This document shows positions 1 to 64,000 of a DNA stretch of 64,000 bases, piece after piece (the first letter of the stretch is position 1; each line of letters opens with the position of its first letter). The notes below the pieces were generated by a model. It was not told the DNA's origin. It saw only the letters and a program-made list of their open reading frames with translations, and did not search any database. This DNA is from Bergeyella cardium. Lineage in GTDB: Bacteria; Bacteroidota; Bacteroidia; Flavobacteriales; Weeksellaceae. Location of the stretch: NCBI RefSeq assembly GCF_003614945.1, contig NZ_QYCZ01000001.1:328001-392000 (forward strand), written 5' to 3'. The position numbers and the translations under genes are program-made.

Positions 1-699
1 TGGGTAGGGCTTGCCTGCAACTTTTTCTATGACGAGGGCGAGGAGGGCATAGTTGGTATTACAATACTCAAAGCCGGTGTTGGGCTCCCTCTTGAGTGCA
101 GGTTTGTGCTTGGAAATGAGGCTCAAAATATCTTGATTGCTGATAAATTCCTTTGAAAATTCGGAGGGTAGGGGCTTAAGTTCCTGTTCTAGAAGTTCGT
201 ATTTGGGGAGCCCACTCCTGTGGTTGAGTAGATTTTTGAGGGTGATTTTAGGGTAGGGGAAGGCTGGGAGAATGCTTGTGAGGCTTTGGTTGAGGCTGAT
301 TTTTCCTGATTCTACCAATTTTAGGATTGCCATAGCGGTAATCGGTTTGCTCACAGACGCGATGTGGAGTGGGGTGTTTTCGTTGATGGGGTTTTGTTTT
401 TTCTCATCGGTAAATCCTCGATACTTTTCTAAGAGGATGTTCTCTCCTTTTGCGATGATGATTCCTCCCCAGAGGTTACTCCCTTCCCAAACTTGGAGGT
501 AATAATCTCCCAAAATGTTTCGGATAGAATCTTCTCGGGAGAGCTTAGAATCTGCGGGTTTGAATATTTTTTTGAAATCTACACTGCTAAAGTTAGGGAG
601 GGTGTTTTCGGCTTTGGGTGGGATTTTTTTCACTTCGTCCTTGCAGGAAATGAGGAACAAAATGAGGAGGGAGGCGAGGGTGGTTTTCAGGAGGTTCAT
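1..699 (-). CDS. Serine hydrolase (beta-lactamase/PBP-like) lipoprotein, partial
   Basis: The 3' part runs off the left edge; 233 residues are visible. The N-terminus is a lipoprotein signal peptide ending in a lipobox (LISC, Cys about residue 19), so the protein should be anchored in an envelope membrane. A serine beta-lactamase/penicillin-binding fold is indicated by S115-V-S-K118 (SxxK nucleophile motif, preceded by HIA) and Y212-C-N214 (YxN motif). The KTG-like third motif would lie outside the window. The ATG is 3 bases after the stop of the upstream dehydrogenase gene, so the two are probably co-transcribed. Members of this family act as esterases, peptidases or beta-lactamases; the substrate cannot be read here. 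Confidence 0.85.
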   Translation of the reverse strand, partial: MNLLKTTLASLLILFLISCKDEVKKIPPKAENTLPNFSSVDFKKIFKPADSKLSREDSIRNILGDYYLQVWEGSNLWGGIIIAKGENILLEKYRGFTDEKKQNPINENTPLHIASVSKPITAMAILKLVESGKISLNQSLTSILPAFPYPKITLKNLLNHRSGLPKYELLEQELKPLPSEFSKEFISNQDILSLISKHKPALKREPNTGFEYCNTNYALLALVIEKVAGKPYP

Positions 700-702
700 A
701 GG

Positions 703-1632
703 CTAAGCGAAGGCGTTTAGGATTTTATCTACGATGACTTGTGCGAGTTTTTCCTTGCTCTGCACCGTCCACCCCGCAATGTGCGGCGTGAGGATGACTT
801 TTTCTGAGGTGAGGAGGTATTTGAAGTCCTCGTTGAGGTTCTCCAAGCTCTCGAACGAGGGTTTTTCAAACTCGGTTACATCTAATGCAGCACCTTTTAT
901 TTTTCCTGATTTTAGGGATTCTACCAATGCTTTTGTTTTGATGTTCTTGCCCCTCGCAGTGTTGATAATGTAGAAGTTTTTCTTCATACTTGCGATAAAT
1001 TTTTCATCAATGATATAGTGAGTCTCCTCAGTGAGGGGTAGGTGCAGGCTGATGATATCGGCTTCTGCTTTTAGCGTCTCGAGGGAAACTTGGGCAGCAT
1101 ATTCATCGGATAAATCAGGTAGGATATCATAAAAAACCACTCGGCAACCAAAGCCCGAAAACCTTTTGGCAGTGGCTTTCCCCATATTTCCATAGCCTAT
1201 GAGCCCTACGGTTTTTCCTTTTATTTCATCGCCTCTATTTTCTTCCCTTAGCCAGATTCCTTTTTTTACTTCTTCTGATGAGATGAAGAGGCGGTTCATC
1301 AGGACGAGCAGCATCCCTAATGCGTGCTCTGCTACGGCATCTCTGTTTCCTTCGGGGGAATTGATGAGGAGGATATTCTGATTTTCTGCTTCGAGGGTGT
1401 CTATATTTTCCATACCCGCACCCACTCGCGCAATGAATTTTAGGTGGCGAGCCTTCTGTAGAAATTCCTTATCTAACGGTATCCTGCTCCTGATGATAAT
1501 GCCATCATAATCGTTTATTTTTTTTAAAACCTGCGTGTAGGTTGAGGTATAGTCTTCGGTAATTTGAAAGCCTTTGCTTTGAAGCTGCTCACGGATGAGA
1601 GGGTGGTTTTTATCGAGCTGTAGGATTTTCAT
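703..1632 (-). CDS. D-isomer-specific 2-hydroxyacid dehydrogenase (SerA-like)
   Basis: A 309-residue cytosolic NAD-dependent dehydrogenase. The nucleotide-binding Rossmann motif is G146-Y-G148-N-M-G151. The catalytic residues of the family are visible: Arg in NTARG (R227), an acidic residue near DVTEFE (251-256) and His in TPHIAGW (H284). It resembles 3-phosphoglycerate dehydrogenase (first step of serine synthesis) but stops after the catalytic domain, with no C-terminal ACT domain for serine feedback. Short Bacteroidota SerA homologues are of this kind, but another 2-hydroxyacid substrate is possible. The lipoprotein hydrolase follows 3 bases downstream. Confidence 0.85.
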   Translation of the reverse strand: MKILQLDKNHPLIREQLQSKGFQITEDYTSTYTQVLKKINDYDGIIIRSRIPLDKEFLQKARHLKFIARVGAGMENIDTLEAENQNILLINSPEGNRDAVAEHALGMLLVLMNRLFISSEEVKKGIWLREENRGDEIKGKTVGLIGYGNMGKATAKRFSGFGCRVVFYDILPDLSDEYAAQVSLETLKAEADIISLHLPLTEETHYIIDEKFIASMKKNFYIINTARGKNIKTKALVESLKSGKIKGAALDVTEFEKPSFESLENLNEDFKYLLTSEKVILTPHIAGWTVQSKEKLAQVIVDKILNAFA

Positions 1633-1681
1633 TTTTGGGATAAAGTTTTTGCAATAATAGATATTTTTTGTAGGCTAAAAG

Positions 1682-1710
1682 AAAAAAGTTGCCAATTTAT
1701 TGGCAACTTT
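1682..1710 (-). terminator. Intrinsic terminator of the susCD operon
   Basis: A perfect 11-bp stem (AAAGTTGCCAA) with a 4-base loop; on the minus strand it is followed by six T. It lies 25 bases after the susD stop. Confidence 0.85.
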
Positions 1711-1734
1711 AATATTAATAATGATCAAATTTAA

Positions 1735-3162
1735 TTAATTTGAATTATCATATCCTGGGTTTGGCTGTACCAATGAACCTGATACATTCGTTTCAGATTG
1801 AGGGATTGGCATTGCTATGAGCTGGTTTCCGATGTTATAGCTGTTGTTGGTTACAGCTCCAGAATCATCATAAACCCGAAGTGTAGCTCCCCATCTTAAT
1901 AAATCCCAGTATCTGAATCCTTCACCTATAAGCTCTCTCGATCTTTCTTGCTTGATATCATCTAATGTTACAGAGCTGGCAGTAGCAAGATTTCTATTTT
2001 CACGAATCTTATTATAATACTTAAGAGCAGTAGCTAAATCGCCAGTTTTAATAGATGCTTCTGCACCACTAAGCAGGACTTCTTCATATCTTATAAGTTT
2101 GATATTATTAGAGCCATCTCTACTTGAAAATTTGTTACTCAGGAAGTCTCCGATTTTCTGACCCGATGCGGTTCTTGCTTCCTTTATTAAAGATAGCCTT
2201 ATATCTCCAGCCGCGTAGAGGTTTATTGCTCCAGATAATACTGCGATTTGCTGATATCCACCCTCACCATTTAATAAATAATCATAAGAATTTACACTAA
2301 GTGCACCATTTTTTCCTACAGCCAATTCAAAAATACTATTTTCAGTATTTGGCTTAGAAAAAGAAGATACTAAATCACTAGAAGGGATTACTTTATATAT
2401 ATCAGAATCATAAATTTCTTTTACCAATTCAGCAACTTTTGCATAATTTTCTTTATACAGATAGTATCTGGTCATTAATGCTTTTATAGCTAATGGAGAT
2501 ATATAGGTTTTATCTGCGTTATCAGTTTCAGAACCAATATTATTTAATGCCGCCTGGAAATCTGCTTCAATTCGTGCTTCTGTTTCTGCAATAGTTGCTC
2601 TTGCCTGCTTTCCTTTGGGATTAAAAGTAGTAGGGAGAACAACGCCTAATGTACCTCCTGAATACTTCTGACCATAAAGACGAAGTAAATCAAAGGTAGC
2701 CCAAGCTCTTGTAGCATAAGCCTGCCCTTTAATGTTTTTAATTTGAGCAGAAACTACATTTGGGTTAGAAGATTCTCCCCAAGTAAGATTATCAGAGGAA
2801 TTTATAATAATATTTGCATTTGCTATTACACCATACGCAGCTTCCCAAGTCTTTTCTGCTTCAGTTGATGAAGAATATGTACTCTCAAAATAAGTGAAAT
2901 TTTGTAGAGAAGGTCGGTTCCCTCTATGGTACATTTCATCTGAACGAACTTCTCCATAAGCTCTATAAAAAGAACCTAAATAGTAAGAACTTCTCATAGC
3001 TACATAAGTCCCATTCATAAATGATTGTAGCTGCTCTACTGATGTAATTGGTTTTGCTTGTTCAGACTGAAAGAATCTTGTTTCAGTAAAATCCTCGCTA
3101 CAAGAGTTAAAAACGCTTCCCAATGTAGCTAATACCAATATTGAATATATTGTCTTTTTCAT
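1735..3162 (-). CDS. SusD/RagB-family outer-membrane nutrient-binding lipoprotein
   Basis: 475 residues. The N-terminus is a lipoprotein signal peptide with lipobox FNSC (Cys 21), then the acidic S-E-D context common in surface-exposed Bacteroidota lipoproteins. The rest reads as a SusD-like alpha-helical TPR fold with the C-terminal RERSRELIGEGFRYWDLLRWG-type signature (here around residues 405-425). It would form the lid that captures ligand above the SusC channel encoded immediately upstream, 18 bases away. No glycosidase, sulfatase, protease or sigma/anti-sigma genes flank the pair, so the substrate (glycan, peptide or other) cannot be assigned. Confidence 0.92.
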   Translation of the reverse strand: MKKTIYSILVLATLGSVFNSCSEDFTETRFFQSEQAKPITSVEQLQSFMNGTYVAMRSSYYLGSFYRAYGEVRSDEMYHRGNRPSLQNFTYFESTYSSSTEAEKTWEAAYGVIANANIIINSSDNLTWGESSNPNVVSAQIKNIKGQAYATRAWATFDLLRLYGQKYSGGTLGVVLPTTFNPKGKQARATIAETEARIEADFQAALNNIGSETDNADKTYISPLAIKALMTRYYLYKENYAKVAELVKEIYDSDIYKVIPSSDLVSSFSKPNTENSIFELAVGKNGALSVNSYDYLLNGEGGYQQIAVLSGAINLYAAGDIRLSLIKEARTASGQKIGDFLSNKFSSRDGSNNIKLIRYEEVLLSGAEASIKTGDLATALKYYNKIRENRNLATASSVTLDDIKQERSRELIGEGFRYWDLLRWGATLRVYDDSGAVTNNSYNIGNQLIAMPIPQSETNVSGSLVQPNPGYDNSN

Positions 3163-3180
3163 TATAATTCGTTTTTTAAA

Positions 3181-6027
3181 TTAAAAATTAATATTTACAC
3201 CTAAACTGTAAGTTTTCATTGGTGGAATTTGTAAGTTAACATATCCATTGATTTGTAAATCTGGGTCAAACTTATAGTTTTTATCAAAGTTATAGGTAAA
3301 GATATTATCTCCTAAGATATAAATCTGCATGCCGTTGATTCCTGTTTGTTTTAAAGCATCAGACTTAATGTTATATGCAAGTTTTACAGTTCTTAATCTT
3401 AGATAATCACCTTTGTACAAGTATCTTGAAGAGTGGCTGTTTGCATTTTTATTTCCTCTTCCTAAAATAGGTTTAGGATTGCTTGCATTAGGATTTTCTG
3501 GAGACCAGTAATCTAATTGAGATCTGTATCCTGGATATGTAAGAGTCATAGCACCATCACTTTGGGTAAGTCTTGCAAACTGGTCATATACTTTATTACC
3601 AAATCCAAAACTTAACTGAGCATCAAGGGAGAATCCTTTATAAGATAGTTTAGTATCCACACCACCGAATAATGTTGCAATTGCAGAGCCTTGTACTGCT
3701 TTTTGAGCTTCATTATAGTTTGATGTAGTTTCTCCATCAACACCGTTTTTATACCATAGAGGGTTACCATTAGTTGGGTCTACACCAGCCCATTTTCTCA
3801 TATAGAAAGAGCTTGCAACTTCACCTTCCCTGTGTATTCTTAAGTCATTAATAACAATATCCTGCCCACCATATAGCTTGGTAATTGCATTGTTTAATGT
3901 ACTTACATTACCTCCTAAGTTCCAGTTAAACCCATCACCAGCATTTTTGATGATTTTAGCATCTATGGTAAATTCAAAACCGGTATTTTTCATCTCTCCA
4001 ATATTTTGGTATTGAGATGTAGCACCTTGTGAAGGAGATAATGGAAGTTCAAAGATTAAGTCTTTTGTTAGCTTATGGAAATAAGCAGCGCCAATGCTTA
4101 AGCGATTATTAAATAATCCTAAATCAAGACCTACATTGAAAGGAGAGAGTGTTTCCCATTTCAAATCTTGGTTATCTACTCCTGTTACTCTAGCTCCTGC
4201 CTGGTCATTGTAATTAAAAGTATATTGATACAATGAGTAAGGGCTAACATCTGCCAAGTTACCTACTTTACCATAGGAAGCAGAAAGTTTTAGCTGAGAG
4301 ATAGTATTACTTGACTTAAGAGCTTCTAATCTTGCAAGGTCTAAACCTGCACCTGCTGACCAGAAATATCCTGTTTTTTTACCTGGCCAGAAGTTAGATA
4401 GTTTATCTTGTCTTCCAGAAACATCTAATAAAAATAACTTATCATAGTCATAGTGCAGGGTTGCAGCATATCCTCCTCTTGAAGATATACTTTTTATTCC
4501 GTATGCTTCGCGAGGTACCACAAAGTTATTCATCGTTTCCAAATAAGGAGAACCTACAACATTAGCACTACCACCTACTTTACGGACATCTGATTTATAG
4601 GCTTCTTGGATTAAACTAGCTGAGAAATTATTGCTTTCCCCTAATTTAAAGTTATAGGATAAAATGTTCTGTACATTGAAATTAAAATATCTAGATGAAT
4701 ATGCAAGAACGCTTCCTCCATAATTGTATCCGTTACCGTGTAGGGGAGAACGATAGTTATCCTCTTCTATATTAATGAATTCAGGAGCAAAAACAAATTT
4801 ATATGCTAAGTTCTTAGCCAATTTATAGTCTGCCTGGAAATTAGCAAAAACCCTTGCTGTTTTAGCAGTTTGATATTCTAATTCTTGTAAAGCAGCGACA
4901 TTAAATAAGTTATTGGATAACTTTCCACCCTTTCCAAAATAGTAAGAACCATCTGCATTTCTTACAGGATCTGTTGGTTGCAGATAATACCAGCCTAAGA
5001 GAGGGTTGGAGAATGTAGCCCCATCACTCACAGTATTGATTTTACCATAAGAAAATTGCAAGTCAGTAGATAAATTTAATTTATCTGTAGCTTTATAAGA
5101 TATTTTGTTAGTATTAGTTATACGGTTAAAGCTAGTACCTTTTACAACCCCATTTTGATTAAAATATCCTAATGAGGATAGGTAAGTTAATCTATCGCTA
5201 CCGCCAGAAACAGAAAAATTAAACTTTTGGAAATATGCACCTCCTGTTTTTTCTGTTTCCTTTTGCCAGTTTGTATTTATATGTCTTTTTGCATAAACAG
5301 ATCCTAATCTGTTTGTAGGAGGTATTGTCCCATTTTGTAATGCAGCAAGTACATCTTCTTTTCTTGCATTTACAGTATTGGCATATCCTGCGATGAGCAA
5401 GTCTAACCATTCAGAAGTACTTAGTGGCTCTTCCCCTTTTACAGCTTTAAAAGCTACACCAGTTTCATTACTGAATGAAAATCTTGCATTACCTTTTTTA
5501 CCGGATTTAGTTGTAATGATTATTACCCCTGTACCAGCATCAGCACCATATACAGCAGTAGAGACAGCATCTTTTAATACAGTTACGCTTTCTATATCTG
5601 CTTCGTTAAAGTTTGCTAATATATTAGCTGTTGTTGTGTTTCTAGTAAGGTCTCCTTGTGCTACTCTTACTCCATCTATAATATATATAGGGTTATTTCT
5701 ACCATTAATAGAAGCAATACCTCTAATTCTTAAGTTAGCAGCACCACCGGGTTGTCCGGTATTCATACCTCCTTGTACACCTGCAACTTTACCAGATAGA
5801 GCTTTGTCTATCGATGCTGAAGAGGTATTGGCAACATCTTGTCCTCCAATTTTCCCTACAGAACCCGTAAGTTCTTTTACAGCTCTTTTTTGACCAAAAC
5901 CTACAATGACAAGGTCTTCAATCTTTTTTTCAACAAGAGAGTCTGTCTTCTTTTTCTGTGCGTCTATTGTCTGTATCCCCAAGAAGAAGAGGGCTCCAGC
6001 ACTTAGCACTTTTAATTTTACACTCAT
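3181..6027 (-). CDS. SusC/RagA-family TonB-linked outer-membrane transporter
   Basis: 948 residues, with a signal peptide ending near IDAQ (residue 24). A TonB-box-like segment (EDLVIVGFGQKR, about 37-48) leads into the plug domain, with the RIRGIASING and PIYIIDGVRV signatures of SusC proteins. The beta barrel ends in the aromatic C-terminal strand (YSLGVNINF). The usual N-terminal carboxypeptidase-regulatory-like extension is absent, as is common in Chryseobacterium-type SusC proteins. It would import a substrate captured by the SusD lipoprotein downstream, powered by TonB-ExbBD. Start chosen at the ATG 29 bases after a good promoter. An isolated susCD pair gives no substrate clue. Confidence 0.95.
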   Translation of the reverse strand: MSVKLKVLSAGALFFLGIQTIDAQKKKTDSLVEKKIEDLVIVGFGQKRAVKELTGSVGKIGGQDVANTSSASIDKALSGKVAGVQGGMNTGQPGGAANLRIRGIASINGRNNPIYIIDGVRVAQGDLTRNTTTANILANFNEADIESVTVLKDAVSTAVYGADAGTGVIIITTKSGKKGNARFSFSNETGVAFKAVKGEEPLSTSEWLDLLIAGYANTVNARKEDVLAALQNGTIPPTNRLGSVYAKRHINTNWQKETEKTGGAYFQKFNFSVSGGSDRLTYLSSLGYFNQNGVVKGTSFNRITNTNKISYKATDKLNLSTDLQFSYGKINTVSDGATFSNPLLGWYYLQPTDPVRNADGSYYFGKGGKLSNNLFNVAALQELEYQTAKTARVFANFQADYKLAKNLAYKFVFAPEFINIEEDNYRSPLHGNGYNYGGSVLAYSSRYFNFNVQNILSYNFKLGESNNFSASLIQEAYKSDVRKVGGSANVVGSPYLETMNNFVVPREAYGIKSISSRGGYAATLHYDYDKLFLLDVSGRQDKLSNFWPGKKTGYFWSAGAGLDLARLEALKSSNTISQLKLSASYGKVGNLADVSPYSLYQYTFNYNDQAGARVTGVDNQDLKWETLSPFNVGLDLGLFNNRLSIGAAYFHKLTKDLIFELPLSPSQGATSQYQNIGEMKNTGFEFTIDAKIIKNAGDGFNWNLGGNVSTLNNAITKLYGGQDIVINDLRIHREGEVASSFYMRKWAGVDPTNGNPLWYKNGVDGETTSNYNEAQKAVQGSAIATLFGGVDTKLSYKGFSLDAQLSFGFGNKVYDQFARLTQSDGAMTLTYPGYRSQLDYWSPENPNASNPKPILGRGNKNANSHSSRYLYKGDYLRLRTVKLAYNIKSDALKQTGINGMQIYILGDNIFTYNFDKNYKFDPDLQINGYVNLQIPPMKTYSLGVNINF

Positions 6028-6055
6028 ATTAACTATCTTTTTTATTTTAAGTTGG

Positions 6056-6088
6056 CAAACTTATAAATTTATAGTTAATATATCCAAA
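6056..6088 (-). promoter_or_regulatory. Promoter of susCD
   Basis: Minus-strand -7 box TAAGTTTG (6056-6063) and -33 TTTG (6085-6088), about 21 bases apart, match the Bacteroidota housekeeping promoter. The leader to the ATG is about 20-25 nt. Confidence 0.75.
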
Positions 6089-6448
6089 CTTTTTTTAAAA
6101 AATATAATATTTTTTTTGTTTCGTTGTCTAATTTTTGTTTTTTTTATATGTTTTGTTTGTGAATGTGTTATTATGGATGTTTTGTTGTTTTGGGTATAAA
6201 TCTCTTATTATTAGTGGGATAATTAATCTTTGTTCAAAATCAAGCCTTTATTAAATTATTATTAAAAACCTTAAATTTTATTAATATGGCAATATTAAGG
6301 GGAATTGCACTATAAAGACTGCTGGTTTATAAGCTTTCTTACATACTTATTTCTGTCTATATAATAAGATTATGCTCTGTAATTTGTGTGTTTGTGATAA
6401 AATAAATAATTTAGCCCACTTTTTACATTAACATTAAATTTCAGAATT
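6089..6448. other. AT-rich divergent intergenic region
   Basis: Together with the susC promoter this forms the gap between susC (minus) and the phosphorylase-fold gene (plus). It is very AT-rich with many T runs. No convincing TAnnTTTG box for the plus-strand gene, no hairpin with a T tract and no small gene was found. Confidence 0.5.
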
Positions 6449-8116
6449 ATGGAAAAGTCAAGAGCGAGAGAAACTACAGAAGCGATAGAAAGATTATATG
6501 TCTCTATGAGACATTTGTTTTATAGAGGTTTTTTTAAACCGGCAGGGGTTTCCGGTGAGTCATTAAGAAAGTTACTGATGACCATAGCTCCCGAGATTTA
6601 TGGCTCTATGGGAGTGCCGAATAAGGTAGAGCTCAATGGGCTGCTCTATGTGCTCGACAGGTTGCCGGAAAACATAGAAGAAACACCTTTTGTGCATCTT
6701 ACTTCAGATGAGGGCTTTGAAAAAGGGAGCTTTGAGATTATCGTTCCTAAAAAGCGCAGAAGAAATTGCTACCGTATAGACAAATATCAGATGAATATAG
6801 AGGTCTTGCTCGGCCGTTCGGAGATATATGATATACTTACCCACCTTACCTTCCTTTATATAGAGGCAGATAAAATCCGAGAGCTGGGTTATATTGCAGA
6901 TGAGAACTATCGCCCGTCCAGAACTTGGCAGATTATAGAATCTGTAGCCTTGGGTGAGAAGAAATTCAGCCGTAAGGAGAAGGAAGTAGCCCTTATTCAT
7001 CTCTCATCTCTTTTGGGGAGAACTTTTGATGAAACCCTGAATGCCTACAATAATTTTGGAAGTGATGACAACCCCGACCGCCTCTTCAAGATTATTTATC
7101 ATTTAGGTAAGGCGAGCTTGGAAGACCACTTGGATATCCGCAAGAGGGAGATTCATTTCAGTGCGATTCTTCGTGAGCGAGTGGGGCATCATTTCTTTGG
7201 TGAGAAGTGGGCGCAAAAGGTGAAGAATGTCCTCGTTCAGCACGGTTTAAATAACCGACCTCTACACATTATTTCTGCCAATATGCACTCGGTGAAGAAT
7301 ATGCTCTTTGCCAATACCGCCTTGGGCAAAAAAGCAGGTACAGAGGTAGATTATAGTCTTTATGAGGAAATCAGTAACCAGAAACCTCTTCAGGATAAGA
7401 TTTTAGATTATGCCTTAAAACAAGGGCTTATCTATATAAAAGACGATAGCGGTAGCAATATCGATGTTCAGATTATAGACCTCAGCAAGGTAGATTTAAA
7501 GAATACTCCCTTTGCACATTTCCAGTTTAATGGAGATGATGTAGTCCTCGTCTTTGATTATGCTTTCGGAGAGCAGGCATTTGAGGTGATGGATGAGCTC
7601 CTTCGCCCGTATGAACTGGCTGGTGAGGAGCATATGATGAATATAAAATCTATCTCCATAATGGGTAAGGCGGGCATTTTGGAGGGCAAAAAAGGAGATA
7701 TAATGATTCCTACTGCTCATATTTTTGAAGGTACAGCGGATAATTATCCATTTGAAAACAGCCTGAAGCTCTCAGATTTTGAAGATAAGGACCTTGAGTC
7801 TTTTGAAGGGACGATGATTACCGTACTCGGAACCTCTCTTCAGAATAAGGATATCCTTTCTTATTTTATGAATACCTCTTGGCGGGCTATTGGTCTCGAG
7901 ATGGAGGGCGCTCACTATCAGAAAGCGATTCAAGTGGCATCAAAAATCAGGAAACACATCTCCGAAGACCTCTTCGTTTGCTATGCTTATTATGCGTCTG
8001 ACAATCCATTGGAAACGGGCAGCACCCTCTCCTCTGGTGGTCTTGGGCTCACAGGAGTGAAACCCACTTACCTTATTACCCTTAAAATCTTAGAAAAAAT
8101 CCTTTTTAGGCAGTAG
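6449..8116 (+). CDS. DUF6909-like protein with phosphorylase-fold C-terminus
   Basis: 555 residues, no signal peptide or membrane segment, so cytosolic. The N-terminal two thirds (beginning MEKSRARETTEAIERLY) resembles a Bacteroidota-specific family that I recall as DUF6909. The C-terminal region (about 375-550) looks like the nucleoside phosphorylase/hydrolase fold: SISIMGKAGIL, a segment near IMIPTAHIFEG, and the motif GLEMEGAHY, in which Met-Glu binds the ribose hydroxyls in that superfamily. A role in nucleoside or nucleotide cleavage is an inference; annotation as AMP nucleosidase would be a guess. It is monocistronic, followed by a repeat-rich gap. Confidence 0.6.
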   Translation: MEKSRARETTEAIERLYVSMRHLFYRGFFKPAGVSGESLRKLLMTIAPEIYGSMGVPNKVELNGLLYVLDRLPENIEETPFVHLTSDEGFEKGSFEIIVPKKRRRNCYRIDKYQMNIEVLLGRSEIYDILTHLTFLYIEADKIRELGYIADENYRPSRTWQIIESVALGEKKFSRKEKEVALIHLSSLLGRTFDETLNAYNNFGSDDNPDRLFKIIYHLGKASLEDHLDIRKREIHFSAILRERVGHHFFGEKWAQKVKNVLVQHGLNNRPLHIISANMHSVKNMLFANTALGKKAGTEVDYSLYEEISNQKPLQDKILDYALKQGLIYIKDDSGSNIDVQIIDLSKVDLKNTPFAHFQFNGDDVVLVFDYAFGEQAFEVMDELLRPYELAGEEHMMNIKSISIMGKAGILEGKKGDIMIPTAHIFEGTADNYPFENSLKLSDFEDKDLESFEGTMITVLGTSLQNKDILSYFMNTSWRAIGLEMEGAHYQKAIQVASKIRKHISEDLFVCYAYYASDNPLETGSTLSSGGLGLTGVKPTYLITLKILEKILFRQ

Positions 8117-8248
8117 GCAATAGGCAATAAGCAGTAGGCAATACCTCTGTCATATGACGACACCTTAGTTAGGTAGAACGAACCTCCCGTGCTACGAGTG
8201 CTATTGGCTAAAAGCCAGAAGCTAATAGCTATATTAGTGCCTACTGCC
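8109..8248. repeat. Intergenic repeat with terminal inverted arms
   Basis: GGCAGTAGGCA (8109-8119, overlapping the stop codon of the upstream gene) and its perfect reverse complement TGCCTACTGCC (8238-8248) bracket the gap. GTAGGCAATA-like words repeat three times at 8113-8142, and TGGCT/AGCCA forms a small inner hairpin. Related words occur at 20354 and near 62230. It may be a REP-like element or a Rho-type 3' end. Confidence 0.5.
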
Positions 8249-8256
8249 AAAAACTC

Positions 8257-8264
8257 TATATTTG
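8257..8264 (+). promoter_or_regulatory. -7 box of the coaBC promoter
   Basis: TATATTTG matches TAnnTTTG. Its TTG (8262-8264) can be misread as a start codon in the coaBC frame. No clear TTG -33 box. Confidence 0.65.
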
Positions 8265-8282
8265 TCACGGAAAAATAAAACT

Positions 8283-9482
8283 ATGCTAAGAGGAAAGAAA
8301 ATACTGATGATAGTTACGGGAGGTATTGCGGCGTATAAGATACCTTTTGCGGTGAGGGATTTTATTAGAAAAGGGGCAGAGGTTAAGGTAGTGCTTACGC
8401 CATCGGCGGAGGCTTTTGTTACAAAACTCACGCTCTCTACGCTTTCTAAAAACGAGGTGGTATCGGATTTTTATAATGCCAATGGAAGTTGGAATAACCA
8501 TATAGAACTCGCCAAGTGGGCAGATGCTTTGCTCATAGCACCGTGTACCGCAAATACGCTGGCGAAGATGGTTTCTGGTACGTGTGATAATCTGGCTTTG
8601 GCGGTGTATATGTCGGCACATTGCCCTGTGTTTATCGCTCCAGCGATGGATTTGGATATGTATGCTCACCCTTCCACAAAGGCGAATATAGAAAAGGCAG
8701 AGGGCTTTGGGCATAGGATAATCCCCGCTCAGTATGGCGAGCTGGCAAGTGGCTTGGTGGGTATGGGCAGAATGGCAGAGCCAGAAACCCTTGTGAGTAC
8801 TGTGGAGGAGTTTTTCATTCATCAGAATGGGGAGCAGGCGTTTTTAAATAAGAAAATTCTCATCACGGCAGGTCCTACTTATGAGGCAATAGACCCTGTG
8901 CGCTTCATTGGGAATCATTCCTCTGGTAAGATGGGCTATGCCTTAGCCGAAGAAGCGGCGAGGAGAGGAGCCGAGGTTATCCTCATCTCTGGGGTAAGTG
9001 CAGAGAAAGTAAGCTACCCAAGCATTCAACTCATAAAAATCACTTCCGCAAAGGAGATGTATGATGAGGTTTTTAAGTATTATGATAAGGTAGATATCGC
9101 CATAGCCAGTGCTGCAGTGGCAGATTATACGCCTAAGGAGGTCTCACCAGAGAAGATTAAGAAAAATGATGACCGCCTTAGTATAGAATTGATAAAAACC
9201 CCCGATATTCTCAAAACAATGGGGGAGAAGAAAGAGCAACAGTTCCTCGTAGGCTTTGCCCTTGAAACCCATAACGAGGAGGAGCACGCTAAAGCCAAGC
9301 TCCAAAAGAAGAATTTGGATATGATCGTTCTCAATTCTTTAAAAGATAAGGGAGCAGGCTTTAAAGGGGATACCAATAAAATCCAAATCCTAACGCCTAA
9401 TGAGAAGAAATCCTTTGACCTTAAAACAAAACAAGAGGTAGCGAGAGATATTTTGGATTTTATACAGCTCAAAATCCAATAA
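8283..9482 (+). CDS. coaBC: Bifunctional phosphopantothenoylcysteine decarboxylase / phosphopantothenate-cysteine ligase
   Basis: 399 residues from the ATG at 8283. The upstream in-frame TTG at 8262 is rejected because it is part of the -7 promoter box. The N-terminal CoaC flavoprotein domain (about 1-180) has the HIELAKWADALLIAPCTANT segment with the catalytic His, GTCDNL and PAMDLDMY. The C-terminal CoaB domain begins at KILITAGPTYEAIDPVRFIGN (about 188-208) with the NHSSGKMG nucleotide motif and ends with the KKNLDMIVLN segment. The enzyme makes 4'-phosphopantetheine for coenzyme A in the cytosol. The porD and recN genes follow; coaBC-porD-recN order is usual in flavobacteria. Confidence 0.95.
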   Translation: MLRGKKILMIVTGGIAAYKIPFAVRDFIRKGAEVKVVLTPSAEAFVTKLTLSTLSKNEVVSDFYNANGSWNNHIELAKWADALLIAPCTANTLAKMVSGTCDNLALAVYMSAHCPVFIAPAMDLDMYAHPSTKANIEKAEGFGHRIIPAQYGELASGLVGMGRMAEPETLVSTVEEFFIHQNGEQAFLNKKILITAGPTYEAIDPVRFIGNHSSGKMGYALAEEAARRGAEVILISGVSAEKVSYPSIQLIKITSAKEMYDEVFKYYDKVDIAIASAAVADYTPKEVSPEKIKKNDDRLSIELIKTPDILKTMGEKKEQQFLVGFALETHNEEEHAKAKLQKKNLDMIVLNSLKDKGAGFKGDTNKIQILTPNEKKSFDLKTKQEVARDILDFIQLKIQ

Positions 9483-9534
9483 ACTATCAAAAGCAGCGTT
9501 TGAGAATCTATAAAAAGCAAGAAAATTTATCCTA

Positions 9535-10434
9535 ATGAAAAAAATCATCTTTCTATTTGTATTATTTGTGAGCTTCCCTTTGATGAATGCACAGGAGCTC
9601 TTGGCAGAGGTCAGCATCAACCATCAGCAAGTGCAGGGGAGTAATGTGCAACTCTATAAAACGCTTGAAAAAAGCCTTAGAGACTTCATTAATAATACAA
9701 GCTGGACGGGGAAGCGCCTCCAAAATTTTGAGAAAGTTAAGTGCAATTTTGCGATTATCATCAACTCAAAAGAGGGGAATAATTTCAAGGCATCTCTCGT
9801 GGTTCAAGCCTCTCGCCCAGTCTATAATTCTACCTATAATACACCCCTTCTCAATATTAATGACAAAGATTTCCCCTTTGAATACACCGAAAATGAAAAC
9901 CTCATCTTCAACGAGAGACAGTTTTCTGGTAAGAACCTCATCGATGTCATCAGCTTCTATGTCTATGTAATTCTCGGCTATGATGGCGATAGTTTCAAGA
10001 TGAATGGCGGGCAGCAATGGTTTGAAAAGGCGATGAAAATCTCCCAGAACTCCCAAAATCAAAGGTTCGGCGGTTGGTCTGTAACCGAAGGACTAAAAAC
10101 CCGTGCTCAGCTTATCGATAACCTCTTAAAGCAGGAGAATAACACCCTGAGAAGTGTCTGGTACAACTATCATCGCTTGGGCTTAGACAACCTTTGGAGA
10201 GACAATAAGAACCAAGCAAAGAAAAGCCTGTTTGATACCCTCCTAAGGCTTAAGGCTTATGATAATAACTTCGGAATGAACTATCCTTTTGCGATATTTA
10301 TGCAGGCAAAAGCAGATGAGATTTACGAAATATTCGCTATCGGAACCAATACCAATATCAATATTAACGAGCTTAAAACAATGATGCAGAACTTCGAGCC
10401 TGCGAAATCTCAGAAGTGGAGCAAATGGAAGTAA
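9535..10434 (+). CDS. porD: Type IX secretion-associated protein PorD (DUF4835)
   Basis: 299 residues with a signal peptide (MKKIIFLFVLFVSFPLMNAQ) and mature start ELLAEVSINHQQVQGSN, typical of the DUF4835 family that databases name PorD. Two W/R-rich segments (QQWFEKAMKISQNSQNQRFGGW near 160-180 and SVWYNYHRLGLDN near 205) and the C-terminal NPF-like FAIFMQAKADEIYEIF region fit the family. It is exported to the periplasm or outer membrane; its exact role in gliding/type IX secretion is unsettled. It lies 52 bases after coaBC with no separate promoter seen, so it is probably in the same transcript. Confidence 0.8.
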   Translation: MKKIIFLFVLFVSFPLMNAQELLAEVSINHQQVQGSNVQLYKTLEKSLRDFINNTSWTGKRLQNFEKVKCNFAIIINSKEGNNFKASLVVQASRPVYNSTYNTPLLNINDKDFPFEYTENENLIFNERQFSGKNLIDVISFYVYVILGYDGDSFKMNGGQQWFEKAMKISQNSQNQRFGGWSVTEGLKTRAQLIDNLLKQENNTLRSVWYNYHRLGLDNLWRDNKNQAKKSLFDTLLRLKAYDNNFGMNYPFAIFMQAKADEIYEIFAIGTNTNININELKTMMQNFEPAKSQKWSKWK

Positions 10435-10448
10435 AAACAATTGAGAAA

Positions 10449-10480
10449 TTTGTAAAATCAACATTTAACCGATATTTTTG
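10449..10480 (+). promoter_or_regulatory. Promoter of recN
   Basis: TTTG (10449-10452), 20 bases, then TATTTTTG (10473-10480). It lies after the porD stop and upstream of a terminator hairpin that precedes recN. Confidence 0.7.
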
Positions 10481-10483
10481 TGG

Positions 10484-10514
10484 AGCTTTAAGCCTTAATG
10501 CTTAGAGCTTTTTT
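10484..10514 (+). terminator. Terminator-like hairpin in the recN leader
   Basis: AGCTTTAAGC (10484-10493) pairs over all ten positions (one T-G) with GCTTAGAGCT (10500-10509), followed by five more T (six in the whole run). It ends 3 bases before the recN ATG. It could be the 3' end of coaBC-porD or an attenuator. Confidence 0.75.
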
Positions 10515-10517
10515 ACT

Positions 10518-12173
10518 ATGCTAAAGAGAATCTTCATACAAAACTATGCGCTTATCGATACGCTGGATATAGACCTCAAAAAAGGGCTGCAAGTCATCAC
10601 AGGGGAGACGGGCGCTGGTAAGTCCATCATTCTCGGAGCCCTTCGCCTGATAATGGGCGAGCGTGCAGATGCAAAATCTATCCAGAATACCGAGAGCAAA
10701 AGCATTATAGAAGCAGAATTTGATGTATCCGAAAACCTGAAAACCTTCTTTGAGGAGAATGATTTGGACTATGAGCCCATCACTATCATCCGTCGCGAGA
10801 TTCTCCCCAGCGGTAAGTCCCGCGCTTTTGTAAATGATGTGCCCACTACCCTCGATGTCCTTCGGGAGCTCTCTGCACAGCTTATAGACATCCATTCCCA
10901 GTTTGAAACCTCTCGCCTTTTTAGTGAAGATTATCAGTTTAAAATCCTCGATGGGCTCAGCGAGAATAAAGAATTAATTACAACTTATCAAAAGGATTAT
11001 CATTCATTCCGAGCATTGAAAAAGCAGCTTGCTGAGCTTGAAAACCAGTTGAACGAGGGGAATAAAGACTCCGACTATAAGCAGTATCTGCTAAACGAGT
11101 TAGAAGAAGCACAGCTCGATGACTTAGACCTCGATGCCGTACAGCAAGAGCTATCCTCCCAAGAGAATGTAGAGCATATTTCCGAGAATCTCGCTCATAT
11201 TTTTAGGCTGACCGACCAAGAAAGTATCGGGCTTTTAGACTCATTTACCGAGATGAGGTCTAAACTCTCCAAAGTTGCCGACCTCTCCCACCAGTTCACT
11301 GAGCTAAACGATAGGTTAGAGAGCCTATTCGTAGAGTTTAAGGATATCGTTTTTGAGCTACAATCCAAAGCAGAAGACTTGGAGATGAACCCCGAGCGCC
11401 TCCAAGAGCTCAAAGACAAAGTCAATAAAACCAACACCCTCCTGCTGAAACACAAGGTAGGAAGCGTCTCCGAATTAATAGAAATCCGAGACCAGTTGGC
11501 AACCGAGCAAACCAGCTTTTCAGATATAGAAGAGCGAATAGCCTATCTAAAGCAGGAGATTACCGATAAAGAAACCCAGTTGAGAATCCTCGCCGAGAAA
11601 CTCTCCAAAAACCGAAACCTGTCGGCACCCGAATTTTCAGAAAAAATAGAAACCCTCCTCCGAAGGCTCGGTCTCGAAAAAGCAAAAATTGAGGTTCAGC
11701 TCACCCCAAATGAGGACTTCTCCGCATTCGGTTTAGATGGCATCGCTATAATGTTTCAGGCCAATATAGGCTTCCCTCTCAAGCCTATACAGTCGGCAAT
11801 TTCTGGCGGTGAGCGTTCCCGAGTAATGCTCGCCATCAAGAAAATAATGGCAGAGAATGCCGAGCTGCCTACCCTTATCTTAGACGAAATCGATACTGGC
11901 GTCTCTGGGAAAGTAGCCGAAGAAATCGGTTTGCTGATGAAAGAAATGTCTGCCGACTTACAGCTCATCGTCATCACCCACCTCGCGCAGGTTGCATCAA
12001 AGGGGAGCGACAATTACAAGGTCATAAAACACGACATCGACGGCAAGACAAAGTCCAGCATCATCCCCCTTTCTCCAGACGAAAAGCTCCAAGAAATCGC
12101 CCAGCTTCTCTCCGGCTCTACCATCACCGATGCCGCTATAGAGCAGGCTCGCGCCCTGATTCTCGGCACTTAG
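10518..12173 (+). CDS. recN: DNA repair protein RecN
   Basis: 551 residues, the usual length. It is an SMC-like ATPase for double-strand break repair. The Walker A motif is G29-ETGAGK-S36. The middle (about 155-370) is a long helical coiled coil. The C-terminal head holds the ABC signature ISGGERSR (about 428-435) followed by the Walker B region LILDEIDTGVSG and the ITHLAQVA H-loop. Start ATG at 10518 is the only reasonable one. A promoter and a terminator-like hairpin lie in the 83 bases upstream, so expression may be controlled by read-through. The stop codon overlaps a small dispersed hairpin element. Confidence 0.97.
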   Translation: MLKRIFIQNYALIDTLDIDLKKGLQVITGETGAGKSIILGALRLIMGERADAKSIQNTESKSIIEAEFDVSENLKTFFEENDLDYEPITIIRREILPSGKSRAFVNDVPTTLDVLRELSAQLIDIHSQFETSRLFSEDYQFKILDGLSENKELITTYQKDYHSFRALKKQLAELENQLNEGNKDSDYKQYLLNELEEAQLDDLDLDAVQQELSSQENVEHISENLAHIFRLTDQESIGLLDSFTEMRSKLSKVADLSHQFTELNDRLESLFVEFKDIVFELQSKAEDLEMNPERLQELKDKVNKTNTLLLKHKVGSVSELIEIRDQLATEQTSFSDIEERIAYLKQEITDKETQLRILAEKLSKNRNLSAPEFSEKIETLLRRLGLEKAKIEVQLTPNEDFSAFGLDGIAIMFQANIGFPLKPIQSAISGGERSRVMLAIKKIMAENAELPTLILDEIDTGVSGKVAEEIGLLMKEMSADLQLIVITHLAQVASKGSDNYKVIKHDIDGKTKSSIIPLSPDEKLQEIAQLLSGSTITDAAIEQARALILGT

Positions 12174-12187
12174 CCGTAGCACGGCAG
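12172..12187. repeat. Dispersed 16-bp hairpin element, copy 1
   Basis: GCCGT-AGC-ACGGC (12173-12185), overlapping the recN stop. The 16 bases are an exact reverse complement of 39688-39703. Confidence 0.6.
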
Positions 12188-12251
12188 TGGGCTGTCAGGA
12201 GTAAAAATGAACCTGTCGGAAAGGAAAATCAACCTTAGGTCAAGTAAAATA

Positions 12252-12277
12252 AAAAAAAGTGCCTGCCACGCTGTGGC
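12252..12277 (-). terminator. Probable terminator of the barrel-protein gene
   Basis: On the minus strand a GCCAC/GTGGC stem with a 3-base loop is followed, six bases later, by eight T. The stem is short, so support is moderate. Confidence 0.5.
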
Positions 12278-12296
12278 TGTTCCTTATGCTAGTGGG

Positions 12297-14581
12297 CTAT
12301 GGTGTACACTGTAGTCCAAAGTAGAAATAGCGGGGGGAGAGGTTATAGGTATTATAGGAAATCAGTTGGTTAGTGATGGAGTTGGTATAGAGTTTCTGGC
12401 TGTTGAGGAGGTTATTTACTCCTATTTTAAGGGAGAAAAGGGGGAGTTTTTTCTCAAGGGCAAGGGAGATTTGCGGGGTATAGAGGTAGAATTTATCAAG
12501 GTGGCGAGCGTAGAGGCTAAGGCTTGGGCTCAGGTAGGTAGTAGGGGTTATTTTAAGCTCAGAGGAGGTCGTCAGCCTAAGGTTATAATCGGTTTTATTA
12601 GAGAGGATAAAGCTATGATTGGCTTCAATCTTAATATTTTGCTCAAGCAATCGGGTATTGATTAAGGAAACCAAATTAAGGCTGTTTTGACTAATGTATC
12701 TCAGGTTTTCATTTAGGATTATCGGAAAGTTCCAGTGCCGAAAAATAAGGATATGCATTTGCGAGAATTTCGGTTTAGAGCTTATGTAATTTCCCGATAT
12801 ATTCATCCGATGAGAGGGCGAATCAGCGATGATGATGCTTTGCACAGGTGCAGAAGCACCCATTGAGGTTTTGATGATGGCAGACTGTGGCAGATATTCA
12901 TAATCTGCGGAGAGCTGCCACTTGTTTTTTGAGAGGCTAAGGCTGTTCGAATAAGAGAAAAAGGTACTCGTAGAAGCATCGTCTCCCTTTATAAATCTTT
13001 TCGAGTCAGAGGTGTCAAGTACTGGGAGCAGGTAGTCTTGCTCCTTGAAATTAATCTTATAGTTTGATGATAAACTAAGGCTCAAATCATCGGAAAAGCG
13101 GTAAGAAATCTTTGCTTTTGGGAAGATATTCCTGCTCCATTGTTGTGCTCTTGAGGCGTTGAATTTATTGCGTATGCCTACGGCATCCGCCCCGATGATG
13201 AGGTCTAATTTCCTCTTTTTATACCAGAGAAAAGCCTCCCAGCTGGCTATGCTGTGCTGTATTTCATACTGGCTGAGCACAGTTTTGTATTCATCTTCCC
13301 TGCTGATGGATGTATGCCGTATATCTATATTGAGCTGGGTTTCTATTCGGAGGTTTTTCAGGTTTTTGTAGAGGTTGTAGAAGAGGTAAATATTGTTGTT
13401 TTGTGCCGTTTGCTCTCTGTGGGTGCTTTGGGTAGTGGTAGAGCCTCCCGTACTAAACTGGTTGGTATAGTCTGCCACTGAATTTTCTCTCTCGCTTACG
13501 AAATCTATCCCCATTCTGAATATTTTGCTTTTCCAGAGAATTTTTGAGGAGAGGCTGTTGGTATTTTGGGAGCTGTTTTCTGTGTGCAGGCTTTTGTAGG
13601 CATTAGAATTCGCATTATTTATATACTCATTTTGGATGTTTTGAGTATTCCTGAGTGTCGTTTCATTTCGTTTGATGTCTAAAAGGACGGTAAGGCTGTT
13701 ATCTAAATTTGAATAATTAAATTTCTGGGAGATAAGGTAGAGGGTGTTAATATCATTCCCCTCCTTGCGGGTATTTTCGTGTATTGTATTTTCGTTGGCG
13801 CGCTGCCATCCTCGGTATTCCTGCTGGGTAAAGAGGTCTTTATGCTCATTAATTCCGAATACGGTGTACTGGGCTTTGGTTTTCTTAATATTAAAACTAA
13901 AACCCGATTGCAGAAGTTTGGTATCCCCGATATGAGGATGGGAGAGCCTTAAATCGCCTGCATTAGCGTAGGAATAATGCAAGTTGGAGAGCAGATTTCC
14001 ACTGCTGAAAAACTGTTCATTAAAGAAATTCCGATAAGCGATACTCTCTGGAAGAATGCTCTTGCTAAGGTTGTTTGCATTAATAAAAGAATTGAAGAGC
14101 ATACTTTTACGAACCCTGTTAACCGAGCCTCTTACCAAGTATCTGTCATTTGCATTGCCCAGCATCTCTGTATTCAGATGGGTTTTCTGAGATTTTTTTG
14201 TATTCAGCCCAATGTTGAGTATGCTTGTTTCGTCTTTATTATTTGGATTGGTGATTTGCAGGTCTTTCACCCACTCGGCAGGGATTTGTTCGGAGGTTAT
14301 TTTAGAATTTCCAGAGTACATTTCCTTACCGTCTATAAAGATTTTATTCAGCGACTTACCATTGTAGTACAGCTTGCCTTGGTTCCAGATTAGCCCAGGT
14401 ATTTTATCCATCAGCCCTTTCAGGTTATCGCCTTTTTTATGGTGAGTGTATCTATTTCTATGCGTAAGGTGTCTGTTTTTTTCTTAGAGCTGATAACCAC
14501 CTCGGGAATGATTTTTATTTCCTGCCCAAATAAGAAAAAAGAGATGAAAATAAACAAAAAACCGAATAAAATTTTCTTCAT
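12297..14581 (-). pseudogene. TonB-receptor-like outer-membrane beta-barrel protein, split by a one-base frameshift
   Basis: The reading frame from ATG 14581 encodes a signal peptide (MKKILFGFLFIFISFFLFGQ), then EIKIIPEVVISSKKKTDTL, and stops after 53 codons. The rest of the protein lies in the -1 frame and can be read as 704 residues from an internal Met at 14411. Joining the frames at codon 50 gives a continuous 761-residue product running through TIKKGDNLKGLMDKIPG, a plug-like domain (KIFIDGKEMYSGNSKI, PAEWVKDLQI) and a long barrel. This matches outer-membrane beta-barrel family proteins with a short plug. The shift is exactly at A-AAA-AAG (14432-14438). It may be a sequencing error, a mutation, a phase-variable tract or programmed frameshifting. 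The barrel is otherwise intact over 2.1 kb, which argues against old decay. Confidence 0.75.
14432..14438 (-). other. A-AAA-AAG slippery heptamer at the frameshift
   Basis: Read in the zero frame from ATG 14581 the codons are ATA-AAA-AAG, so the heptamer has the exact X-XXY-YYZ phase of dnaX-type -1 frameshift sites. A -1 slip gives the expected G-D-N-L-K continuation. No obvious downstream hairpin was found. Confidence 0.7.
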
Positions 14582-14635
14582 AAAGAGGGAATATTAGGCA
14601 TCCACAATAGATGATGCCAAATGTATAGATAATTT

Positions 14636-14643
14636 TATATTTG
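14636..14643 (+). promoter_or_regulatory. -7 box upstream of the 264-residue secreted protein
   Basis: TATATTTG, 19 bases before the ATG. No clear -33 TTG. Confidence 0.6.
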
Positions 14644-14662
14644 TAATCATAGAAAATAAAAA

Positions 14663-15457
14663 ATGAGAAAAGTATTTTTAATGACTCTCTTAGGAGGATT
14701 TTCGCTCGTGTTTTCTCAGAAAGTAGAAAGCATTCTAAATTTGGAGAAATCTTTTAGTTCGGTGGTATCAGGCGGTGATAATGCAGCATTTTCAGGGATG
14801 CTCAGTGAGAAAGTTAGGCAAAGGGTCTATGTTTCTTCAACAAACCATAGCGGTGTTTCCAGCTACGAAATCAAACGAATTGTAGATGAAACCCCCGTCT
14901 TTGGAGAAATCATTAAAACCGATACCGATGATAAATTCAGCGGAGGGGGCAACCCAAAACTAATGGAGATTTATGAGAAATCCCTCAATAAAAAGTGTGA
15001 ATTGTTTAACGATAATAAAAACTGTGAGGGCTTCAGCCGATATTCGGGGTATATCCCCTTTATGAATGATAAAAGCCTTTACTTTGTTGATAAGGAAGAT
15101 ATCGAGAAAGGTAAATATACCCTGAAAAGAGGAGGCATTACCTACGAAACCGAAATCATTAGCATAGATAAAACCAAGCCTCGCGAGTGGAAGGTCTATT
15201 TCTATGTAAATAAAATCATCCCTGAAGAAAAAAGAACCAAAGTTCAAAAGCTCCCTATTCCTGTAAAAGAGATTATCAAAAAGGAATACATCATCTCTCA
15301 GGTGTTCAGAGGCTATTACACCTTAAACCCAGAGAACAGCTTTATCTCTTATATGAAGTACGACTACAGCGTTCGCAATAGGGTCCAGACGAATGATGAG
15401 CCCGCCACCGAAAGCGATAGCGTCAGTACCATCGAGCTCAAAAACAAACTAAAATAG
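14663..15457 (+). CDS. Hypothetical secreted protein
   Basis: 264 residues. The N-terminus is a Sec signal peptide (MRKVFLMTLLGGFSLVFSQ), so it is exported; there is no lipobox Cys. The mature part is charged and soluble. It has two cysteines close together (KKCELFNDNKNCEGF, about residues 113-127) that could form a disulfide, and mixed alpha/beta character. It lacks a type IX sorting domain. I do not recognise the family. It is monocistronic, with its own promoter and a strong terminator shared with convergent accA. Confidence 0.7.
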   Translation: MRKVFLMTLLGGFSLVFSQKVESILNLEKSFSSVVSGGDNAAFSGMLSEKVRQRVYVSSTNHSGVSSYEIKRIVDETPVFGEIIKTDTDDKFSGGGNPKLMEIYEKSLNKKCELFNDNKNCEGFSRYSGYIPFMNDKSLYFVDKEDIEKGKYTLKRGGITYETEIISIDKTKPREWKVYFYVNKIIPEEKRTKVQKLPIPVKEIIKKEYIISQVFRGYYTLNPENSFISYMKYDYSVRNRVQTNDEPATESDSVSTIELKNKLK

Positions 15458-15484
15458 AAGAACACCCTCTCTACGAAAACAAAG

Positions 15485-15510
15485 CCTCCCTCCAATCAAT
15501 TGGAGGGAGG
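15485..15510. terminator. Bidirectional terminator between convergent genes
   Basis: CCTCCCTCCAA pairs perfectly with TTGGAGGGAGG around a 4-base loop. T-rich sequence follows on both strands. It serves the secreted protein gene and accA. Confidence 0.8.
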
Positions 15511-15538
15511 TTCATTTTATCTTTCAGAAGAATGAGGA

Positions 15539-16495
15539 TTAGTCTTTAAAATGCCCCATTGCAATGAATTTCTCTTGTCTTTGAGTGATGATTTCCTCTT
15601 CTGAGAATTTCTTAAATGCTGAGATATTTTGCAGGATAGATTTTTTGAGATTCTCGCAGGCTTGTTTAGGGTCGTAGTGTGCGCCACCAAGGGGTTCTTC
15701 TATAATACCGTCTATGATTTTATTTTTTAGCATATCCTTGGGGGTAAGTTTCAGGGCATTGGCAGCGTCTTCCTTATGCTCCCAGTTTCTCCAAAGGATG
15801 GATGAGCAGCTCTCAGGTGAGATTACGGAGTACCACGAATACTGCATCATATATACTTTATTGCCTACGCCTATGCCGAGGGCTCCGCCGCTGGCACCTT
15901 CACCGATAACATAGCAGAATACAGGCACCTTGAGCAATGCCATTTCGTAGATATTCTTTGCAATGGCTTCTCCTTGCCCTCTTTCTTCTGCCTCCAAGCC
16001 TGGGTAGGCACCTGGGGTATCCATAAAGGTGATGATCGGGATGTTAAACTTCTCGGCGAGCTTCATCAGTCGGAGGGCTTTTCGGTAGCCTTCGGGGTTG
16101 GGCATTCCGAAGCGTCTCTTTTGTCGCTCTTTGGTGGTTCTTCCTTTTTGTGTGCCTATAAACATTACCCTTTGTCCTTTTATGGTTGCTAATCCGCCCA
16201 CCATTGCTGGGTCGTCGGCAAAGTTTCTATCGCCGTGTAGCTCTACAAAGCTATCGGGGTCTGCTATACCACTGATGTAGTCTAAGGCATAAGGTCTATC
16301 GGGATGTCTGGAGAGCTGTACAATCTGCCACGGACTAAGGTTTCCGTAGATTTCTTTCTTTTTTTCCAGAATCTTATCTTCTATTTGGCTACAGGCGAGT
16401 TTCATATCGATGCCTGCATCTTCGCCTACTATGGAGCAGGTTCCCAATTGGTCTACCAGCTCTTTAATGGGTTGTTCAAATTCTAAGTATTCCAT
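15539..16495 (-). CDS. accA: Acetyl-CoA carboxylase carboxyltransferase subunit alpha
   Basis: 318 residues from ATG 16495 ([17 protein letters not shown]). The longer in-frame TTG start at 16516 is rejected because that TTG is the end of the -7 promoter box. The carboxyltransferase fold shows [20 protein letters not shown] near 85-105, [23 protein letters not shown] near 118-140, and the oxyanion region [20 protein letters not shown]. AccA pairs with AccD to transfer carboxyl from biotin to acetyl-CoA in fatty acid synthesis. Like other AccA proteins it has no zinc finger (that is in AccD). No accD is nearby. Confidence 0.97.
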
Positions 16496-16513
16496 TAGAT
16501 TTAAAATTGCGGA

Positions 16514-16521
16514 CAAATATA
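16514..16521 (-). promoter_or_regulatory. -7 box of accA
   Basis: TATATTTG on the minus strand, 18 bases before the corrected ATG. Confidence 0.65.
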
Positions 16522-16649
16522 CTTAAATAAATATTAAAAGGAATAGAGAGAGGTTTAAGGTCTAAAAGAAAGTAAAGCAAATAATTGTAAAGATAAATAG
16601 AATTTTTTCTGTGATTTTTTAGAAGATTTATATTTTGAACCAAAAATAA

Positions 16650-16679
16650 TTGAAGAGAATTTAAAACAAATTACCTTTG
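16650..16679 (+). promoter_or_regulatory. Promoter of the secreted protein-metalloprotease operon
   Basis: TTG (16650-16652), 19 bases, TACCTTTG (16672-16679); the ATG is 20 bases downstream. Confidence 0.75.
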
Positions 16680-16699
16680 TACTCTAAAATTTGAATGCT

Positions 16700-17545
16700 A
16701 TGATAAGAAACTTATGCTTAGCTTTTGCACTTCTTTCGGGACTTTCAAAAGCACAGGATGTTATCTTCTCTGAGCGTTTTGACACCGATGATCCCAATCA
16801 TTACAATGACTGGGTTATCTTGGATGACGACAGAGATGGAGAAACTTGGAAACTAAGTCTGGGGAGCGACTTTGCAGAGTCAGCAGGTTGGGATAATACC
16901 AACAGCTTTATGATGGTTGCTACTTCCTATATTTCTCGACCTATCCCTGGTCCTTTGGATGCCGATGATGTTCTCATCTCCCCAGAAATTACCATTCCCG
17001 CAACTGGAAAAACCGAGCTCTCCTATAAAATAGGGGTAGTTTTAGATGAGAGAAATGGCTTTAAGTTGAATGATATAGACTACTGGCTCTTTATCCTTGC
17101 TGATGGTCAGAAGTATTTCCCTACACTTACTCCGACCGACCATACCAACTTCTCAAGTGCAAATTCTGCACAAGAACGAAAGTTTGATATCAGTGCCTAT
17201 AAGGGTAAGAAGATTAGGCTCTGCTTCAGGCACAGGGCTTTTGCTCAGTTTCAGCTTTTGCTCGATAATATTAAAATTACCCATCAGCCAGACCTCAGCG
17301 TAAGTGATACACCAAACAAGGAAGAAATTATCTATTCAGTATATCCTAATCCAGCTTACGATGTTCTCCATTTGCAAGGCTTTGGCAGCTCATCATCCTA
17401 CATTATTTACGATGCGTCTGGTAAAGCCGTAAATAAAGGTAATGGTGAAGAAGACATCAATCTAAGAGCATTGCCAGCAGGAGCATACATCATTAAAGTG
17501 AAAAATAATGAGGTAGAAAAAACATTTAAATTCATTAAGAAATAA
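16700..17545 (+). CDS. Secreted choice-of-anchor J-like protein with type IX sorting domain
   Basis: 281 residues from ATG 16700; an in-frame TTG nine bases earlier is less likely. A signal peptide (MIRNLCLAFALLSGLSKAQ) precedes a cleaved-adhesin/choice-of-anchor J-like beta-sandwich (FSERFDTDD, DDVLISPEITIP, KKIRLCFRH, LLLDNIKI; about 20-195). The last 75 residues form a type A type IX secretion sorting domain: VYPNPAYDVLHL, YDASGKAVNKG, LRALPAGAYIIKVKNNEVEKTFKFIKK in order. It should be moved across the outer membrane and surface-attached or released. It lies 4 bases from the downstream metalloprotease, so the two are made together. Confidence 0.85.
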   Translation: MIRNLCLAFALLSGLSKAQDVIFSERFDTDDPNHYNDWVILDDDRDGETWKLSLGSDFAESAGWDNTNSFMMVATSYISRPIPGPLDADDVLISPEITIPATGKTELSYKIGVVLDERNGFKLNDIDYWLFILADGQKYFPTLTPTDHTNFSSANSAQERKFDISAYKGKKIRLCFRHRAFAQFQLLLDNIKITHQPDLSVSDTPNKEEIIYSVYPNPAYDVLHLQGFGSSSSYIIYDASGKAVNKGNGEEDINLRALPAGAYIIKVKNNEVEKTFKFIKK

Positions 17546-17549
17546 GGAA

Positions 17550-20318
17550 ATGAAAAAGATATTTATACTAATAACCGCTGCTTTGGGAGCTTTTGGATAT
17601 TCCCAGAATTACTGGCAAAAGATTTCTACTAAGGCAGGTAAGAATAATGAAGTAGAGCAGTTCTATAAACTCAACCTCCATCAGCTGAGAAAAGATTTGA
17701 ATACTCAGCTCTCCGCTAAAAATGCAGAGATGATTATAGAAATCCCAAATGTAGAAGGCAAGCTCGAAAAATTTAAAGTAAGAAGTTTCCCTGTGGTAGA
17801 TGAAGCTATGGCTGCTAAATATCAGTTGGGATCGTACCAGGGTGTGTCTTTGGAGAACTCTCGCCGTACCATAAGGTTTAGTGTTTCTCCCTACGATTTT
17901 CAGTCTATGCTTTCCAGTGATGAAGGCTATTCCTTCATAGACCCTGAGCGAAAGCAGAAAGATGTCTATCGCGTTCACCCAAAATCTTTAAAAGCTAAAG
18001 GTCGTGCTTTTGAATGTACTACTTCTGAACCCAAATCTGATATACAAGGCTTAGACCACCTCTATAAAAATGCGGAGGCTTATAAAAAGAATACCTTATT
18101 TAATATAAGCTCTTCCGACAGGAAGTACAGAACCATTAGAATGGCTATCTCTGTAACGGGAGAATATACACAGGTCTTTGGCAGTGTAGAGAAAGCATTG
18201 GCGCAAATTAATGCCACACTTACAAGGGTAAATCAAGTTTATGAGAGAGACCTTGCACTGCATCTTAATCTGGTAAATGCTCCAGAACTTATCTATACCG
18301 ACCCAAATACTGACCCATACTCTGATGCTGACCTCGGTGTAGCAGGTGAGTGGAATGTAGAGCTCCAAAGAAATCTAACCAAAGTTTTAGGTAATGATGC
18401 TTATGACCTTGGGCATCTCTTCGGGGCGTCTGGTGGTGGCGGTAATGCTGGCTGTATCGGTTGTGTGTGCATAGACCCAGAGCCAGATCCTTTTGGGGAT
18501 TCTATGGATACTCAGAAAGGTTCGGCTTTTACCTCCCCAAGTATAGATGATGAACCTTTTGGAGACGCCTTTGATATAGACTATGTAGCTCACGAAATAG
18601 GGCATCAGTTAGGGGCTAATCACACCTTTTCTCACGATATAGAGCGCTCAGGTGTGCAGGTAGAGCCTGGTTCTGGTTCTACTATTATGGGCTATGCGGG
18701 TATTACCGAAGCCAATGTACAGCAGAGTACAGACCCTTATTTCAATTATGTGAGTTTGAATCAGATTCGAGGGGTATTGTCAAAAGCTACTTGTGCACAG
18801 AAGACAAGTATTCAGAATACCTTGCCCGTCATCTCTCCTCTTAAGTCTTATACTATCCCTAAGAAAACTCCTTTTGTACTTAGTGCTCAGGTTACCGATA
18901 AAGAGAACGACCCGCTTACTTATACTTGGGAACAGCAAAATTCAGCTGAGACAAAGCTTGTTAAAATCTCGGGAGACAGGAAAGATGGTGCAAACTTCCG
19001 CTCATTAAAGCCAGGTACAGAGCCTATAAGGTATTTTCCTAAACTGGAAAATGTAATTGCAGGTAAGCTCATTAGCGAGGATGATTGGGAGGCGGTATCC
19101 AATATCGTAAAAGAAATGAAGTTCGTACTTACTGTGAGGGATAATCATCCTACTCTCAACCAGCAGCAGGTAGCTTCAGCAGAGCAGAATATCAGTGTAG
19201 GCAAAGATGGACCTTTTGCTGTAACCTCTGGTATATTGCATTATGGAGTTTCCAAACCTATCCTTTGGGATACCGCCAATACCCAAAATACACCGTATAG
19301 TGTAGCCAATGTAAAGATAGATTATACACAGGATGAAGGTAAAAACTGGACGATTCTCTCAGAATCTACTCCGAATGACGGCTCTCAGGAATTCATCCTC
19401 CCCGCTTCATTGGCAGGTAAAAAAATCCAGTTGAGAATCTCAGCTATAGATAATGTTTTCTATACCGTGAGCAAGCCCCTCCTTGTAACGAAGCTGGAGG
19501 GATGTAGCAGTCAAGCACCCGATCATTTCACAGTAGAGAACGAAAGGAGAAAGGCATTGCTTTCGTGGGAAGGAGCAGAAAACGCTACTTATTCCATCAG
19601 ATATAAAAAGAAAACCGATACCGAATGGAAATCCTTCACCTCAGAGAGCCCAAGCGCGGAAATCTCAGTAGGAGTTCATCATTTAGACTTTGGGGTAGAT
19701 TATGAAGTGCAGGTAGCCAATATTTGTAGTGGAACAGTTGGGAATTATACCCAGTCGCAGACTCTTCATTTTCCAGCATTGGAGTATTGCGGTCTTAAAG
19801 CCAACAGCTCTGAGTTCGAGTATATTTCAAGGGTAAAAGTTACCGATGCTGGGGGCAAACTCATCCTCGATAATAAATCTGCAGGTGATGGCTATAAGGA
19901 CTATGTAACCGACTCCTCAAAGGTCATCACCTTAAAACAAGGTTCCAAAGGCAATAAGCTCAGCATTACAGTTGTTTATCCATCAGATGAGGACTTCTAT
20001 GAAACCCTAAGCGTATGGATAGACTTTAATGGCGATGCTAAAATGTCTGAAGCTGAAAGAGTAGTGAAGCACTTCATTCCAGACCCATCTAATGGTAATA
20101 AAGGTAGCATAGTCGCTCACTTTAATATAGATGTGCCGGATGATGCAATAATAGATACTCAAGAGTACTACAGAATGAGGATTGCCCTTAAAGTAGGTCC
20201 GAGTATCAACTCTGCTCCTGCAAGCTCTTGCAACGGAAGACTCACAGGCTCGCGAGTAGTGGTAGATAACTACGGCTATGGTGAAGTAGAAGACTACCGA
20301 ATAAAGATTATTAAATAA
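17550..20318 (+). CDS. Secreted reprolysin-like zinc metalloprotease with GEVED domain
   Basis: 922 residues with a signal peptide (MKKIFILITAALGAFGYSQ). A propeptide-like region (about 20-190) is followed by a metzincin protease domain: zinc motif H348-EIGHQLGANH with Met-turn IMGYAG about 35 residues later, typical of the M12 reprolysin-like group of Bacteroidota. Then come beta-sandwich segments (VTDKENDPLTYTWEQQ), a fibronectin III-like region (about 650-745) and a C-terminal GEVED domain ending YGYGEVEDYRIKIIK. No type A sorting domain follows, although the neighbour upstream has one. It would degrade extracellular or host proteins. The stop is genuine: a terminator follows directly. Confidence 0.9.
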   Translation: MKKIFILITAALGAFGYSQNYWQKISTKAGKNNEVEQFYKLNLHQLRKDLNTQLSAKNAEMIIEIPNVEGKLEKFKVRSFPVVDEAMAAKYQLGSYQGVSLENSRRTIRFSVSPYDFQSMLSSDEGYSFIDPERKQKDVYRVHPKSLKAKGRAFECTTSEPKSDIQGLDHLYKNAEAYKKNTLFNISSSDRKYRTIRMAISVTGEYTQVFGSVEKALAQINATLTRVNQVYERDLALHLNLVNAPELIYTDPNTDPYSDADLGVAGEWNVELQRNLTKVLGNDAYDLGHLFGASGGGGNAGCIGCVCIDPEPDPFGDSMDTQKGSAFTSPSIDDEPFGDAFDIDYVAHEIGHQLGANHTFSHDIERSGVQVEPGSGSTIMGYAGITEANVQQSTDPYFNYVSLNQIRGVLSKATCAQKTSIQNTLPVISPLKSYTIPKKTPFVLSAQVTDKENDPLTYTWEQQNSAETKLVKISGDRKDGANFRSLKPGTEPIRYFPKLENVIAGKLISEDDWEAVSNIVKEMKFVLTVRDNHPTLNQQQVASAEQNISVGKDGPFAVTSGILHYGVSKPILWDTANTQNTPYSVANVKIDYTQDEGKNWTILSESTPNDGSQEFILPASLAGKKIQLRISAIDNVFYTVSKPLLVTKLEGCSSQAPDHFTVENERRKALLSWEGAENATYSIRYKKKTDTEWKSFTSESPSAEISVGVHHLDFGVDYEVQVANICSGTVGNYTQSQTLHFPALEYCGLKANSSEFEYISRVKVTDAGGKLILDNKSAGDGYKDYVTDSSKVITLKQGSKGNKLSITVVYPSDEDFYETLSVWIDFNGDAKMSEAERVVKHFIPDPSNGNKGSIVAHFNIDVPDDAIIDTQEYYRMRIALKVGPSINSAPASSCNGRLTGSRVVVDNYGYGEVEDYRIKIIK

Positions 20319-20322
20319 CTTC

Positions 20323-20352
20323 AAAAGCTCTCAAGAAATTGAAAGCTTTTTT
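20323..20352 (+). terminator. Terminator of the metalloprotease operon
   Basis: AAAAGCT-C-TCAA pairs with TTGA-A-AGCTTTT (one mismatch) around GAAA, then a T run. Confidence 0.8.
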
Positions 20353-20414
20353 AAGCAGTAGGCTTTAGGTAGTAAGTTAGTACACACCTTGCAGATGGCT
20401 TACTTATAAAAATG

Positions 20415-20446
20415 GTTACAGGTCGCCCCGCAGGGGCGACCTGTAA
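20415..20446 (-). terminator. Strong GC-rich terminator of fumC
   Basis: GTTACAGGTCGCCCC and its exact complement form a 15-bp stem around a 2-3 base loop. On the minus strand ATTTTTAT follows, so it ends fumC transcripts; no T run on the other side. Unusually GC-rich for this DNA. Confidence 0.75.
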
Positions 20447-20469
20447 CCTGTAGCTCATATAGCCATTAG

Positions 20470-21864
20470 CTATTTGAGGCTGCCGACCATATCTTCGGGT
20501 TTTACCCATTCATCAAACTGCTCGGCGGTGAGAAGCCCAAGGTTGATGGCTTCTTCTTTTAGTGTAGTGCCGTTTTTGTGAGCTGTTTTTGCAATTTTAG
20601 CTGCATTCTCGTAACCGATGTGCGTATTGAGGGCGGTAACGAGCATTAGAGACTTATCGAGGAGTTCTTTTATTCTCGTATGGTTAGGCTCTATGCCTAC
20701 GGCACAGTGGTCGTTAAAGGAGTGCATAGCATCGGCAAGGAGCTGTGCAGATTGCAGGAAGTTAAATGCCATCACAGGTTTAAAGACATTGAGCTCATAA
20801 TTCCCTTGAGTTCCTGCAAAGGAAATCGTAGTATCATTGCCCAGCACCTGAGCGCAAACCATAGTGAGCGCCTCGTTTTGGGTAGGGTTTACTTTCCCTG
20901 GCATAATGGAAGAGCCTGGCTCATTCTCTGGAATAAAGATTTCCCCGATACCAGAGCGCGGCCCAGAAGCGAGGAGGCGGATGTCTTGAGCGATTTTATA
21001 AAGCGAAACTGCGAGCTGTTTTAGTGCGCCGTGGGTTTCCACAATACCGTCGTGCGCAGCAAGGGCTTCGAATTTATTAGGTGCAGTTACGAATGGGTGC
21101 CCACTGAATTTAGCGATATAATCTGCCACTTTTGTATCATAACCTTTGGGAGTATTGAGCCCCGTACCTACTGCCGTACCTCCGAGTGCCAGTTCTTTTA
21201 AGTGTTCTAATGTATTGATGATGGCTTTTCTCGCGTAATCCAACTGAGCTACATAGCCAGAAAACTCTTGCCCTAAGGTAAGTGGGGTAGCGTCCATCAG
21301 GTGGGTTCTTCCGATTTTTACTACATTCTGAAAGGCTTTAGCTTTCTCATCAAGGGTATTTCTTAGCTTTTCCAATGCAGGAAGAGTGGTTTCTACCACT
21401 TTTTTATATGCCGCTATGTGCATTGCGGTAGGGTAGGTATCGTTGGAGGACTGAGATTTATTCACATCATCATTCGGGTGGATGAAGGATTTCTCGCCCA
21501 ATTTCCCACCATTATTTACGAGAGCTCTGTTGGATATCACCTCGTTGAGGTTCATATTAGACTGCGTACCAGAACCCGTTTGCCAGATAACGAGAGGGAA
21601 TTGGTCATTGAGTTTCCCTGCTAAAATTTCATCGCATACGGTAGCTATGGCATCTCTCTTTTCGGTTGGGAGTACGCCCAGTTCATTGTTGGCAAAAGCA
21701 GCTGCCTTTTTCAAAATGGCAAATGCCTCAATGATTTCCTTAGGCATAGATCCTTCTTCACCGATTTTAAAATTATTTCGGGAGCGTTCTGTTTGTGCTC
21801 CCCAAAATTTGTCTGCTGGGACTTTTACTTCGCCCATTGTGTCGTGCTCTATTCTGTAATCCAT
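20470..21864 (-). CDS. fumC: Class II fumarate hydratase
   Basis: 464 residues from ATG 21864 ([16 protein letters not shown]). A longer in-frame GTG at 21897 overlaps the -7 promoter box and is rejected. The fumarase/aspartase superfamily signature [16 protein letters not shown] (about 316-331) contains the catalytic Ser loop, and the substrate-site segments [10 protein letters not shown]-like ([15 protein letters not shown]), [16 protein letters not shown] and [16 protein letters not shown] are present. The enzyme hydrates fumarate to malate in the TCA cycle without an iron-sulfur cluster. Aconitase and succinate dehydrogenase are also in this window but in separate transcription units. Confidence 0.97.
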
Positions 21865-21896
21865 TTTATAATGATTTTGAAAATTTATTATGCTCA

Positions 21897-21904
21897 CAAA
21901 TATA
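21897..21904 (-). promoter_or_regulatory. -7 box of fumC
   Basis: TATATTTG on the minus strand, 32 bases before the corrected ATG. Confidence 0.65.
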
Positions 21905-22038
21905 AGAAAAAATCACAGTCAGAGATGCTAAAAGTGAGTAATTCTTTATCCATAATCCCATAAGTAATAAAAAGTAACATCTATTTGAAATCCTCTTATT
22001 TAAAATAGAATTAAATTTTTTCTTATGAGACTGATTTA

Positions 22039-22071
22039 TTTGGTTAATGAAATAAAAAGACTCTATATTTG
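22039..22071 (+). promoter_or_regulatory. Promoter of the small membrane protein
   Basis: TTTG (22039-22042), 21 bases, TATATTTG (22064-22071). The TTG at 22069 is not a start codon. Confidence 0.75.
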
Positions 22072-22092
22072 CCCTCAAAAATAGAAAGACTT

Positions 22093-22368
22093 ATGGTTTT
22101 ATCAGCTTTTTGGCCTTTTTACCAGTATTTATGGACGGTGTATTTCTTTATAATGTTCATCATTGGTTTCTGGTGTATCTTTATGTTTGCTACGGTTGTA
22201 GTGCCATTTTGGCTTACAGCAGGTCTTAAAGAATATTTTGGTAAAGTAAAACCATTTGACCCAGAGCAGGTGAGAAGGAAGAGATTAAATGAGCAGGAAG
22301 GTGTTGAGGTAATCTATTCCCAACCGAAAGGAGATGGACCATTCATCCATCATGGGCATCATCATTAA
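22093..22368 (+). CDS. Small membrane protein with a His-rich tail
   Basis: 91 residues from ATG 22093; the upstream in-frame TTG is promoter sequence. Residues about 4-44 are strongly hydrophobic and aromatic (FWPFYQYLWTVYFFIMFIIG) and long enough for one long or two short membrane helices. A charged segment follows (PFDPEQVRRKRLNEQEG) and the protein ends IHHGHHH, a possible metal-binding tail. It has its own promoter and terminator, which supports it as a real gene. I do not recognise the family; a small accessory subunit of a membrane complex is one possibility. Confidence 0.7.
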   Translation: MVLSAFWPFYQYLWTVYFFIMFIIGFWCIFMFATVVVPFWLTAGLKEYFGKVKPFDPEQVRRKRLNEQEGVEVIYSQPKGDGPFIHHGHHH

Positions 22369-22403
22369 TTTAGGAGTTTGATTTGACAGATACTTTTTTG
22401 AGG

Positions 22404-22432
22404 CAGCTACTTCATTCTTTTTGAAGTAGCTG
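22404..22432 (+). terminator. Terminator of the small membrane protein gene
   Basis: CAGCTACTTCA/TGAAGTAGCTG, 11 bp, with a T-rich loop and TTTCGGTTTTATT after it. Confidence 0.8.
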
Positions 22433-22486
22433 TTTCGGTTTTATTAATAAACTTAAGCATTCGTTTTATTCCCTTAAAAATAGTAT

Positions 22487-22494
22487 TACCTTTG
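22487..22494 (+). promoter_or_regulatory. -7 box of ribB
   Basis: TACCTTTG, 15 bases before the ATG, leaving almost no leader and no room for an FMN riboswitch. Confidence 0.65.
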
Positions 22495-22509
22495 TGAAAA
22501 ATTAAAATA

Positions 22510-23631
22510 ATGTCTGAAATAATACTTAATACAATCCCAGAAGCCATTGAGGATTTAAAAAATGGAAAAGTAATCATAGTAGTAGATGATGAAGATAGAG
22601 AAAATGAAGGAGATTTTCTTTCCGCTGCCGAGTTAGTAAGCCCGGAGGTGATTAATTTTATGACGATACACGGTAGAGGGCTTATCTGTACTCCTCTCCC
22701 TGAAAAAAGATGCGATGAGCTTGGGCTTGATATAATGGTATACCGAAGCAGCGACCCGAAAGAAACCGCATTTACAGTTTCTGTGGATTTACTCGGCAAG
22801 GGCGTTTCTACTGGGATTTCCGCATCGGATAGGGCAAAAACCATAGCTGCACTTATGGATGAGAATAGCAAGCCTACCGATTTTATGCGACCAGGGCATA
22901 TCTTCCCGCTTAGGGCAAAATCTGGTGGAGTATTAAAAAGAGCAGGGCATACCGAAGCTGCTATAGACCTTACCCGACTTGCAGGGCTTAAAGAGGGGGG
23001 CGTAATCTGTGAGATTATGAATGAAGATGGCACAATGGCAAGGCTTCCACAGCTCATAGAATTAGCAAAGAAATTAAATCTTAAAATCATATCCATAGAA
23101 GACCTTATAGACTATCAACTCAAAAAAGGAGACCTTGTAAACAAGATTGAGGAGCGCCCAGTAAAGACTTTCTACGGAGATTATGATTTTTATGTGTTTC
23201 AAGAGAAACATACCGACCAACTGCACTTTGCACTAACGAAAGGAAGCTGGGAGTTTGATGAGCCTGTCTTGGTTAGAGTTCAGAGCTCAAGTGTTTATTT
23301 TGATGTGCTCCACCAGCTTACCAATGGTGAAAAACCTCTCCTCGACAGGATTACAAAGCTCATCAATGATGAGGGAAAAGGTGCGCTTGTGTTCATCAAC
23401 AATGTATCTAATGCTGAAAATACGCTAAGGAAACTCCAGCAGTTCAATAACCAGCAAGACGGTCAGAAGCCCATCACAAATCCGAATTTTGCAGAGTACG
23501 GTATCGGAACTCAGATTTTAAAGAAGCTCGGCATAAGCAAATTCAGAGTGATAAGCCAAAACCCAGAACACAAACCAATGATTTCTGGCTACGGTGTAGA
23601 AGTAACCGAAATGGTAAAATTAGGGGCATAG
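22510..23631 (+). CDS. ribB: 3,4-dihydroxy-2-butanone-4-phosphate synthase with a degenerate GTP cyclohydrolase II-like domain
   Basis: 373 residues. The N-terminal RibB domain (about 1-200) is complete: VVDDEDRENEGDF acidic metal/substrate loop, TIHGRGL, RPGHIFPLRA and HTEAA. It converts ribulose 5-phosphate to the four-carbon riboflavin precursor. The C-terminal half (about 210-370) aligns in position with GTP cyclohydrolase II but lacks the three zinc cysteines: where CLTGD..GSLRCDC is expected it reads VRVQSSSVYFDVLHQL, and the RGQGIGL-like segment is also absent. This part is probably not a cyclohydrolase, so GTP cyclohydrolase II must be encoded elsewhere. ribH is in the window at 42.5 kb. 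Confidence 0.9.
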   Translation: MSEIILNTIPEAIEDLKNGKVIIVVDDEDRENEGDFLSAAELVSPEVINFMTIHGRGLICTPLPEKRCDELGLDIMVYRSSDPKETAFTVSVDLLGKGVSTGISASDRAKTIAALMDENSKPTDFMRPGHIFPLRAKSGGVLKRAGHTEAAIDLTRLAGLKEGGVICEIMNEDGTMARLPQLIELAKKLNLKIISIEDLIDYQLKKGDLVNKIEERPVKTFYGDYDFYVFQEKHTDQLHFALTKGSWEFDEPVLVRVQSSSVYFDVLHQLTNGEKPLLDRITKLINDEGKGALVFINNVSNAENTLRKLQQFNNQQDGQKPITNPNFAEYGIGTQILKKLGISKFRVISQNPEHKPMISGYGVEVTEMVKLGA

Positions 23632-23648
23632 CCCCTTTAATTAGGATA

Positions 23649-23677
23649 AGAGGGAAAATATTTTCCCTCTTTTTTTG
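23649..23677 (+). terminator. Terminator of ribB
   Basis: AGAGGGAAAA-TA-TTTTCCCTCT followed by seven further T. Confidence 0.9.
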
Positions 23678-23827
23678 TGCTTTATTATCACGAAAAAATA
23701 GTCTTAAAAATGAATAATATCCCGTTGTTTTCTTAATTTTTTATAATACTAAATAGAGCACTCAATGCCTTATAATAAAAGGGGCCTTGCACCCTAACTC
23801 ATTACATATCACAAAAATTTGTATAAA

Positions 23828-23874
23828 ATCTAAATTATTTAGATGATTTTTATCATATAAAAGTCTTAATTTTG
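23828..23874 (+). promoter_or_regulatory. Aconitase promoter with overlapping palindromes
   Basis: TAATTTTG (23867-23874) is a -7 box. Just upstream, over the expected -33 zone, lie ATCTAAAT-T-ATTTAGAT (23828-23844, perfect) and ATGAT-TTTT-ATCAT (23843-23856). Their place suggests an operator. No TTG -33 box is seen. Confidence 0.5.
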
Positions 23875-23915
23875 GGGGGACAATAAAAGTTTAATCCTAT
23901 AAACTCATTTACGAT

Positions 23916-26186
23916 ATGATTTTTGACCTTGATATGATTAAAAAAGTGTATGAAAGGTATCCTGAACGAATTGCTGAAGCAAGAAAAGTCGTAGGCAGAC
24001 CACTTACACTCTCAGAAAAGATTCTTTATGCCCACCTTTGGGAGGGAAATGCAACCACAGCACACCAAAGAGGGAGTTCTTATGTAGATTTCGCACCCGA
24101 CAGAGTAGCAATGCAAGACGCTACAGCACAGATGGCGCTCTTACAGTTTATGCAGGCGGGTAAGGCTAAGGTAGCAGTACCTTCTACGGCACACGCAGAC
24201 CACTTGATACAGGCAAAAGAAAACGCAGAAATAGACTTAAAAGTAGGAAAAAGCAAGAACGAAGAGGTGTTTAACTTCTTAGGTTCTGTTTGTGATAAAT
24301 ACGGCATCGGTTTCTGGAAGCCAGGAGCAGGAATTATTCACCAAGTAGTATTGGAGAATTATGCATTCCCTGGCGGGATGATGATCGGTACAGACTCTCA
24401 CACCGTAAATGCAGGCGGGCTCGGTATGGTAGCGATAGGTGTAGGAGGTGCAGATGCGGTAGATGTAATGGCAGGAATGCCTTGGGAACTTAAAATGCCA
24501 AAGCTCATCGGAGTGAAACTCACAGGTAAAATGAGTGGATGGACGGCTCCAAAAGATATTATCCTGAAAGTAGCAGGCATTTTGACCGTAAAAGGAGGTA
24601 CAGGTTGTATCGTAGAGTATTTCGGTGAAGGTGCAGAATCTCTCTCCGCTACGGGTAAAGGTACGATTTGTAATATGGGAGCAGAGATAGGTGCTACTAC
24701 ATCTACCTTTGCTTATGACGATTCTATGAGGAGATACCTTGCAGCTACGGGCAGGCAGGAAGTGGTAGATGCTGCTGATAAAGTAGCAGAGCACCTTAGA
24801 TCTGATGCCGAAGTTTATGCTGAACCAGAGAAATATTATGACCAGTTAATAGAAATCAACCTCTCTGAGCTTACGCCACATCTCAATGGACCTTTTACCC
24901 CAGATTTGGCAACTCCTGTTTCTGAGTTTAGAGAGAAAGCAGAAGCAAACGGCTGGCCTTTGGATGTAGAATGGGCTTTGATAGGCTCTTGTACAAATTC
25001 ATCTTATGAAGACCTTTCCCGTGCAGCTTCTATCGTAGAAGATGCCGTAGCAAAAGGGGTGAAACCCAAAGCTATACTCGGTATTAATCCAGGTTCTGAG
25101 CAAGTGAAATTTACCGCTGAGAGAGATGGTTTCCTCAATTCTTTTAGAAAATTTGATAATGCAAGAATCTTTACCAATGCCTGCGGACCTTGTATCGGTC
25201 AGTGGGATAGAGAGGGAGCAGAAAAGCAAGAGAAAAACTCCATTATACACTCTTTCAACAGGAACTTTGCTAAAAGAGCCGATGGAAACCCAAATACCCA
25301 CGCCTTTGTAGCTTCCCCAGAAATGGTGGCAGCGGTAGCTATTTCTGGTAGATTAGACTTTAACCCTATTACAGATACCCTGACCAATGAAGCAGGAGAG
25401 CAGGTAAAATTAGCCGAACCTAAAGGCTATGAGCTCCCAACAAAAGGCTTTGCAGTAGATGATAACGGCTACCAGGCACCATCCGAAGACGGTTCTAATG
25501 TACAGGTTATCGTAAGCCCTACTTCTGACAGGCTTCAGCTCCTCGAAGCATTCCCTGCTTGGGACGGCAAAAATATAGAAGGAGCTAAGGTACTTATTAA
25601 GGCTTTTGGTAAGTGTACTACTGACCATATTTCTATGGCGGGACCTTGGCTTAAGTACAGAGGGCACCTTGATAATATCTCCAATAATATGCTCATCGGG
25701 GCTGTGAATGCCTATAATATGGAGACAAACAATGTTAAAAACCAGCTGACAGGTGAGTATGGCGAAGTGCCAGCGGTACAGAGGCAGTACAAAGCTGCAG
25801 GTATCCCAACCATAGTGGTAGGAGATGAAAACTACGGCGAAGGCTCTTCCCGTGAGCACGCAGCTATGGAGCCGAGACACCTTGGCGTAAGGGCTGTTCT
25901 TGTGAAATCATTTGCGAGAATCCACGAGACCAACCTTAAAAAACAAGGGATGCTCGGTCTAACATTTAATGATAAGGCAGACTATGATAAAATTCAAGAA
26001 GATGATACGGTAAACTTCCTCGACCTTGATCAGTTTGCCGTAGGTAAGCCGCTCACCCTTGAGTTTGTCCATAAAGATGGAAGCAAAGACATCATCATTG
26101 CCAACCATACTTATAACGAGCAACAGATTGACTGGTTCAAAGCGGGCTCTGCTCTTAACCTCATTAAGCAGCAGAATAATAAATAA
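23916..26186 (+). CDS. acnA: Aconitate hydratase
   Basis: 756 residues, of the mitochondrial-type aconitase seen in Bacteroidota. It isomerises citrate to isocitrate in the TCA cycle. The [4Fe-4S] ligands are visible: Cys in [10 protein letters not shown] (about residue 357) and the C-x-x-C pair in [12 protein letters not shown] (about 419-422). Other family segments are [12 protein letters not shown], the swivel-domain linker near 525-540, and [22 protein letters not shown] (about 630-650). Monocistronic, with a promoter and terminator. Naming as acnA follows common usage; the mitochondrial-type lineage is distinct from E. coli AcnA. Confidence 0.95.
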
Positions 26187-26212
26187 CTTCATAATTTAAA
26201 TACATTTTGAAA

Positions 26213-26245
26213 GCCTCTCCTTACCAATACTAATGGAGAGGTTTT
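26213..26245 (+). terminator. Terminator of aconitase gene
   Basis: CCTCTCC (26214-26220) and GGAGAGG (26235-26241) followed by TTTTC. Confidence 0.7.
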
Positions 26246-26252
26246 CTATTGC

Positions 26253-26288
26253 TTTGAAAAGGAAATTCAATTAAAAACAATATTTTTG
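26253..26288 (+). promoter_or_regulatory. Promoter of gltX
   Basis: TATTTTTG (26281-26288), 18 bases before the ATG; TTTG at 26253-26256 is 24 bases upstream, slightly long for the -33 element. Confidence 0.6.
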
Positions 26289-26306
26289 CAACCTTAAATT
26301 TTAAGT

Positions 26307-27809
26307 ATGGAAAAAGTGAGAGTTCGTTTTGCTCCAAGCCCTACGGGAGCCCTACACTTAGGAGGTGCCAGAACGGCGTTATATGATTATTTATTTGCCA
26401 AAAACCAAGGTGGGGACTTCGTCTTAAGAATAGAAGATACGGATACCGCCCGCTTTGTAGAAGGTGCGGAGGAATATATAATGGAAGCCCTTGAATGGTG
26501 CGGTATTATCCCAGATGAAAGCCCTAAACACGGAGGCCCTTATGCCCCTTATCGCCAGTCTGAAAGGAGGCATATCTACGATAAATACACTCAAGAGATT
26601 TTAAAGACAGATTATGCTTATATCGCCTTTGATACGGCTGAGGAATTAGATAAAATCCGAAAAGAATATGAGGAAAGAGGCGAGGTCTTCGCGTATAATT
26701 ATCAGACCCGAGCAAGGCTTAGAAACTCGATTTCCCTTCCTGCGGATGAGGTAGAGCGTTTGCTCAATGAAAATACCCCTTATGTCGTGAGGTTTAAAAT
26801 GCCATTTGACAGGGTTCTCAACCTTGAAGATATTATCCGTGGCAAGTTCTCCGTAAATACCAATACTTTAGACGATAAAGTCCTCGTAAAGAATGATGGG
26901 ATGCCAACTTATCATTTCGCCAATATTATAGACGATCACGAGATGAAAATCTCCCATATAATCCGCGGTGAGGAGTGGTTGCCGTCTATGGGTTTGCACA
27001 TTCTCCTCTATGAGGCTATGGGCTGGGAAGCTCCGCAGTTTGCGCACCTCTCGCTTATCTTAAAACCTGAGGGCAAGGGTAAGCTCAGCAAAAGAGATGG
27101 CGCCAAGTTTGGCTTTCCTGTTTTCCCATTAGATTTCTATGATAAGGCTTCGGGGGAGACTTTCAAAGGCTATAGAGAAGAGGGCTACTTCCCGGAGGCA
27201 TTTGTGAATTTCCTCGCTTTACTCGGCTGGTCTCCTGCGGAGGATAGAGAAATCCTTAGCCTTGATGAAATGGCAAAGGAATTTGACCTCCACAAGGTGC
27301 ATAAGGCTGGGGCGAGATTTAGCAAAGAAAAGGCAGAATGGTTTAATCACCAATACCTCCAAAAGAAATCGGTAGCAGAGCTGGTAAGCCTTCTAAAACA
27401 GATAGAAGGCGTGGCTGAGGCAAACCTCTCCGATGAAAAACTCGAGCGAATCGTCGGACTGATGAAAGAGCGCGCCACCTTTGTAAAAGATATTTATAAC
27501 GATGGCAAATTCTTCTTTGAACGGCCACAATCGTATGATGAAAAAGCAGTAAAAAAGGCTTGGAAAGAAGATACTCCAGCGATAATTAGCGGGCTGGTAG
27601 CGGTTTTAGAGAATACCGATTTTAAGGCAGAAATACTAAAAGAAGCCATTCACCACTATGCAGAGGAGAAATCCCTCGGTATGGGAAGGGTGATGATGCC
27701 CCTCCGCCTCTGCCTCGTAGGCGAGCTTAAAGGCCCCGATGTACCCGATATATTAGAAATACTCGGCAAAGAGGAGTCTATAAAAAGACTTAGAGAGGTT
27801 AAGTTATAG
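26307..27809 (+). CDS. gltX: Glutamate-tRNA ligase
   Basis: 500 residues, class I aminoacyl-tRNA synthetase. The HIGH-type motif is in RFAPSPTGALHLGGARTALY (about 7-26) and the KMSKS-type motif is GKLSKRDGAKFG (about 253-264). FVLRIEDTDTARF and the RGEEWLPSMGLH segment are also typical. The C-terminal anticodon-binding helical domain ends at LREVKL. It charges tRNA-Glu in the cytosol; whether it also charges tRNA-Gln depends on a gatCAB system not visible here. Monocistronic. Confidence 0.97.
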   Translation: MEKVRVRFAPSPTGALHLGGARTALYDYLFAKNQGGDFVLRIEDTDTARFVEGAEEYIMEALEWCGIIPDESPKHGGPYAPYRQSERRHIYDKYTQEILKTDYAYIAFDTAEELDKIRKEYEERGEVFAYNYQTRARLRNSISLPADEVERLLNENTPYVVRFKMPFDRVLNLEDIIRGKFSVNTNTLDDKVLVKNDGMPTYHFANIIDDHEMKISHIIRGEEWLPSMGLHILLYEAMGWEAPQFAHLSLILKPEGKGKLSKRDGAKFGFPVFPLDFYDKASGETFKGYREEGYFPEAFVNFLALLGWSPAEDREILSLDEMAKEFDLHKVHKAGARFSKEKAEWFNHQYLQKKSVAELVSLLKQIEGVAEANLSDEKLERIVGLMKERATFVKDIYNDGKFFFERPQSYDEKAVKKAWKEDTPAIISGLVAVLENTDFKAEILKEAIHHYAEEKSLGMGRVMMPLRLCLVGELKGPDVPDILEILGKEESIKRLREVKL

Positions 27810-27828
27810 ATAGAAGGATTTTAATATT

Positions 27829-27862
27829 GAAAAAGCAGGAGTATCCTGCTTTTTCATTTTTT
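27829..27862 (+). terminator. Terminator of gltX
   Basis: GAAAAAGCAGGA-GTA-TCCTGCTTTTTC, 12-bp perfect stem, then ATTTTTT. Confidence 0.9.
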
Positions 27863-27945
27863 AGAGATTATATCAGAAATAAGTCTAAGATATTATAGAA
27901 AATATACTATAAACCGTTTTTAGAAATTATTTTTCTTATGAATTA

Positions 27946-27976
27946 TTTGTATAAATGAAAAACATCAGTATCTTTG
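27946..27976 (+). promoter_or_regulatory. Promoter of surface-protein operon A
   Basis: TTTG (27946-27949), 19 bases, TATCTTTG (27969-27976), then GCGCC. The leader to the first ATG is about 115 nt, much longer than for housekeeping genes here. Confidence 0.8.
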
Positions 27977-28096
27977 CGCCGAAAAAGTGAGAATATAATT
28001 CCATTGAAAATCAGTGAGCAGTTTTAATAGTATTAAATTGCCTGTTTCTTTGGCGTTATATTATTAATATTAATTAAATAAGTAAACAATTTTATT

Positions 28097-29050
28097 ATGA
28101 AACAAGTGATTTATAGAGCAAGCGTATTGTGTTTCATTGGCTTTGGGGCACTAGCCAGTGCGCAAGTAACAACTCCGTATGATGGAAATGTTGGGATTAA
28201 TGTAGAAAATCCAGAGGCTACATTAACGGTGAAGTCTTTACAAGGTAGAAATAATGGCACAACAAGAAATCTTGAACTTAATAATGGCGATGGTAATAAC
28301 TTAATGACAGTGCTTAATAATGGTTTTGTAGGTTTAGGTACTCGTCAGCCTTCTGTAAAACTCCATGTAGAAAAGGGGAGTGTGCTTGTAACAGAAGGTA
28401 ATTTTACTTCAAGAGTAGATTCTAATGAAGGTGGGCGTCTTTATTTGGATAATCCTAAAAAAAGTACAGGGAAGGAAGTGAAAACTTGGGCAATATTTAA
28501 TATGACCAATACAGCTACAGGTGCTAAGTATAATCCAGGGTTACACTTTTGGGCGTATGCTGCTGATGGAACTAATTTAAATACTCAAATGATTATTACC
28601 GATGGAGGTAATGTAGGTATTGGCAGTCTCTATTCTAATCAAAAATCTCCAGATGAAAAACTAACCGTAGATGGTAAGATTAAAACAACTTCTTTAGCAG
28701 GTACAGGAGATCGCCCTGTATATGCAGACGCTAATGGTGTTCTTAAAGTAGGAACTGGTGGCGGTGCAGTACCTTCTAATCCAGGTGCGGTGGTAAGGAA
28801 TATTCGTATAGTCGATGCAGGACCTATAGATATTAAGTCTGATGATTATATGATTCATTATACAGGAGCAGTAACAGCAAACTTGACTAATTTACCAGCT
28901 GCTGCAGATGCAAAAGGTAGAGAGCTTTGTTTCTATGCTGAGAATGATATAGTTCATACTGGTGCTATTGGTAACGCTGCAAATATTCATGCAGGTTGGT
29001 CAGGATGTATTATATCCAATGGTGTAAAATGGATTACTAGAAGTAACTAA
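28097..29050 (+). CDS. Secreted tail-fibre-like protein, operon A first gene
   Basis: 317 residues with a signal peptide (ending ALASAQ, about residue 23). The mature region has repeated phage-tail-fibre-like blocks common in Bacteroidota surface proteins: GNVGINVENPEATLTVKS, NGFVGLGTRQPSVKLHVEKG, GGNVGIGS..SPDEKLTVDGK. The C-terminal third (about 225-317) is a separate beta-rich domain with two Cys (ELCFYAEND, GWSGCIIS). No S74 processing domain and no obvious type IX sorting domain. Followed 32 bases later by another secreted protein. Likely a surface or fibre protein; precise role unknown. Confidence 0.7.
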   Translation: MKQVIYRASVLCFIGFGALASAQVTTPYDGNVGINVENPEATLTVKSLQGRNNGTTRNLELNNGDGNNLMTVLNNGFVGLGTRQPSVKLHVEKGSVLVTEGNFTSRVDSNEGGRLYLDNPKKSTGKEVKTWAIFNMTNTATGAKYNPGLHFWAYAADGTNLNTQMIITDGGNVGIGSLYSNQKSPDEKLTVDGKIKTTSLAGTGDRPVYADANGVLKVGTGGGAVPSNPGAVVRNIRIVDAGPIDIKSDDYMIHYTGAVTANLTNLPAAADAKGRELCFYAENDIVHTGAIGNAANIHAGWSGCIISNGVKWITRSN

Positions 29051-29082
29051 TATAATAAAGTATTAATTTTAAAATTTATAAG

Positions 29083-29871
29083 ATGAAAAAGATTTTTATA
29101 TTTTTGTCTGTGTCCTTAGTAAATACGTTAGCAATAGCTCAAGTTAGAAATAATGAGAGTCCTTCTAATGCAGCTATAAATAATACAACAGCTTTTTTAG
29201 ACGCATCTTCTTCTCCAAAATGGAATGGTAGTAATAATAATGGTAAAGGTTTAGTTTTCCCAAGAACAGATCTCACTACAATGACTACATTAGTAGCTCC
29301 ACTTGCGGGAAGACCTAATTCTTTCCCAACTCAGTTAGACGGTATGATTGTATATAATACAGGTACTGGTGAAACTAAGACAGGAGCTCAGAAAGTAAAA
29401 GTAACTCCAGGTTTTTATTTTTATGAAAATAAATCAACAACTCTTAATGGGGGTACTTGGAAGCCATTAGAAGGTTCTAAATGGACAAATGATTCTGCAA
29501 ACAATCGCGTAAAACTTACTACACTTTCAGATGGTTCTACCGCAAGAGAAGATGCTAAAAACCTCTTTGTAGGTGATGATGGTAATCTAACCGTAGGAGC
29601 TATGAAAGACGCAAGTGCTACAACAGATCGTATGGTAGTAGCAGATAAAGAAGGTAAGCTAAAAGCTACTGTTATTCCTGTAAAAATGCAGGCAGCAACA
29701 GAGTGTAAAGAAGAAACTATAGGTACTATTAACTATGGAGAGTTTAATAAAGGAGGCAAACAAGTATCTGCTTTTGGTTTCTGTATGAAGAGAGATAATG
29801 TATTCCAATGGTTCTATATGTATGGAGGTGTAGGTGTAACCACTGGAAATGCTACTTTTGGAACTTTTTAA
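29083..29871 (+). CDS. Secreted protein of operon A, second gene
   Basis: 262 residues with a signal peptide (MKKIFIFLSVSLVNTLAIAQ). The N-terminal part (ASSSPKWNGSNNNGKGLVFPRTDLT, LDGMIVYNTGTGETKTG, TPGFYFYENKS) has the pattern seen in Bacteroidota secreted proteins with a GLLIPR / MVYN / GFYFYNG order, shared with the S74 proteins of this cluster. The end has two Cys (ATECKEE, FGFCMKRD) and closes with a small Gly/Phe-rich segment. Function unknown. A terminator follows, which separates it from the S74 gene. Confidence 0.7.
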   Translation: MKKIFIFLSVSLVNTLAIAQVRNNESPSNAAINNTTAFLDASSSPKWNGSNNNGKGLVFPRTDLTTMTTLVAPLAGRPNSFPTQLDGMIVYNTGTGETKTGAQKVKVTPGFYFYENKSTTLNGGTWKPLEGSKWTNDSANNRVKLTTLSDGSTAREDAKNLFVGDDGNLTVGAMKDASATTDRMVVADKEGKLKATVIPVKMQAATECKEETIGTINYGEFNKGGKQVSAFGFCMKRDNVFQWFYMYGGVGVTTGNATFGTF

Positions 29872-29898
29872 TTTTGTGAATTAAAGAATATCTAAAAT

Positions 29899-29934
29899 GA
29901 GGTTAAAAGGGCTTTTTCTTTTAACCTCTCTTTT
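29899..29934 (+). terminator. Terminator within the surface-protein cluster
   Basis: GAGGTTAAAAG/CTTTTAACCTC, 11-bp stem, 8-base loop, then TCTTTTAA. It separates the first two genes from the S74 pair. Confidence 0.8.
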
Positions 29935-29984
29935 AATATAGCTATAGACAAAGCAAAATACTAACAATTATAAATTCTAATGCA

Positions 29985-30872
29985 ATGAAAAACAGATTAT
30001 TATTTGCCGTTGCTGTATTAGGCTTCGGTGTTCAGATGAATGCGCAGGCTACAGATGATTATAGAGGGAGGGTAGGAATCAATACAAAAAATCCAGGAGC
30101 TACTCTTCATATTGAGAGTGGAAACAGCGATATGAAAGGGATAATCATCCCTCGAGTAAGTGCTAATGAGATGAAAGTAATGACTGCCAAACCTGCTTTT
30201 GGAGCAGAACAAAATGCTTTAACCGTTTTCTTGACAGAGGAAATGCCCATAGGAGACCAGAATGGAAAACTAAAAAATGTAAAAGAAGCGGGATATTATT
30301 ATTACTCACACCCAGCAGGTCTTTGGCAAGCACTGGGAGCAAGCACAAATGGTGGAGGAAATAGTGGAGGGACATTTTATGCTCAGGATGGCATATTGAC
30401 TGATGATGCAGACCATATCAGGACGGTAACCTTGCCTTCAGAAATGAAGCATGTATTATTCACAAGGGAAGCAGGAAGTACAAGTACAGAGCCAGTAATA
30501 TTAGTAAATGGTAAAGTAGAAACTACGGCAGTAAATCTTAATTCAGATCAGAGGCTGAAGAGAGATATACAGCCAATAGCTTTGGATAATAAACTCTCAA
30601 AGCTCCGCCCAGTTACCTATTATTGGAATGAAAAAGGAAAGCAAAAAGGAGGAGATAATAGTCTACAGTATGGTTTTATTGCACAGGAAGTAGAGCGTCT
30701 TTATCCAGAGATGGTATCTACGGATAGTGAGGGTCTAAAATCAGTGAATTATATTCAGCTAATCCCTGTACTTACGAGGGCATTGCAGGAAGAGCGCGCA
30801 AGAAATGATGCTCAAGAGAAGAAAATAGAAGAACTTACAAAGGCAGTACAAACCTTAAAGCGCAATAGATAA
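29985..30872 (+). CDS. Secreted protein with C-terminal S74 (intramolecular chaperone) domain, module A
   Basis: 295 residues with a signal peptide (ending QMNAQ, about residue 22). Order: a GRVGINTKNPGATLHIESG tail-fibre-like block, a GIIIPRVSANEM and GYYYYSHPAGLWQALG segment, then a C-terminal S74 peptidase domain from about 185: NSDQRLKRDIQPI (Ser and Lys in the position of the self-cleavage dyad), RPVTYYWNEKGKQKGG, QYGFIAQEVERLYPEMV, KSVNYIQLIPVL, and a terminal coiled coil (QEERARNDAQEKKIEEL). Such domains trimerise phage tail fibres and then cut themselves off. The stop overlaps the ATG of the next gene (TAATG). It is a paralogue of the 283-residue protein at 34.8-35.7 kb. Confidence 0.85.
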   Translation: MKNRLLFAVAVLGFGVQMNAQATDDYRGRVGINTKNPGATLHIESGNSDMKGIIIPRVSANEMKVMTAKPAFGAEQNALTVFLTEEMPIGDQNGKLKNVKEAGYYYYSHPAGLWQALGASTNGGGNSGGTFYAQDGILTDDADHIRTVTLPSEMKHVLFTREAGSTSTEPVILVNGKVETTAVNLNSDQRLKRDIQPIALDNKLSKLRPVTYYWNEKGKQKGGDNSLQYGFIAQEVERLYPEMVSTDSEGLKSVNYIQLIPVLTRALQEERARNDAQEKKIEELTKAVQTLKRNR

Positions 30873-32428
30873 TGAAGCGGTTGTTATTATTAATCTCATT
30901 TCTGTATTTATTTACAGGAGTGGGGAGTAGCTATCTAAAAGCACAACTTAAGGATAGCGATTGGTTTGTAGTGGTGTATGATACGACAATTGATCACCCA
31001 TATACTAATAAATATAGTATTACATTTAAAATGGGTTTTCATAGTGGGAGCTTGAGTGGAGCACCTATAAAATTACAATATCAGCCAGAGGATATACCGG
31101 ATAAATCAGTATGGGAATTTCTACATCCAGTTCCTAATGCGCGACATTTGACTTGTAGTTTTACTAAACCAGGCAAATATAGAGTGAGATTCCCCCCCAA
31201 TATTAAGTATTATTTATCGATGTTAGTTGGTGGTGAAAATTATTATTCAAAAGCAATAAGAATAGAGCAGTGGGGTACAGCAAAGTGGGAAAGATTTAAT
31301 ATATCAGGTGCAGAGAAATTAGAGGTAACAGCTACTGATATGCCTCAATTTGCAAAGGATGCAGACTTAGCAAATATGTTTGAAAACTGTAAATCATTGG
31401 TAGGAAATTCTACTTTCCCACAGTGGGATACTTCTAATGTTAGAGTTATGTATAGAATGTTTGCTGGTGCCAATTCTTTTAATCTGCCTATTGGTAACTG
31501 GAATACCTCTAATGTAAATGTAATGCATTATATGTTTGAAAATGCTACATCCTTTAATCAACCTATTGGGAATTGGGATACTTCTAATGTTACGGATATG
31601 AGAGATATGTTTAGGGGAGCTACATCCTTTAATCAACCTATTGGTAACTGGAATACTTCTAATGTTATGGATATGAGAAGTATGTTTAGAGAAGCTACTT
31701 CCTTTAACCAACCTATTGGGAATTGGGATACATCAAAAGTAAAAGATATCAGAAATATATTTTTTGGGGCTTCTTCTTTTAATCAAAATATTGGGAATTG
31801 GAATATTAGAAGTGTAACAAATTATGATCCTCATATACCTTCATATGATACAAAAGGAATGTTTGAAGGCTCTTATTTATCTGCTTACAATGTAGATAAG
31901 ATTTTGGAAGGCTGGAGTAGATATGCTAATGTGAGAGATTGGCCATCAAATTCTAGGGACTTGGGGTTAAGTAATAAGCACTATTGTAATGATATAGCGA
32001 AATCACGAATGCAATCTATGGGTATTATAATAGCTGCTACTAAGAAATGTGGCTTACCAGGAGAGATGTATCTACAAGAGAGAGAGGGGAGAAATATTTT
32101 TTCAGGCGTAAAAGAAAATGGTGCTTACGAATGGTTAGAAGAATATCAGGATTATTCCTCTGTATCTGGTGCTCCGACTATTTTAGGAGAAATGCAATAT
32201 GCATCAGCTAAAGGAGTGCTTGTTGCGTCTAAGGATAGAAGAGGTTCAGGAAATACAAAAGTCTATTCCTTGGTAAATGAACCTTATGGTTCGGCTAATA
32301 TAGAAACTCTGCCAAAATCTAAAGTTATCAATGGTACTCCTCATGAGATAGGTACTTTAGTATATAATCCAGACACAGGAAACTTTTATGAAGGTACAGA
32401 TAAAGGTTGGGAGAGGATAGATAATTAA
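30872..32428 (+). CDS. BspA-type (DUF285) repeat surface protein, module A partner
   Basis: 518 residues with a signal peptide (about 1-25). The N-terminal region (about 30-170) is beta-rich. Five 25-residue repeats of the BspA/DUF285 leucine-rich type (W-D/N-TSNV..M..MF..ATSFNQPIGN) occupy about 185-310. A C-terminal domain (about 395-518) ends GTLVYNPDTGNFYEGTDKGWERIDN, similar to the central segment of the S74 proteins. The family includes adhesins of Tannerella and protist surface proteins. Translationally coupled to the S74 gene by a one-base overlap. No type IX sorting domain; export beyond the periplasm is therefore uncertain. Confidence 0.85.
   Translation: MKRLLLLISFLYLFTGVGSSYLKAQLKDSDWFVVVYDTTIDHPYTNKYSITFKMGFHSGSLSGAPIKLQYQPEDIPDKSVWEFLHPVPNARHLTCSFTKPGKYRVRFPPNIKYYLSMLVGGENYYSKAIRIEQWGTAKWERFNISGAEKLEVTATDMPQFAKDADLANMFENCKSLVGNSTFPQWDTSNVRVMYRMFAGANSFNLPIGNWNTSNVNVMHYMFENATSFNQPIGNWDTSNVTDMRDMFRGATSFNQPIGNWNTSNVMDMRSMFREATSFNQPIGNWDTSKVKDIRNIFFGASSFNQNIGNWNIRSVTNYDPHIPSYDTKGMFEGSYLSAYNVDKILEGWSRYANVRDWPSNSRDLGLSNKHYCNDIAKSRMQSMGIIIAATKKCGLPGEMYLQEREGRNIFSGVKENGAYEWLEEYQDYSSVSGAPTILGEMQYASAKGVLVASKDRRGSGNTKVYSLVNEPYGSANIETLPKSKVINGTPHEIGTLVYNPDTGNFYEGTDKGWERIDN
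31424..31798 (+). repeat. Five tandem 75-bp coding repeats
   Basis: In-frame repeats encode the BspA-type units. Units 2-4 are close at DNA level, including synonymous positions, which suggests recent duplication or gene conversion. Confidence 0.85.
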
Positions 32429-32452
32429 AATTTACATTAATAAAGATTGCAA

Positions 32453-32476
32453 AAAAAAGCCATCGTGTTTAACGGT
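32453..32476 (+). terminator. Terminator of module A
   Basis: AAAAAAGCCATCGT pairs with ACGGTGGCTTTTTT (one T-G) around GTTTA; T run included. Confidence 0.85.
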
Positions 32477-32669
32477 GGCTTTTTTATTATGTTGCAGTAA
32501 GGTTTTAATTAGATAAAGTACTGGGAATATAAACAAGAGGAGTACCACTGAGTAGAGAGTTATTATTTTAGAAAGCAATATTTTCTGTCCTGTATCTGTG
32601 GTTTTACCTGTTTTACAAAATCTATCTTATTAATGGGTAAGCATTAACTTATGTGTGATTAATAAAAGA

Positions 32670-32698
32670 GTACGGCACCCCAATTTGGGGTGCCGTAC
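32670..32698 (-). terminator. Terminator of module B
   Basis: GTACGGCACCCCA/TGGGGTGCCGTAC, 13-bp perfect stem with a 3-base loop; CTCTTTTATT follows on the minus strand. Between it and module A's terminator (32477-32669) no gene is visible. Confidence 0.7.
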
Positions 32699-32702
32699 AA
32701 AA

Positions 32703-32723
32703 CAAAATACTAACAACTATAAA
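32703..32723 (+). repeat. Relic copy of the module A leader
   Basis: 20 of 21 bases match 29954-29974, which lies just upstream of the module A S74 gene. Here no gene follows on the plus strand. Confidence 0.5.
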
Positions 32724-32778
32724 AACACACTGTACATAAGTACGAGGTTCTATATTCTTTTAATATCTTACTCCTCTA

Positions 32779-34827
32779 TTAATCGTGGGTGAGGCGGTAA
32801 GTCCAATTTCTGTTATAAATATGGTATTCATAACTATGCTTTTCCTCCCAAGCAGTACAACTTACATCTGGTGGGAGAGGACCAAAGCTTCCTCCTACGC
32901 CATTAGCACATTCTTTTGATGGAGTACATTTTCTTTGTTCACTATTGCTAGATGAAGAATCATACGAGTGGTAGGATAATTTTGATTTTTCCTCTATAAT
33001 GTGAGATATTTTTAATGAATTATAGAATGGATCTACTTTATTATAATAGTTAATATCTAATAAATAAACCTCTGGCAAACTCATTCTTCCACAAGAAACA
33101 TATGAAGTATATATATTTCTTTCAATAGTATTTCTCTTTTCAAATCCTTCTGAAAGATATTCACCCATTATATAGAGTGCATGATCTATATCATAGGTAT
33201 GGCTACCATTTGGATACCCTATATTTGAGTTATACCTTGTATCCAGACCATTTATAGGGAACCAGACTATAGAGCCAGACTTATCATATAGATAAAAAGC
33301 GTTGCCATAACCAGCTTGTTTTTTGGCTATATCATTATTAATAAACTCTGCACGAAGCCAAGACCAGTTATTATACTTACCATCACCTGCTGGTATTCCT
33401 CTCTTTTGTCCAAAAGGTCTATTAGGGATAAAACCTGCTGTTTTTATATCTTCAAAATCTGCATTATCTGGAATTTTCCAGCCATTACCCACTCCTGCTT
33501 CTGTATATCCTGTAACCAAAGGATTATCATTCTTTAAGCCTGTCGTCCAAGTTCCTGCTTGTTCTTTATAATAAGATGAATAAACAGTATGTTCATATAA
33601 GTTGGATGGTCGTTGATATACAAAGGAAACATCTTGTGCATCCTGGGTAGCTCCCACATATCTTTTACTCCATCTTTTTCTTGCTTTGTGCTGCAGGTGA
33701 GATTGGGTTACGGCTGTATTATTAGAGTTCTTTAAGCCTACATCTTTCCAAGACTCCCAATCTCCATTTGCTTTTTGAAAAGAGATCTCTAAATCAATTT
33801 TTCGGTCGGCATTGGTAAGGTTTTCTTTTAGCTGATATTCGTAGGCTATTATATCCCCTTTCCCATCATATTCATAATCATAATCTCCCCACTGGGAATC
33901 GGTATGAGCATAGCTTCCTATAGGACCTCCATCATACTTAATCCTGATTCTAAATTTGGTTGGTGAAGAAACCCAAGCAAAAAAACGCTCTGGACCAGGA
34001 TTTACTTTACTTTTATAGACTGCTGGCACATCCCCATTCAGCTCCTTACCATATACATCCAAAATATTTGAGTATAAATATTTTGGTTTATAGTTCTGTA
34101 CTACCTTTACAGTTCTTGTTAAATTTAAATTTTCTCTTTTAAAATAGATAGTTCTATTTGAAATTCTATCTGTATTATTTTCAGGATAATTATAAGTAAC
34201 GGGTGTATGACCATTTACACTTGATGAACTTGGAGTTAATGATTCTCCCGCTATACTCAATCCGCTACTTGTCCAAGATCCATTTGAATAAACATTAATA
34301 GTAGTACTTCCTGCGTTATAATCTAATGTAAGAACTTCGGGATACACCTCAAATATGATTGCATTATCCAATAAATGCCATTTATTTCCTTCTACTCCTT
34401 CCCAATAGTGATTTAAGTAATAGATAATCTTCCCTACCTTATGAGAATGGGGATTATTTGGAAAACCTACAGGAGTAAAATTTCTATTCCTAAGAGGTCT
34501 ATTTTGATCTTCCAAACGAATTACACTTCCATGGGTAGGAGTATATTTTATTTTTCCATTCTCAGTAGGAGCTTCGGCTACATTCTGCGCATGTTCATCT
34601 AAAGCTACATATTGCCCATTTGTACTGCTAGGATCCAATTGATTAGGAATACAGCCAAAAAGGTATGTTCCTCCCCAAGTCGCTACCTTTAATTGACCTG
34701 CTTTTAAAGTGATTTGTGGAGAACCGAACTTACAAGTTATAGATTGCTGTGGTGTAGACTGGGCAAAGGTTAAATACTGTAGCCCACTGACCAATAAGCC
34801 CAGTAGTATATATAATCTCTTCTTCAT
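32779..34827 (-). CDS. Large secreted protein, module B partner
   Basis: 682 residues with a signal peptide (about 1-22, ending TFAQ). A BACON/Ig-like stretch appears near 165-240 (LTLDYNAGSTTINVYSNGSWT). A segment near 445-540 (GNGWKIPDNADFEDI, WSWLRAEF, AGYGNAFYLYDKSGSIVWFPINGL, YIMGEYLSE) resembles the fibrobacter major paralogous-domain pattern. The C-terminus is Cys-rich (KCTPSKECANG, DVSCTAWEE). No type IX sorting domain recognised. It starts 6 bases after the S74 gene, the same arrangement as module A but with an unrelated protein. Function unknown; adhesin or ligand-binding surface protein is a guess. Confidence 0.7.
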   Translation of the reverse strand: MKKRLYILLGLLVSGLQYLTFAQSTPQQSITCKFGSPQITLKAGQLKVATWGGTYLFGCIPNQLDPSSTNGQYVALDEHAQNVAEAPTENGKIKYTPTHGSVIRLEDQNRPLRNRNFTPVGFPNNPHSHKVGKIIYYLNHYWEGVEGNKWHLLDNAIIFEVYPEVLTLDYNAGSTTINVYSNGSWTSSGLSIAGESLTPSSSSVNGHTPVTYNYPENNTDRISNRTIYFKRENLNLTRTVKVVQNYKPKYLYSNILDVYGKELNGDVPAVYKSKVNPGPERFFAWVSSPTKFRIRIKYDGGPIGSYAHTDSQWGDYDYEYDGKGDIIAYEYQLKENLTNADRKIDLEISFQKANGDWESWKDVGLKNSNNTAVTQSHLQHKARKRWSKRYVGATQDAQDVSFVYQRPSNLYEHTVYSSYYKEQAGTWTTGLKNDNPLVTGYTEAGVGNGWKIPDNADFEDIKTAGFIPNRPFGQKRGIPAGDGKYNNWSWLRAEFINNDIAKKQAGYGNAFYLYDKSGSIVWFPINGLDTRYNSNIGYPNGSHTYDIDHALYIMGEYLSEGFEKRNTIERNIYTSYVSCGRMSLPEVYLLDINYYNKVDPFYNSLKISHIIEEKSKLSYHSYDSSSSNSEQRKCTPSKECANGVGGSFGPLPPDVSCTAWEEKHSYEYHIYNRNWTYRLTHD

Positions 34828-34833
34828 ATCTTA

Positions 34834-35685
34834 CTACTTTTTGCTTTTGTTTGCCTTTGAGCCTTTCCCTTCCAGTTTCTCTAATCTCCCTTCTAAGTCC
34901 TTTAGTTTTGCTTGTGATTCTTGCAACTCTTTTACAAGTAATGGTATTACCTGTATGTAGTTTACAGATTTATAACCATCGGAGCTTGTATTTACTAAGT
35001 GTGGATATACCTGCTCTATTTCCTGTGCAATAAAGCCGTACTGCAAATCTTTATTTCCTCCTCTTTTCTCTCCCTCTACATTCCAGTAATAAGACACAGG
35101 GCGAAGCGCAGCTAAGCTATTTGGCTGGGTTATGGGCTGTATCTCCCTCTTTAATCTCCTATCCGAATTCATATCAATAGATGTTACTTTCAGCATTCCC
35201 TGAACATCTACTGCTTCATTATTATTCCCTGCCTCTCGTTTAAACACAAGGCTTCCAGCATTTTTTATCGTTACCGTTCTGTCTGTTGAGATTTCACCAT
35301 CGTCTGTATAAAGGGTTTTTACAGATGATGCTCCTGCTCCTATTACGGCTGTCCATTCCGTACCATTATAAAAATAGAAACCTTTGTTTTTTACATTTTT
35401 CACTGTGGTTTCAGCTCCTGTATAGCTTACATCATTTACATAAACCAGCGTAGATTCTTGCAGATTGGCTGGAGCTACTTTTGCTAATCTTTCCTTGCTC
35501 AGTCTTGGGATAAGTAAGCCTTCATTACTCGCATCGGCTTTTACCGCAGCATTCTCTTTAGAAGGATTTAAATCCAAAGTAGCCTTTGGTTCCTCTGTGT
35601 TTATTCCTACTTTCCCTTGATAATCTGTTTGTGCACTTGCTAATACTCCTGTTAGCAACATTGCAAAAAATAATTTTTGCTTCAT
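34834..35685 (-). CDS. Secreted protein with C-terminal S74 domain, module B
   Basis: 283 residues with a signal peptide (MKQKLFFAMLLTGVLASAQ). Tail-fibre-like GKVGINTEEPKATLDL is followed by GLLIPRLSKERL and GFYFYNGTEWTAVIG, then the S74 domain from about 170: NSDRRLKREIQPI with the Ser and Lys of the self-cleavage dyad, RPVSYYWNVEGEKRGGNKDLQYGFIA in pattern, KSVNYIQVIPLL, and a final coiled coil (QAKLKDLEGRLEKLEG) with a Lys-rich tail. Clear paralogue of the module A protein. First gene of a minus-strand operon with a leader of about 270 nt. Confidence 0.85.
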   Translation of the reverse strand: MKQKLFFAMLLTGVLASAQTDYQGKVGINTEEPKATLDLNPSKENAAVKADASNEGLLIPRLSKERLAKVAPANLQESTLVYVNDVSYTGAETTVKNVKNKGFYFYNGTEWTAVIGAGASSVKTLYTDDGEISTDRTVTIKNAGSLVFKREAGNNNEAVDVQGMLKVTSIDMNSDRRLKREIQPITQPNSLAALRPVSYYWNVEGEKRGGNKDLQYGFIAQEIEQVYPHLVNTSSDGYKSVNYIQVIPLLVKELQESQAKLKDLEGRLEKLEGKGSKANKSKK

Positions 35686-35957
35686 ACGATTTTATTTTAA
35701 TGTTAATATTTAGTATTTTTTTTATTTTCTTTTGTTCTAATAGTATATTCAACTTCTCAGTTAAAACCAGCTCTATCATATATTCAATACAAAATACCCA
35801 TTAGTCAGGTGTCTATAACACTCAACTAATGGGCATAGAACGCCAATAGCGTTATTTTCTTTGTGTTTAAAAGGAGATGTGTGTTTATAAATATTTTTCA
35901 TCTATGCAAATTTTTGAGTGTTTTTTTACTTTATTTTATTTCCACAGTCGTGAATGA
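35686..35957 (-). promoter_or_regulatory. Long leader of module B with hairpin
   Basis: Between the promoter and the ATG are about 270 nt. A long hairpin at 35797-35833 (CCCATTAGT/ACTAATGGG plus an inner GGTGT/ACACT, two mismatches between) is its main structure. No T run follows, so it is not an ordinary terminator. AAAATACTAA near the ATG matches the module A leader. Confidence 0.5.
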
Positions 35958-35988
35958 CAAAGGTAGAAACTTTTTTATAACTACCAAA
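35958..35988 (-). promoter_or_regulatory. Promoter of module B
   Basis: Minus-strand TTTG (35985-35988), 19 bases, TACCTTTG (35958-35965). Confidence 0.75.
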
Positions 35989-36000
35989 TTTTCAATGAAA

Positions 36001-36114
36001 AATCCCCCCTTTTTAGGGAGGGATTTTAGGTACTTAAAAATGCTTTGTTGGTAAGTCGAAAAAAAGGATTGTCCCAAATAAAATATCCCTTTCTCTGTTT
36101 TTAGGAGAAAGGGA
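36001..36114 (-). terminator. Two hairpins ending prs
   Basis: ATCCCTTTCTC/GAGAAAGGGAT (36084-36114) is 58 bases after the prs stop with a T-rich minus-strand tail. A second hairpin at 36001-36027 (AATCCC...GGGATT) has TTTTTC after it. The rest of 35989-36171 shows nothing else. Confidence 0.7.
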
Positions 36115-36171
36115 TAAAAATGTATTTAAAAATGAAAATTTAATATACTTGGATAGTATTTTACTGAAACA

Positions 36172-37110
36172 TTAAATAATAAACTTACTACTGATGGACT
36201 GGTAAGTATGTACACTTTTCATTACTTCAGCAAAGAGGGGAGCGCAGGAGAGCACTTTTATCTTGGGAGATTTTTCTGCTTGTACGGGGATAGAATCGGT
36301 TACGATGACCTCTACCATAGATGAGTTTTGTATATTATCATAAGCCTTTCCAGAGAGTACACCGTGGGTAGCGATTGCTCGTACGGACTTTGCACCGTTC
36401 TTTATCAGTATATCCGAAGCTTTGCAAAGCGTACCTGCGGTATCTATCATATCATCTATAAGGATTACATTTCTGTCTTTTACATCGCCTATCAGGAACA
36501 TATCATCTACTACATTTGCTCTTTTGCGCTCTTTGTAGGCTATTACTACTTCTGCTCCTAAGTGGCTAGCGTAGTTCTTTGCCCTTTTGGCACCGCCCAT
36601 ATCGGGTGAAGCGATGGTCAAGTTATCCAAGCCTAATGACTGAATATAAGGCACAAATATCGTGGAGGCATAGAGGTGATCCACGGGGATTTCAAAGAAG
36701 CCTTGAATCTGGTCGGCATGCAAATCCATCGTCATAATACGGGTAGCACCTGCAGCGGTTAGTAGGTTTGCCACCAGCTTTGCTCCTATCGGAGCTCTCG
36801 GCTTGTCTTTTCTGTCCTGTCTTGCAAGTCCGTAGTAAGGAATCACTACGGTAATGTTCTTTGCAGAAGCTCTTTTGGCAGCATCTATCATTAGTAGAAG
36901 TTCCATAAGGTTATCTGCTGGAGGGAATGTAGAGCCGATAAGAAAAACTCGTCCGCCTCTTACGGTTTGGTCGAGTACGGGCTCAAATTCTCCATCGCTA
37001 AACTCTTGGAAGTTGATTTTCCCGAGTTCCTGTCCATAATGTGCGGCGATTTTCTCCGCTAATGCTTTGCTTGTTCGTGTAGAAAACAAATAAGTTGCTT
37101 GCTCAGCCAT
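36172..37110 (-). CDS. prs: Ribose-phosphate pyrophosphokinase
   Basis: 312 residues from ATG 37110 (MAEQATYLFSTRTSKALAE); the ten extra upstream codons run into the promoter. It makes PRPP from ribose 5-phosphate and ATP for nucleotide, His and Trp synthesis. Motifs: FSDGEFEPVL, YYGLARQDRKDKPRAPIGAKL (ATP-binding flexible region), MDLHADQIQGFF (His of the active site), and the PRPP loop VILIDDMIDTAGTL (about 215-228). Class I type of normal length. The usual flavobacterial partner, a 50S L25 (Ctc) gene, is not next to it here; two terminators and the surface module follow instead. Confidence 0.96.
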   Translation of the reverse strand: MAEQATYLFSTRTSKALAEKIAAHYGQELGKINFQEFSDGEFEPVLDQTVRGGRVFLIGSTFPPADNLMELLLMIDAAKRASAKNITVVIPYYGLARQDRKDKPRAPIGAKLVANLLTAAGATRIMTMDLHADQIQGFFEIPVDHLYASTIFVPYIQSLGLDNLTIASPDMGGAKRAKNYASHLGAEVVIAYKERKRANVVDDMFLIGDVKDRNVILIDDMIDTAGTLCKASDILIKNGAKSVRAIATHGVLSGKAYDNIQNSSMVEVIVTDSIPVQAEKSPKIKVLSCAPLFAEVMKSVHTYQSISSKFII

Positions 37111-37137
37111 TTTTACTTTGTTAGTTTTAATTACGCG

Positions 37138-37145
37138 CAAATTTA
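37138..37145 (-). promoter_or_regulatory. -7 box of prs
   Basis: TAAATTTG on the minus strand, 27 bases before the ATG. Confidence 0.55.
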
Positions 37146-37257
37146 GGAAAATTTTGATACTTTTGAGGACTCAAATAATGAATTAATTTCTACTTCGGAA
37201 ATCTAAAAAATAACCGCTGTACAATAAAATTAAAATTCATTAGTTAATGAAATCATA

Positions 37258-39621
37258 ATGAAGAAAATCATATTTCCTTTTTTCCTTTTAATGCTATTAG
37301 TGGCGTGTAAAAGCACCAAAAAAGCACAAAACAAAAGTGTAGGTCTCAAAGGTTTTTATACCTATTATAATACCTTGTTTAATGGTAAGGAAGCCTATGA
37401 AGCCGAAATAAATAACCGCAAGAAAAATCATCAGGATAATTTCTATACCGATTATATTAGCTTGCTCCCAAATGAAGAGCCGGAGCTCAATTCTGAAAAA
37501 TCAAACGAGCTAGGTCCAGAGAACAGCGTTTTCTTTACGAATAAAAACGCTATTGAACCACCGAAGACTGAGGGTGGGAGTTCCTTGCAGGTAACCGAAG
37601 CCAAAGCCTTGAAAGCCATCAGTAAGTATTCGGTAATAAAAAATGGAGAGGAGAGAAATAAAAGCCTTTTTGATGCCTATATCCTCCTCGCTAAAGCAAG
37701 GCTGATGATGAATAAACCCGTAGAAGCCCTTGATGCGCTCAACACCCTTGTGAGCAATATGCCGAAGTATAAAAAGTTGTCATTAGCTAAAATTTATCAA
37801 GCAGAGGCTTATACTCGGCTTGGGGACTACTACAAAGCAGAAGAGGTATTCCAAGAAGCACAGAAAGATCCGAAAATAAAGAAGTCTTATGCCAAGCTCC
37901 TTTCCCTCTATCACGCTGAAATGCTCTTAAAAGCGGGCAAAAAAGAAAAGGCCGTAGAGGAGTTGGAAGAAGCATTCAGGCTTAATAAAAACCGACAGTT
38001 AAGAAGCCGTATCGCATACCTTAGGGGGCAAATTCTCAATCAGCTTGGGAAGAATGATGAAGCAAGAGCCAGCTTTACTACCGCTTATAAATATGCTAAC
38101 AGCTTTGAGTTTGAAGTAAAGGCTCAAGTAGAAATCGCGAAGACTTTTACCTCTGGTGATAATTATGATGAAGCCAAGAAATATGTAGAAGACATCAGTA
38201 AGAAAGGCGTATATCTCTCTCGAAGAAATGAGTTTTACTATGCTTTGGGGCTTATGGCAGACAAGGCAGGCAAGAAAGACGAAGCCGATGCCTATTTCAG
38301 GAAGTCCTTAGAGGGAGAGGCTTCGGATAAGCAGATTCGTGGGCTCGCATTCTACCAAATCGGGAAAGCCTATTTTGATAAAGATGACTACATCCCCGCA
38401 GGGGCTTATTATGATTCTGCTATCGCTGTGATGACCTATGCGCCACAACGGGAAAAACTCGCCGAGCAAACCAAAAATATTAAGAAGATTACCCAGAATT
38501 ATTACCTCATTAAAAAGAATGACAGCATCCTTGCCCTTACCAAAATGTCTGATGCCGAAAGAGAAGCCTACTTTGGTAAGATAATACAAGAGCTAAAAGA
38601 AAAAGAGGAAAAAGAAGAGCGAGAAAGACGCCGCGCCGAGCGCTCCGAAGGCTTTGATACGGGAGATTATAATGCCAACTCTGCATTTACCTCTGGCAGG
38701 CTCGAGGATTTTTCTTCCCCGAGAAACAAAGGTGGGTTCTACTTTGCCAATGCCAGCACCGTAAGTAAAGGAACCAACGACTTTAAACAAATCTGGGGCA
38801 ATAGAACCTTAGCCGACAATTGGCGATACTCAAATAAAATGGGCTCGATAGAAGAGGAAAAGCAAAAAGCAATGGGCGTAGAATCCCCGAAAGACCCAAG
38901 GCGTTTTGAAGTAGCCTTCTACACAGAGAAAATCCCTACCGATAAAGAGCAAATAGCCCAGCTGAAAAAAGACAGAGACACTGCCAGCTTAGGATTGGGC
39001 AGGATGTACGAGAGCTACCTCTCCAAAACGCCACTCGCAACCAAGACGCTCTACGATTTGGTAGATTCCAAGCCAGAAGATGAGGTGAAACTCCAAGCGC
39101 TATACACCATTTTCTCTATTAATTATGAGAAAACACCAGAGGCAGCAGAGCGAGCAAAGCAGCTCATTATACAGGATTTCCCTCATACCCCTTATGCGGA
39201 GTTTGTGAAGAATCCTAAAAATACCAACTTCTCTGCTACCTCAGACCCGGAAGTCCAGAAGCGCTATACTGAAGCCTTTAATCTCTACTCAGAGGAGAAG
39301 TTTGAAGAGTCTAAAAACATCATAGAAACTACAATAGAAAACTATCCGAAAGATGCTTTAATTCCGAAATTTGAACTCCTAAGGGCATTCAACACGGGGA
39401 AAACGGTAGGTAAAGAAGTGATGATTCTTCAGCTCGAGCAGCTCGCACTCGGCTATCCTAAAACAATAGAAGGCGAAAAGGCAAAACAAATGCTCAAATA
39501 CCTGAAGTCTGATGTAGAAGTGGAGCTTAGAGACGAGGCAGGCGAAAAAATAGACAAAGCTCCGGAAAAGAAACCCGCTCCCAAACAGCAGAAGCCCATT
39601 AGTGAAGAAGATTTAGAGTGA
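37258..39621 (+). CDS. sprE: Type IX secretion/gliding lipoprotein SprE (PorW)-like
   Basis: 787 residues. Lipoprotein signal with lipobox LLVAC (Cys 17). The start of the mature part (KSTKKAQNKSVGLKGFYTYYNTLFNGKEA) and the TPR-rich body (AEAYTRLGDYYKAEEVFQEA, AEMLLKAGKKEKAVEELEEAF, about 130-410 and again 590-760) match SprE/PorW. This lipoprotein links the PorKLMN core of the type IX secretion system to outer-membrane parts and is needed for gliding and secretion in flavobacteria. A long charged coiled stretch lies near 440-470. The C-terminus is Lys/Pro-rich. Monocistronic; divergent from prs. Confidence 0.85.
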   Translation: MKKIIFPFFLLMLLVACKSTKKAQNKSVGLKGFYTYYNTLFNGKEAYEAEINNRKKNHQDNFYTDYISLLPNEEPELNSEKSNELGPENSVFFTNKNAIEPPKTEGGSSLQVTEAKALKAISKYSVIKNGEERNKSLFDAYILLAKARLMMNKPVEALDALNTLVSNMPKYKKLSLAKIYQAEAYTRLGDYYKAEEVFQEAQKDPKIKKSYAKLLSLYHAEMLLKAGKKEKAVEELEEAFRLNKNRQLRSRIAYLRGQILNQLGKNDEARASFTTAYKYANSFEFEVKAQVEIAKTFTSGDNYDEAKKYVEDISKKGVYLSRRNEFYYALGLMADKAGKKDEADAYFRKSLEGEASDKQIRGLAFYQIGKAYFDKDDYIPAGAYYDSAIAVMTYAPQREKLAEQTKNIKKITQNYYLIKKNDSILALTKMSDAEREAYFGKIIQELKEKEEKEERERRRAERSEGFDTGDYNANSAFTSGRLEDFSSPRNKGGFYFANASTVSKGTNDFKQIWGNRTLADNWRYSNKMGSIEEEKQKAMGVESPKDPRRFEVAFYTEKIPTDKEQIAQLKKDRDTASLGLGRMYESYLSKTPLATKTLYDLVDSKPEDEVKLQALYTIFSINYEKTPEAAERAKQLIIQDFPHTPYAEFVKNPKNTNFSATSDPEVQKRYTEAFNLYSEEKFEESKNIIETTIENYPKDALIPKFELLRAFNTGKTVGKEVMILQLEQLALGYPKTIEGEKAKQMLKYLKSDVEVELRDEAGEKIDKAPEKKPAPKQQKPISEEDLE

Positions 39622-39629
39622 GATAGACT

Positions 39630-39656
39630 CCCCAAACCCTAAGGTTTGGGGTTTTT
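39630..39656 (+). terminator. Terminator of sprE
   Basis: CCCCAAACC-CTAA-GGTTTGGGG, then five T. Confidence 0.9.
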
Positions 39657-39687
39657 ATTTCATCTCAGATGATTATTAAAATAAATC

Positions 39688-39703
39688 CTGCCGTGCTACG
39701 GCT
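39688..39703. repeat. Dispersed 16-bp hairpin element, copy 2
   Basis: GCCGT-GCT-ACGGC with flanks identical (in reverse complement) to 12172-12187. It directly precedes the 42-bp array. Confidence 0.6.
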
Positions 39704-39930
39704 CACTAATTAGTGAAAGCTCGTTTTTATTTATTTTCTATCTTTCACTAATTAGTGGAAGCCCGTTTTTGTTCATTTTCTGCTATTCACTAATTAGTGG
39801 AAGCCCGTTTTTGTTCATTTTCTCCTTTTCACTAATTAGTGGAAGCTCGTTTTTGTTCATTTTCTACCTTTAACTAATTAGTGGAAGCAAAAAATTTTTT
39901 TTCCATTCACTAAATAGTGAAGGGAATTTT
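39704..39930. repeat. Intergenic array of six units, 42-bp period, palindromic
   Basis: Units begin at 39704, 39746, 39788, 39830, 39872 and 39908 (the last step is 36). Each starts with CACTAATTAGTG, a perfect 12-bp palindrome (unit 5 begins AACT; unit 6 has AA in the centre and stays symmetrical). Then come GAAGCYCGTTTTT and a T-rich stretch; only the last six or so bases vary. The spacers are conserved, so it is not CRISPR. The rest of the gap to 40022 is AT-rich with no gene. Confidence 0.9.
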
Positions 39931-40022
39931 TTTTATTACGAAATAATACTAAACCCAAGTTGAGATAAAATATCATTTATAAAAAAAAGCGAACAGCCAT
40001 TCGCCAAAACTCCTATTTTTTT

Positions 40023-40030
40023 TACTTTTG
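40023..40030 (+). promoter_or_regulatory. -7 box of the 375-residue lipoprotein gene
   Basis: TACTTTTG, then CC, 18 bases before the ATG. Confidence 0.65.
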
Positions 40031-40048
40031 CCGAAATAAAATTCAGCT

Positions 40049-41176
40049 ATGAAACAGTTTTTTATCTTTTTAACGGCGATGCTCCTCCTCGTTTCCTGCA
40101 AGAAAGACAAGGTAGATGCAAGCAGTACTATGGCTTTCCAAGAGAGTATTAATGATATGGCTTCTGGGCTTTCTACTTTGGAGCAGATAAAATTCAATGA
40201 AGCGCTCTACATCCTTAAAACTTTTGGTGTAGAAGGAGAAACCGATTTAGAACGAATGAAAAACCTCGCACACCTCCTCGATGCTAAGAATGTAAATGAA
40301 ATCTTGGCACTCGCCGATAGCATAGCGATAAAAAATGAAATAGAATGGAGCAGTACCGCCCCTCCATCATTAGGTGAGACGAGTATTTTTAATAATGATA
40401 AAGCCTCTGAATATGACCCGAATGATATAAAAGCAGCCGCTTTGGAACTGGCGGTTACCGAGATAAAAAGAGATTCAGTGTCAGGAGCTACGGGCGTAAA
40501 AGCCGTCCCAAGATTGGTAGATAATGACGGGCAACCTGTGGAATTTAGCAATGCCGCTTTGGAAGTTACCTTTGAAGTGTATAGCGGTGGCGAAAAGCTC
40601 TTCTCTACCAAAAATCTGATGCAGAATAATGATTTTGCGGGTTTTAATTTTAATTTCATTAAGCTATCAGCAGATAAAGTAGTAGATGATAAAGTAGATA
40701 TCACCGTAACGGTGAAGACAACCCATAAGAAGTTCAAAAAATCCAAACGAGGGATTAAGGTAAATCCAAAATCGCTCAACATCCCTGCACCAGCAGTAGA
40801 AGAAGAGCCCGAAGAAACCGCTCCAAGCACAACCGATGAAACCCCAGCTGAGACTCCAGAAGGAGACCCGAAAGTTACAGTTTCCAAGTTTCTGAGCAAT
40901 CTCAATGCACAGAATTTCCGAGGGGCGTATAGCTCTTCCGAGAACCCTAACTGGGGAAGCTACGATGATTTCTCTAATCCTGTTTCAGGCTTTGGAGGGG
41001 TGAAGAGCCTTTCTGTAAAAAAACTTTCTCCTGCTAAGGTAGAAGGTAGCTCGGCATCGGTTTCGGCAACTTATGAAGTAACCGATAAAGAGGGAAATTC
41101 TACTACGCTGAATGTAACCTTTAGCCTTAAAAATACCAATGGCGAGTGGAAAATTTCTAACTATAAAATCAACTAA
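40049..41176 (+). CDS. Hypothetical lipoprotein
   Basis: 375 residues. Lipobox LLVSC (Cys 17) followed by KKDK. The N-terminal part (about 25-130) is helical. The middle (about 130-245) is beta-rich and resembles a domain with EVYSGGEKLF and VDITVTVKTTHKKF strands. An acidic, Pro/Thr-rich linker (EEEPEETAPSTTDETPAET, about 255-275) joins a C-terminal NTF2/DUF4878-like module ending FSLKNTNGEWKISNYKIN. No family name can be given with confidence. Monocistronic or leading into apt, 59 bases downstream. Confidence 0.75.
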   Translation: MKQFFIFLTAMLLLVSCKKDKVDASSTMAFQESINDMASGLSTLEQIKFNEALYILKTFGVEGETDLERMKNLAHLLDAKNVNEILALADSIAIKNEIEWSSTAPPSLGETSIFNNDKASEYDPNDIKAAALELAVTEIKRDSVSGATGVKAVPRLVDNDGQPVEFSNAALEVTFEVYSGGEKLFSTKNLMQNNDFAGFNFNFIKLSADKVVDDKVDITVTVKTTHKKFKKSKRGIKVNPKSLNIPAPAVEEEPEETAPSTTDETPAETPEGDPKVTVSKFLSNLNAQNFRGAYSSSENPNWGSYDDFSNPVSGFGGVKSLSVKKLSPAKVEGSSASVSATYEVTDKEGNSTTLNVTFSLKNTNGEWKISNYKIN

Positions 41177-41235
41177 AAAAATATAAAACCGCCAGATTAT
41201 CGCGCGGATATGAATTTGAAAATAACAAATATCGA

Positions 41236-41763
41236 ATGAAACTTATTGAAAAACTGAACGAAACCATTGTAAACATCCCAGATTTCCCAAAGGAGGGGAT
41301 ACAGTTTAAGGATATCACGCCCATTTTTCTTAACCCAGAATTATACGAAGAGATTATCGCCCGTTTTGTAGAAAATGCAAAAGGTAAAGTAGATGCTGTT
41401 TGCGGTATAGAGAGCCGAGGCTACCTCTTCGGAATAGCGATAGCTGTAGCGCTGAAAGTACCGTTTATCCTCATTAGAAAAAAAGGAAAACTCCCCCCAC
41501 CTTTCATCGGAGAGAAGTATGATTTGGAGTACGGAACATCCGAAATAGAAATGAAAACTGGGCATATAAAAGCAGGGCAAAGAGTCTTGATACACGATGA
41601 TTTATTGGCAACGGGAGGTACTGCTATCGCAGCTGCTAAGTTAGTAGAAAGGCAGGGAGCAAAGGCTACGCTTTTCAGCTTTCTGATAGAGCTGGAAGCA
41701 CTCGGTGCGAGGGAGAAAATTGATAAAACAGGAGCAGAATTATTCAGTATTTTGAAGTATTAA
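41236..41763 (+). CDS. apt: Adenine phosphoribosyltransferase
   Basis: 175 residues, full length. It converts adenine and PRPP to AMP (purine salvage, cytosol). The PRPP-binding loop is VLIHDDLLATGGTAIAA (about 117-133). The hood region FPKEGIQFKDITPIF at the N-terminus and the flexible loop ESRGYLFG...RKKGKLPPPF are typical of Apt. The prs gene for its substrate PRPP is in the same window but separate. Confidence 0.96.
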   Translation: MKLIEKLNETIVNIPDFPKEGIQFKDITPIFLNPELYEEIIARFVENAKGKVDAVCGIESRGYLFGIAIAVALKVPFILIRKKGKLPPPFIGEKYDLEYGTSEIEMKTGHIKAGQRVLIHDDLLATGGTAIAAAKLVERQGAKATLFSFLIELEALGAREKIDKTGAELFSILKY

Positions 41764-41799
41764 TCCATTATTATTCACTTTAAACCTTAGTTTCGGCTA

Positions 41800-41830
41800 T
41801 TGGTTTATTAGACTAAAAAGATTACATTTG
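41800..41830 (+). promoter_or_regulatory. Promoter of the TPR protein-ribH pair
   Basis: TTG (41800-41802), 20 bases, TACATTTG (41823-41830), 19 bases before the ATG. Confidence 0.75.
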
Positions 41831-41849
41831 CAGACATTTTATTAGAATT

Positions 41850-42545
41850 ATGGCTAAACATAAGAAACAAGTAGAAGGGAAAGAAACCGTAGAGTTTTTT
41901 CAGGAATTAGATAGAGAAACCCTAAAAACCGAGAAGTTTTTGGAGCGAAATTCAAAACTAATCATAGGGATTTTCATTCTTATACTCGGAGGGATACTCG
42001 GGTATTTCGCTTATCAGCAGTTCGTCATCACTCCTAAAAATGAGGAAGCATTAAAAGGCTACTTTGCAGCGCAAAAGAACCTTGAATTAGGAAAAGAAGC
42101 AGATGCTCTCGGTGGTAAATCTGCTGTAAATCCTGGCTTTTTGGGAACTTCCAAAGAGTTTGGAGATACTAAAATCGGGAAGCTCTCGGCTTATAATGCC
42201 GCTTCAATCAAGTTTAAAGACGGGAAATATCAGGAGGCGTATGACCTTTTTAATCAATTCTCTTCCAGCAATGATATTCTAATGGCTCTAAAATATGGTG
42301 CAATGGCAGACTGCAAGGTGAATCTCAATAAGAATGATGAAGCGCTTTCACTTTTTGAAAAGGCAATTTCTTCATCAGATGATGATTATACTGCATACTA
42401 TTTTACCAGAAAGGCAGGGGTGTTGGCGATTAGCATCAATAAAAAAGCAGAGGCAAAGAAATACTTCAGCACGATTGATGAGAAGTATCAGGATTACGAC
42501 AATGGTATGTCTGACGCTTATATAGAAATGGTTAAATATTACTAA
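41850..42545 (+). CDS. Membrane-anchored tetratricopeptide protein
   Basis: 231 residues. A charged cytosolic N-terminus (about 1-33), one membrane helix (LIIGIFILILGGILGYFAYQQF, about 36-57), then a periplasmic TPR-like part (about 65-231: KFKDGKYQEAYDLFNQF, CKVNLNKNDEALSLFEKA). This topology resembles YfgM-like proteins, which attend envelope protein folding, but orthology is inferred only. ribH begins one base after its stop; this gene pair is common in flavobacteria. Confidence 0.8.
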   Translation: MAKHKKQVEGKETVEFFQELDRETLKTEKFLERNSKLIIGIFILILGGILGYFAYQQFVITPKNEEALKGYFAAQKNLELGKEADALGGKSAVNPGFLGTSKEFGDTKIGKLSAYNAASIKFKDGKYQEAYDLFNQFSSSNDILMALKYGAMADCKVNLNKNDEALSLFEKAISSSDDDYTAYYFTRKAGVLAISINKKAEAKKYFSTIDEKYQDYDNGMSDAYIEMVKYY

Positions 42546-42546
42546 T

Positions 42547-43029
42547 ATGGCTACTGTAAACTTATCTGAATACAAGCCACTTGATATAACTAATGCCGAT
42601 GAATTTTCAATCGGCATTGTTGTTTCGGAGTGGAATGATTTCGTAACTGAAAACCTGTTTAAAGGGTGTTTCGAGACCCTTATAAAGGAGGGTGTAAAGG
42701 AGGAAAACATCAGCGTTATTCGCGTGCCTGGAGCTTTTGAGCTTAGCTATGCATCTATGCAGATGTGCAAATCTGAGAACTATGATGCCGTAGTGGCTAT
42801 TGGTTGTGTAATCCGTGGGGAGACTTCCCATTTTGAGTTCATCTGCTCTGGTGTAGCACACGGGATTACCCAATGCAACACCCAAACCAATACCCCCGCA
42901 ATATTCTGCGTACTCACCGATGATAATAGCGTACAGTCCATCGCACGAAGCGGAGGACACCTCGGCAATAAAGGTGTAGAAGCCGCAGTTACCGCCATTA
43001 AAATGGCTTATCTTCGCCACCATCCGTAG
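42547..43029 (+). CDS. ribH: 6,7-dimethyl-8-ribityllumazine synthase
   Basis: 160 residues. It condenses the RibB product with the pyrimidine intermediate to give lumazine, the penultimate step of riboflavin synthesis; the enzyme forms large icosahedral or pentameric shells. Motifs: IVVSEWND with the aromatic stacking Trp, the PGAFELS loop, GCVIRGETSHFEF with the catalytic His (about 95), and SGGHLGNKG near the end. Probably co-transcribed with the TPR gene upstream. Confidence 0.96.
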   Translation: MATVNLSEYKPLDITNADEFSIGIVVSEWNDFVTENLFKGCFETLIKEGVKEENISVIRVPGAFELSYASMQMCKSENYDAVVAIGCVIRGETSHFEFICSGVAHGITQCNTQTNTPAIFCVLTDDNSVQSIARSGGHLGNKGVEAAVTAIKMAYLRHHP

Positions 43030-43325
43030 CCCCTTAGCAGCGGGAGGCGATTATTTTAAATTAAAGTATCTCTATTCAGATACCTTTAAAAAACTCCCTA
43101 TTCTTATAAAAGAAAGACAATTCAAATAGTGCGGAAAATTCCCTCTCTAAGGAGAGGGATAAAACTATGCACGGCTGGAGCAAAATCTCCTCGCGTCAGG
43201 AAGATTTGCTGCTGGCGTTAAGAGATTTCATTGCTGGCGTTAAGAAATTTAGAGCTGTACGGGAGGTTGTTTATCAATGATTTACAAAGGTGGGTTTTTC
43301 TTCTATCAAGTAGAAAATAAAGCAA
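43030..43325. other. Intergenic region with small hairpin and 22-bp repeats
   Basis: TCCCTCTC-TAAG-GAGAGGGA (43140-43159) is a hairpin without a T run, perhaps the 3' end of ribH. Three units of 22 bp begin with GCGT at 43193, 43215 and 43237 (the last two share GCGTTAAGARATTT). No gene found. Confidence 0.6.
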
Positions 43326-43343
43326 GGCGGTAAAAATACCGCC
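43326..43343 (-). terminator. Terminator of sdhCAB
   Basis: GGCGGTA-AAAA-TACCGCC; on the minus strand TTGCTTTATTTT follows. Between here and sdhB a plus-strand ATGAAAAAATAA (43380) is seen but is not a gene. Confidence 0.65.
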
Positions 43344-43401
43344 TCGCAATAGATAACCTAAAAACAAAATATAACTTTATGAAAAAATAATATTTCCTGA
43401 A

Positions 43402-44163
43402 TTAATCAACATACGCAGAGAGGTATTCTCTGTTGAGTCTCGCGATGTTTTCAAGGGAGATACCTTTCGGGCATTCTACCTCACAAGCTCCTGTATTGGA
43501 GCAGTTACCGAAGCCTTCCTCATCCATAGCTTTTACCATATTGAGAACTCTTCGTTTGGCTTCCACTCTACCTTGTGGCAATAGGGCAAACTGAGAAACT
43601 TTCGCTCCTACAAACAGGGCTGCAGAACCGTTTTTACAAGTCGCTACGCAGGCACCGCAACCGATGCAGGCAGCAGCGTCCATTGCTTTATCGGCATCTT
43701 CTTTTGGTACGGGGATGGCATTTGCATCGAGGGTATTACCAGAGGTATTTACGGAGATGAAGCCTCCTGCTGCCATAATTCTATCAAATGCACTTCTATC
43801 TACCACCAAGTCTTTAATCACTGGGAAAGCAGCACTCCTCCAAGGCTCAATGTGGATGGTCTCTCCATCTTTAAACATACGCATATGGAGCTGGCAGGTG
43901 GTGATTCCTGTATCTGGACCGTGCGCTCTACCATTGATGTAGAGGGAGCACATACCGCAGATACCTTCGCGGCAGTCGTGGTCAAATGCTACAGGTTCTT
44001 TGCCTTCGTTTACTAAATTTTCGTTTAGCATATCAAGCATTTCCAAGAATGATGAGTCTGGTGAAACGCCTGAAATCTTATAGGTCTCGAACTGACCTTT
44101 TGATTTATTGTTTTTCTGTCTCCAAACTTTCAGAGTCAGGTTTAATCCTTTATGGGTACTCAT
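43402..44163 (-). CDS. sdhB: Succinate dehydrogenase/fumarate reductase iron-sulfur subunit
   Basis: 253 residues. It carries electrons between the flavin subunit and the cytochrome b subunit on the cytosolic face of the inner membrane. The [2Fe-2S] site is C64-REGIC69-GMC72 with C90. The ferredoxin-like half holds [11 protein letters not shown] (about 166-176) and [14 protein letters not shown] (about 222-235), which supply the [4Fe-4S] and [3Fe-4S] ligands. Third gene of sdhCAB, 26 bases after sdhA. Confidence 0.97.
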
Positions 44164-44189
44164 TGGTTTATCAATTATTATATTGGAGA

Positions 44190-46202
44190 TTATTTATAAC
44201 TTCTTGTTTTTACTTCTATATTTTCGTAGATGAGCTCTTCTTTGTGCATCACTTCGCTATTGATATCCTTGCCTTTGTATTCCCAAACGGCAGCATATTT
44301 ATAGTGTTCGTCATCTCTTTTTGCTTCACCTTCTTCTGTGGAGTATTCTTCACGGTAGTGTCCTCCGCAGGATTCGTTTCTGTTTAAGGCGTCGATTGCC
44401 ATTAGCTGACCGAGCTCCAAGAAGTCTGCTACTCTAAGGGCTTTTTCAAGCTCTATATTCATCTCGTTAGCATCACCTGGAACTTTTACATCTTTCCAGA
44501 ATTCGTTTCTTACTTCTTCTATCTCTTTTATTGCTTCTTCGAGGCCTTTGGCATTTCTCGCCATACCTACCTTATTCCACATAATATTTCCTAATTTCTT
44601 ATGGAAATAATCTACGGAGTGGGTTCCTTTATTGGTCATAAAGAAGTTGATTCTGTCTTTTACTTCTTTCTCCGCTGCTTCAAATTCTGGTGTATCGGTA
44701 GGGATAACGCCTGTTCTAATATCCGCAGAAAGGTAGTCTGCAATAGTATAAGGCAGTACGAAGTATCCATCGGCGAGGCCTTGCATCAGTGCAGAGGCAC
44801 CAAGCCTGTTAGCACCGTGGTCTGAGAAGTTTGCCTCACCAATTACGAAGCAGCCAGGGATGGTAGACATCAAGTTGTAATCTACCCACACACCACCCAT
44901 AGTATAGTGTACCGCTGGGTAAATCTTCATTGGAGTTACATAAGGATTATCGGCCGTGATTTTTTCATACATAATGAAAAGGTTACCGTATTTTTCCTCT
45001 ACCCAAGCCTTACCGAGGTCATAGATTTGCTGGTCGGTAGGGTTGTGAATATTTTTTTCTAAAGCTGCTTCCTTACCTTTTTTAAGGATTTCGGTAGAGA
45101 AATCAAGGAATACGCCTTCTTTTGTGTCGTTATTTTCAATACCAAAACCAGCATCGCATCTTTCCTTAGCTGCTCTGGACGCCACATCTCTCGGAACGAG
45201 GTTACCGAAAGCGGGGTACCTTCTCTCCAAGTAGTAGTCTCTGTCTTCTTCTTTTATATCTTGAGGTTTTAGTTTGCCTTCGCGAACGGCTACGGCATCT
45301 TCAATTTTCTTAGGAACCCAGATTCTTCCAGAGTTTCTTAGGGATTCAGACATCAGTGTGAGTTTAGATTGCTGAGTTCCGTGTACTGGGATACAAGTCG
45401 GGTGAATCTGTACGAAGCAAGGGTTTGCAAAGTATGCCCCTTTCTTGTGGATTTTCCAAGCTGCAGAACAGTTGGAGCCCATAGCATTGGTAGAGAGGAA
45501 ATAGACATTACCATAGCCACCAGAAGCGATAACTACTGCGTGAGCAGAATGCCTTTCTATCTCGCCAGTTACGAGGTTTCTTGCGATAATACCTCTTGCT
45601 TTACCATCTACGATAACGAGATCAAGCATCTCATGGCGGTTATACATTTTGATTCTTCCTTTACCGATTTGTCGGCTCATAGCGGAGTAAGCACCGAGCA
45701 GAAGCTGCTGCCCAGTTTGTCCCTTAGCATAGAAAGTTCTCTTTACCTGAACCCCACCAAAGGAACGGTTATCGAGCTGTCCGCCATACTCACGACCGAA
45801 AGGTACGCCTTGAGCTACGCATTGGTCAATAATATTCACAGAAACCTCTGCGAGGCGGTATACATTTGCCTCTCTTGCACGGTAGTCACCACCTTTTATC
45901 GTATCGTAGAATAGTCTGTATATGGAGTCGCCATCACCTTGATAATTTTTCGCTGCATTGATACCCCCTTGTGCTGCGATAGAGTGCGCTCTTCTTGGGG
46001 AATCCTGATAGCAGAATGCTTTTACATTATACCCTTGTTCTGCCAGTGTAGCTGCTGCTGAACCTCCTGCAAGCCCCGTTCCTACAACGATAACATCAAT
46101 CTTATCGCGGTTGTTCGGTGCTACGAGATTCATATGGTCTTTATGATTTTTCCATTTGTCTTTTAATGGACCTGCTGGAATCTTTGAATTTAGTACGCTC
46201 AT
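44190..46202 (-). CDS. sdhA: Succinate dehydrogenase/fumarate reductase flavoprotein subunit
   Basis: 670 residues, the long form of Bacteroidota and epsilonproteobacteria rather than the 590-residue E. coli form. FAD-binding [19 protein letters not shown] (about 35-53), the covalent flavin His in the [15 protein letters not shown] segment, HPT in VQIHPTCIP, and the active-site Arg in the [11 protein letters not shown] region near 470-480. It oxidises succinate to fumarate, feeding the fumarase at 20.5 kb. Same operon as sdhC and sdhB. Confidence 0.97.
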
Positions 46203-46244
46203 TTTTTTAATTTAATAATTAATTTTACGCTAAATACTAATGAT

Positions 46245-46907
46245 TTAAACGGTTTGAGAAATAAAGTGATATATAGCTACAATAGCAAATCCTACAGGGA
46301 TAAGTATGGAGTACCATCTTCCGAGTGCCTTGATGAAAGGCGTATATTTAGGATGCCTTGCTCCAATAGACTGGAACGAAGACTGAAAACCGTGTGCAAG
46401 GTGAAGTCCTAATAATACAAAAGACACAAGATATAAGGCTACTCTCCATACAGCACTAAACTGCATTCTCAGGTGTTCGTAAGCAGTACCGTGTGCCTCA
46501 GCTCCTAAATAGTTTTTAGATATGGTAGGAAACCAAAAGTCTATAAGGTGAATAACGAGATAGATAAGAATAAACCCTCCCGAAATCATCATATTTCTGG
46601 ACATCCAGGTAGAGTTTGCAGAAGCTCCACTTACAGCATATCTCACAGGTCTTGCCTTTTTATTTCTGAGCTCCAGAACGAATCCCATTACGAAGTGGAA
46701 AATAACTGCAAACATCAGAATAGGTTGCATTAAGAACTGAATCAGAGGATTACTTTCCATAAAATGAGACCCTTCATTAAATGCATTCTCGCTAAATACA
46801 GAAACCATATTCAGAGAAAGGTGCATAATCAAAAAGATCAATAAGAACATAGCTGATAATGCCATTGCATACTTTCTACCTACTGTAGAACTAAAAAATC
46901 CTGACAT
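46245..46907 (-). CDS. sdhC: Succinate dehydrogenase cytochrome b subunit
   Basis: 220 residues with five hydrophobic membrane helices (about 12-32, 58-78, 108-128, 152-174 and 196-216), which is the single-subunit di-haem cytochrome b558 type used by Bacteroidota; no sdhD is expected. Histidines within helices (HLSLN, FHFVMG, HLIDFW, HLAHGFQ, YHFISQ) are candidate haem ligands. It anchors SdhAB to the inner membrane and passes electrons to menaquinone. First gene of the operon. Confidence 0.95.
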   Translation of the reverse strand: MSGFFSSTVGRKYAMALSAMFLLIFLIMHLSLNMVSVFSENAFNEGSHFMESNPLIQFLMQPILMFAVIFHFVMGFVLELRNKKARPVRYAVSGASANSTWMSRNMMISGGFILIYLVIHLIDFWFPTISKNYLGAEAHGTAYEHLRMQFSAVWRVALYLVSFVLLGLHLAHGFQSSFQSIGARHPKYTPFIKALGRWYSILIPVGFAIVAIYHFISQTV

Positions 46908-46932
46908 AGTTTTTCGTTAAATTTTATATCCA

Positions 46933-46964
46933 CAAAAGTAGAAATTGTTAAATCATTTTAACAA
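46933..46964 (-). promoter_or_regulatory. Promoter of sdhCAB
   Basis: Minus strand: TTG (46962-46964), 21 bases, TACTTTTG (46933-46940), 25 bases before the ATG. Confidence 0.75.
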
Positions 46965-47066
46965 GGGGTTTTGGTCATAAAACAAAATTTTGTATTTTAT
47001 CTAAATAAATCAGGGCTTTGTTCTCGTGGCTTTTATGCTCAAAAGGAAGTATACTGTAAGGGAATT

Positions 47067-48833
47067 TTAATCGGTGTTTTGAGTGTCGTATAAAGTTTTG
47101 TTATATAGTATTTTATTCACTTCTTTGCCGTAGGTTTTGCATTCTATATTTTTAGTTCTGGAGTGTATGGAATAAGGGAGTAAAATGTATTTTTTTATCT
47201 GTGTAGAATCTCCGTCTTCGGGTATGTAAAATATTATTTTATTATTATTCTTAATAGAAAAGATATTTTTCCTGTAATGTTTATGCACTAAAAATTCATC
47301 GGTGTTATAGGCTAAAATATTAAAGGTAAATCTTAGAGAAAGAAATATTAAGACAGAGAAACCTATCCATATACTGTTTTTAGCATTAAAGTTAATCAAT
47401 AGAGACCTAAGGAAGTAGATTGTAATGCCTAAAAAGACAGCTTCTATAATATTCATTGGGATTTGCTCAATGAGCAGTGTGTCAAAGCCAGCGAAGAAGT
47501 GTACAGTATTGAGGAAGAGAGAGGAGATGAGGTCGTAACCCTTTTCTAACCAGAGTATCTCAAAGCCGAGACCTATGAATATCGCCATAAAAACAGAATA
47601 GATAATTACTACTTCTGCTAATGGAATGGCGAAGATATTAGACACCAAGGATATTAAAGGAAACTGATGAAAATAATATAAAACCAATGGTAGCGTGGCA
47701 ATTTGTGCTGATAGTGTTATCGATATTATGGATGAGAAGTACTGATATATTTTGCTATCCACTTTTGGGAATAGCTTGGCAATAGGTCTATTAAGCCAAT
47801 AAATCCCAAGTACTGCCGAGAAGCTCAGCTGGAAACCTACATCAAACAGCTGGTGAGGATTAAAACCGAGAATAAACAGTGCTGATAAACTCACGGACTG
47901 CAATAAGTCAGGTTTTCTTTTGAGCAACACATATATATAATATATACTAATCATAATGCTCGAGCGCACCACCGAGCTACCATAATCTATAAACACCGTA
48001 AAAGCCCAAATAAAAGCAAGGGAGAAAAGCACTCTCCATCTTTTAGATAACAGCCAAATCTGGGAAAGAAGGAAGTAGGCCAGCCCAAAGATAATCACCA
48101 TATGTGAGCCTGAAATAGCCAGTATATGCACCAATCCCGTTCGGGTAAAGTCATCATTGGTAGCCTCGTCTATCTCTGTACGGTCGGCAAGGATAATCCC
48201 TTTCAGCAGTTCTTTATTGGCTTTTGGGAGCTGGGATTTATCAATTTTTCTGAGGACATTTAGCCTGTATTGCTTTATTTTTTCGGTAGGGGAGAGGTAG
48301 TTTCTCTCGGCGTGTTCAAAAGCATTAGACAAATAGATTTGATAATAAATCTCTCGCCTGCTCATATATTTACTGTAATCAAACTGATAGCTGTGCTCAG
48401 GTTTTTTAATCCTGTTAATAAAGCCTTTTCCTCTGTAATAATGCGTATAATCCAGCTCTGGAAAGTCTTTTGGGATGGATAGCGTAGCTTTTATCGGTCT
48501 TGATTTATCCAGAATAATGACTTCATACCTTTTGTTTTTAAGGTTTGAATTGAGTTTTTTGTCGAGTATAAAGGTGATGATTTCATCTTTTTGAAGCGGG
48601 AGAATATCTCTTCCCTGTCTTAATGAAAGTGAAAACGCCCCAAGACCGAAAAATAAAATGCTGATGAATACAATTGAAATATACCGTACATAGATTTTCA
48701 GTGAGGCTAATGAAAGTATAAAAGCAGTTGCTACCAGTAGATAAATCCACATTCTATCGCAAGAAAGCGCATCTTGAAACAAAATCCCAAGTACGAAAGC
48801 TATACACGATATAAGTATGGGGTAGCGAGGCAT
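47067..48833 (-). CDS. comEC: ComEC/Rec2-family DNA-uptake membrane protein
   Basis: 588 residues with many membrane helices. An N-terminal DUF4131-like part (two or three helices then a beta-rich OB-like domain, about 1-195) precedes the competence domain with its signature FTRTGLVHILAISGSHMVII (about 228-247) and a run of helices to about residue 500. The metallo-beta-lactamase-like domain of longer ComEC proteins is absent; after the last helix only about 85 residues remain, as is common in flavobacteria. It is predicted to form the inner-membrane channel for single-stranded DNA in natural transformation. No other com genes are nearby. Confidence 0.88.
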   Translation of the reverse strand: MPRYPILISCIAFVLGILFQDALSCDRMWIYLLVATAFILSLASLKIYVRYISIVFISILFFGLGAFSLSLRQGRDILPLQKDEIITFILDKKLNSNLKNKRYEVIILDKSRPIKATLSIPKDFPELDYTHYYRGKGFINRIKKPEHSYQFDYSKYMSRREIYYQIYLSNAFEHAERNYLSPTEKIKQYRLNVLRKIDKSQLPKANKELLKGIILADRTEIDEATNDDFTRTGLVHILAISGSHMVIIFGLAYFLLSQIWLLSKRWRVLFSLAFIWAFTVFIDYGSSVVRSSIMISIYYIYVLLKRKPDLLQSVSLSALFILGFNPHQLFDVGFQLSFSAVLGIYWLNRPIAKLFPKVDSKIYQYFSSIISITLSAQIATLPLVLYYFHQFPLISLVSNIFAIPLAEVVIIYSVFMAIFIGLGFEILWLEKGYDLISSLFLNTVHFFAGFDTLLIEQIPMNIIEAVFLGITIYFLRSLLINFNAKNSIWIGFSVLIFLSLRFTFNILAYNTDEFLVHKHYRKNIFSIKNNNKIIFYIPEDGDSTQIKKYILLPYSIHSRTKNIECKTYGKEVNKILYNKTLYDTQNTD

Positions 48834-48856
48834 TAAAACTCTGATTAAACACCCCT

Positions 48857-48888
48857 CAAAAGTAGGTCTATTTCCTTAGACTGCCAAA
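48857..48888 (-). promoter_or_regulatory. Promoter of comEC
   Basis: Minus strand: TTTG (48885-48888), 20 bases, TACTTTTG (48857-48864). It directly follows the stop of the upstream gene. Confidence 0.75.
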
Positions 48889-48891
48889 GGT

Positions 48892-49407
48892 TTAATCCTT
48901 TATATATACCAGTTCGTTTTGTGAGTTTGAGTTTTCATCGCTGAGAATTTCTGCTGTTTTCAGCTTATCGAGGAGTATGGGAATAAAGAAATTCATCTCA
49001 AAGAATTGTCGGTGTATTCCATTGAGCATTTCTGTGAAGATATCCATTCCCACCTTGTTATTATGCAGGTCCATTTGCTTTTCGAGGGGGAGGTTAGGGA
49101 AGAGTTCTTCGTGTGTATCTGTCATCTTTTTGCACCAGCTGAGGGCTTTGCGTGGGGAGGAGATTTTACAGCAGTACATCAGAATGGTGCAGCACCAGAG
49201 TGCGTGCCTAAAGGCATTCCCTTTTCCGCTCTTATTGTGAGTATTGGGGAAGTATTTTTGGGTTTGATGAATCGTTCTCATCGTAGCATAGAAGCTAAGA
49301 GCCGAGAATAAAGGATGCCTGAGCAAAAGCCCAATAACCCGCATCATCTTAGGAAAGCTAAGGGATTTTAAGGCATTAAGTAAGGTGTTGAGATGAGCTA
49401 ATATCAT
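48892..49407 (-). CDS. DUF6973-like protein
   Basis: 171 residues without a clear signal peptide; one moderately hydrophobic stretch near 22-42. It has the pattern GKGNAFRHALWCCTI (about 61-75) and, 40 residues later, MDLHNNKVGMDI, which I associate with the DUF6973 family. The conserved His, Arg, Asp and Asn suggest an enzyme-like or metal-binding site, but no activity is known to me. Its ATG overlaps the stop of the preceding gene (TAATG), so it is translationally coupled to the carboxypeptidase-regulatory-like protein. Confidence 0.65.
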   Translation of the reverse strand: MILAHLNTLLNALKSLSFPKMMRVIGLLLRHPLFSALSFYATMRTIHQTQKYFPNTHNKSGKGNAFRHALWCCTILMYCCKISSPRKALSWCKKMTDTHEELFPNLPLEKQMDLHNNKVGMDIFTEMLNGIHRQFFEMNFFIPILLDKLKTAEILSDENSNSQNELVYIKD

Positions 49408-50204
49408 TATCCTTTTGAGTTTTCTAAGCTCATTATTTTAGAATTTTGAAGCCGTTTCAGGTAGATGGGCTGATATTTTTCTATGTAGATGGCGATGCTT
49501 TCCAAGTTTTTACTCTCTATATAATGAGCGATATTGTCCGATGAATAGATAAATTGAAGGAAATTATCAATCATATTTACTGGGATTTTCAGCCTTGTGA
49601 AGTACTCGTCTCCGAAGTATTTTCTCACAGCGCTAATGTTTCTCGTCATTTTCTCATATTCGTGCAACCGCTCTTTTTTCTTCTGTTCTCCCGAGATAAG
49701 GTCGTAGATTGCATTCAGGTTGAGCGATAGCCCACCGCCTGCAAAGGCTAATGGATCTGAAGTTTGTTCTCCGCTTAGTTTAGGCTCTGGCAGCCCGATT
49801 ACCTTTCGTACTTCTAAGGTCTTTTCAGCTGCTTTTAGTTTCGCTACATCAGCGTGGAGGTTTCCTGTGGGTTTGAAGCGAATCACCACTTCTGGGATTT
49901 CTATATACGCTCGTTTCAGTTCTATAAAATTGTGGCTATTGTTGAGCATTTCCTGAGATACGCTAATATCTTTCCTCTCGGAGATAATGGAGGTAAATCT
50001 CACCTTATCACCTGCTTTTACACTGAGGCTAAATTCGCCATTGTAGTTTGTGAGTACTGTTTTGTGGGTGCTCAGATTGGTTACATAGATATGGTTGAGG
50101 AACACCTGTGCGTCTTCTTTCATAAAGACTTGTCCTCTGAATACCTGTGCGCCCAGTCTTATCTGAGCTATAACTACGATAAAAACAAAAATAAACCGCG
50201 CCAT
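49407..50204 (-). CDS. Secreted protein with carboxypeptidase-regulatory-like domain
   Basis: 265 residues from ATG 50204 (MARFIFVFIVVIAQIRLGAQ signal peptide). A longer frame upstream passes through the -7 promoter box, so it is rejected. Residues about 24-100 form a CarboxypepD_reg-like beta-sandwich (VFRGQVFMKEDAQVFLNHIYVTN, TNYNGEFSLSVKAGDKVRFTSI). The rest is helical and charged. Similar flavobacterial proteins are periplasmic or outer-membrane associated and of unknown role. Coupled to the DUF6973-like gene. Confidence 0.75.
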   Translation of the reverse strand: MARFIFVFIVVIAQIRLGAQVFRGQVFMKEDAQVFLNHIYVTNLSTHKTVLTNYNGEFSLSVKAGDKVRFTSIISERKDISVSQEMLNNSHNFIELKRAYIEIPEVVIRFKPTGNLHADVAKLKAAEKTLEVRKVIGLPEPKLSGEQTSDPLAFAGGGLSLNLNAIYDLISGEQKKKERLHEYEKMTRNISAVRKYFGDEYFTRLKIPVNMIDNFLQFIYSSDNIAHYIESKNLESIAIYIEKYQPIYLKRLQNSKIMSLENSKG

Positions 50205-50212
50205 TTGCCCTG

Positions 50213-50220
50213 CAAAAATA
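50213..50220 (-). promoter_or_regulatory. -7 box of the two-gene set
   Basis: TATTTTTG on the minus strand, only 8 bases before the ATG, implying a very short or nearly leaderless mRNA. Confidence 0.6.
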
Positions 50221-50388
50221 CTCGTTTCTCTTTCCCATCCGTCTATTTTCACAAACTTTAACTAAGAGATAGAAAATAAGGTTTTATGGATAATATCTGT
50301 TTTTAGTTTGTAGGGAGGTAGCTCCAGCTAAATAAAAAGTCGCGATTATCATTTTAGCAAAAATCTTACTGTTTTTTATCAATTTTTA

Positions 50389-50547
50389 GGTTCTTAACCT
50401 AAATTTTCTGGTTCCTAACCACAAAAAAGGAGTTCTGAACCGGAAAAAAGTGGTCTCAGACTATAAAAAAGGAGTTCTGAACCACAAAAAAGTGGTCTCA
50501 GACCACAAAAAAGGGGGCTTTGACCCTCTCTGACCCTCTCTGACCCC
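50389..50547. repeat. Intergenic array of seven palindromic units, 21-bp period
   Basis: 11-base imperfect palindromes begin at 50389, 50410, 50431, 50452, 50473, 50494 and 50515, exactly 21 bp apart. Cores: GGTTCTTAACC, GGTTCCTAACC, AGTTCTGAACC, GGTCTCAGACT, AGTTCTGAACC, GGTCTCAGACC, GGGCTTTGACC. Units 2-6 are followed by an A-run spacer. After unit 7, GACCCTCTCT repeats at 10-bp steps. 50221-50388 shows nothing else. Confidence 0.9.
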
Positions 50548-50577
50548 AAAAAAAATCCTGAAACATTTGTTTCAGGA
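50548..50577 (-). terminator. Terminator of the OmpA-like gene
   Basis: TCCTGAAACA/TGTTTCAGGA with a 2-base loop; eight T follow on the minus strand. Confidence 0.9.
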
Positions 50578-50600
50578 CTTCCTGTATAGAGATGAAAAAG

Positions 50601-51437
50601 TTATTTCTTCACGGGAGCTATGTTCATTAGCTTCATAAATTCATCCAGTTTTGGCATTATGATGATTTCTGTTCTACGGTTTTCGGCTCTGCCAGAAACG
50701 GATGCGTTGGTCGTTTTAGGGTTAAACTCTCCTCGTCCGCCAGCGGTAATTCTGTTAGGATTTACGCCGAACTGAGTTTGAAGAATCTTCGCTACGGAGG
50801 TTGCCCTTAGTGCGGAGAGCTCCCAGTTGTCTTTCGGTACATTGGAGGAGTTGAGCGGTGTGTTGTCGGTATTTCCTTCAATCAATACGCTGTAAGTATC
50901 ATAGTCGTTGATTACCCTTGCTACTTTGCCGAGTACTTCTTGTGCTGCTGGGAGTACATCATATTTGCCCACTTGGTAGAGCATTTTGTCGGAGAGGGAA
51001 ATCATTACCACGCCTTTCAGTACTTTTACTTCTACATCTTTGTCGGCTACATTGTCCAGTGTTCGTTTCAGTTTGTTAGACAGTGCGAGATTTAAACTGT
51101 CGTTCCTCGAATTGGATGCGATGAGCTGTTTGATGTACGCGTTAGATGCGTTGATTTCTCCCACCAGCTTGTCGATATTCGCGGAGGACTTCCCAGTGTT
51201 GGAAAGGCAGGCATCGAGTGAAGATTTAAGGGCTTCATTTTGGCTTTTCAGCAGGCTGTTCTCACTTGCGAGCCCAGCATTCTGCCCCCTAAGCTCCTGA
51301 ATTTCTCTTTGTCTTTCGGCGAGGTTTTCAAGGCTTTGCTTGTAGTTTTGGTTAAGGCTGTCGTACTGCTTTTTGCTCACGCAGCTCATTAACCCCAGTG
51401 CCATTACCCCAATGGCTAAGAATTTCATTACTTTCAT
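50601..51437 (-). CDS. OmpA-family peptidoglycan-binding lipoprotein
   Basis: 278 residues. Lipobox LMSC (about residue 19) after MKVMKFLAIGVMALG; a second ATG three codons in is also possible. Residues about 25-130 form a coiled coil. The OmpA C-terminal domain (about 140-265) has VLIEGNTDNTP, NWELSALRATSVAKIL and NRITAGGRGEFNP...RAENRRTEIIIMP, which bind diaminopimelate in peptidoglycan. It likely ties the outer membrane to the cell wall, similar to Pal or the flavobacterial OmpA/MotB proteins. Monocistronic. Confidence 0.9.
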   Translation of the reverse strand: MKVMKFLAIGVMALGLMSCVSKKQYDSLNQNYKQSLENLAERQREIQELRGQNAGLASENSLLKSQNEALKSSLDACLSNTGKSSANIDKLVGEINASNAYIKQLIASNSRNDSLNLALSNKLKRTLDNVADKDVEVKVLKGVVMISLSDKMLYQVGKYDVLPAAQEVLGKVARVINDYDTYSVLIEGNTDNTPLNSSNVPKDNWELSALRATSVAKILQTQFGVNPNRITAGGRGEFNPKTTNASVSGRAENRRTEIIIMPKLDEFMKLMNIAPVKK

Positions 51438-51497
51438 TGCTATAAAGATTTAAATTTTATAATGGATTTTTGGGCAGATACTGCCTTTAATTGCGGT

Positions 51498-51536
51498 CAA
51501 AAGTACAAATTCATTTTTAAAAGATACCTATATTTG
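51498..51536. promoter_or_regulatory. Back-to-back promoters for ompA-like gene and tilS
   Basis: Minus-strand TACTTTTG (51498-51505) faces the OmpA-like gene and plus-strand TATATTTG (51529-51536) faces tilS. The boxes are 23 bp apart, so the two promoters overlap. Confidence 0.65.
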
Positions 51537-51569
51537 CTAAACTTTAAAATATTTTAAGAAATAAATCCC

Positions 51570-52874
51570 GTGCTAAGTATTGAGAGATTTAAAGCCGAAC
51601 TCGAGCGCCTTTGTGTAGATTTTCGGGAGAAGAAATACCTCCTTGCCGTTAGCGGTGGGGTAGATTCTATGGTGCTTGCCTCTCTCTTTGCTGAGGTTTT
51701 TCAGGGAGGGGCTCAGCTTTTTGTGGCACATATCAATTATCATCTTCGCGGAGAGGATTCCAATCTTGACCAGCAGCTTGTGGAGGCATTCTGCCAAGAA
51801 AAGAATATTCCTGTATATCTATATAGTGTATCTAATGGAGATGGTAAGCCTGCAAGCGGCTCTATTCAGCTATGGGCAAGGGAGCTCAGGTACAGGTTTT
51901 TCTACAGTCTTTTAGAAGAGCACAGGATAGATTACTTGGTTACGGCGCATCATTTGGGCGACCAGTTGGAAACTTTTATTATCAATCTTTCTCGTGGTTC
52001 GGGTATTAAGGGGCTTTGTGGCATCCCATCGAAAGGGAAGAATATCCTCCGCCCGCTGCTTAATTTCACAAAAGAGGAGCTTTATGATTATGCTGAGCGG
52101 TGCTCAATCCCTTACAGAGAAGATAAATCCAATAAAAAAGATGACTATCTGAGGAATAAAATAAGGAATAATATCTCGCCGCTTCTTAACGAGCTTAGCC
52201 CTCATTTTCTTAATAATTTTAATAAGTCTCTGCATCTGCTCAGCCAAGCTAAAACTTTTGCAGAAGGGAAAGTTGATGAGGTTTTTAATGGCTTATCCCA
52301 TACCGATAGAGGGGATATTGTTATCAATAAAACCAAACTTGTGGAGGAAAGCCCTTTTGTACAGTTTGAAATCCTCAAAAACTTCGGCTTTGAAAACTTA
52401 ACCGAAATAGAGAAAATTTTTAGTTCTCAAACGGGAGCCGTTTTCATCTCTGGGAGCCATTACCTTTTTATCAACCGAGATGAACTTATCTTACAGGAGA
52501 GGAATGATGCCCATAAGCAGGAGATTCACGAGATTGTGATAGAGGATGCTGCACATACCGATACCATTCGTATTTCAGATTATATTGATGAGCCTTTGCC
52601 TGCTTTTCTCTGGAAATTTGATGCCCACAGAGTTAAATTCCCATTAAAACTCAGACGAAAAAATACAGGAGATATATTCTTTCCCACAGGGATGAAGGGT
52701 AGAAAAAAGGTTTCAAAATTCTTCAAAGATGAGAAGCTCTCCACTATAGAAAAGCAAAGGATTTGGATACTCACAGATGCAGATGCTGAGGTTTTAGGGA
52801 TAATCCCCCACAGGCAAGACCGCAGAAAGCAGGCACGCGAAGAAACACAAAATCTGTTAAATATTAGAGATTAG
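51570..52874 (+). CDS. tilS: tRNA(Ile)-lysidine synthetase
   Basis: 434 residues, beginning with GTG at 51570 (no ATG fits between the promoter and the catalytic motif). The N-type ATP pyrophosphatase PP-loop is AVSGGVDSM (about 26-34). Further motifs are HINYHLRGEDSN, THHLGDQLETF-like TAHHLGDQLETF, and RPLL, then the TilS C-terminal domain (FPTGMKGRKKVSKFFKDEKL). It converts C34 of the CAU-anticodon tRNA-Ile to lysidine, making it decode AUA; an essential enzyme. mscS follows 39 bases after the stop. Confidence 0.95.
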   Translation: MLSIERFKAELERLCVDFREKKYLLAVSGGVDSMVLASLFAEVFQGGAQLFVAHINYHLRGEDSNLDQQLVEAFCQEKNIPVYLYSVSNGDGKPASGSIQLWARELRYRFFYSLLEEHRIDYLVTAHHLGDQLETFIINLSRGSGIKGLCGIPSKGKNILRPLLNFTKEELYDYAERCSIPYREDKSNKKDDYLRNKIRNNISPLLNELSPHFLNNFNKSLHLLSQAKTFAEGKVDEVFNGLSHTDRGDIVINKTKLVEESPFVQFEILKNFGFENLTEIEKIFSSQTGAVFISGSHYLFINRDELILQERNDAHKQEIHEIVIEDAAHTDTIRISDYIDEPLPAFLWKFDAHRVKFPLKLRRKNTGDIFFPTGMKGRKKVSKFFKDEKLSTIEKQRIWILTDADAEVLGIIPHRQDRRKQAREETQNLLNIRD

Positions 52875-52887
52875 CGAGGGGGTTTAT

Positions 52888-52895
52888 TATTTTTG
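52888..52895 (+). promoter_or_regulatory. -7 box of mscS
   Basis: TATTTTTG; the TTG at 52893 is not a start. 18 bases before ATG 52914. Confidence 0.6.
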
Positions 52896-52913
52896 CACAA
52901 ATCAATACTGTAT

Positions 52914-53852
52914 ATGTTAGAAGATTCTATAATCAAAGCAACCGAACCCTCACTGTTGGATAAAAAGGAACAGGTTTTAGAGCAAATAAAACCTGAGAAT
53001 ATTAGCAATGAGATTTCCAATTCGGTTACAGACCTTACCTTATATATTCAGAAACTCATCAGCTGGGTAATCGATTTTATTCCAGATGCTATACGAGCGG
53101 GTTTGGGGCTTGTGGTTGGGCTTTTTGTTATCAGGACCTTCCTTAAAATCCTCAAAAACCGTTTTGAGCAGAGAAATGTAGATCCATCACTTCGTGGCTT
53201 CCTCACTTCTATTATCAAATTTACACTCTATGCACTGCTTATCCTGGTGGTAGCGTCTAATTTAGGTTTCCAGACTACGGCTATCCTCGGTGCATTTTCG
53301 GGATTGGTACTCGCAGCAGGCTTGGCATTACAGGGCTCGCTTTCCAACTTTGCAGGAGGGGTGCTTATCCTGCTTTTCCGTCCGTTTGAAGTGGGAGATT
53401 ATATAGAAAACAATGCAGGCACAGAAGGTACGGTAGAGAAAATAGACCTGCTCTATACTACCCTTACCACCAATCAGGGCTTAAAAGTATTCAGCCCCAA
53501 TGGTACCCTTGCAAATTCGGTGATAAGGAATTTTACTAAAATTACTCAGCGAAGAATAGAATATACCATAGGGATAGATTACTCTGCCAATATAAAAGAT
53601 GCCAGAGATATCATCTTAAAAGTACTCCAAAATGATAGCCGAATAAAAGAAAACCCAGTGCCTGTTATATTCGTAAGCGAGTTGGCAGACAGTTCTGTAA
53701 ATCTTACTGTGCAAGCGTGGGCAGCAAGGAAAGATTATCACCCTGCATTCCAAAGCCTCCAAGAGGAGATAAAAATAGCGCTTGATAAAGCAGGAATCAA
53801 TATCCCATTCCCACAAAGAGAAGTGAGGATTATTAATGATAATGAATCTTAA
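52914..53852 (+). CDS. mscS: Small-conductance mechanosensitive channel (MscS family)
   Basis: 312 residues from ATG 52914; a seven-codon extension from TTG 52893 overlaps the promoter. Three membrane helices are visible (about 58-82, 100-122 and the pore helix 125-155 with GAFSGLVLAAGLALQGSLSNFAGG, Gly/Ala-packed). The cytosolic beta domain starts at FRPFEVGDYIE and includes SPNGTLANSVIRNFT. It opens under membrane tension on hypo-osmotic shock. The N-terminus (about 1-50) is a charged helical extension. dsbD follows 48 bases later without a visible promoter. Confidence 0.93.
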   Translation: MLEDSIIKATEPSLLDKKEQVLEQIKPENISNEISNSVTDLTLYIQKLISWVIDFIPDAIRAGLGLVVGLFVIRTFLKILKNRFEQRNVDPSLRGFLTSIIKFTLYALLILVVASNLGFQTTAILGAFSGLVLAAGLALQGSLSNFAGGVLILLFRPFEVGDYIENNAGTEGTVEKIDLLYTTLTTNQGLKVFSPNGTLANSVIRNFTKITQRRIEYTIGIDYSANIKDARDIILKVLQNDSRIKENPVPVIFVSELADSSVNLTVQAWAARKDYHPAFQSLQEEIKIALDKAGINIPFPQREVRIINDNES

Positions 53853-53900
53853 ATATATTGATAAATAAACTTAATACGATTAAACTCAAACAAGACATAT

Positions 53901-55973
53901 ATGCTTAGAAAATGGTTTTTATACGCCCTGTTTTTCGTTGGGGTAATAGCAAATGCACAGGTAAAGAACCCTGTGAAGTTCAAATTTGAAGTAAAAGAGC
54001 TCGGCAATGAGCAGTATGAGGCAGTACTCTCTGCAACTATGGAGAACGGCTGGCATATTTACTCCAAAGACATCCCCGAAGATACAGGAATCCCTACCGA
54101 ATACATCATTTCTGGGGCGAATGTACTCCCCACAGGCAAGTTTGTAGAAGTAGGTAAAAAGATAGAAGAGTATTCCGATGCATTTGGAGGAACTATTGTC
54201 TATTACTCCAATACGGCGGTGTTTAAACAGAAATTTAAGCTAAAAGATAAAACCAAACCCACAGATGTAGTTGCGGAGATTACCTATCAGACTTGTAATG
54301 ATAGAGTCTGCCTTGCTCCCAATACCCTCGAGTTTTCTTCAAAGCTCAGCGCTGTAGAAGCCCCCTCCCAAGCAGAGGAAGCAACCCCAAAAACCGATGA
54401 GCTTCATCCTGCCGAAACTCAAACAACGGAAAATACCGTAGAAGAACCTCAGAAGCAAGAGCTAACCACTCCATTAGACCCTAAAAACTTGAAAATAGAG
54501 AGCCTTGATTATAAAAACCCTCAAGCCGATTGTGGTGCTGAAGCCGTAGTCTCTGGTGAGGAGAATTATTGGACTTACCTTTTCCTCGGTTTTGTAGGTG
54601 GGCTTATCGCTTTGCTTACACCTTGCGTCTTCCCGATGATTCCCCTTACGGTTTCCTTCTTTACAAAAGCAGCGAAAGACAAAGCAAAGGGCAGAAGAGA
54701 CGCTCTGCTCTATGGGTTCTTTATCCTGCTCATCTTCGTGCTCCTCAGCGTACCTTTCCACCTTATAGACGGTATTGCAGGGAATATTTTTAATGAGATT
54801 TCCACCAATGTATGGCTCAATCTCGCATTCTTTATCATCTTTATTTTCTTTGCGGGCAGCTTCTTTGGTTATTATAATATCACGCTGCCGAGTTCCATCG
54901 CTAATAAGTCCTCCAAAGCAGAAGAAGCAGGCGGTATTATCGGTATTTTCTTTATGGCACTTACCTTAGTGATTGTATCGTTCTCCTGCACGGGGCCTAT
55001 CCTCGGTTCGCTCTTGGGAAGTGCCGTTACAGGCTCTGCAAATGTCCCTATGCTCCTCACTTTTGCACTGGCGGGCTTCGGGCTTTCTTGGGCTATTGTG
55101 TTTGGGGTATTGGCGCTCTTCCCACAGGCGCTTCAAGCGCTTCCAAAGTCTGGCGGATGGATGAATACTGTAAAAGTAGTCCTCGGATTTATAGAACTCG
55201 GGCTGGCGCTAAAATTCCTCTCCAAGGCAGATTTAGTTTCAAAAATCTTCCTCCTCAAAAGGGAGCTCTTCATCGCTTTGTGGATTATCATTACCCTTGG
55301 TTTAGTCCTCTATCTTTTTGGGTTGATAAGATTCCCTCACGATAATAAGAACGAGAAAATCTCTAATGGGAGAAAGGTCTTTGGGCTCTTGAGCATCGGC
55401 TTTTTGGTTTATCTCGTGCAGGGGCTTGTGCCATCGGAAAGACCCAAGCTCTCCCTCCTCAGTGGGATTCTTCCTCCGCTTAATGTGAGCTATTTCTATG
55501 ATGAGAAAGACGGAATACTCGGGATGCACCCTGCCCACGATTTCTTCGAGGCAATGGAAATCGCCAAGAAAGAGAACAAGCCTGTGCTCTTAGATTTTAC
55601 AGGATATGGATGCGAAAACTGCCGAAAGATGGAGGAGTTCGTATGGTCAGAGCCCGATATCCTCCCGATTCTTCAAAATGAACTCATCCTCGCGTCCCTT
55701 TATGTGGACGACAAAGAGCCTCTCCCTGAAGCTGAGCAAACCAAAATAGATATAGGTGGTGGGCAGATGAAAAAAATCAAGACCATTGGTGATAAGTGGA
55801 GTATGTTTCAGCAAGTGAATTTTGAGAACAACTCACAGCCACACTATGTCCTCATCACACCAGACGGGAAGGTCATCAATACCCCAGTCTCTGGCTATAT
55901 GGAGAAGGAGGATTTCAAGAAATTCCTCGAATGTGGCGTTCAGTGGTTTTCAAAGAATAAAAAGGATAAATAG
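53901..55973 (+). CDS. dsbD: Thiol:disulfide interchange protein DsbD
   Basis: 690 residues. Signal peptide (about 1-20, ending IANAQ), an N-terminal periplasmic DsbD-alpha domain (about 22-155) with cysteines in YQTCNDRVCLAP, an acidic linker, then a CcdA-like eight-helix membrane domain (about 225-490) with LTPCVFPMIP and FSCTGPILGS cysteines, and a C-terminal thioredoxin domain with C571-E-N-C574. Electrons pass from cytosolic thioredoxin through the membrane to periplasmic partners, supporting disulfide isomerisation and cytochrome c maturation. The terminator lies 30 bases after the stop. Confidence 0.95.
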   Translation: MLRKWFLYALFFVGVIANAQVKNPVKFKFEVKELGNEQYEAVLSATMENGWHIYSKDIPEDTGIPTEYIISGANVLPTGKFVEVGKKIEEYSDAFGGTIVYYSNTAVFKQKFKLKDKTKPTDVVAEITYQTCNDRVCLAPNTLEFSSKLSAVEAPSQAEEATPKTDELHPAETQTTENTVEEPQKQELTTPLDPKNLKIESLDYKNPQADCGAEAVVSGEENYWTYLFLGFVGGLIALLTPCVFPMIPLTVSFFTKAAKDKAKGRRDALLYGFFILLIFVLLSVPFHLIDGIAGNIFNEISTNVWLNLAFFIIFIFFAGSFFGYYNITLPSSIANKSSKAEEAGGIIGIFFMALTLVIVSFSCTGPILGSLLGSAVTGSANVPMLLTFALAGFGLSWAIVFGVLALFPQALQALPKSGGWMNTVKVVLGFIELGLALKFLSKADLVSKIFLLKRELFIALWIIITLGLVLYLFGLIRFPHDNKNEKISNGRKVFGLLSIGFLVYLVQGLVPSERPKLSLLSGILPPLNVSYFYDEKDGILGMHPAHDFFEAMEIAKKENKPVLLDFTGYGCENCRKMEEFVWSEPDILPILQNELILASLYVDDKEPLPEAEQTKIDIGGGQMKKIKTIGDKWSMFQQVNFENNSQPHYVLITPDGKVINTPVSGYMEKEDFKKFLECGVQWFSKNKKDK

Positions 55974-56003
55974 TTCGTGAGTATCCATAATATTTTATAT
56001 AAA

Positions 56004-56040
56004 GGGGCAAGGGTTTATAAATCCTTGCCTCTAAATTTTT
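56004..56040 (+). terminator. Terminator of dsbD
   Basis: GGGGCAAGG pairs with CCTTGCCTC (one G-T), loop with TTTATAAA, then AAATTTTT. Confidence 0.75.
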
Positions 56041-56084
56041 CAGTGAGGAGATTAAGGAGAGTGGTTTATAATACTCCCTTAGCA

Positions 56085-56395
56085 GAAATAGAGGAAGAAA
56101 TGCGTGATTCTTGTCAATATTTTTCTCATTGAAGGAAGAAACGCGTGAATCTTGTCAATATTTTTTTCATTGGAGGAAAATTCGCGTGAATCTTGCCAAT
56201 ATTTTTTTCATCGGAGGAAGAAACGCGTGAATCTTGCTAATATTTTTCTCATCGGAAGAAAATTCGTGTGAATCTTGTCAATATTTTTCTCATCGGAGGA
56301 AAATTCGCGTGAATCTTGTCAATATTTTTCTCATCGGAGGAAAATTCGCATGTTTCTAGCTCCAACCAAGTTTCATTGGAAGAAGAAACGCTGTT
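56085..56395. repeat. Intergenic array, 41-bp period, seven units
   Basis: The core GCGTGAATCTTGTCAATA starts at 56102, 56143, 56184, 56225, 56266, 56307 and (diverged) 56348, each 41 bp apart. Units alternate between AAACGCGTGAATC and AATTCGCGTGAATC; the latter contains ATTC-GCGT-GAAT. 41 is not a multiple of three, so it is not coding. Confidence 0.85.
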
Positions 56396-56409
56396 TCTAG
56401 CTCCACCCA

Positions 56410-56660
56410 AGCCCACTTGCGTGGGGAGCACTTAGAAATAATTGCCTCACCGGCTACGGTGTAATTGAATGCCACGCGAGTGGATAAGTCCTTCAGCTGG
56501 AAGCTGTGAATGCCATGCGAGTGGATAAGTCCCTCAGCTGGAAGCTGTGAATGCCATGCGAGTGGATAAGTCCCTCAGCTGGAAGCTGTGTCTGCCACGC
56601 GAGTGGATAAGTCCCTTAGCTGGAAGCTATGCTTGCCACGCGAGTGGCTGCCTCTTTACT
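56410..56660. repeat. Intergenic array, 41-bp period, five units with two hairpins each
   Basis: Units start at 56471, 56512, 56553, 56594 and 56635, 41 bp apart. Each has CCAC-GCGA-GTGG (units 2 and 3: CCAT, still pairing by T-G) and CAGCT-GGA-AGCTG. In unit 4 both ends of the second hairpin change together to TAGCT...AGCTA. A related hairpin CCCAC-TTGC-GTGGG lies at 56412. Confidence 0.85.
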
Positions 56661-56671
56661 GACTATGGGGG

Positions 56672-57436
56672 CTAAAACTTTGATTTCAGCTGTATCGCTG
56701 TGAAGACTTTTTTGGTGTATCGAGGGAAGTCGGCATTCTGAATCCAGCCATAGTAGCCAATATCTTTTTTAAAGACTTCGGCTACGGGCTGTCCTTTATA
56801 TTTCCCGAAATTAAAGACCTCTACGCCGTTTTCGTTATAGATAATATTTCCTGCGAGGTCGGCAAATTTATTATGGTAGGAGATTTCGCTCAGCGAGCTG
56901 ATATCATTCGGGATATCCTGATATTTCTCGACTTGGGCATCTAAAATCTCAAAGGTAGCAAGGGTGTCTGCTTCGGCGGAGTGTGCATTTTCAAGGGTTT
57001 TATCACAGTAGAATTTATAGGCAGCGCTGAGGTTTCGGGGTTCCATTTTGTGGTAGATGACCTGAGCGTCTACCAATTTTATTTTTGAGAGGTCAAAATC
57101 TATCCCCACTCTCAGGAGCTCTTCGGCGAGTAGAGGTACATCAAACCTATTGGAGTTGAACCCTCCTAAATCTGCTCCTGAGAGCATTTGCATTATTTGC
57201 GGGGCAATGTCTTTGAGGGTGGGTTTATCAGCTACATCTTCATCATAAATCCCGTGTACTTCGCTTGCTTTTTCTGGGATGTGCATTTCGGGGTTGATGA
57301 GCCAGGTTTTGCTCTCTCGGGAGGCGTCTGGGTTTACTTTTAGGATGCAGATTTCTACAATTCTGTCTTTGGAAATGTCAGTTCCCGTAGTTTCCAAATC
57401 AAAAATACAAAGAGGTTTATGGAGTTTTAAATTCAT
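56672..57436 (-). CDS. DEDD-family 3'-5' exonuclease (DNA polymerase III epsilon-like)
   Basis: 254 residues from ATG 57436 (MNLKLHKPLCIFDLETTGTD). A 64-codon upstream extension crosses the promoter and is rejected. ExoI motif FDLETTG (Asp, Glu) at about 11-17, ExoII region GFNSNRFDVPLLAEEL near 103-118, and ExoIII HSAEADTLATFEIL (His, Asp) near 154-167. After the exonuclease domain comes a short C-terminal domain with FNFGKYKGQPVAEVF and YYGWIQNADFP, seen in flavobacterial epsilon-like proteins. It may proofread or repair DNA; there is no polymerase fusion. Confidence 0.9.
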   Translation of the reverse strand: MNLKLHKPLCIFDLETTGTDISKDRIVEICILKVNPDASRESKTWLINPEMHIPEKASEVHGIYDEDVADKPTLKDIAPQIMQMLSGADLGGFNSNRFDVPLLAEELLRVGIDFDLSKIKLVDAQVIYHKMEPRNLSAAYKFYCDKTLENAHSAEADTLATFEILDAQVEKYQDIPNDISSLSEISYHNKFADLAGNIIYNENGVEVFNFGKYKGQPVAEVFKKDIGYYGWIQNADFPRYTKKVFTAIQLKSKF

Positions 57437-57456
57437 TTTTAGTCGGTTTATTGGGG

Positions 57457-57464
57457 CAAAAATA
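57457..57464 (-). promoter_or_regulatory. -7 box of the exonuclease gene
   Basis: TATTTTTG on the minus strand, 20 bases before the corrected ATG. Confidence 0.65.
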
Positions 57465-57533
57465 CAAAAAGAATAAAGGATTGATGAGTCTTTAATAAAA
57501 GAAGGAGAGGGGTACGATGAGAAATAATTTTTA

Positions 57534-57569
57534 TTTGTTTTAATAATTATTTTAAATTCAATATTTTTG
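57534..57569 (+). promoter_or_regulatory. Promoter of the Fur-like regulator
   Basis: TATTTTTG (57562-57569) with TTTG at 57534-57537; spacing 24 is slightly long. ATG is 18 bases downstream. Confidence 0.6.
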
Positions 57570-57587
57570 CAATCTAAATAATTGAAT

Positions 57588-58064
57588 ATGGAACTAAAAC
57601 AAAAGGAATCAAACATTGAGCTAATCAAAGATGTTCTAAGGCAGTATCTTAAAGAAAAAAGCTATAGAAACACCCCGGAAAGATACACGATACTGGAAGA
57701 AATCTACAAATTTGATGACCATTTTAATGTAGATGACCTCTACCTTCTGATGATGAAGAAGAAGTATCATGTATCCAAAGCGACCATCTATAATACAATT
57801 GAAATCTTTTTGGAAGCGGGGCTTATCCGTAAGCATCAGTTTGGTGAGAAAACGGCAACTATTGCTTCTTATGAGAAATCTTATTTTGATAAGCAGCACG
57901 ACCACCTTATCCTCTACAAAAAAGGAGGGAAAAGGGAGATTGAGGAAATTATTGAGTTCTGCGACCCGAGAATTCAGGCAATCAAGCAGTCTATAGAAGA
58001 GACTTTTGGTGTGGAGATATCAAGCCACTCATTGTATTTTTATGGGAAGAGAAAAGAAGATTAA
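57588..58064 (+). CDS. Fur-family transcriptional regulator lacking the zinc cysteines
   Basis: 158 residues from ATG 57588. The winged helix (about 1-85) is intact: YRNTPERYTILEEIYKFDDHFNVDDLY and KKYHVSKATIYNTIEIFLEAGLI (recognition helix). The dimer/metal domain is altered: where Fur has HHDHxICxxCG it reads FDKQHDHLILYKKGG, so the structural CxxC zinc pair is missing and one His is Gln. Other possible ligands remain (HDH, the EFCD Cys, SSHSLYF). It may sense metal or another signal differently from classic Fur. It is followed by a terminator and the OstA-like gene. Target genes cannot be inferred. Confidence 0.85.
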   Translation: MELKQKESNIELIKDVLRQYLKEKSYRNTPERYTILEEIYKFDDHFNVDDLYLLMMKKKYHVSKATIYNTIEIFLEAGLIRKHQFGEKTATIASYEKSYFDKQHDHLILYKKGGKREIEEIIEFCDPRIQAIKQSIEETFGVEISSHSLYFYGKRKED

Positions 58065-58085
58065 TTAAATTTAATTGAGGAATAT

Positions 58086-58119
58086 AAGGTACATCGTATT
58101 TTGTGCGTTGTACCTTTTT
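58086..58119 (+). terminator. Terminator of the Fur-like gene, next to the OstA-like start
   Basis: AAGGTACA/TGTACCTT, 8-bp stem with a 15-base loop, then T5. It ends 11 bases before the next ATG. Confidence 0.75.
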
Positions 58120-58129
58120 ATATTGTTAT

Positions 58130-59863
58130 ATGAAGTATTTCGTTATCATATTTCTTTTCTTTTTTGGGTATGGAGGCTTCCAAAGTCAGGAAAAGCTGAC
58201 CAAAGATACTTTCTTTACACCTGAAAAATCGGCTAATCCAGAGCAGGCAGAGAAGATAAAGCATAATCATTCGGACAAGTTTGGAGTAGAGAAAGATAAA
58301 TATTCTGGAAACCCTTTCTTTTCTGGAAATGTGAATTTTTCTCATAACGGCTCTGTACTCACAGCAGATGAAGTAGTACTCTATAGCGAGGAAAACTTCG
58401 TAAAAGCCTATGGTAATGTGAAGCTACAAAATGCCGATGGCTCCGTCATTACCGCAGATGAAATGGAATACGATGGGAATACAGAGCGGGGCATTGCAAG
58501 GAAAAATGTAGTGCTTACAGACCCTAAGCAGACCATTACTACCGATATACTTTATTACGACAGGAAGAGCAATCAGGCATACTTTAATACTGGAGGTACT
58601 ATTACCGATAATCAGGGCAGTAAGATGTATACCAACACCGCTACCTATGATGTGAATTCGAAGGTGATAGACTTTACCGGGAATGTGCGTATAGATAATC
58701 CTCAATACACCGTAGAAGGCGCAAATATCAAGCAGAATCAGCTAACGAATATCGCTTATTTCTCTGGTGCCACTACAATTTATGATAAGGCAAACCCTCG
58801 TAACAGGCTCTATACCGAGCAGGGGCATTTCAATCAGAATACAAACGAGGTCTTCCTAAACAAAAACTCTATTATATATTATAATAGCAAGAAACTAACG
58901 GGAGATAAGCTCTACTTTAACCGCTCCACAGGTTACGGTACAGGCAAGGGCAATGTAACCTTAGACGACCCAAACGAAAACCGATACATAAAAGGAGGAT
59001 ACGGAGAAATTTATCAGAAAAAAGACTCAGCGATGATTACAGGAAAGCCCTATGCCGTTAAAATTCTCACCAATGATACGATGTATTTCTCAGCAGAGCG
59101 GTTTATCTCTTTCCAGAAGCCAGATTCTGTAAATCCGTATAAGAAGAAAAGTTTTCTGAGGGCTTATAAAAAAGCAAGATTTTTCAAGTCTAATGCTCAG
59201 GGCAGAGCAGATTCATTAGCCTTTAATGAAACCGATGGCGTACTCCATCTGTTCGATAAACCCATTCTTTGGAGTGGAGAGAAGCAAATCACAGGAGATA
59301 AGATTGAAGCCTATTTTGATACTGCCAATGAGCATATAGATTCACTAAAAGTTATTGGTAATGCCTTTGCCATCAGCAAATCAGATTCTCTAAACAATAA
59401 AGATGAATTTGACCAAGTAAAGGGGCGATATATGCTCGTAGAGTATCAGAATAATGATATTAAGCAAGCGAAGGTCATTGGAAATGCACAAGCAATTACC
59501 TATGCAGATGATGTAAACAAAAAGACCAACCAAAAGGAGCGAATAGGGATTACACTCTCTACCTGTGGTGAGATTGATGCCAACTTTGAGGAGAGAAGAG
59601 TGCAGATTATTTCCTGCAATATCGGTGCGAATATGGAAACCTACCCGATGAGTCTTATCTCTAAGGAAAAAAGATTCTTCCCAGATTTTAATTGGAATAC
59701 GACGGACAGGCTCATCAAGTGGCAAGACATCTTCCTCGATACACCTAATTATAGCCCGAAAACTTATGAGTCAGACGACAGCCTCTACAACCAAGCACAG
59801 GAAGAAATAAAAAAACAAAAGGCAGAGGAAGAAGCCAAAAAGCCTAAGCGAATAAAGCGATAA
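58130..59863 (+). CDS. OstA-like (LptA/LptD N-terminal-like) LPS transport protein
   Basis: 577 residues from ATG 58130; an upstream in-frame GTG lies inside the terminator and is unlikely. Signal peptide MKYFVIIFLFFFGYGGFQSQ. The body is made of repeated OstA beta-jellyroll strands (GNVNFSHNGSVLTADEVVLYSEENFVKAYGNVKL pattern, YDGNTERGIARKNVVL, FTGNVRIDNPQYTVEGANI), more repeats than the 180-residue LptA of E. coli. It probably forms part of the periplasmic lipopolysaccharide bridge. The end is a charged KKQKAEEEAKKPKRIKR tail. tgt and an LptF/G permease follow, giving a second LPS-transport gene nearby. Confidence 0.85.
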   Translation: MKYFVIIFLFFFGYGGFQSQEKLTKDTFFTPEKSANPEQAEKIKHNHSDKFGVEKDKYSGNPFFSGNVNFSHNGSVLTADEVVLYSEENFVKAYGNVKLQNADGSVITADEMEYDGNTERGIARKNVVLTDPKQTITTDILYYDRKSNQAYFNTGGTITDNQGSKMYTNTATYDVNSKVIDFTGNVRIDNPQYTVEGANIKQNQLTNIAYFSGATTIYDKANPRNRLYTEQGHFNQNTNEVFLNKNSIIYYNSKKLTGDKLYFNRSTGYGTGKGNVTLDDPNENRYIKGGYGEIYQKKDSAMITGKPYAVKILTNDTMYFSAERFISFQKPDSVNPYKKKSFLRAYKKARFFKSNAQGRADSLAFNETDGVLHLFDKPILWSGEKQITGDKIEAYFDTANEHIDSLKVIGNAFAISKSDSLNNKDEFDQVKGRYMLVEYQNNDIKQAKVIGNAQAITYADDVNKKTNQKERIGITLSTCGEIDANFEERRVQIISCNIGANMETYPMSLISKEKRFFPDFNWNTTDRLIKWQDIFLDTPNYSPKTYESDDSLYNQAQEEIKKQKAEEEAKKPKRIKR

Positions 59864-59877
59864 TAGAAAACTAATCT

Positions 59878-59885
59878 TATCTTTG
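59878..59885 (+). promoter_or_regulatory. -7 box of tgt
   Basis: TATCTTTG followed by CC; leader about 55 nt to the ATG. Confidence 0.6.
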
Positions 59886-59944
59886 CCTTCCTTTTTAAGA
59901 GGGCAAAGACCTTAAATAACCTACTTAAATAATAGATTCAGATA

Positions 59945-61075
59945 ATGAAATTCTTTGAAGTAAAACAAAATACTACGAGCAAAGCAAGAGCAGGGGTTAT
60001 TACTACCGATCACGGGCAGATACAGACCCCTATTTTTATGCCTGTGGGCACCGTAGCTTCTGTAAAAACCGTTCATCAAAGAGAGCTTAAAGAAGATATT
60101 AAAGCTCAGATTATCCTTGGGAATACCTACCACCTCTATCTTCGCCCTGGTATGGAGATTATGCAGCAGGCGGGCGGGCTTCACAAGTTTATGAACTGGG
60201 ACAGGCCTATACTTACCGATTCTGGGGGCTATCAAGTTTTCTCACTTTCCGATACGAGGAAAATGACCGAAGAGGGCGTGAAGTTCAAGTCCCATATAGA
60301 CGGTAGCTACCACTTCATCTCTCCCGAAAAGTCTATGGAGATACAGAGGCAAATCGGTGGGGATATCTTTATGGCGTTTGATGAGTGTACCCCTTTCCCT
60401 TGCGAGTACAACCTTGCAAAGAAATCGATGGAAATGACCCACAGATGGCTGAAAAGATGTATAGAATGGACGAAAAATAATCCCGAAATCTATGGACATA
60501 AACAACAGCTTTTCCCTATCGTTCAAGGTTCTGTTTATTCGGATTTAAGGAAGATTTCAGCGGAGTTTATCTCCGAGCAAGGTGCCGAAGGTAATGCCAT
60601 TGGAGGGCTTTCCGTAGGCGAGCCCGAGCAGGAAATGTACCGAATAACCGATGAGGTTACCGATATCCTCCCAAAAGACAAGCCCCGATACCTGATGGGG
60701 GTAGGCACACCTTGGAATATCTTGGAGAGTATAGGCTTGGGCGTGGATATGATGGACTGCGTAATGCCTACCCGCAATGCCAGAAACGGAATGCTCTTCA
60801 CTTGGCAGGGGGTAATGAATATTAAAAATGAAAAATGGAAAAATGACTTCTCTCCACTCGATGAGTTAGGAGCCAGCTTCGTAGATCAGGAGTATTCCAA
60901 AGCCTATGTAAGGCACCTTTTCTCCGCTAAGGAATATCTTGGCAAGCAGATTGCCTCTATCCACAACCTTGCTTTTTATCTCGATTTGGTGAAGGTCGCA
61001 AGGGAGCATATCCTCGCGGGCGACTTCTATGAGTGGAAGGAGGGCATTATCCCAATCTTAAAGAGCAGACTCTAA
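59945..61075 (+). CDS. tgt: tRNA-guanine transglycosylase (zinc-ligand-less Bacteroidota type)
   Basis: 376 residues. It swaps G34 for preQ1 in queuosine tRNAs. ILTDSGGYQVFSLS contains the first catalytic Asp (about 90); GGLSVGEP, the second Asp region (GVDMMDCVMPTR, about 270) and IPVQG-type FPIVQGSVY are present. The C-terminal zinc site CxCxxC...H is not: the segment reads SPLDELGASFVDQEYSKAYVRHLF with no Cys. As I recall, Bacteroides Tgt shows the same loss, so it is a lineage trait, not decay. The LptF/G-like gene starts 3 bases after its stop. Confidence 0.95.
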   Translation: MKFFEVKQNTTSKARAGVITTDHGQIQTPIFMPVGTVASVKTVHQRELKEDIKAQIILGNTYHLYLRPGMEIMQQAGGLHKFMNWDRPILTDSGGYQVFSLSDTRKMTEEGVKFKSHIDGSYHFISPEKSMEIQRQIGGDIFMAFDECTPFPCEYNLAKKSMEMTHRWLKRCIEWTKNNPEIYGHKQQLFPIVQGSVYSDLRKISAEFISEQGAEGNAIGGLSVGEPEQEMYRITDEVTDILPKDKPRYLMGVGTPWNILESIGLGVDMMDCVMPTRNARNGMLFTWQGVMNIKNEKWKNDFSPLDELGASFVDQEYSKAYVRHLFSAKEYLGKQIASIHNLAFYLDLVKVAREHILAGDFYEWKEGIIPILKSRL

Positions 61076-61078
61076 ACG

Positions 61079-62173
61079 ATGAAGATTATAGACCGATATA
61101 TCATTAAGAAATTCTTCGGGACGCTGGGCTTTATGCTCTTGCTCCTCTCCATCATCGTAGTAGTGATAGATGTACAGCAAAAGTCCCCAAGGATAGAGAG
61201 CAATGGCTTTACCGTCAATTTCTTTCTTCTTAATTATTATCCGTATTGGATGGTCTATCTCCTCCTCACTTTTATGTCCATATTGGTCTTCGTATCCATT
61301 ATTATCTTCACTTCACGGATGGCAAATAATACCGAAATCGTTGCCATTATCAGCAGTGGAGCGAGTTTTCATCGGTTTGCAAGGCCGTATTTCATCGCAT
61401 CAATCTTCCTCGGGCTGGTTACTTTGGGCTTTAATCACTACATCCTCCCTTGGGCAAATGCCAAGAAAAACAAGTTAGAAGCCTATACTTACAGCGCTAT
61501 GAATCGGGATAAATTCCTCGGTAATGTGCAGATCGCTACCAAGCTCTCTAAGGACGAATACCTCTTTATCAACAACTATAGCCGAAAGGAGAAAGACGGT
61601 ACGGGCTTTACTTATCAGAAGTTTAATAAAGACAATAAGCTCATTCACCAAGTAGTTGCCAATAATATTAAGTGGGATGAAAAGAAGAAGAAATTCGCCC
61701 TCAATGGCTACCTCGAGCGCAAAGAAGCACCAAAGGACAAGGAAAAAATCTACAACGGTGATGTCAAGTGGGTAGATTATGGGCACACTCCCGAAGAGCT
61801 CTTTCCAGACGGGCTGCTGGGGCAGACGCGCACCACTCCCGAGCTCCTCAAGCTCATAGAGCAGGAGCTTAGCAAGGGGAATAATGATATCAATCCCTAC
61901 TTCGTAGAGCTCCACCAGCGTACCTCTATGCCGGCATCTATCATCATCCTGTCCATCCTCGCATTGTCCCTCTCCTCCGAGAAGCGACGCGGGGGCATCG
62001 GTCTCAATCTCGCGATAGGCATAGCGCTCGCTTTTATTTTCGTCTTCTCTTTTGAGGCGCTCAAAGTCGTTGCCGAGAATGATACCCTACCGCCACTCCT
62101 CGCAATGTGGCTTCCCAACATCGTCTTCACGCCTCTTGCGATTATCCTCTACCTTCGCCGAGCAAATCAGTAG
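61079..62173 (+). CDS. LptF/LptG-family LPS export permease
   Basis: 364 residues. Three N-terminal membrane helices (about 12-32, 58-82, 98-120), a large periplasmic beta-jellyroll (about 130-270, FLGNVQIATKLSKDEYLFINNYSRKEKDG), then three C-terminal helices (about 283-302, 308-328, 335-355). This is the YjgP/YjgQ layout; the protein pairs with the LptB ATPase to extract lipopolysaccharide from the inner membrane. Whether it is F or G cannot be decided. Tight coupling to tgt and closeness to the OstA-like gene support the LPS assignment. Confidence 0.9.
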   Translation: MKIIDRYIIKKFFGTLGFMLLLLSIIVVVIDVQQKSPRIESNGFTVNFFLLNYYPYWMVYLLLTFMSILVFVSIIIFTSRMANNTEIVAIISSGASFHRFARPYFIASIFLGLVTLGFNHYILPWANAKKNKLEAYTYSAMNRDKFLGNVQIATKLSKDEYLFINNYSRKEKDGTGFTYQKFNKDNKLIHQVVANNIKWDEKKKKFALNGYLERKEAPKDKEKIYNGDVKWVDYGHTPEELFPDGLLGQTRTTPELLKLIEQELSKGNNDINPYFVELHQRTSMPASIIILSILALSLSSEKRRGGIGLNLAIGIALAFIFVFSFEALKVVAENDTLPPLLAMWLPNIVFTPLAIILYLRRANQ

Positions 62174-62243
62174 TTTTAGAGTTACTTAAGATGTTTAACT
62201 TAAATTTTTAAGAGTAGTTTTACCTATTAGCTTACTGCCTAGC

Positions 62244-62984
62244 TTAATAGAAAGGAAGTAGATTTTCAAAATAGGTATAGCCATTGTTAAGGTCATAGGC
62301 TATAATAATGATATAGTACTCACCTTTTGGGAAATCTTGTGGTATGGGGATGTTTTCATTAAAGGAGATTTCGGTTTTGCCTTTATAGTCTTTAAAGGAA
62401 GTATCTATTCGCTTGCTGTGTGTTTGTTTGGAGATGATTTCTACTCTCATCGCTTTTATAATTCTGTCATTGGCTTTTACCGTTGCATTTATATTAAAAT
62501 CTTTCCCTGTATAGCCTTTGCCTTGCTCACCGAGGCTATTTATCGTCATATTAAACAGAGGAGGAGCTATGCTTAGCTCTTTGGTAGAGGTTTCTGTATT
62601 TCCTTCTTTGTCGGTTATATTAGCAACTACATCATAGAGCTCCGCCTTAAAGTCTGAGGGGATAAAAATATGCTCACTGAATATGGATTGTGCAATGCCA
62701 GAATAATAGTCTATATCGTGAGAAAGGGCAACTTTTTTTGTCTCTTTGGAGATGAGAGAGAGGTTAAAATGCTGGACGGGGGACTTAAGATTAAATTCTC
62801 CATCTATTTGCAGGCTTTCCCCAGCGTTTATCTTACCTTTAAAGCCCACTTCGGTTAGTTTGAGTTTTGGTTTTTCTTCCTTTGGGATTTCGGTTGAAAT
62901 TTCATTAGAAGGCGCTTCATTGGTGTGCTGACAAGAGGTTGTTGCCAAAGAAAAAGAGGCTAAAAGTATTAAGAAATATTTCAT
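62244..62984 (-). CDS. Hypothetical lipoprotein with two DUF4625-like repeats
   Basis: 246 residues from ATG 62984; an upstream 19-codon extension runs to the promoter. Lipobox ATTSC (about residue 18) followed by QHTNEAPSNE. Two related beta-sandwich halves can be seen (about 45-145 and 150-246), each ending in an I-P-x-D-F pattern (HIFIPSDFKAELYDVVANITDKEGN; ENIPIPQDFPKGEYYIIIIAYDLNNG), resembling DUF4625. Envelope-located; function unknown. Monocistronic. Confidence 0.7.
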   Translation of the reverse strand: MKYFLILLASFSLATTSCQHTNEAPSNEISTEIPKEEKPKLKLTEVGFKGKINAGESLQIDGEFNLKSPVQHFNLSLISKETKKVALSHDIDYYSGIAQSIFSEHIFIPSDFKAELYDVVANITDKEGNTETSTKELSIAPPLFNMTINSLGEQGKGYTGKDFNINATVKANDRIIKAMRVEIISKQTHSKRIDTSFKDYKGKTEISFNENIPIPQDFPKGEYYIIIIAYDLNNGYTYFENLLPFY

Positions 62985-63038
62985 TGTTTTTGATTTTAGT
63001 ATTTGACAAAAGACTTTATTTACGCAAAGCTCAGTGAG

Positions 63039-63046
63039 CAAAAGTA
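63039..63046 (-). promoter_or_regulatory. -7 box of the lipoprotein gene
   Basis: TACTTTTG on the minus strand; leader about 50 nt. Confidence 0.6.
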
Positions 63047-63086
63047 ATGTAATTTATTCATTTTATAAAGCTTGGTTAATAAATAA

Positions 63087-63117
63087 TTTGCATTTGTCAA
63101 AAAAACATTTATCTTTG
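63087..63117 (+). promoter_or_regulatory. Promoter of rimP-nusA
   Basis: TTTG (63087-63090), 19 bases, TATCTTTG (63110-63117), then GCGCC as in the operon A promoter. Confidence 0.8.
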
Positions 63118-63146
63118 CGCCAGATTTTTTCGGGGATAGATGGATA

Positions 63147-63169
63147 GGCTTTTTTGGAAAGCCTTTTTT
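63147..63169 (+). terminator. Terminator in the rimP-nusA leader (candidate attenuator)
   Basis: GGCTTT-TTTGG-AAAGCC followed by six T, about 25 nt after the predicted transcription start and 31 bases before the rimP ATG. Confidence 0.75.
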
Positions 63170-63200
63170 CGTACCTTGAAGTTAAAACAACCAAGGATTG

Positions 63201-63668
63201 ATGATGTTTAAAGAGAAAGTAGAAGAATTACTTAACGGCTTCCTCCAAACGAGAGAAGACTTGTTTTTGATAGACCTTAAAATCTCTGCAGCTAATGATA
63301 TCACAGTTATCTTAGATGGCGACAAAGGAGTTTCCATTCAAGACTGCTTGGATGCGAGCAGAGCCGTAGAAAATAACCTCGATAGAGAGGAGCAGGACTT
63401 TTCCCTGCAAGTAATGTCCGCTGGGCTTATAGAGCCTCTCACCCAGCTGCGTCAGTATCAGAAAAATATCGGGCGAGAGGTGGAAATCACCTTTAATGAA
63501 GGCGAAAAACTGAAAGGAGAACTTCTTCGTACAGACGCTACTTCGGTAACCCTTCTATTGAAATACCGGAAACCTAAAGACATAGGAAAAGGAAAAATAG
63601 ATGTAGAGGAAGAAAGAACTATTCCTCTCTCAGAAATAAAAAAAGCATTGATTGTAATTAAATTTTAA
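63201..63668 (+). CDS. rimP: Ribosome maturation factor RimP
   Basis: 155 residues from ATG 63201 (the TTG just before it is unlikely; a second ATG follows directly). The N-terminal alpha/beta domain (about 1-75) has LDGDKGVSIQDCLDASRAVE, the RimP pattern; the C-terminal SH3-like domain (about 80-155) has VMSAGLIEPLTQLRQYQKNIGREV and a beta-rich end. It helps 30S subunit maturation. First gene of the conserved rimP-nusA(-infB) operon; nusA begins 11 bases after the stop. Confidence 0.95.
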   Translation: MMFKEKVEELLNGFLQTREDLFLIDLKISAANDITVILDGDKGVSIQDCLDASRAVENNLDREEQDFSLQVMSAGLIEPLTQLRQYQKNIGREVEITFNEGEKLKGELLRTDATSVTLLLKYRKPKDIGKGKIDVEEERTIPLSEIKKALIVIKF

Positions 63669-63679
63669 ATACACTTTGA

Positions 63680-64000
63680 ATGAATAATATTGCACTTATA
63701 GATTCCTTCGGGGATTTTAAAGAAGAAAAAGGGATAAGCAAGATAGACCTGATGGCGATAATAGAAGACTCCCTTAAAACCTTGTTAAGAAAAAGATATG
63801 ATTCTGATGACCACTTTGATGTAGTTGTGAATCCAGACAAAGGAGACTTCCAAATCTTCCTCAATAAAACCATTGTAGAAGACCAAATGTCTGAAGATGA
63901 TGACCTTGAAATTGAAATATCAGAAGCTAAAAAAATAGACCCAACCTTTGAAGTTGGTGAGGAATATACGGTAGAAATCCCTATTGAGCAGCTCGGAAGG
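63680..64000 (+). CDS. nusA: Transcription factor NusA, N-terminal part (cut by window end)
   Basis: The first 107 codons are visible. The N-terminal RNA-polymerase-binding domain reads IALIDSFGDFKEEKGISKIDLMAIIEDSLKTLLRKRYDSD and VVVNPDKGDFQIF, then the acidic flap and EEYTVEIPIEQLGR where the S1 domain begins to approach. NusA modulates pausing, termination and antitermination. The terminator in the operon leader makes autoregulation plausible. Confidence 0.95.
   Translation, partial: MNNIALIDSFGDFKEEKGISKIDLMAIIEDSLKTLLRKRYDSDDHFDVVVNPDKGDFQIFLNKTIVEDQMSEDDDLEIEISEAKKIDPTFEVGEEYTVEIPIEQLGR

Follow-up and report, generated by a model that had tools for sequence, protein, structure and literature searches.

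The window, as we call the whole stretch of 64,000 nt analysed here, contains an array of dyad-symmetric units situated between two genes on the minus strand (Table 1). Following the plus strand, an AT-rich leader is succeeded by the seven units, which start at positions 50389, 50410, 50431, 50452, 50473, 50494, and 50515, so that each step is exactly 21 bp. The array then runs into a terminal 10-bp repeat and meets the terminator hairpin of the OmpA-domain gene, which can be seen in the sequence at 50556-50577. Both the 10-bp continuation and this hairpin had been pointed out in the initial annotation, which was made from the sequence alone, and both are present.

Table 1. Features of the array and its surroundings; here and in the text, coordinates given without a locus name are positions within the 64,000-nt window.
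Feature	Coordinates	Strand	Basis
Seven 11-bp dyad units GGTYNNNRACC, 10-bp spacers, 21-bp steps	50389..50525	.	pattern and chain scan
42-bp dimer, 2.3 copies, with A6 spacers (units 3-6)	50418..50514	.	repeat analysis
Terminal 10-bp repeat TGACCCTCTC, 2.6 copies, includes a degenerate eighth unit	50521..50546	.	repeat analysis
Leader ATTATCATTTTAGCAAAAA-N8-TTTTTTATCAATTTTTA, AT-rich inverted repeat, arms TTRATAAAAAA / TTTTTTATCAA	50345..50388	+	nine-copy comparison
Terminator hairpin TCCTGAAACATTTGTTTCAGGA, T8 on the minus strand, between OmpA-domain gene and array	50548..50577	-	sequence and folds
Flanking gene, OmpA-domain lipoprotein (context only)	50601..51437	-	PF00691, E 1.2e-17
Flanking gene, weak CarboxypepD_reg-like match (context only)	49407..50252	-	PF13715, E 5.5e-5, under curated cut-off

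The chain of seven units at 21-bp steps is not due to chance. A scan for GGTYNNNRACC-like chains with exact 21-bp steps gave these seven units as the maximum, the longest chain elsewhere in the window and the longest one in 20 first-order Markov copies of the window consisting of two. A motif-free scan, which required at least three of the four arm pairs to match, again returned seven units, as compared to 3-5 in the Markov copies. The annotation had spoken of seven 11-base palindromes: their number and spacing hold, but all four arm pairs match perfectly in units 1, 2, and 6 only, whereas units 3, 4, 5, and 7 contain one mismatch each. The A-runs noted behind the units exist as well; when compared with other arrays, the A6 spacers are peculiar to the window copy. 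A 42-bp dimer, present in two copies that are 89% alike, makes up units 3-6. Consequently, the changes of the arms, which had been read as co-variation, represent two alternating unit types and not independent compensatory changes.

Both strands of the array fold better than shuffled sequences (z-scores of -4.3 and -5.1), and the minus strand from 50506 to 50492 scores as an intrinsic terminator, this being the one unit that qualifies with a GC-rich hairpin plus U-run. These values would agree with a series of back-up terminators, in which several minus-strand units form short hairpins followed by U6 and stop read-through from the OmpA-domain gene. That gene has a terminator of its own, however, and the other copies of the array described below lack A6 spacers and are oriented inconsistently to their neighbouring genes, two of them lying between divergent genes. 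We therefore regard this explanation as very unlikely; terminator activity may at most be a local by-product of the window copy. An Rfam search of the array yielded two chance-level matches and nothing above the gathering score, and no match or relative was found in plasmid and phage collections or viral contigs.

A BLAST search against the home genome (G000), from which the window originates, hit ten places, which pattern searches resolved into nine elements. Each element consists of a leader with the consensus TTTTAATAAAAAAA-N7-TTTTTTATCAA, followed by YTTTTA and the 21-bp units, whose number varies among the arrays; the sequence GGGTCTCTGACCC closes most of the other copies, and the end of the window copy is similar. 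All nine copies are intergenic. They occur in either orientation, and the genes around them may be tandem, convergent, or divergent; one copy lies beside the tmRNA. For these nine copies, the orientation along the chromosome or relative to the replication strand follows no simple pattern. A pattern search of the home genome found no leader without an array; two matches of the leader pattern in Lachnospiraceae were dismissed, as they are coding-like chance matches without arrays. In the leader, both arms are conserved, and the 7-8 nt in the middle vary among the copies save for a few bases (CACACTG, TCATACT, TAGGCTA, TCCTGTA, TACGCTG and others).

This arrangement of conserved arms around a variable middle resembles the crossover region of a recombinase site. 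One may thus regard the whole as a non-autonomous element similar to a MITE, in which a transposase or recombinase would act on the leader inverted repeat and the array would be a mere passenger. The dispersal of nine intergenic copies in either orientation, the common leader, and the lack of lone leaders are in line with this idea. On the other hand, no transposase could be tied to the element. It has a conserved leader and a common last unit; an IS partner or a terminal inverted repeat across the whole element was not identified, and neither a target duplication nor an empty site was established in the genomes searched, among which the genus is represented by the home genome alone. Moreover, the arrays of other genomes lack the leader, and this explanation accounts for the dispersal within one genome but not for the phylum-wide link to a gene family that is reported below. 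As an alternative to the interpretation given at the end it is unlikely, although the two are not exclusive.

The closest known element is BrickBuilt, a minisatellite-MITE of Porphyromonas gingivalis, in which tandem imperfect repeats of variable number stand beside a conserved leader in about 10-20 dispersed intergenic copies (PMC4596501). The window element is similar in style: it belongs to the same phylum, combines a leader with tandem repeats of variable number, and occurs dispersed in several, always intergenic copies. The differences concern the period, the leader, the symmetry of the unit, and the range. BrickBuilt has a 23-nt repeat without spacers, IS5-like terminal inverted repeats, and a tail segment, and is confined to P. 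gingivalis and P. gulae (PMC4596501), whereas the window element has a dyad-symmetric unit of 21 bp, which is not reported for BrickBuilt, another leader, and relatives linked to one gene family throughout the phylum. A second dispersed element of P. gingivalis, MITEPgRS/MITE464, contains 41-nt tandem repeats (PMC4596501); it shares with the window element the dispersal and a repeat length fitting helical turns, but has a different period, and a link to the gene family is not reported there. Arrays of comparable length are also found in the window itself. At 39703-39888, an intergenic 42-bp array (four helical turns) comprises 4.4 copies, which are about 90% alike and contain the palindrome CACTAATTAGTG in each unit; at 56091-56391 and 56466-56647, two different adjoining intergenic arrays, both with a period of 41 bp, lie downstream of a DsbD-like gene (compare MITEPgRS). 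REP elements have a length of 20-40 bp and tagged ends (PMC3733652). Like REP and BIME sequences, the arrays are clusters of short extragenic palindromes often located at gene 3' ends; unlike REPs, their units are very short, keep a strict 21-bp phase, and vary in sequence between arrays.

Stretches of a 7-bp repeat occur outside the leader in seven copies, and this repeat is common elsewhere in the home genome. Its degenerate form WGCYANN has 135 forward and 116 reverse four-unit matches in G000 if at most two mismatches are allowed, as opposed to 0 for the reversed control. Such arrays are present, for example, at 8107-8143 of the window and in loci L043 and L046, often just outside the leader of a 21-bp element. 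Heptamer arrays (TAACTGA) are known from some Bacteroidetes (PMC4679880). The relation 7 x 3 = 21 between the heptamer and the 21-bp element may be a coincidence.

Arrays with strict 21-bp spacing were also found in related genomes, which the initial annotation had proposed to search for such arrays. With one mismatch allowed, a two-unit pattern gave, for example, 40, 18, 10, and 8 matches in scattered genera of the family, and the reversed pattern 0-2 in these genomes; the exact two-unit pattern was present in 8 of 14 selected genomes (control: 0). We read 20 of these loci. Their arrays comprise 4-22 strictly spaced units, the spacers differ, and none of these arrays has the leader of the home genome. 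Eleven of the 20 immediately follow, on the 3' side, genes that encode one uncharacterised protein, which we named A1. It consists of about 165 residues and is acidic, with a pI of 4.8-5.6. No convincing match was found in Pfam, NCBIfam, PHROGs, or the PDB; in particular, A1 matches no toxin family of Pfam or NCBIfam and no Rep or Par family. Weak matches are PADLOC Avs1c (E 2.8e-4) and Pfam NIT (E 0.006, below the cut-off). A1 is present in 57 of 148 genomes of the family and, in a wider search, in 22 of 296 genomes of the phylum.

In order to quantify the linkage, we determined for 400 bp on either side of 50 A1 genes the lag (8-40) of the best self-match. The best lag was 21 in 40 of the 50 3' flanks, but only in 3 of the 50 5' flanks (Fisher p 1e-14); among the ten remaining 3' flanks, four had a best lag of 22. 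At least four GGTYNNNRACC units were found in 26 of the 50 3' flanks and in none of the 5' flanks. In 79 other intergenic regions of the fetched loci, the best lag (8-60) was never 21 (Fisher p 3e-24). Note that the A1 alignment was seeded from genes beside arrays, that genes were called simply as open reading frames, and that all these counts are not independent, because many loci are orthologues. A held-out set was taken from the wider search; its loci belong mainly to other Bacteroidota families and had not been used in forming the idea. Here, the lag was 21 in 14 of 23 3' flanks as compared to 2 of 23 5' flanks (Fisher p 4e-4), the 21-bp signal lying on the 5' side in loci L124 and L126. 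No neighbouring gene is shared between the A1 loci. In 28 of 42 cases, a terminator-like hairpin separates the A1 gene from the array, the median gap being 64 bp. We found no paper describing this linkage; as most subscription journals were outside the search, this is no proof of novelty.

The arrays differ widely in sequence. Nevertheless, 35 of 42 arrays proved to have a dyad-symmetric 21-bp unit in a column-permutation test (pooled Fisher chi-square 391, 84 degrees of freedom). On average, the self-match amounts to 0.60 at lag 21 and to 0.57 at lag 42, whereas it drops to 0.35-0.36 at lags 20 and 22 and to about 0.24 elsewhere; units of the same array frequently have no more than about 60% of their bases in common. 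The selection on phase and dyad symmetry that the initial annotation had deduced from a single array is supported by these symmetric units and by the recurrence of the period behind A1 genes throughout the phylum. Its argument for the arms is not: in 381 units of 52 arrays, compensatory changes between the arms of a unit do not exceed chance, the four arm pairs giving z-scores of -1.8 to 0.7 within arrays. A co-variation signal at pair 4/8 (z 4.3) appears in the home genome only and is explained by the two unit lineages existing there. In addition, pairing on one axis (0.475) is no better than pairing with the arm of another unit (0.481). As there is neither co-variation of the arms nor an excess of pairing on the own axis, the symmetry belongs to the array consensus and not to base-paired hairpins. 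It is as expected for half-sites that would be read by a symmetric dimer.

RNA hairpins, which had been considered as one possible role of the palindromes, are accordingly not favoured; the position of most arrays behind a terminator-like hairpin points in the same direction. A specific variant would be an array of RNA antitoxins or regulatory RNAs comparable to type III toxin-antitoxin systems, in which a repeat array and a small protein are separated by a terminator, with the repeats located upstream of the toxin gene (PMC5086642). The A1 loci likewise combine a protein of about 165 residues, a tandem array, and a terminator in between, and A1 copies reside in variable regions beside ParDE-like genes. 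A further hint of an RNA role is the excess of G.T pairs on the A1 sense strand, where the raw pooled counts are 508 G.T versus 302 A.C pairs (26 versus 15 arrays). In contrast to type III systems, however, the array follows the gene, and its units diverge to the extent given above and show no pairing constraint; together with the missing match of A1 to toxin families, this renders the variant highly improbable.

The fate of individual arrays could best be tracked in genus g26, where one A1 locus contains the array in eight species. An alignment of these eight orthologous arrays spans 168 columns and has no gap at a mean identity of 81%, and conservation depends on the position within the unit (p 0.0034), being strongest at AA, TTT, and GGT. 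Free drift of the period, which had been named beforehand as an argument against selection on phased palindromes, is therefore absent in these eight species: individual arms do change, but the period stays constant. In G132 and G144 the gene is gone, and the array persists together with the old terminator at the orthologous locus; A1 is truncated in G127, and both gene and array are absent from G085. The locus is variable in this genus (L107, L149, L150, L153), where ParDE-like genes and a 374-aa or a 178-aa protein replace or flank A1. We also considered a coding repeat, since 21 bp correspond to seven codons and some frames are open across arrays. It was rejected because the units of the home genome carry stops and because conservation in the orthologues follows unit phase and not codon position, as worked out by hand from the phase values of AA, TTT, and GGT.

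These data also bear on a rival explanation, namely that mutation alone created a minisatellite. Slippage, hairpin-guided template switching, and unequal exchange would generate and homogenise palindromic 21-bp repeats, which would then be functionless passengers of a mobile element or a gene. Several features would fit such processes: besides the copied 42-bp dimer of the window array, the variable number of units, and a dispersal like that of BrickBuilt (PMC4596501), units 1-3 of the L040 copy (5580-5632; G000:C1:708579-708631) constitute a 53-bp perfect inverted repeat with 25-bp arms and a 3-bp centre, which looks like the product of template switching at a palindrome. What mutation leaves unexplained is the position behind one gene family, the maintenance of 21 bp across families with unrelated sequences, and the gapless, phase-dependent conservation of the orthologues. 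We consider this explanation doubtful.

Our preferred interpretation, which we advance tentatively and at somewhat less than even probability, is that the window array is one of nine gene-less copies of a gene-plus-array cassette occurring throughout the Bacteroidota, and that the array represents a lattice of dyad sites bound by a homodimer. Behind A1 genes, and mostly past a terminator, the dyad-symmetric sites would follow each other at two helical turns, and gene, terminator, and array would evolve together. The array would act as double-stranded DNA: a homodimer of A1, or of a partner that changes its specificity along with the cassette, would fill the sites side by side on one face, while unit exchange would keep the sites of one array alike. 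The idea of a dimeric protein on one face of the DNA, already put forward in the initial annotation, fits the array. In the home genome, a derivative consisting of leader and array would have spread to intergenic places, leaving out the gene. This is the likeliest history of the window copy, which has no A1 neighbour but agrees in its 21-bp period, its dyad unit, and the motif GGTYNNNRACC with A1-linked arrays of other genera. The A1 gene of the home genome is located about 1.0 Mb from the window copy, and its array has another motif, for which dyad symmetry is not significant.

Iterons and plasmid centromere arrays consist of direct repeats that are spaced by whole helical turns and recognised by the product of a neighbouring gene. 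The A1 loci resemble them in the spacing and in the adjoining gene, A1 being the putative reader; unlike them, A1 arrays are chromosomal, occur several times per genome, and lie 3' of the gene past a terminator. It is possible, though short of probable, that we are dealing with a so far undescribed, phylum-wide two-part cassette, in which an acidic protein reads its own array and both co-evolve. The sequence of the array would then drift as a whole, and recognition by the protein or its complex would hold spacing and symmetry constant. Motif similarity rises with the identity of the A1 proteins (rho 0.51, 860 pairs). For paralogues from different loci of one genome, 64-73% A1 identity corresponds to an array similarity of 0.78-0.80, and 51% identity to 0.46. 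This correlation, however, also follows from plain co-inheritance. Further observations speak against our preferred interpretation: A1, being acidic and without a convincing database match, does not look like a DNA binder; arrays exist without the gene, both in G132 and G144 and in the home genome, where most arrays lack A1; the array of the home A1 gene deviates as described above; and ten of the 50 A1 genes show a best lag other than 21.

Bacterial repeats are normally recognised by their shared sequence, whereas here period and mirror symmetry are conserved and the sequence is free to change, the arrays being linked to a single, unstudied gene family. As the motif changes between families, similarity searches would miss such elements there. 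If A1 reads the array, it would form a new kind of protein-DNA lattice, whose natural variation could yield a recognition rule; if it does not, the arrays would provide a strong test case for the keeping of helical phase in tandem repeats.

A repeat of a different kind is found at 31424-31805 of the window: it has a period of 75 bp, lies within coding sequence, and its units, such as WDTSNVKDM..MF.GATSFNQPIG, resemble BspA-like repeats.
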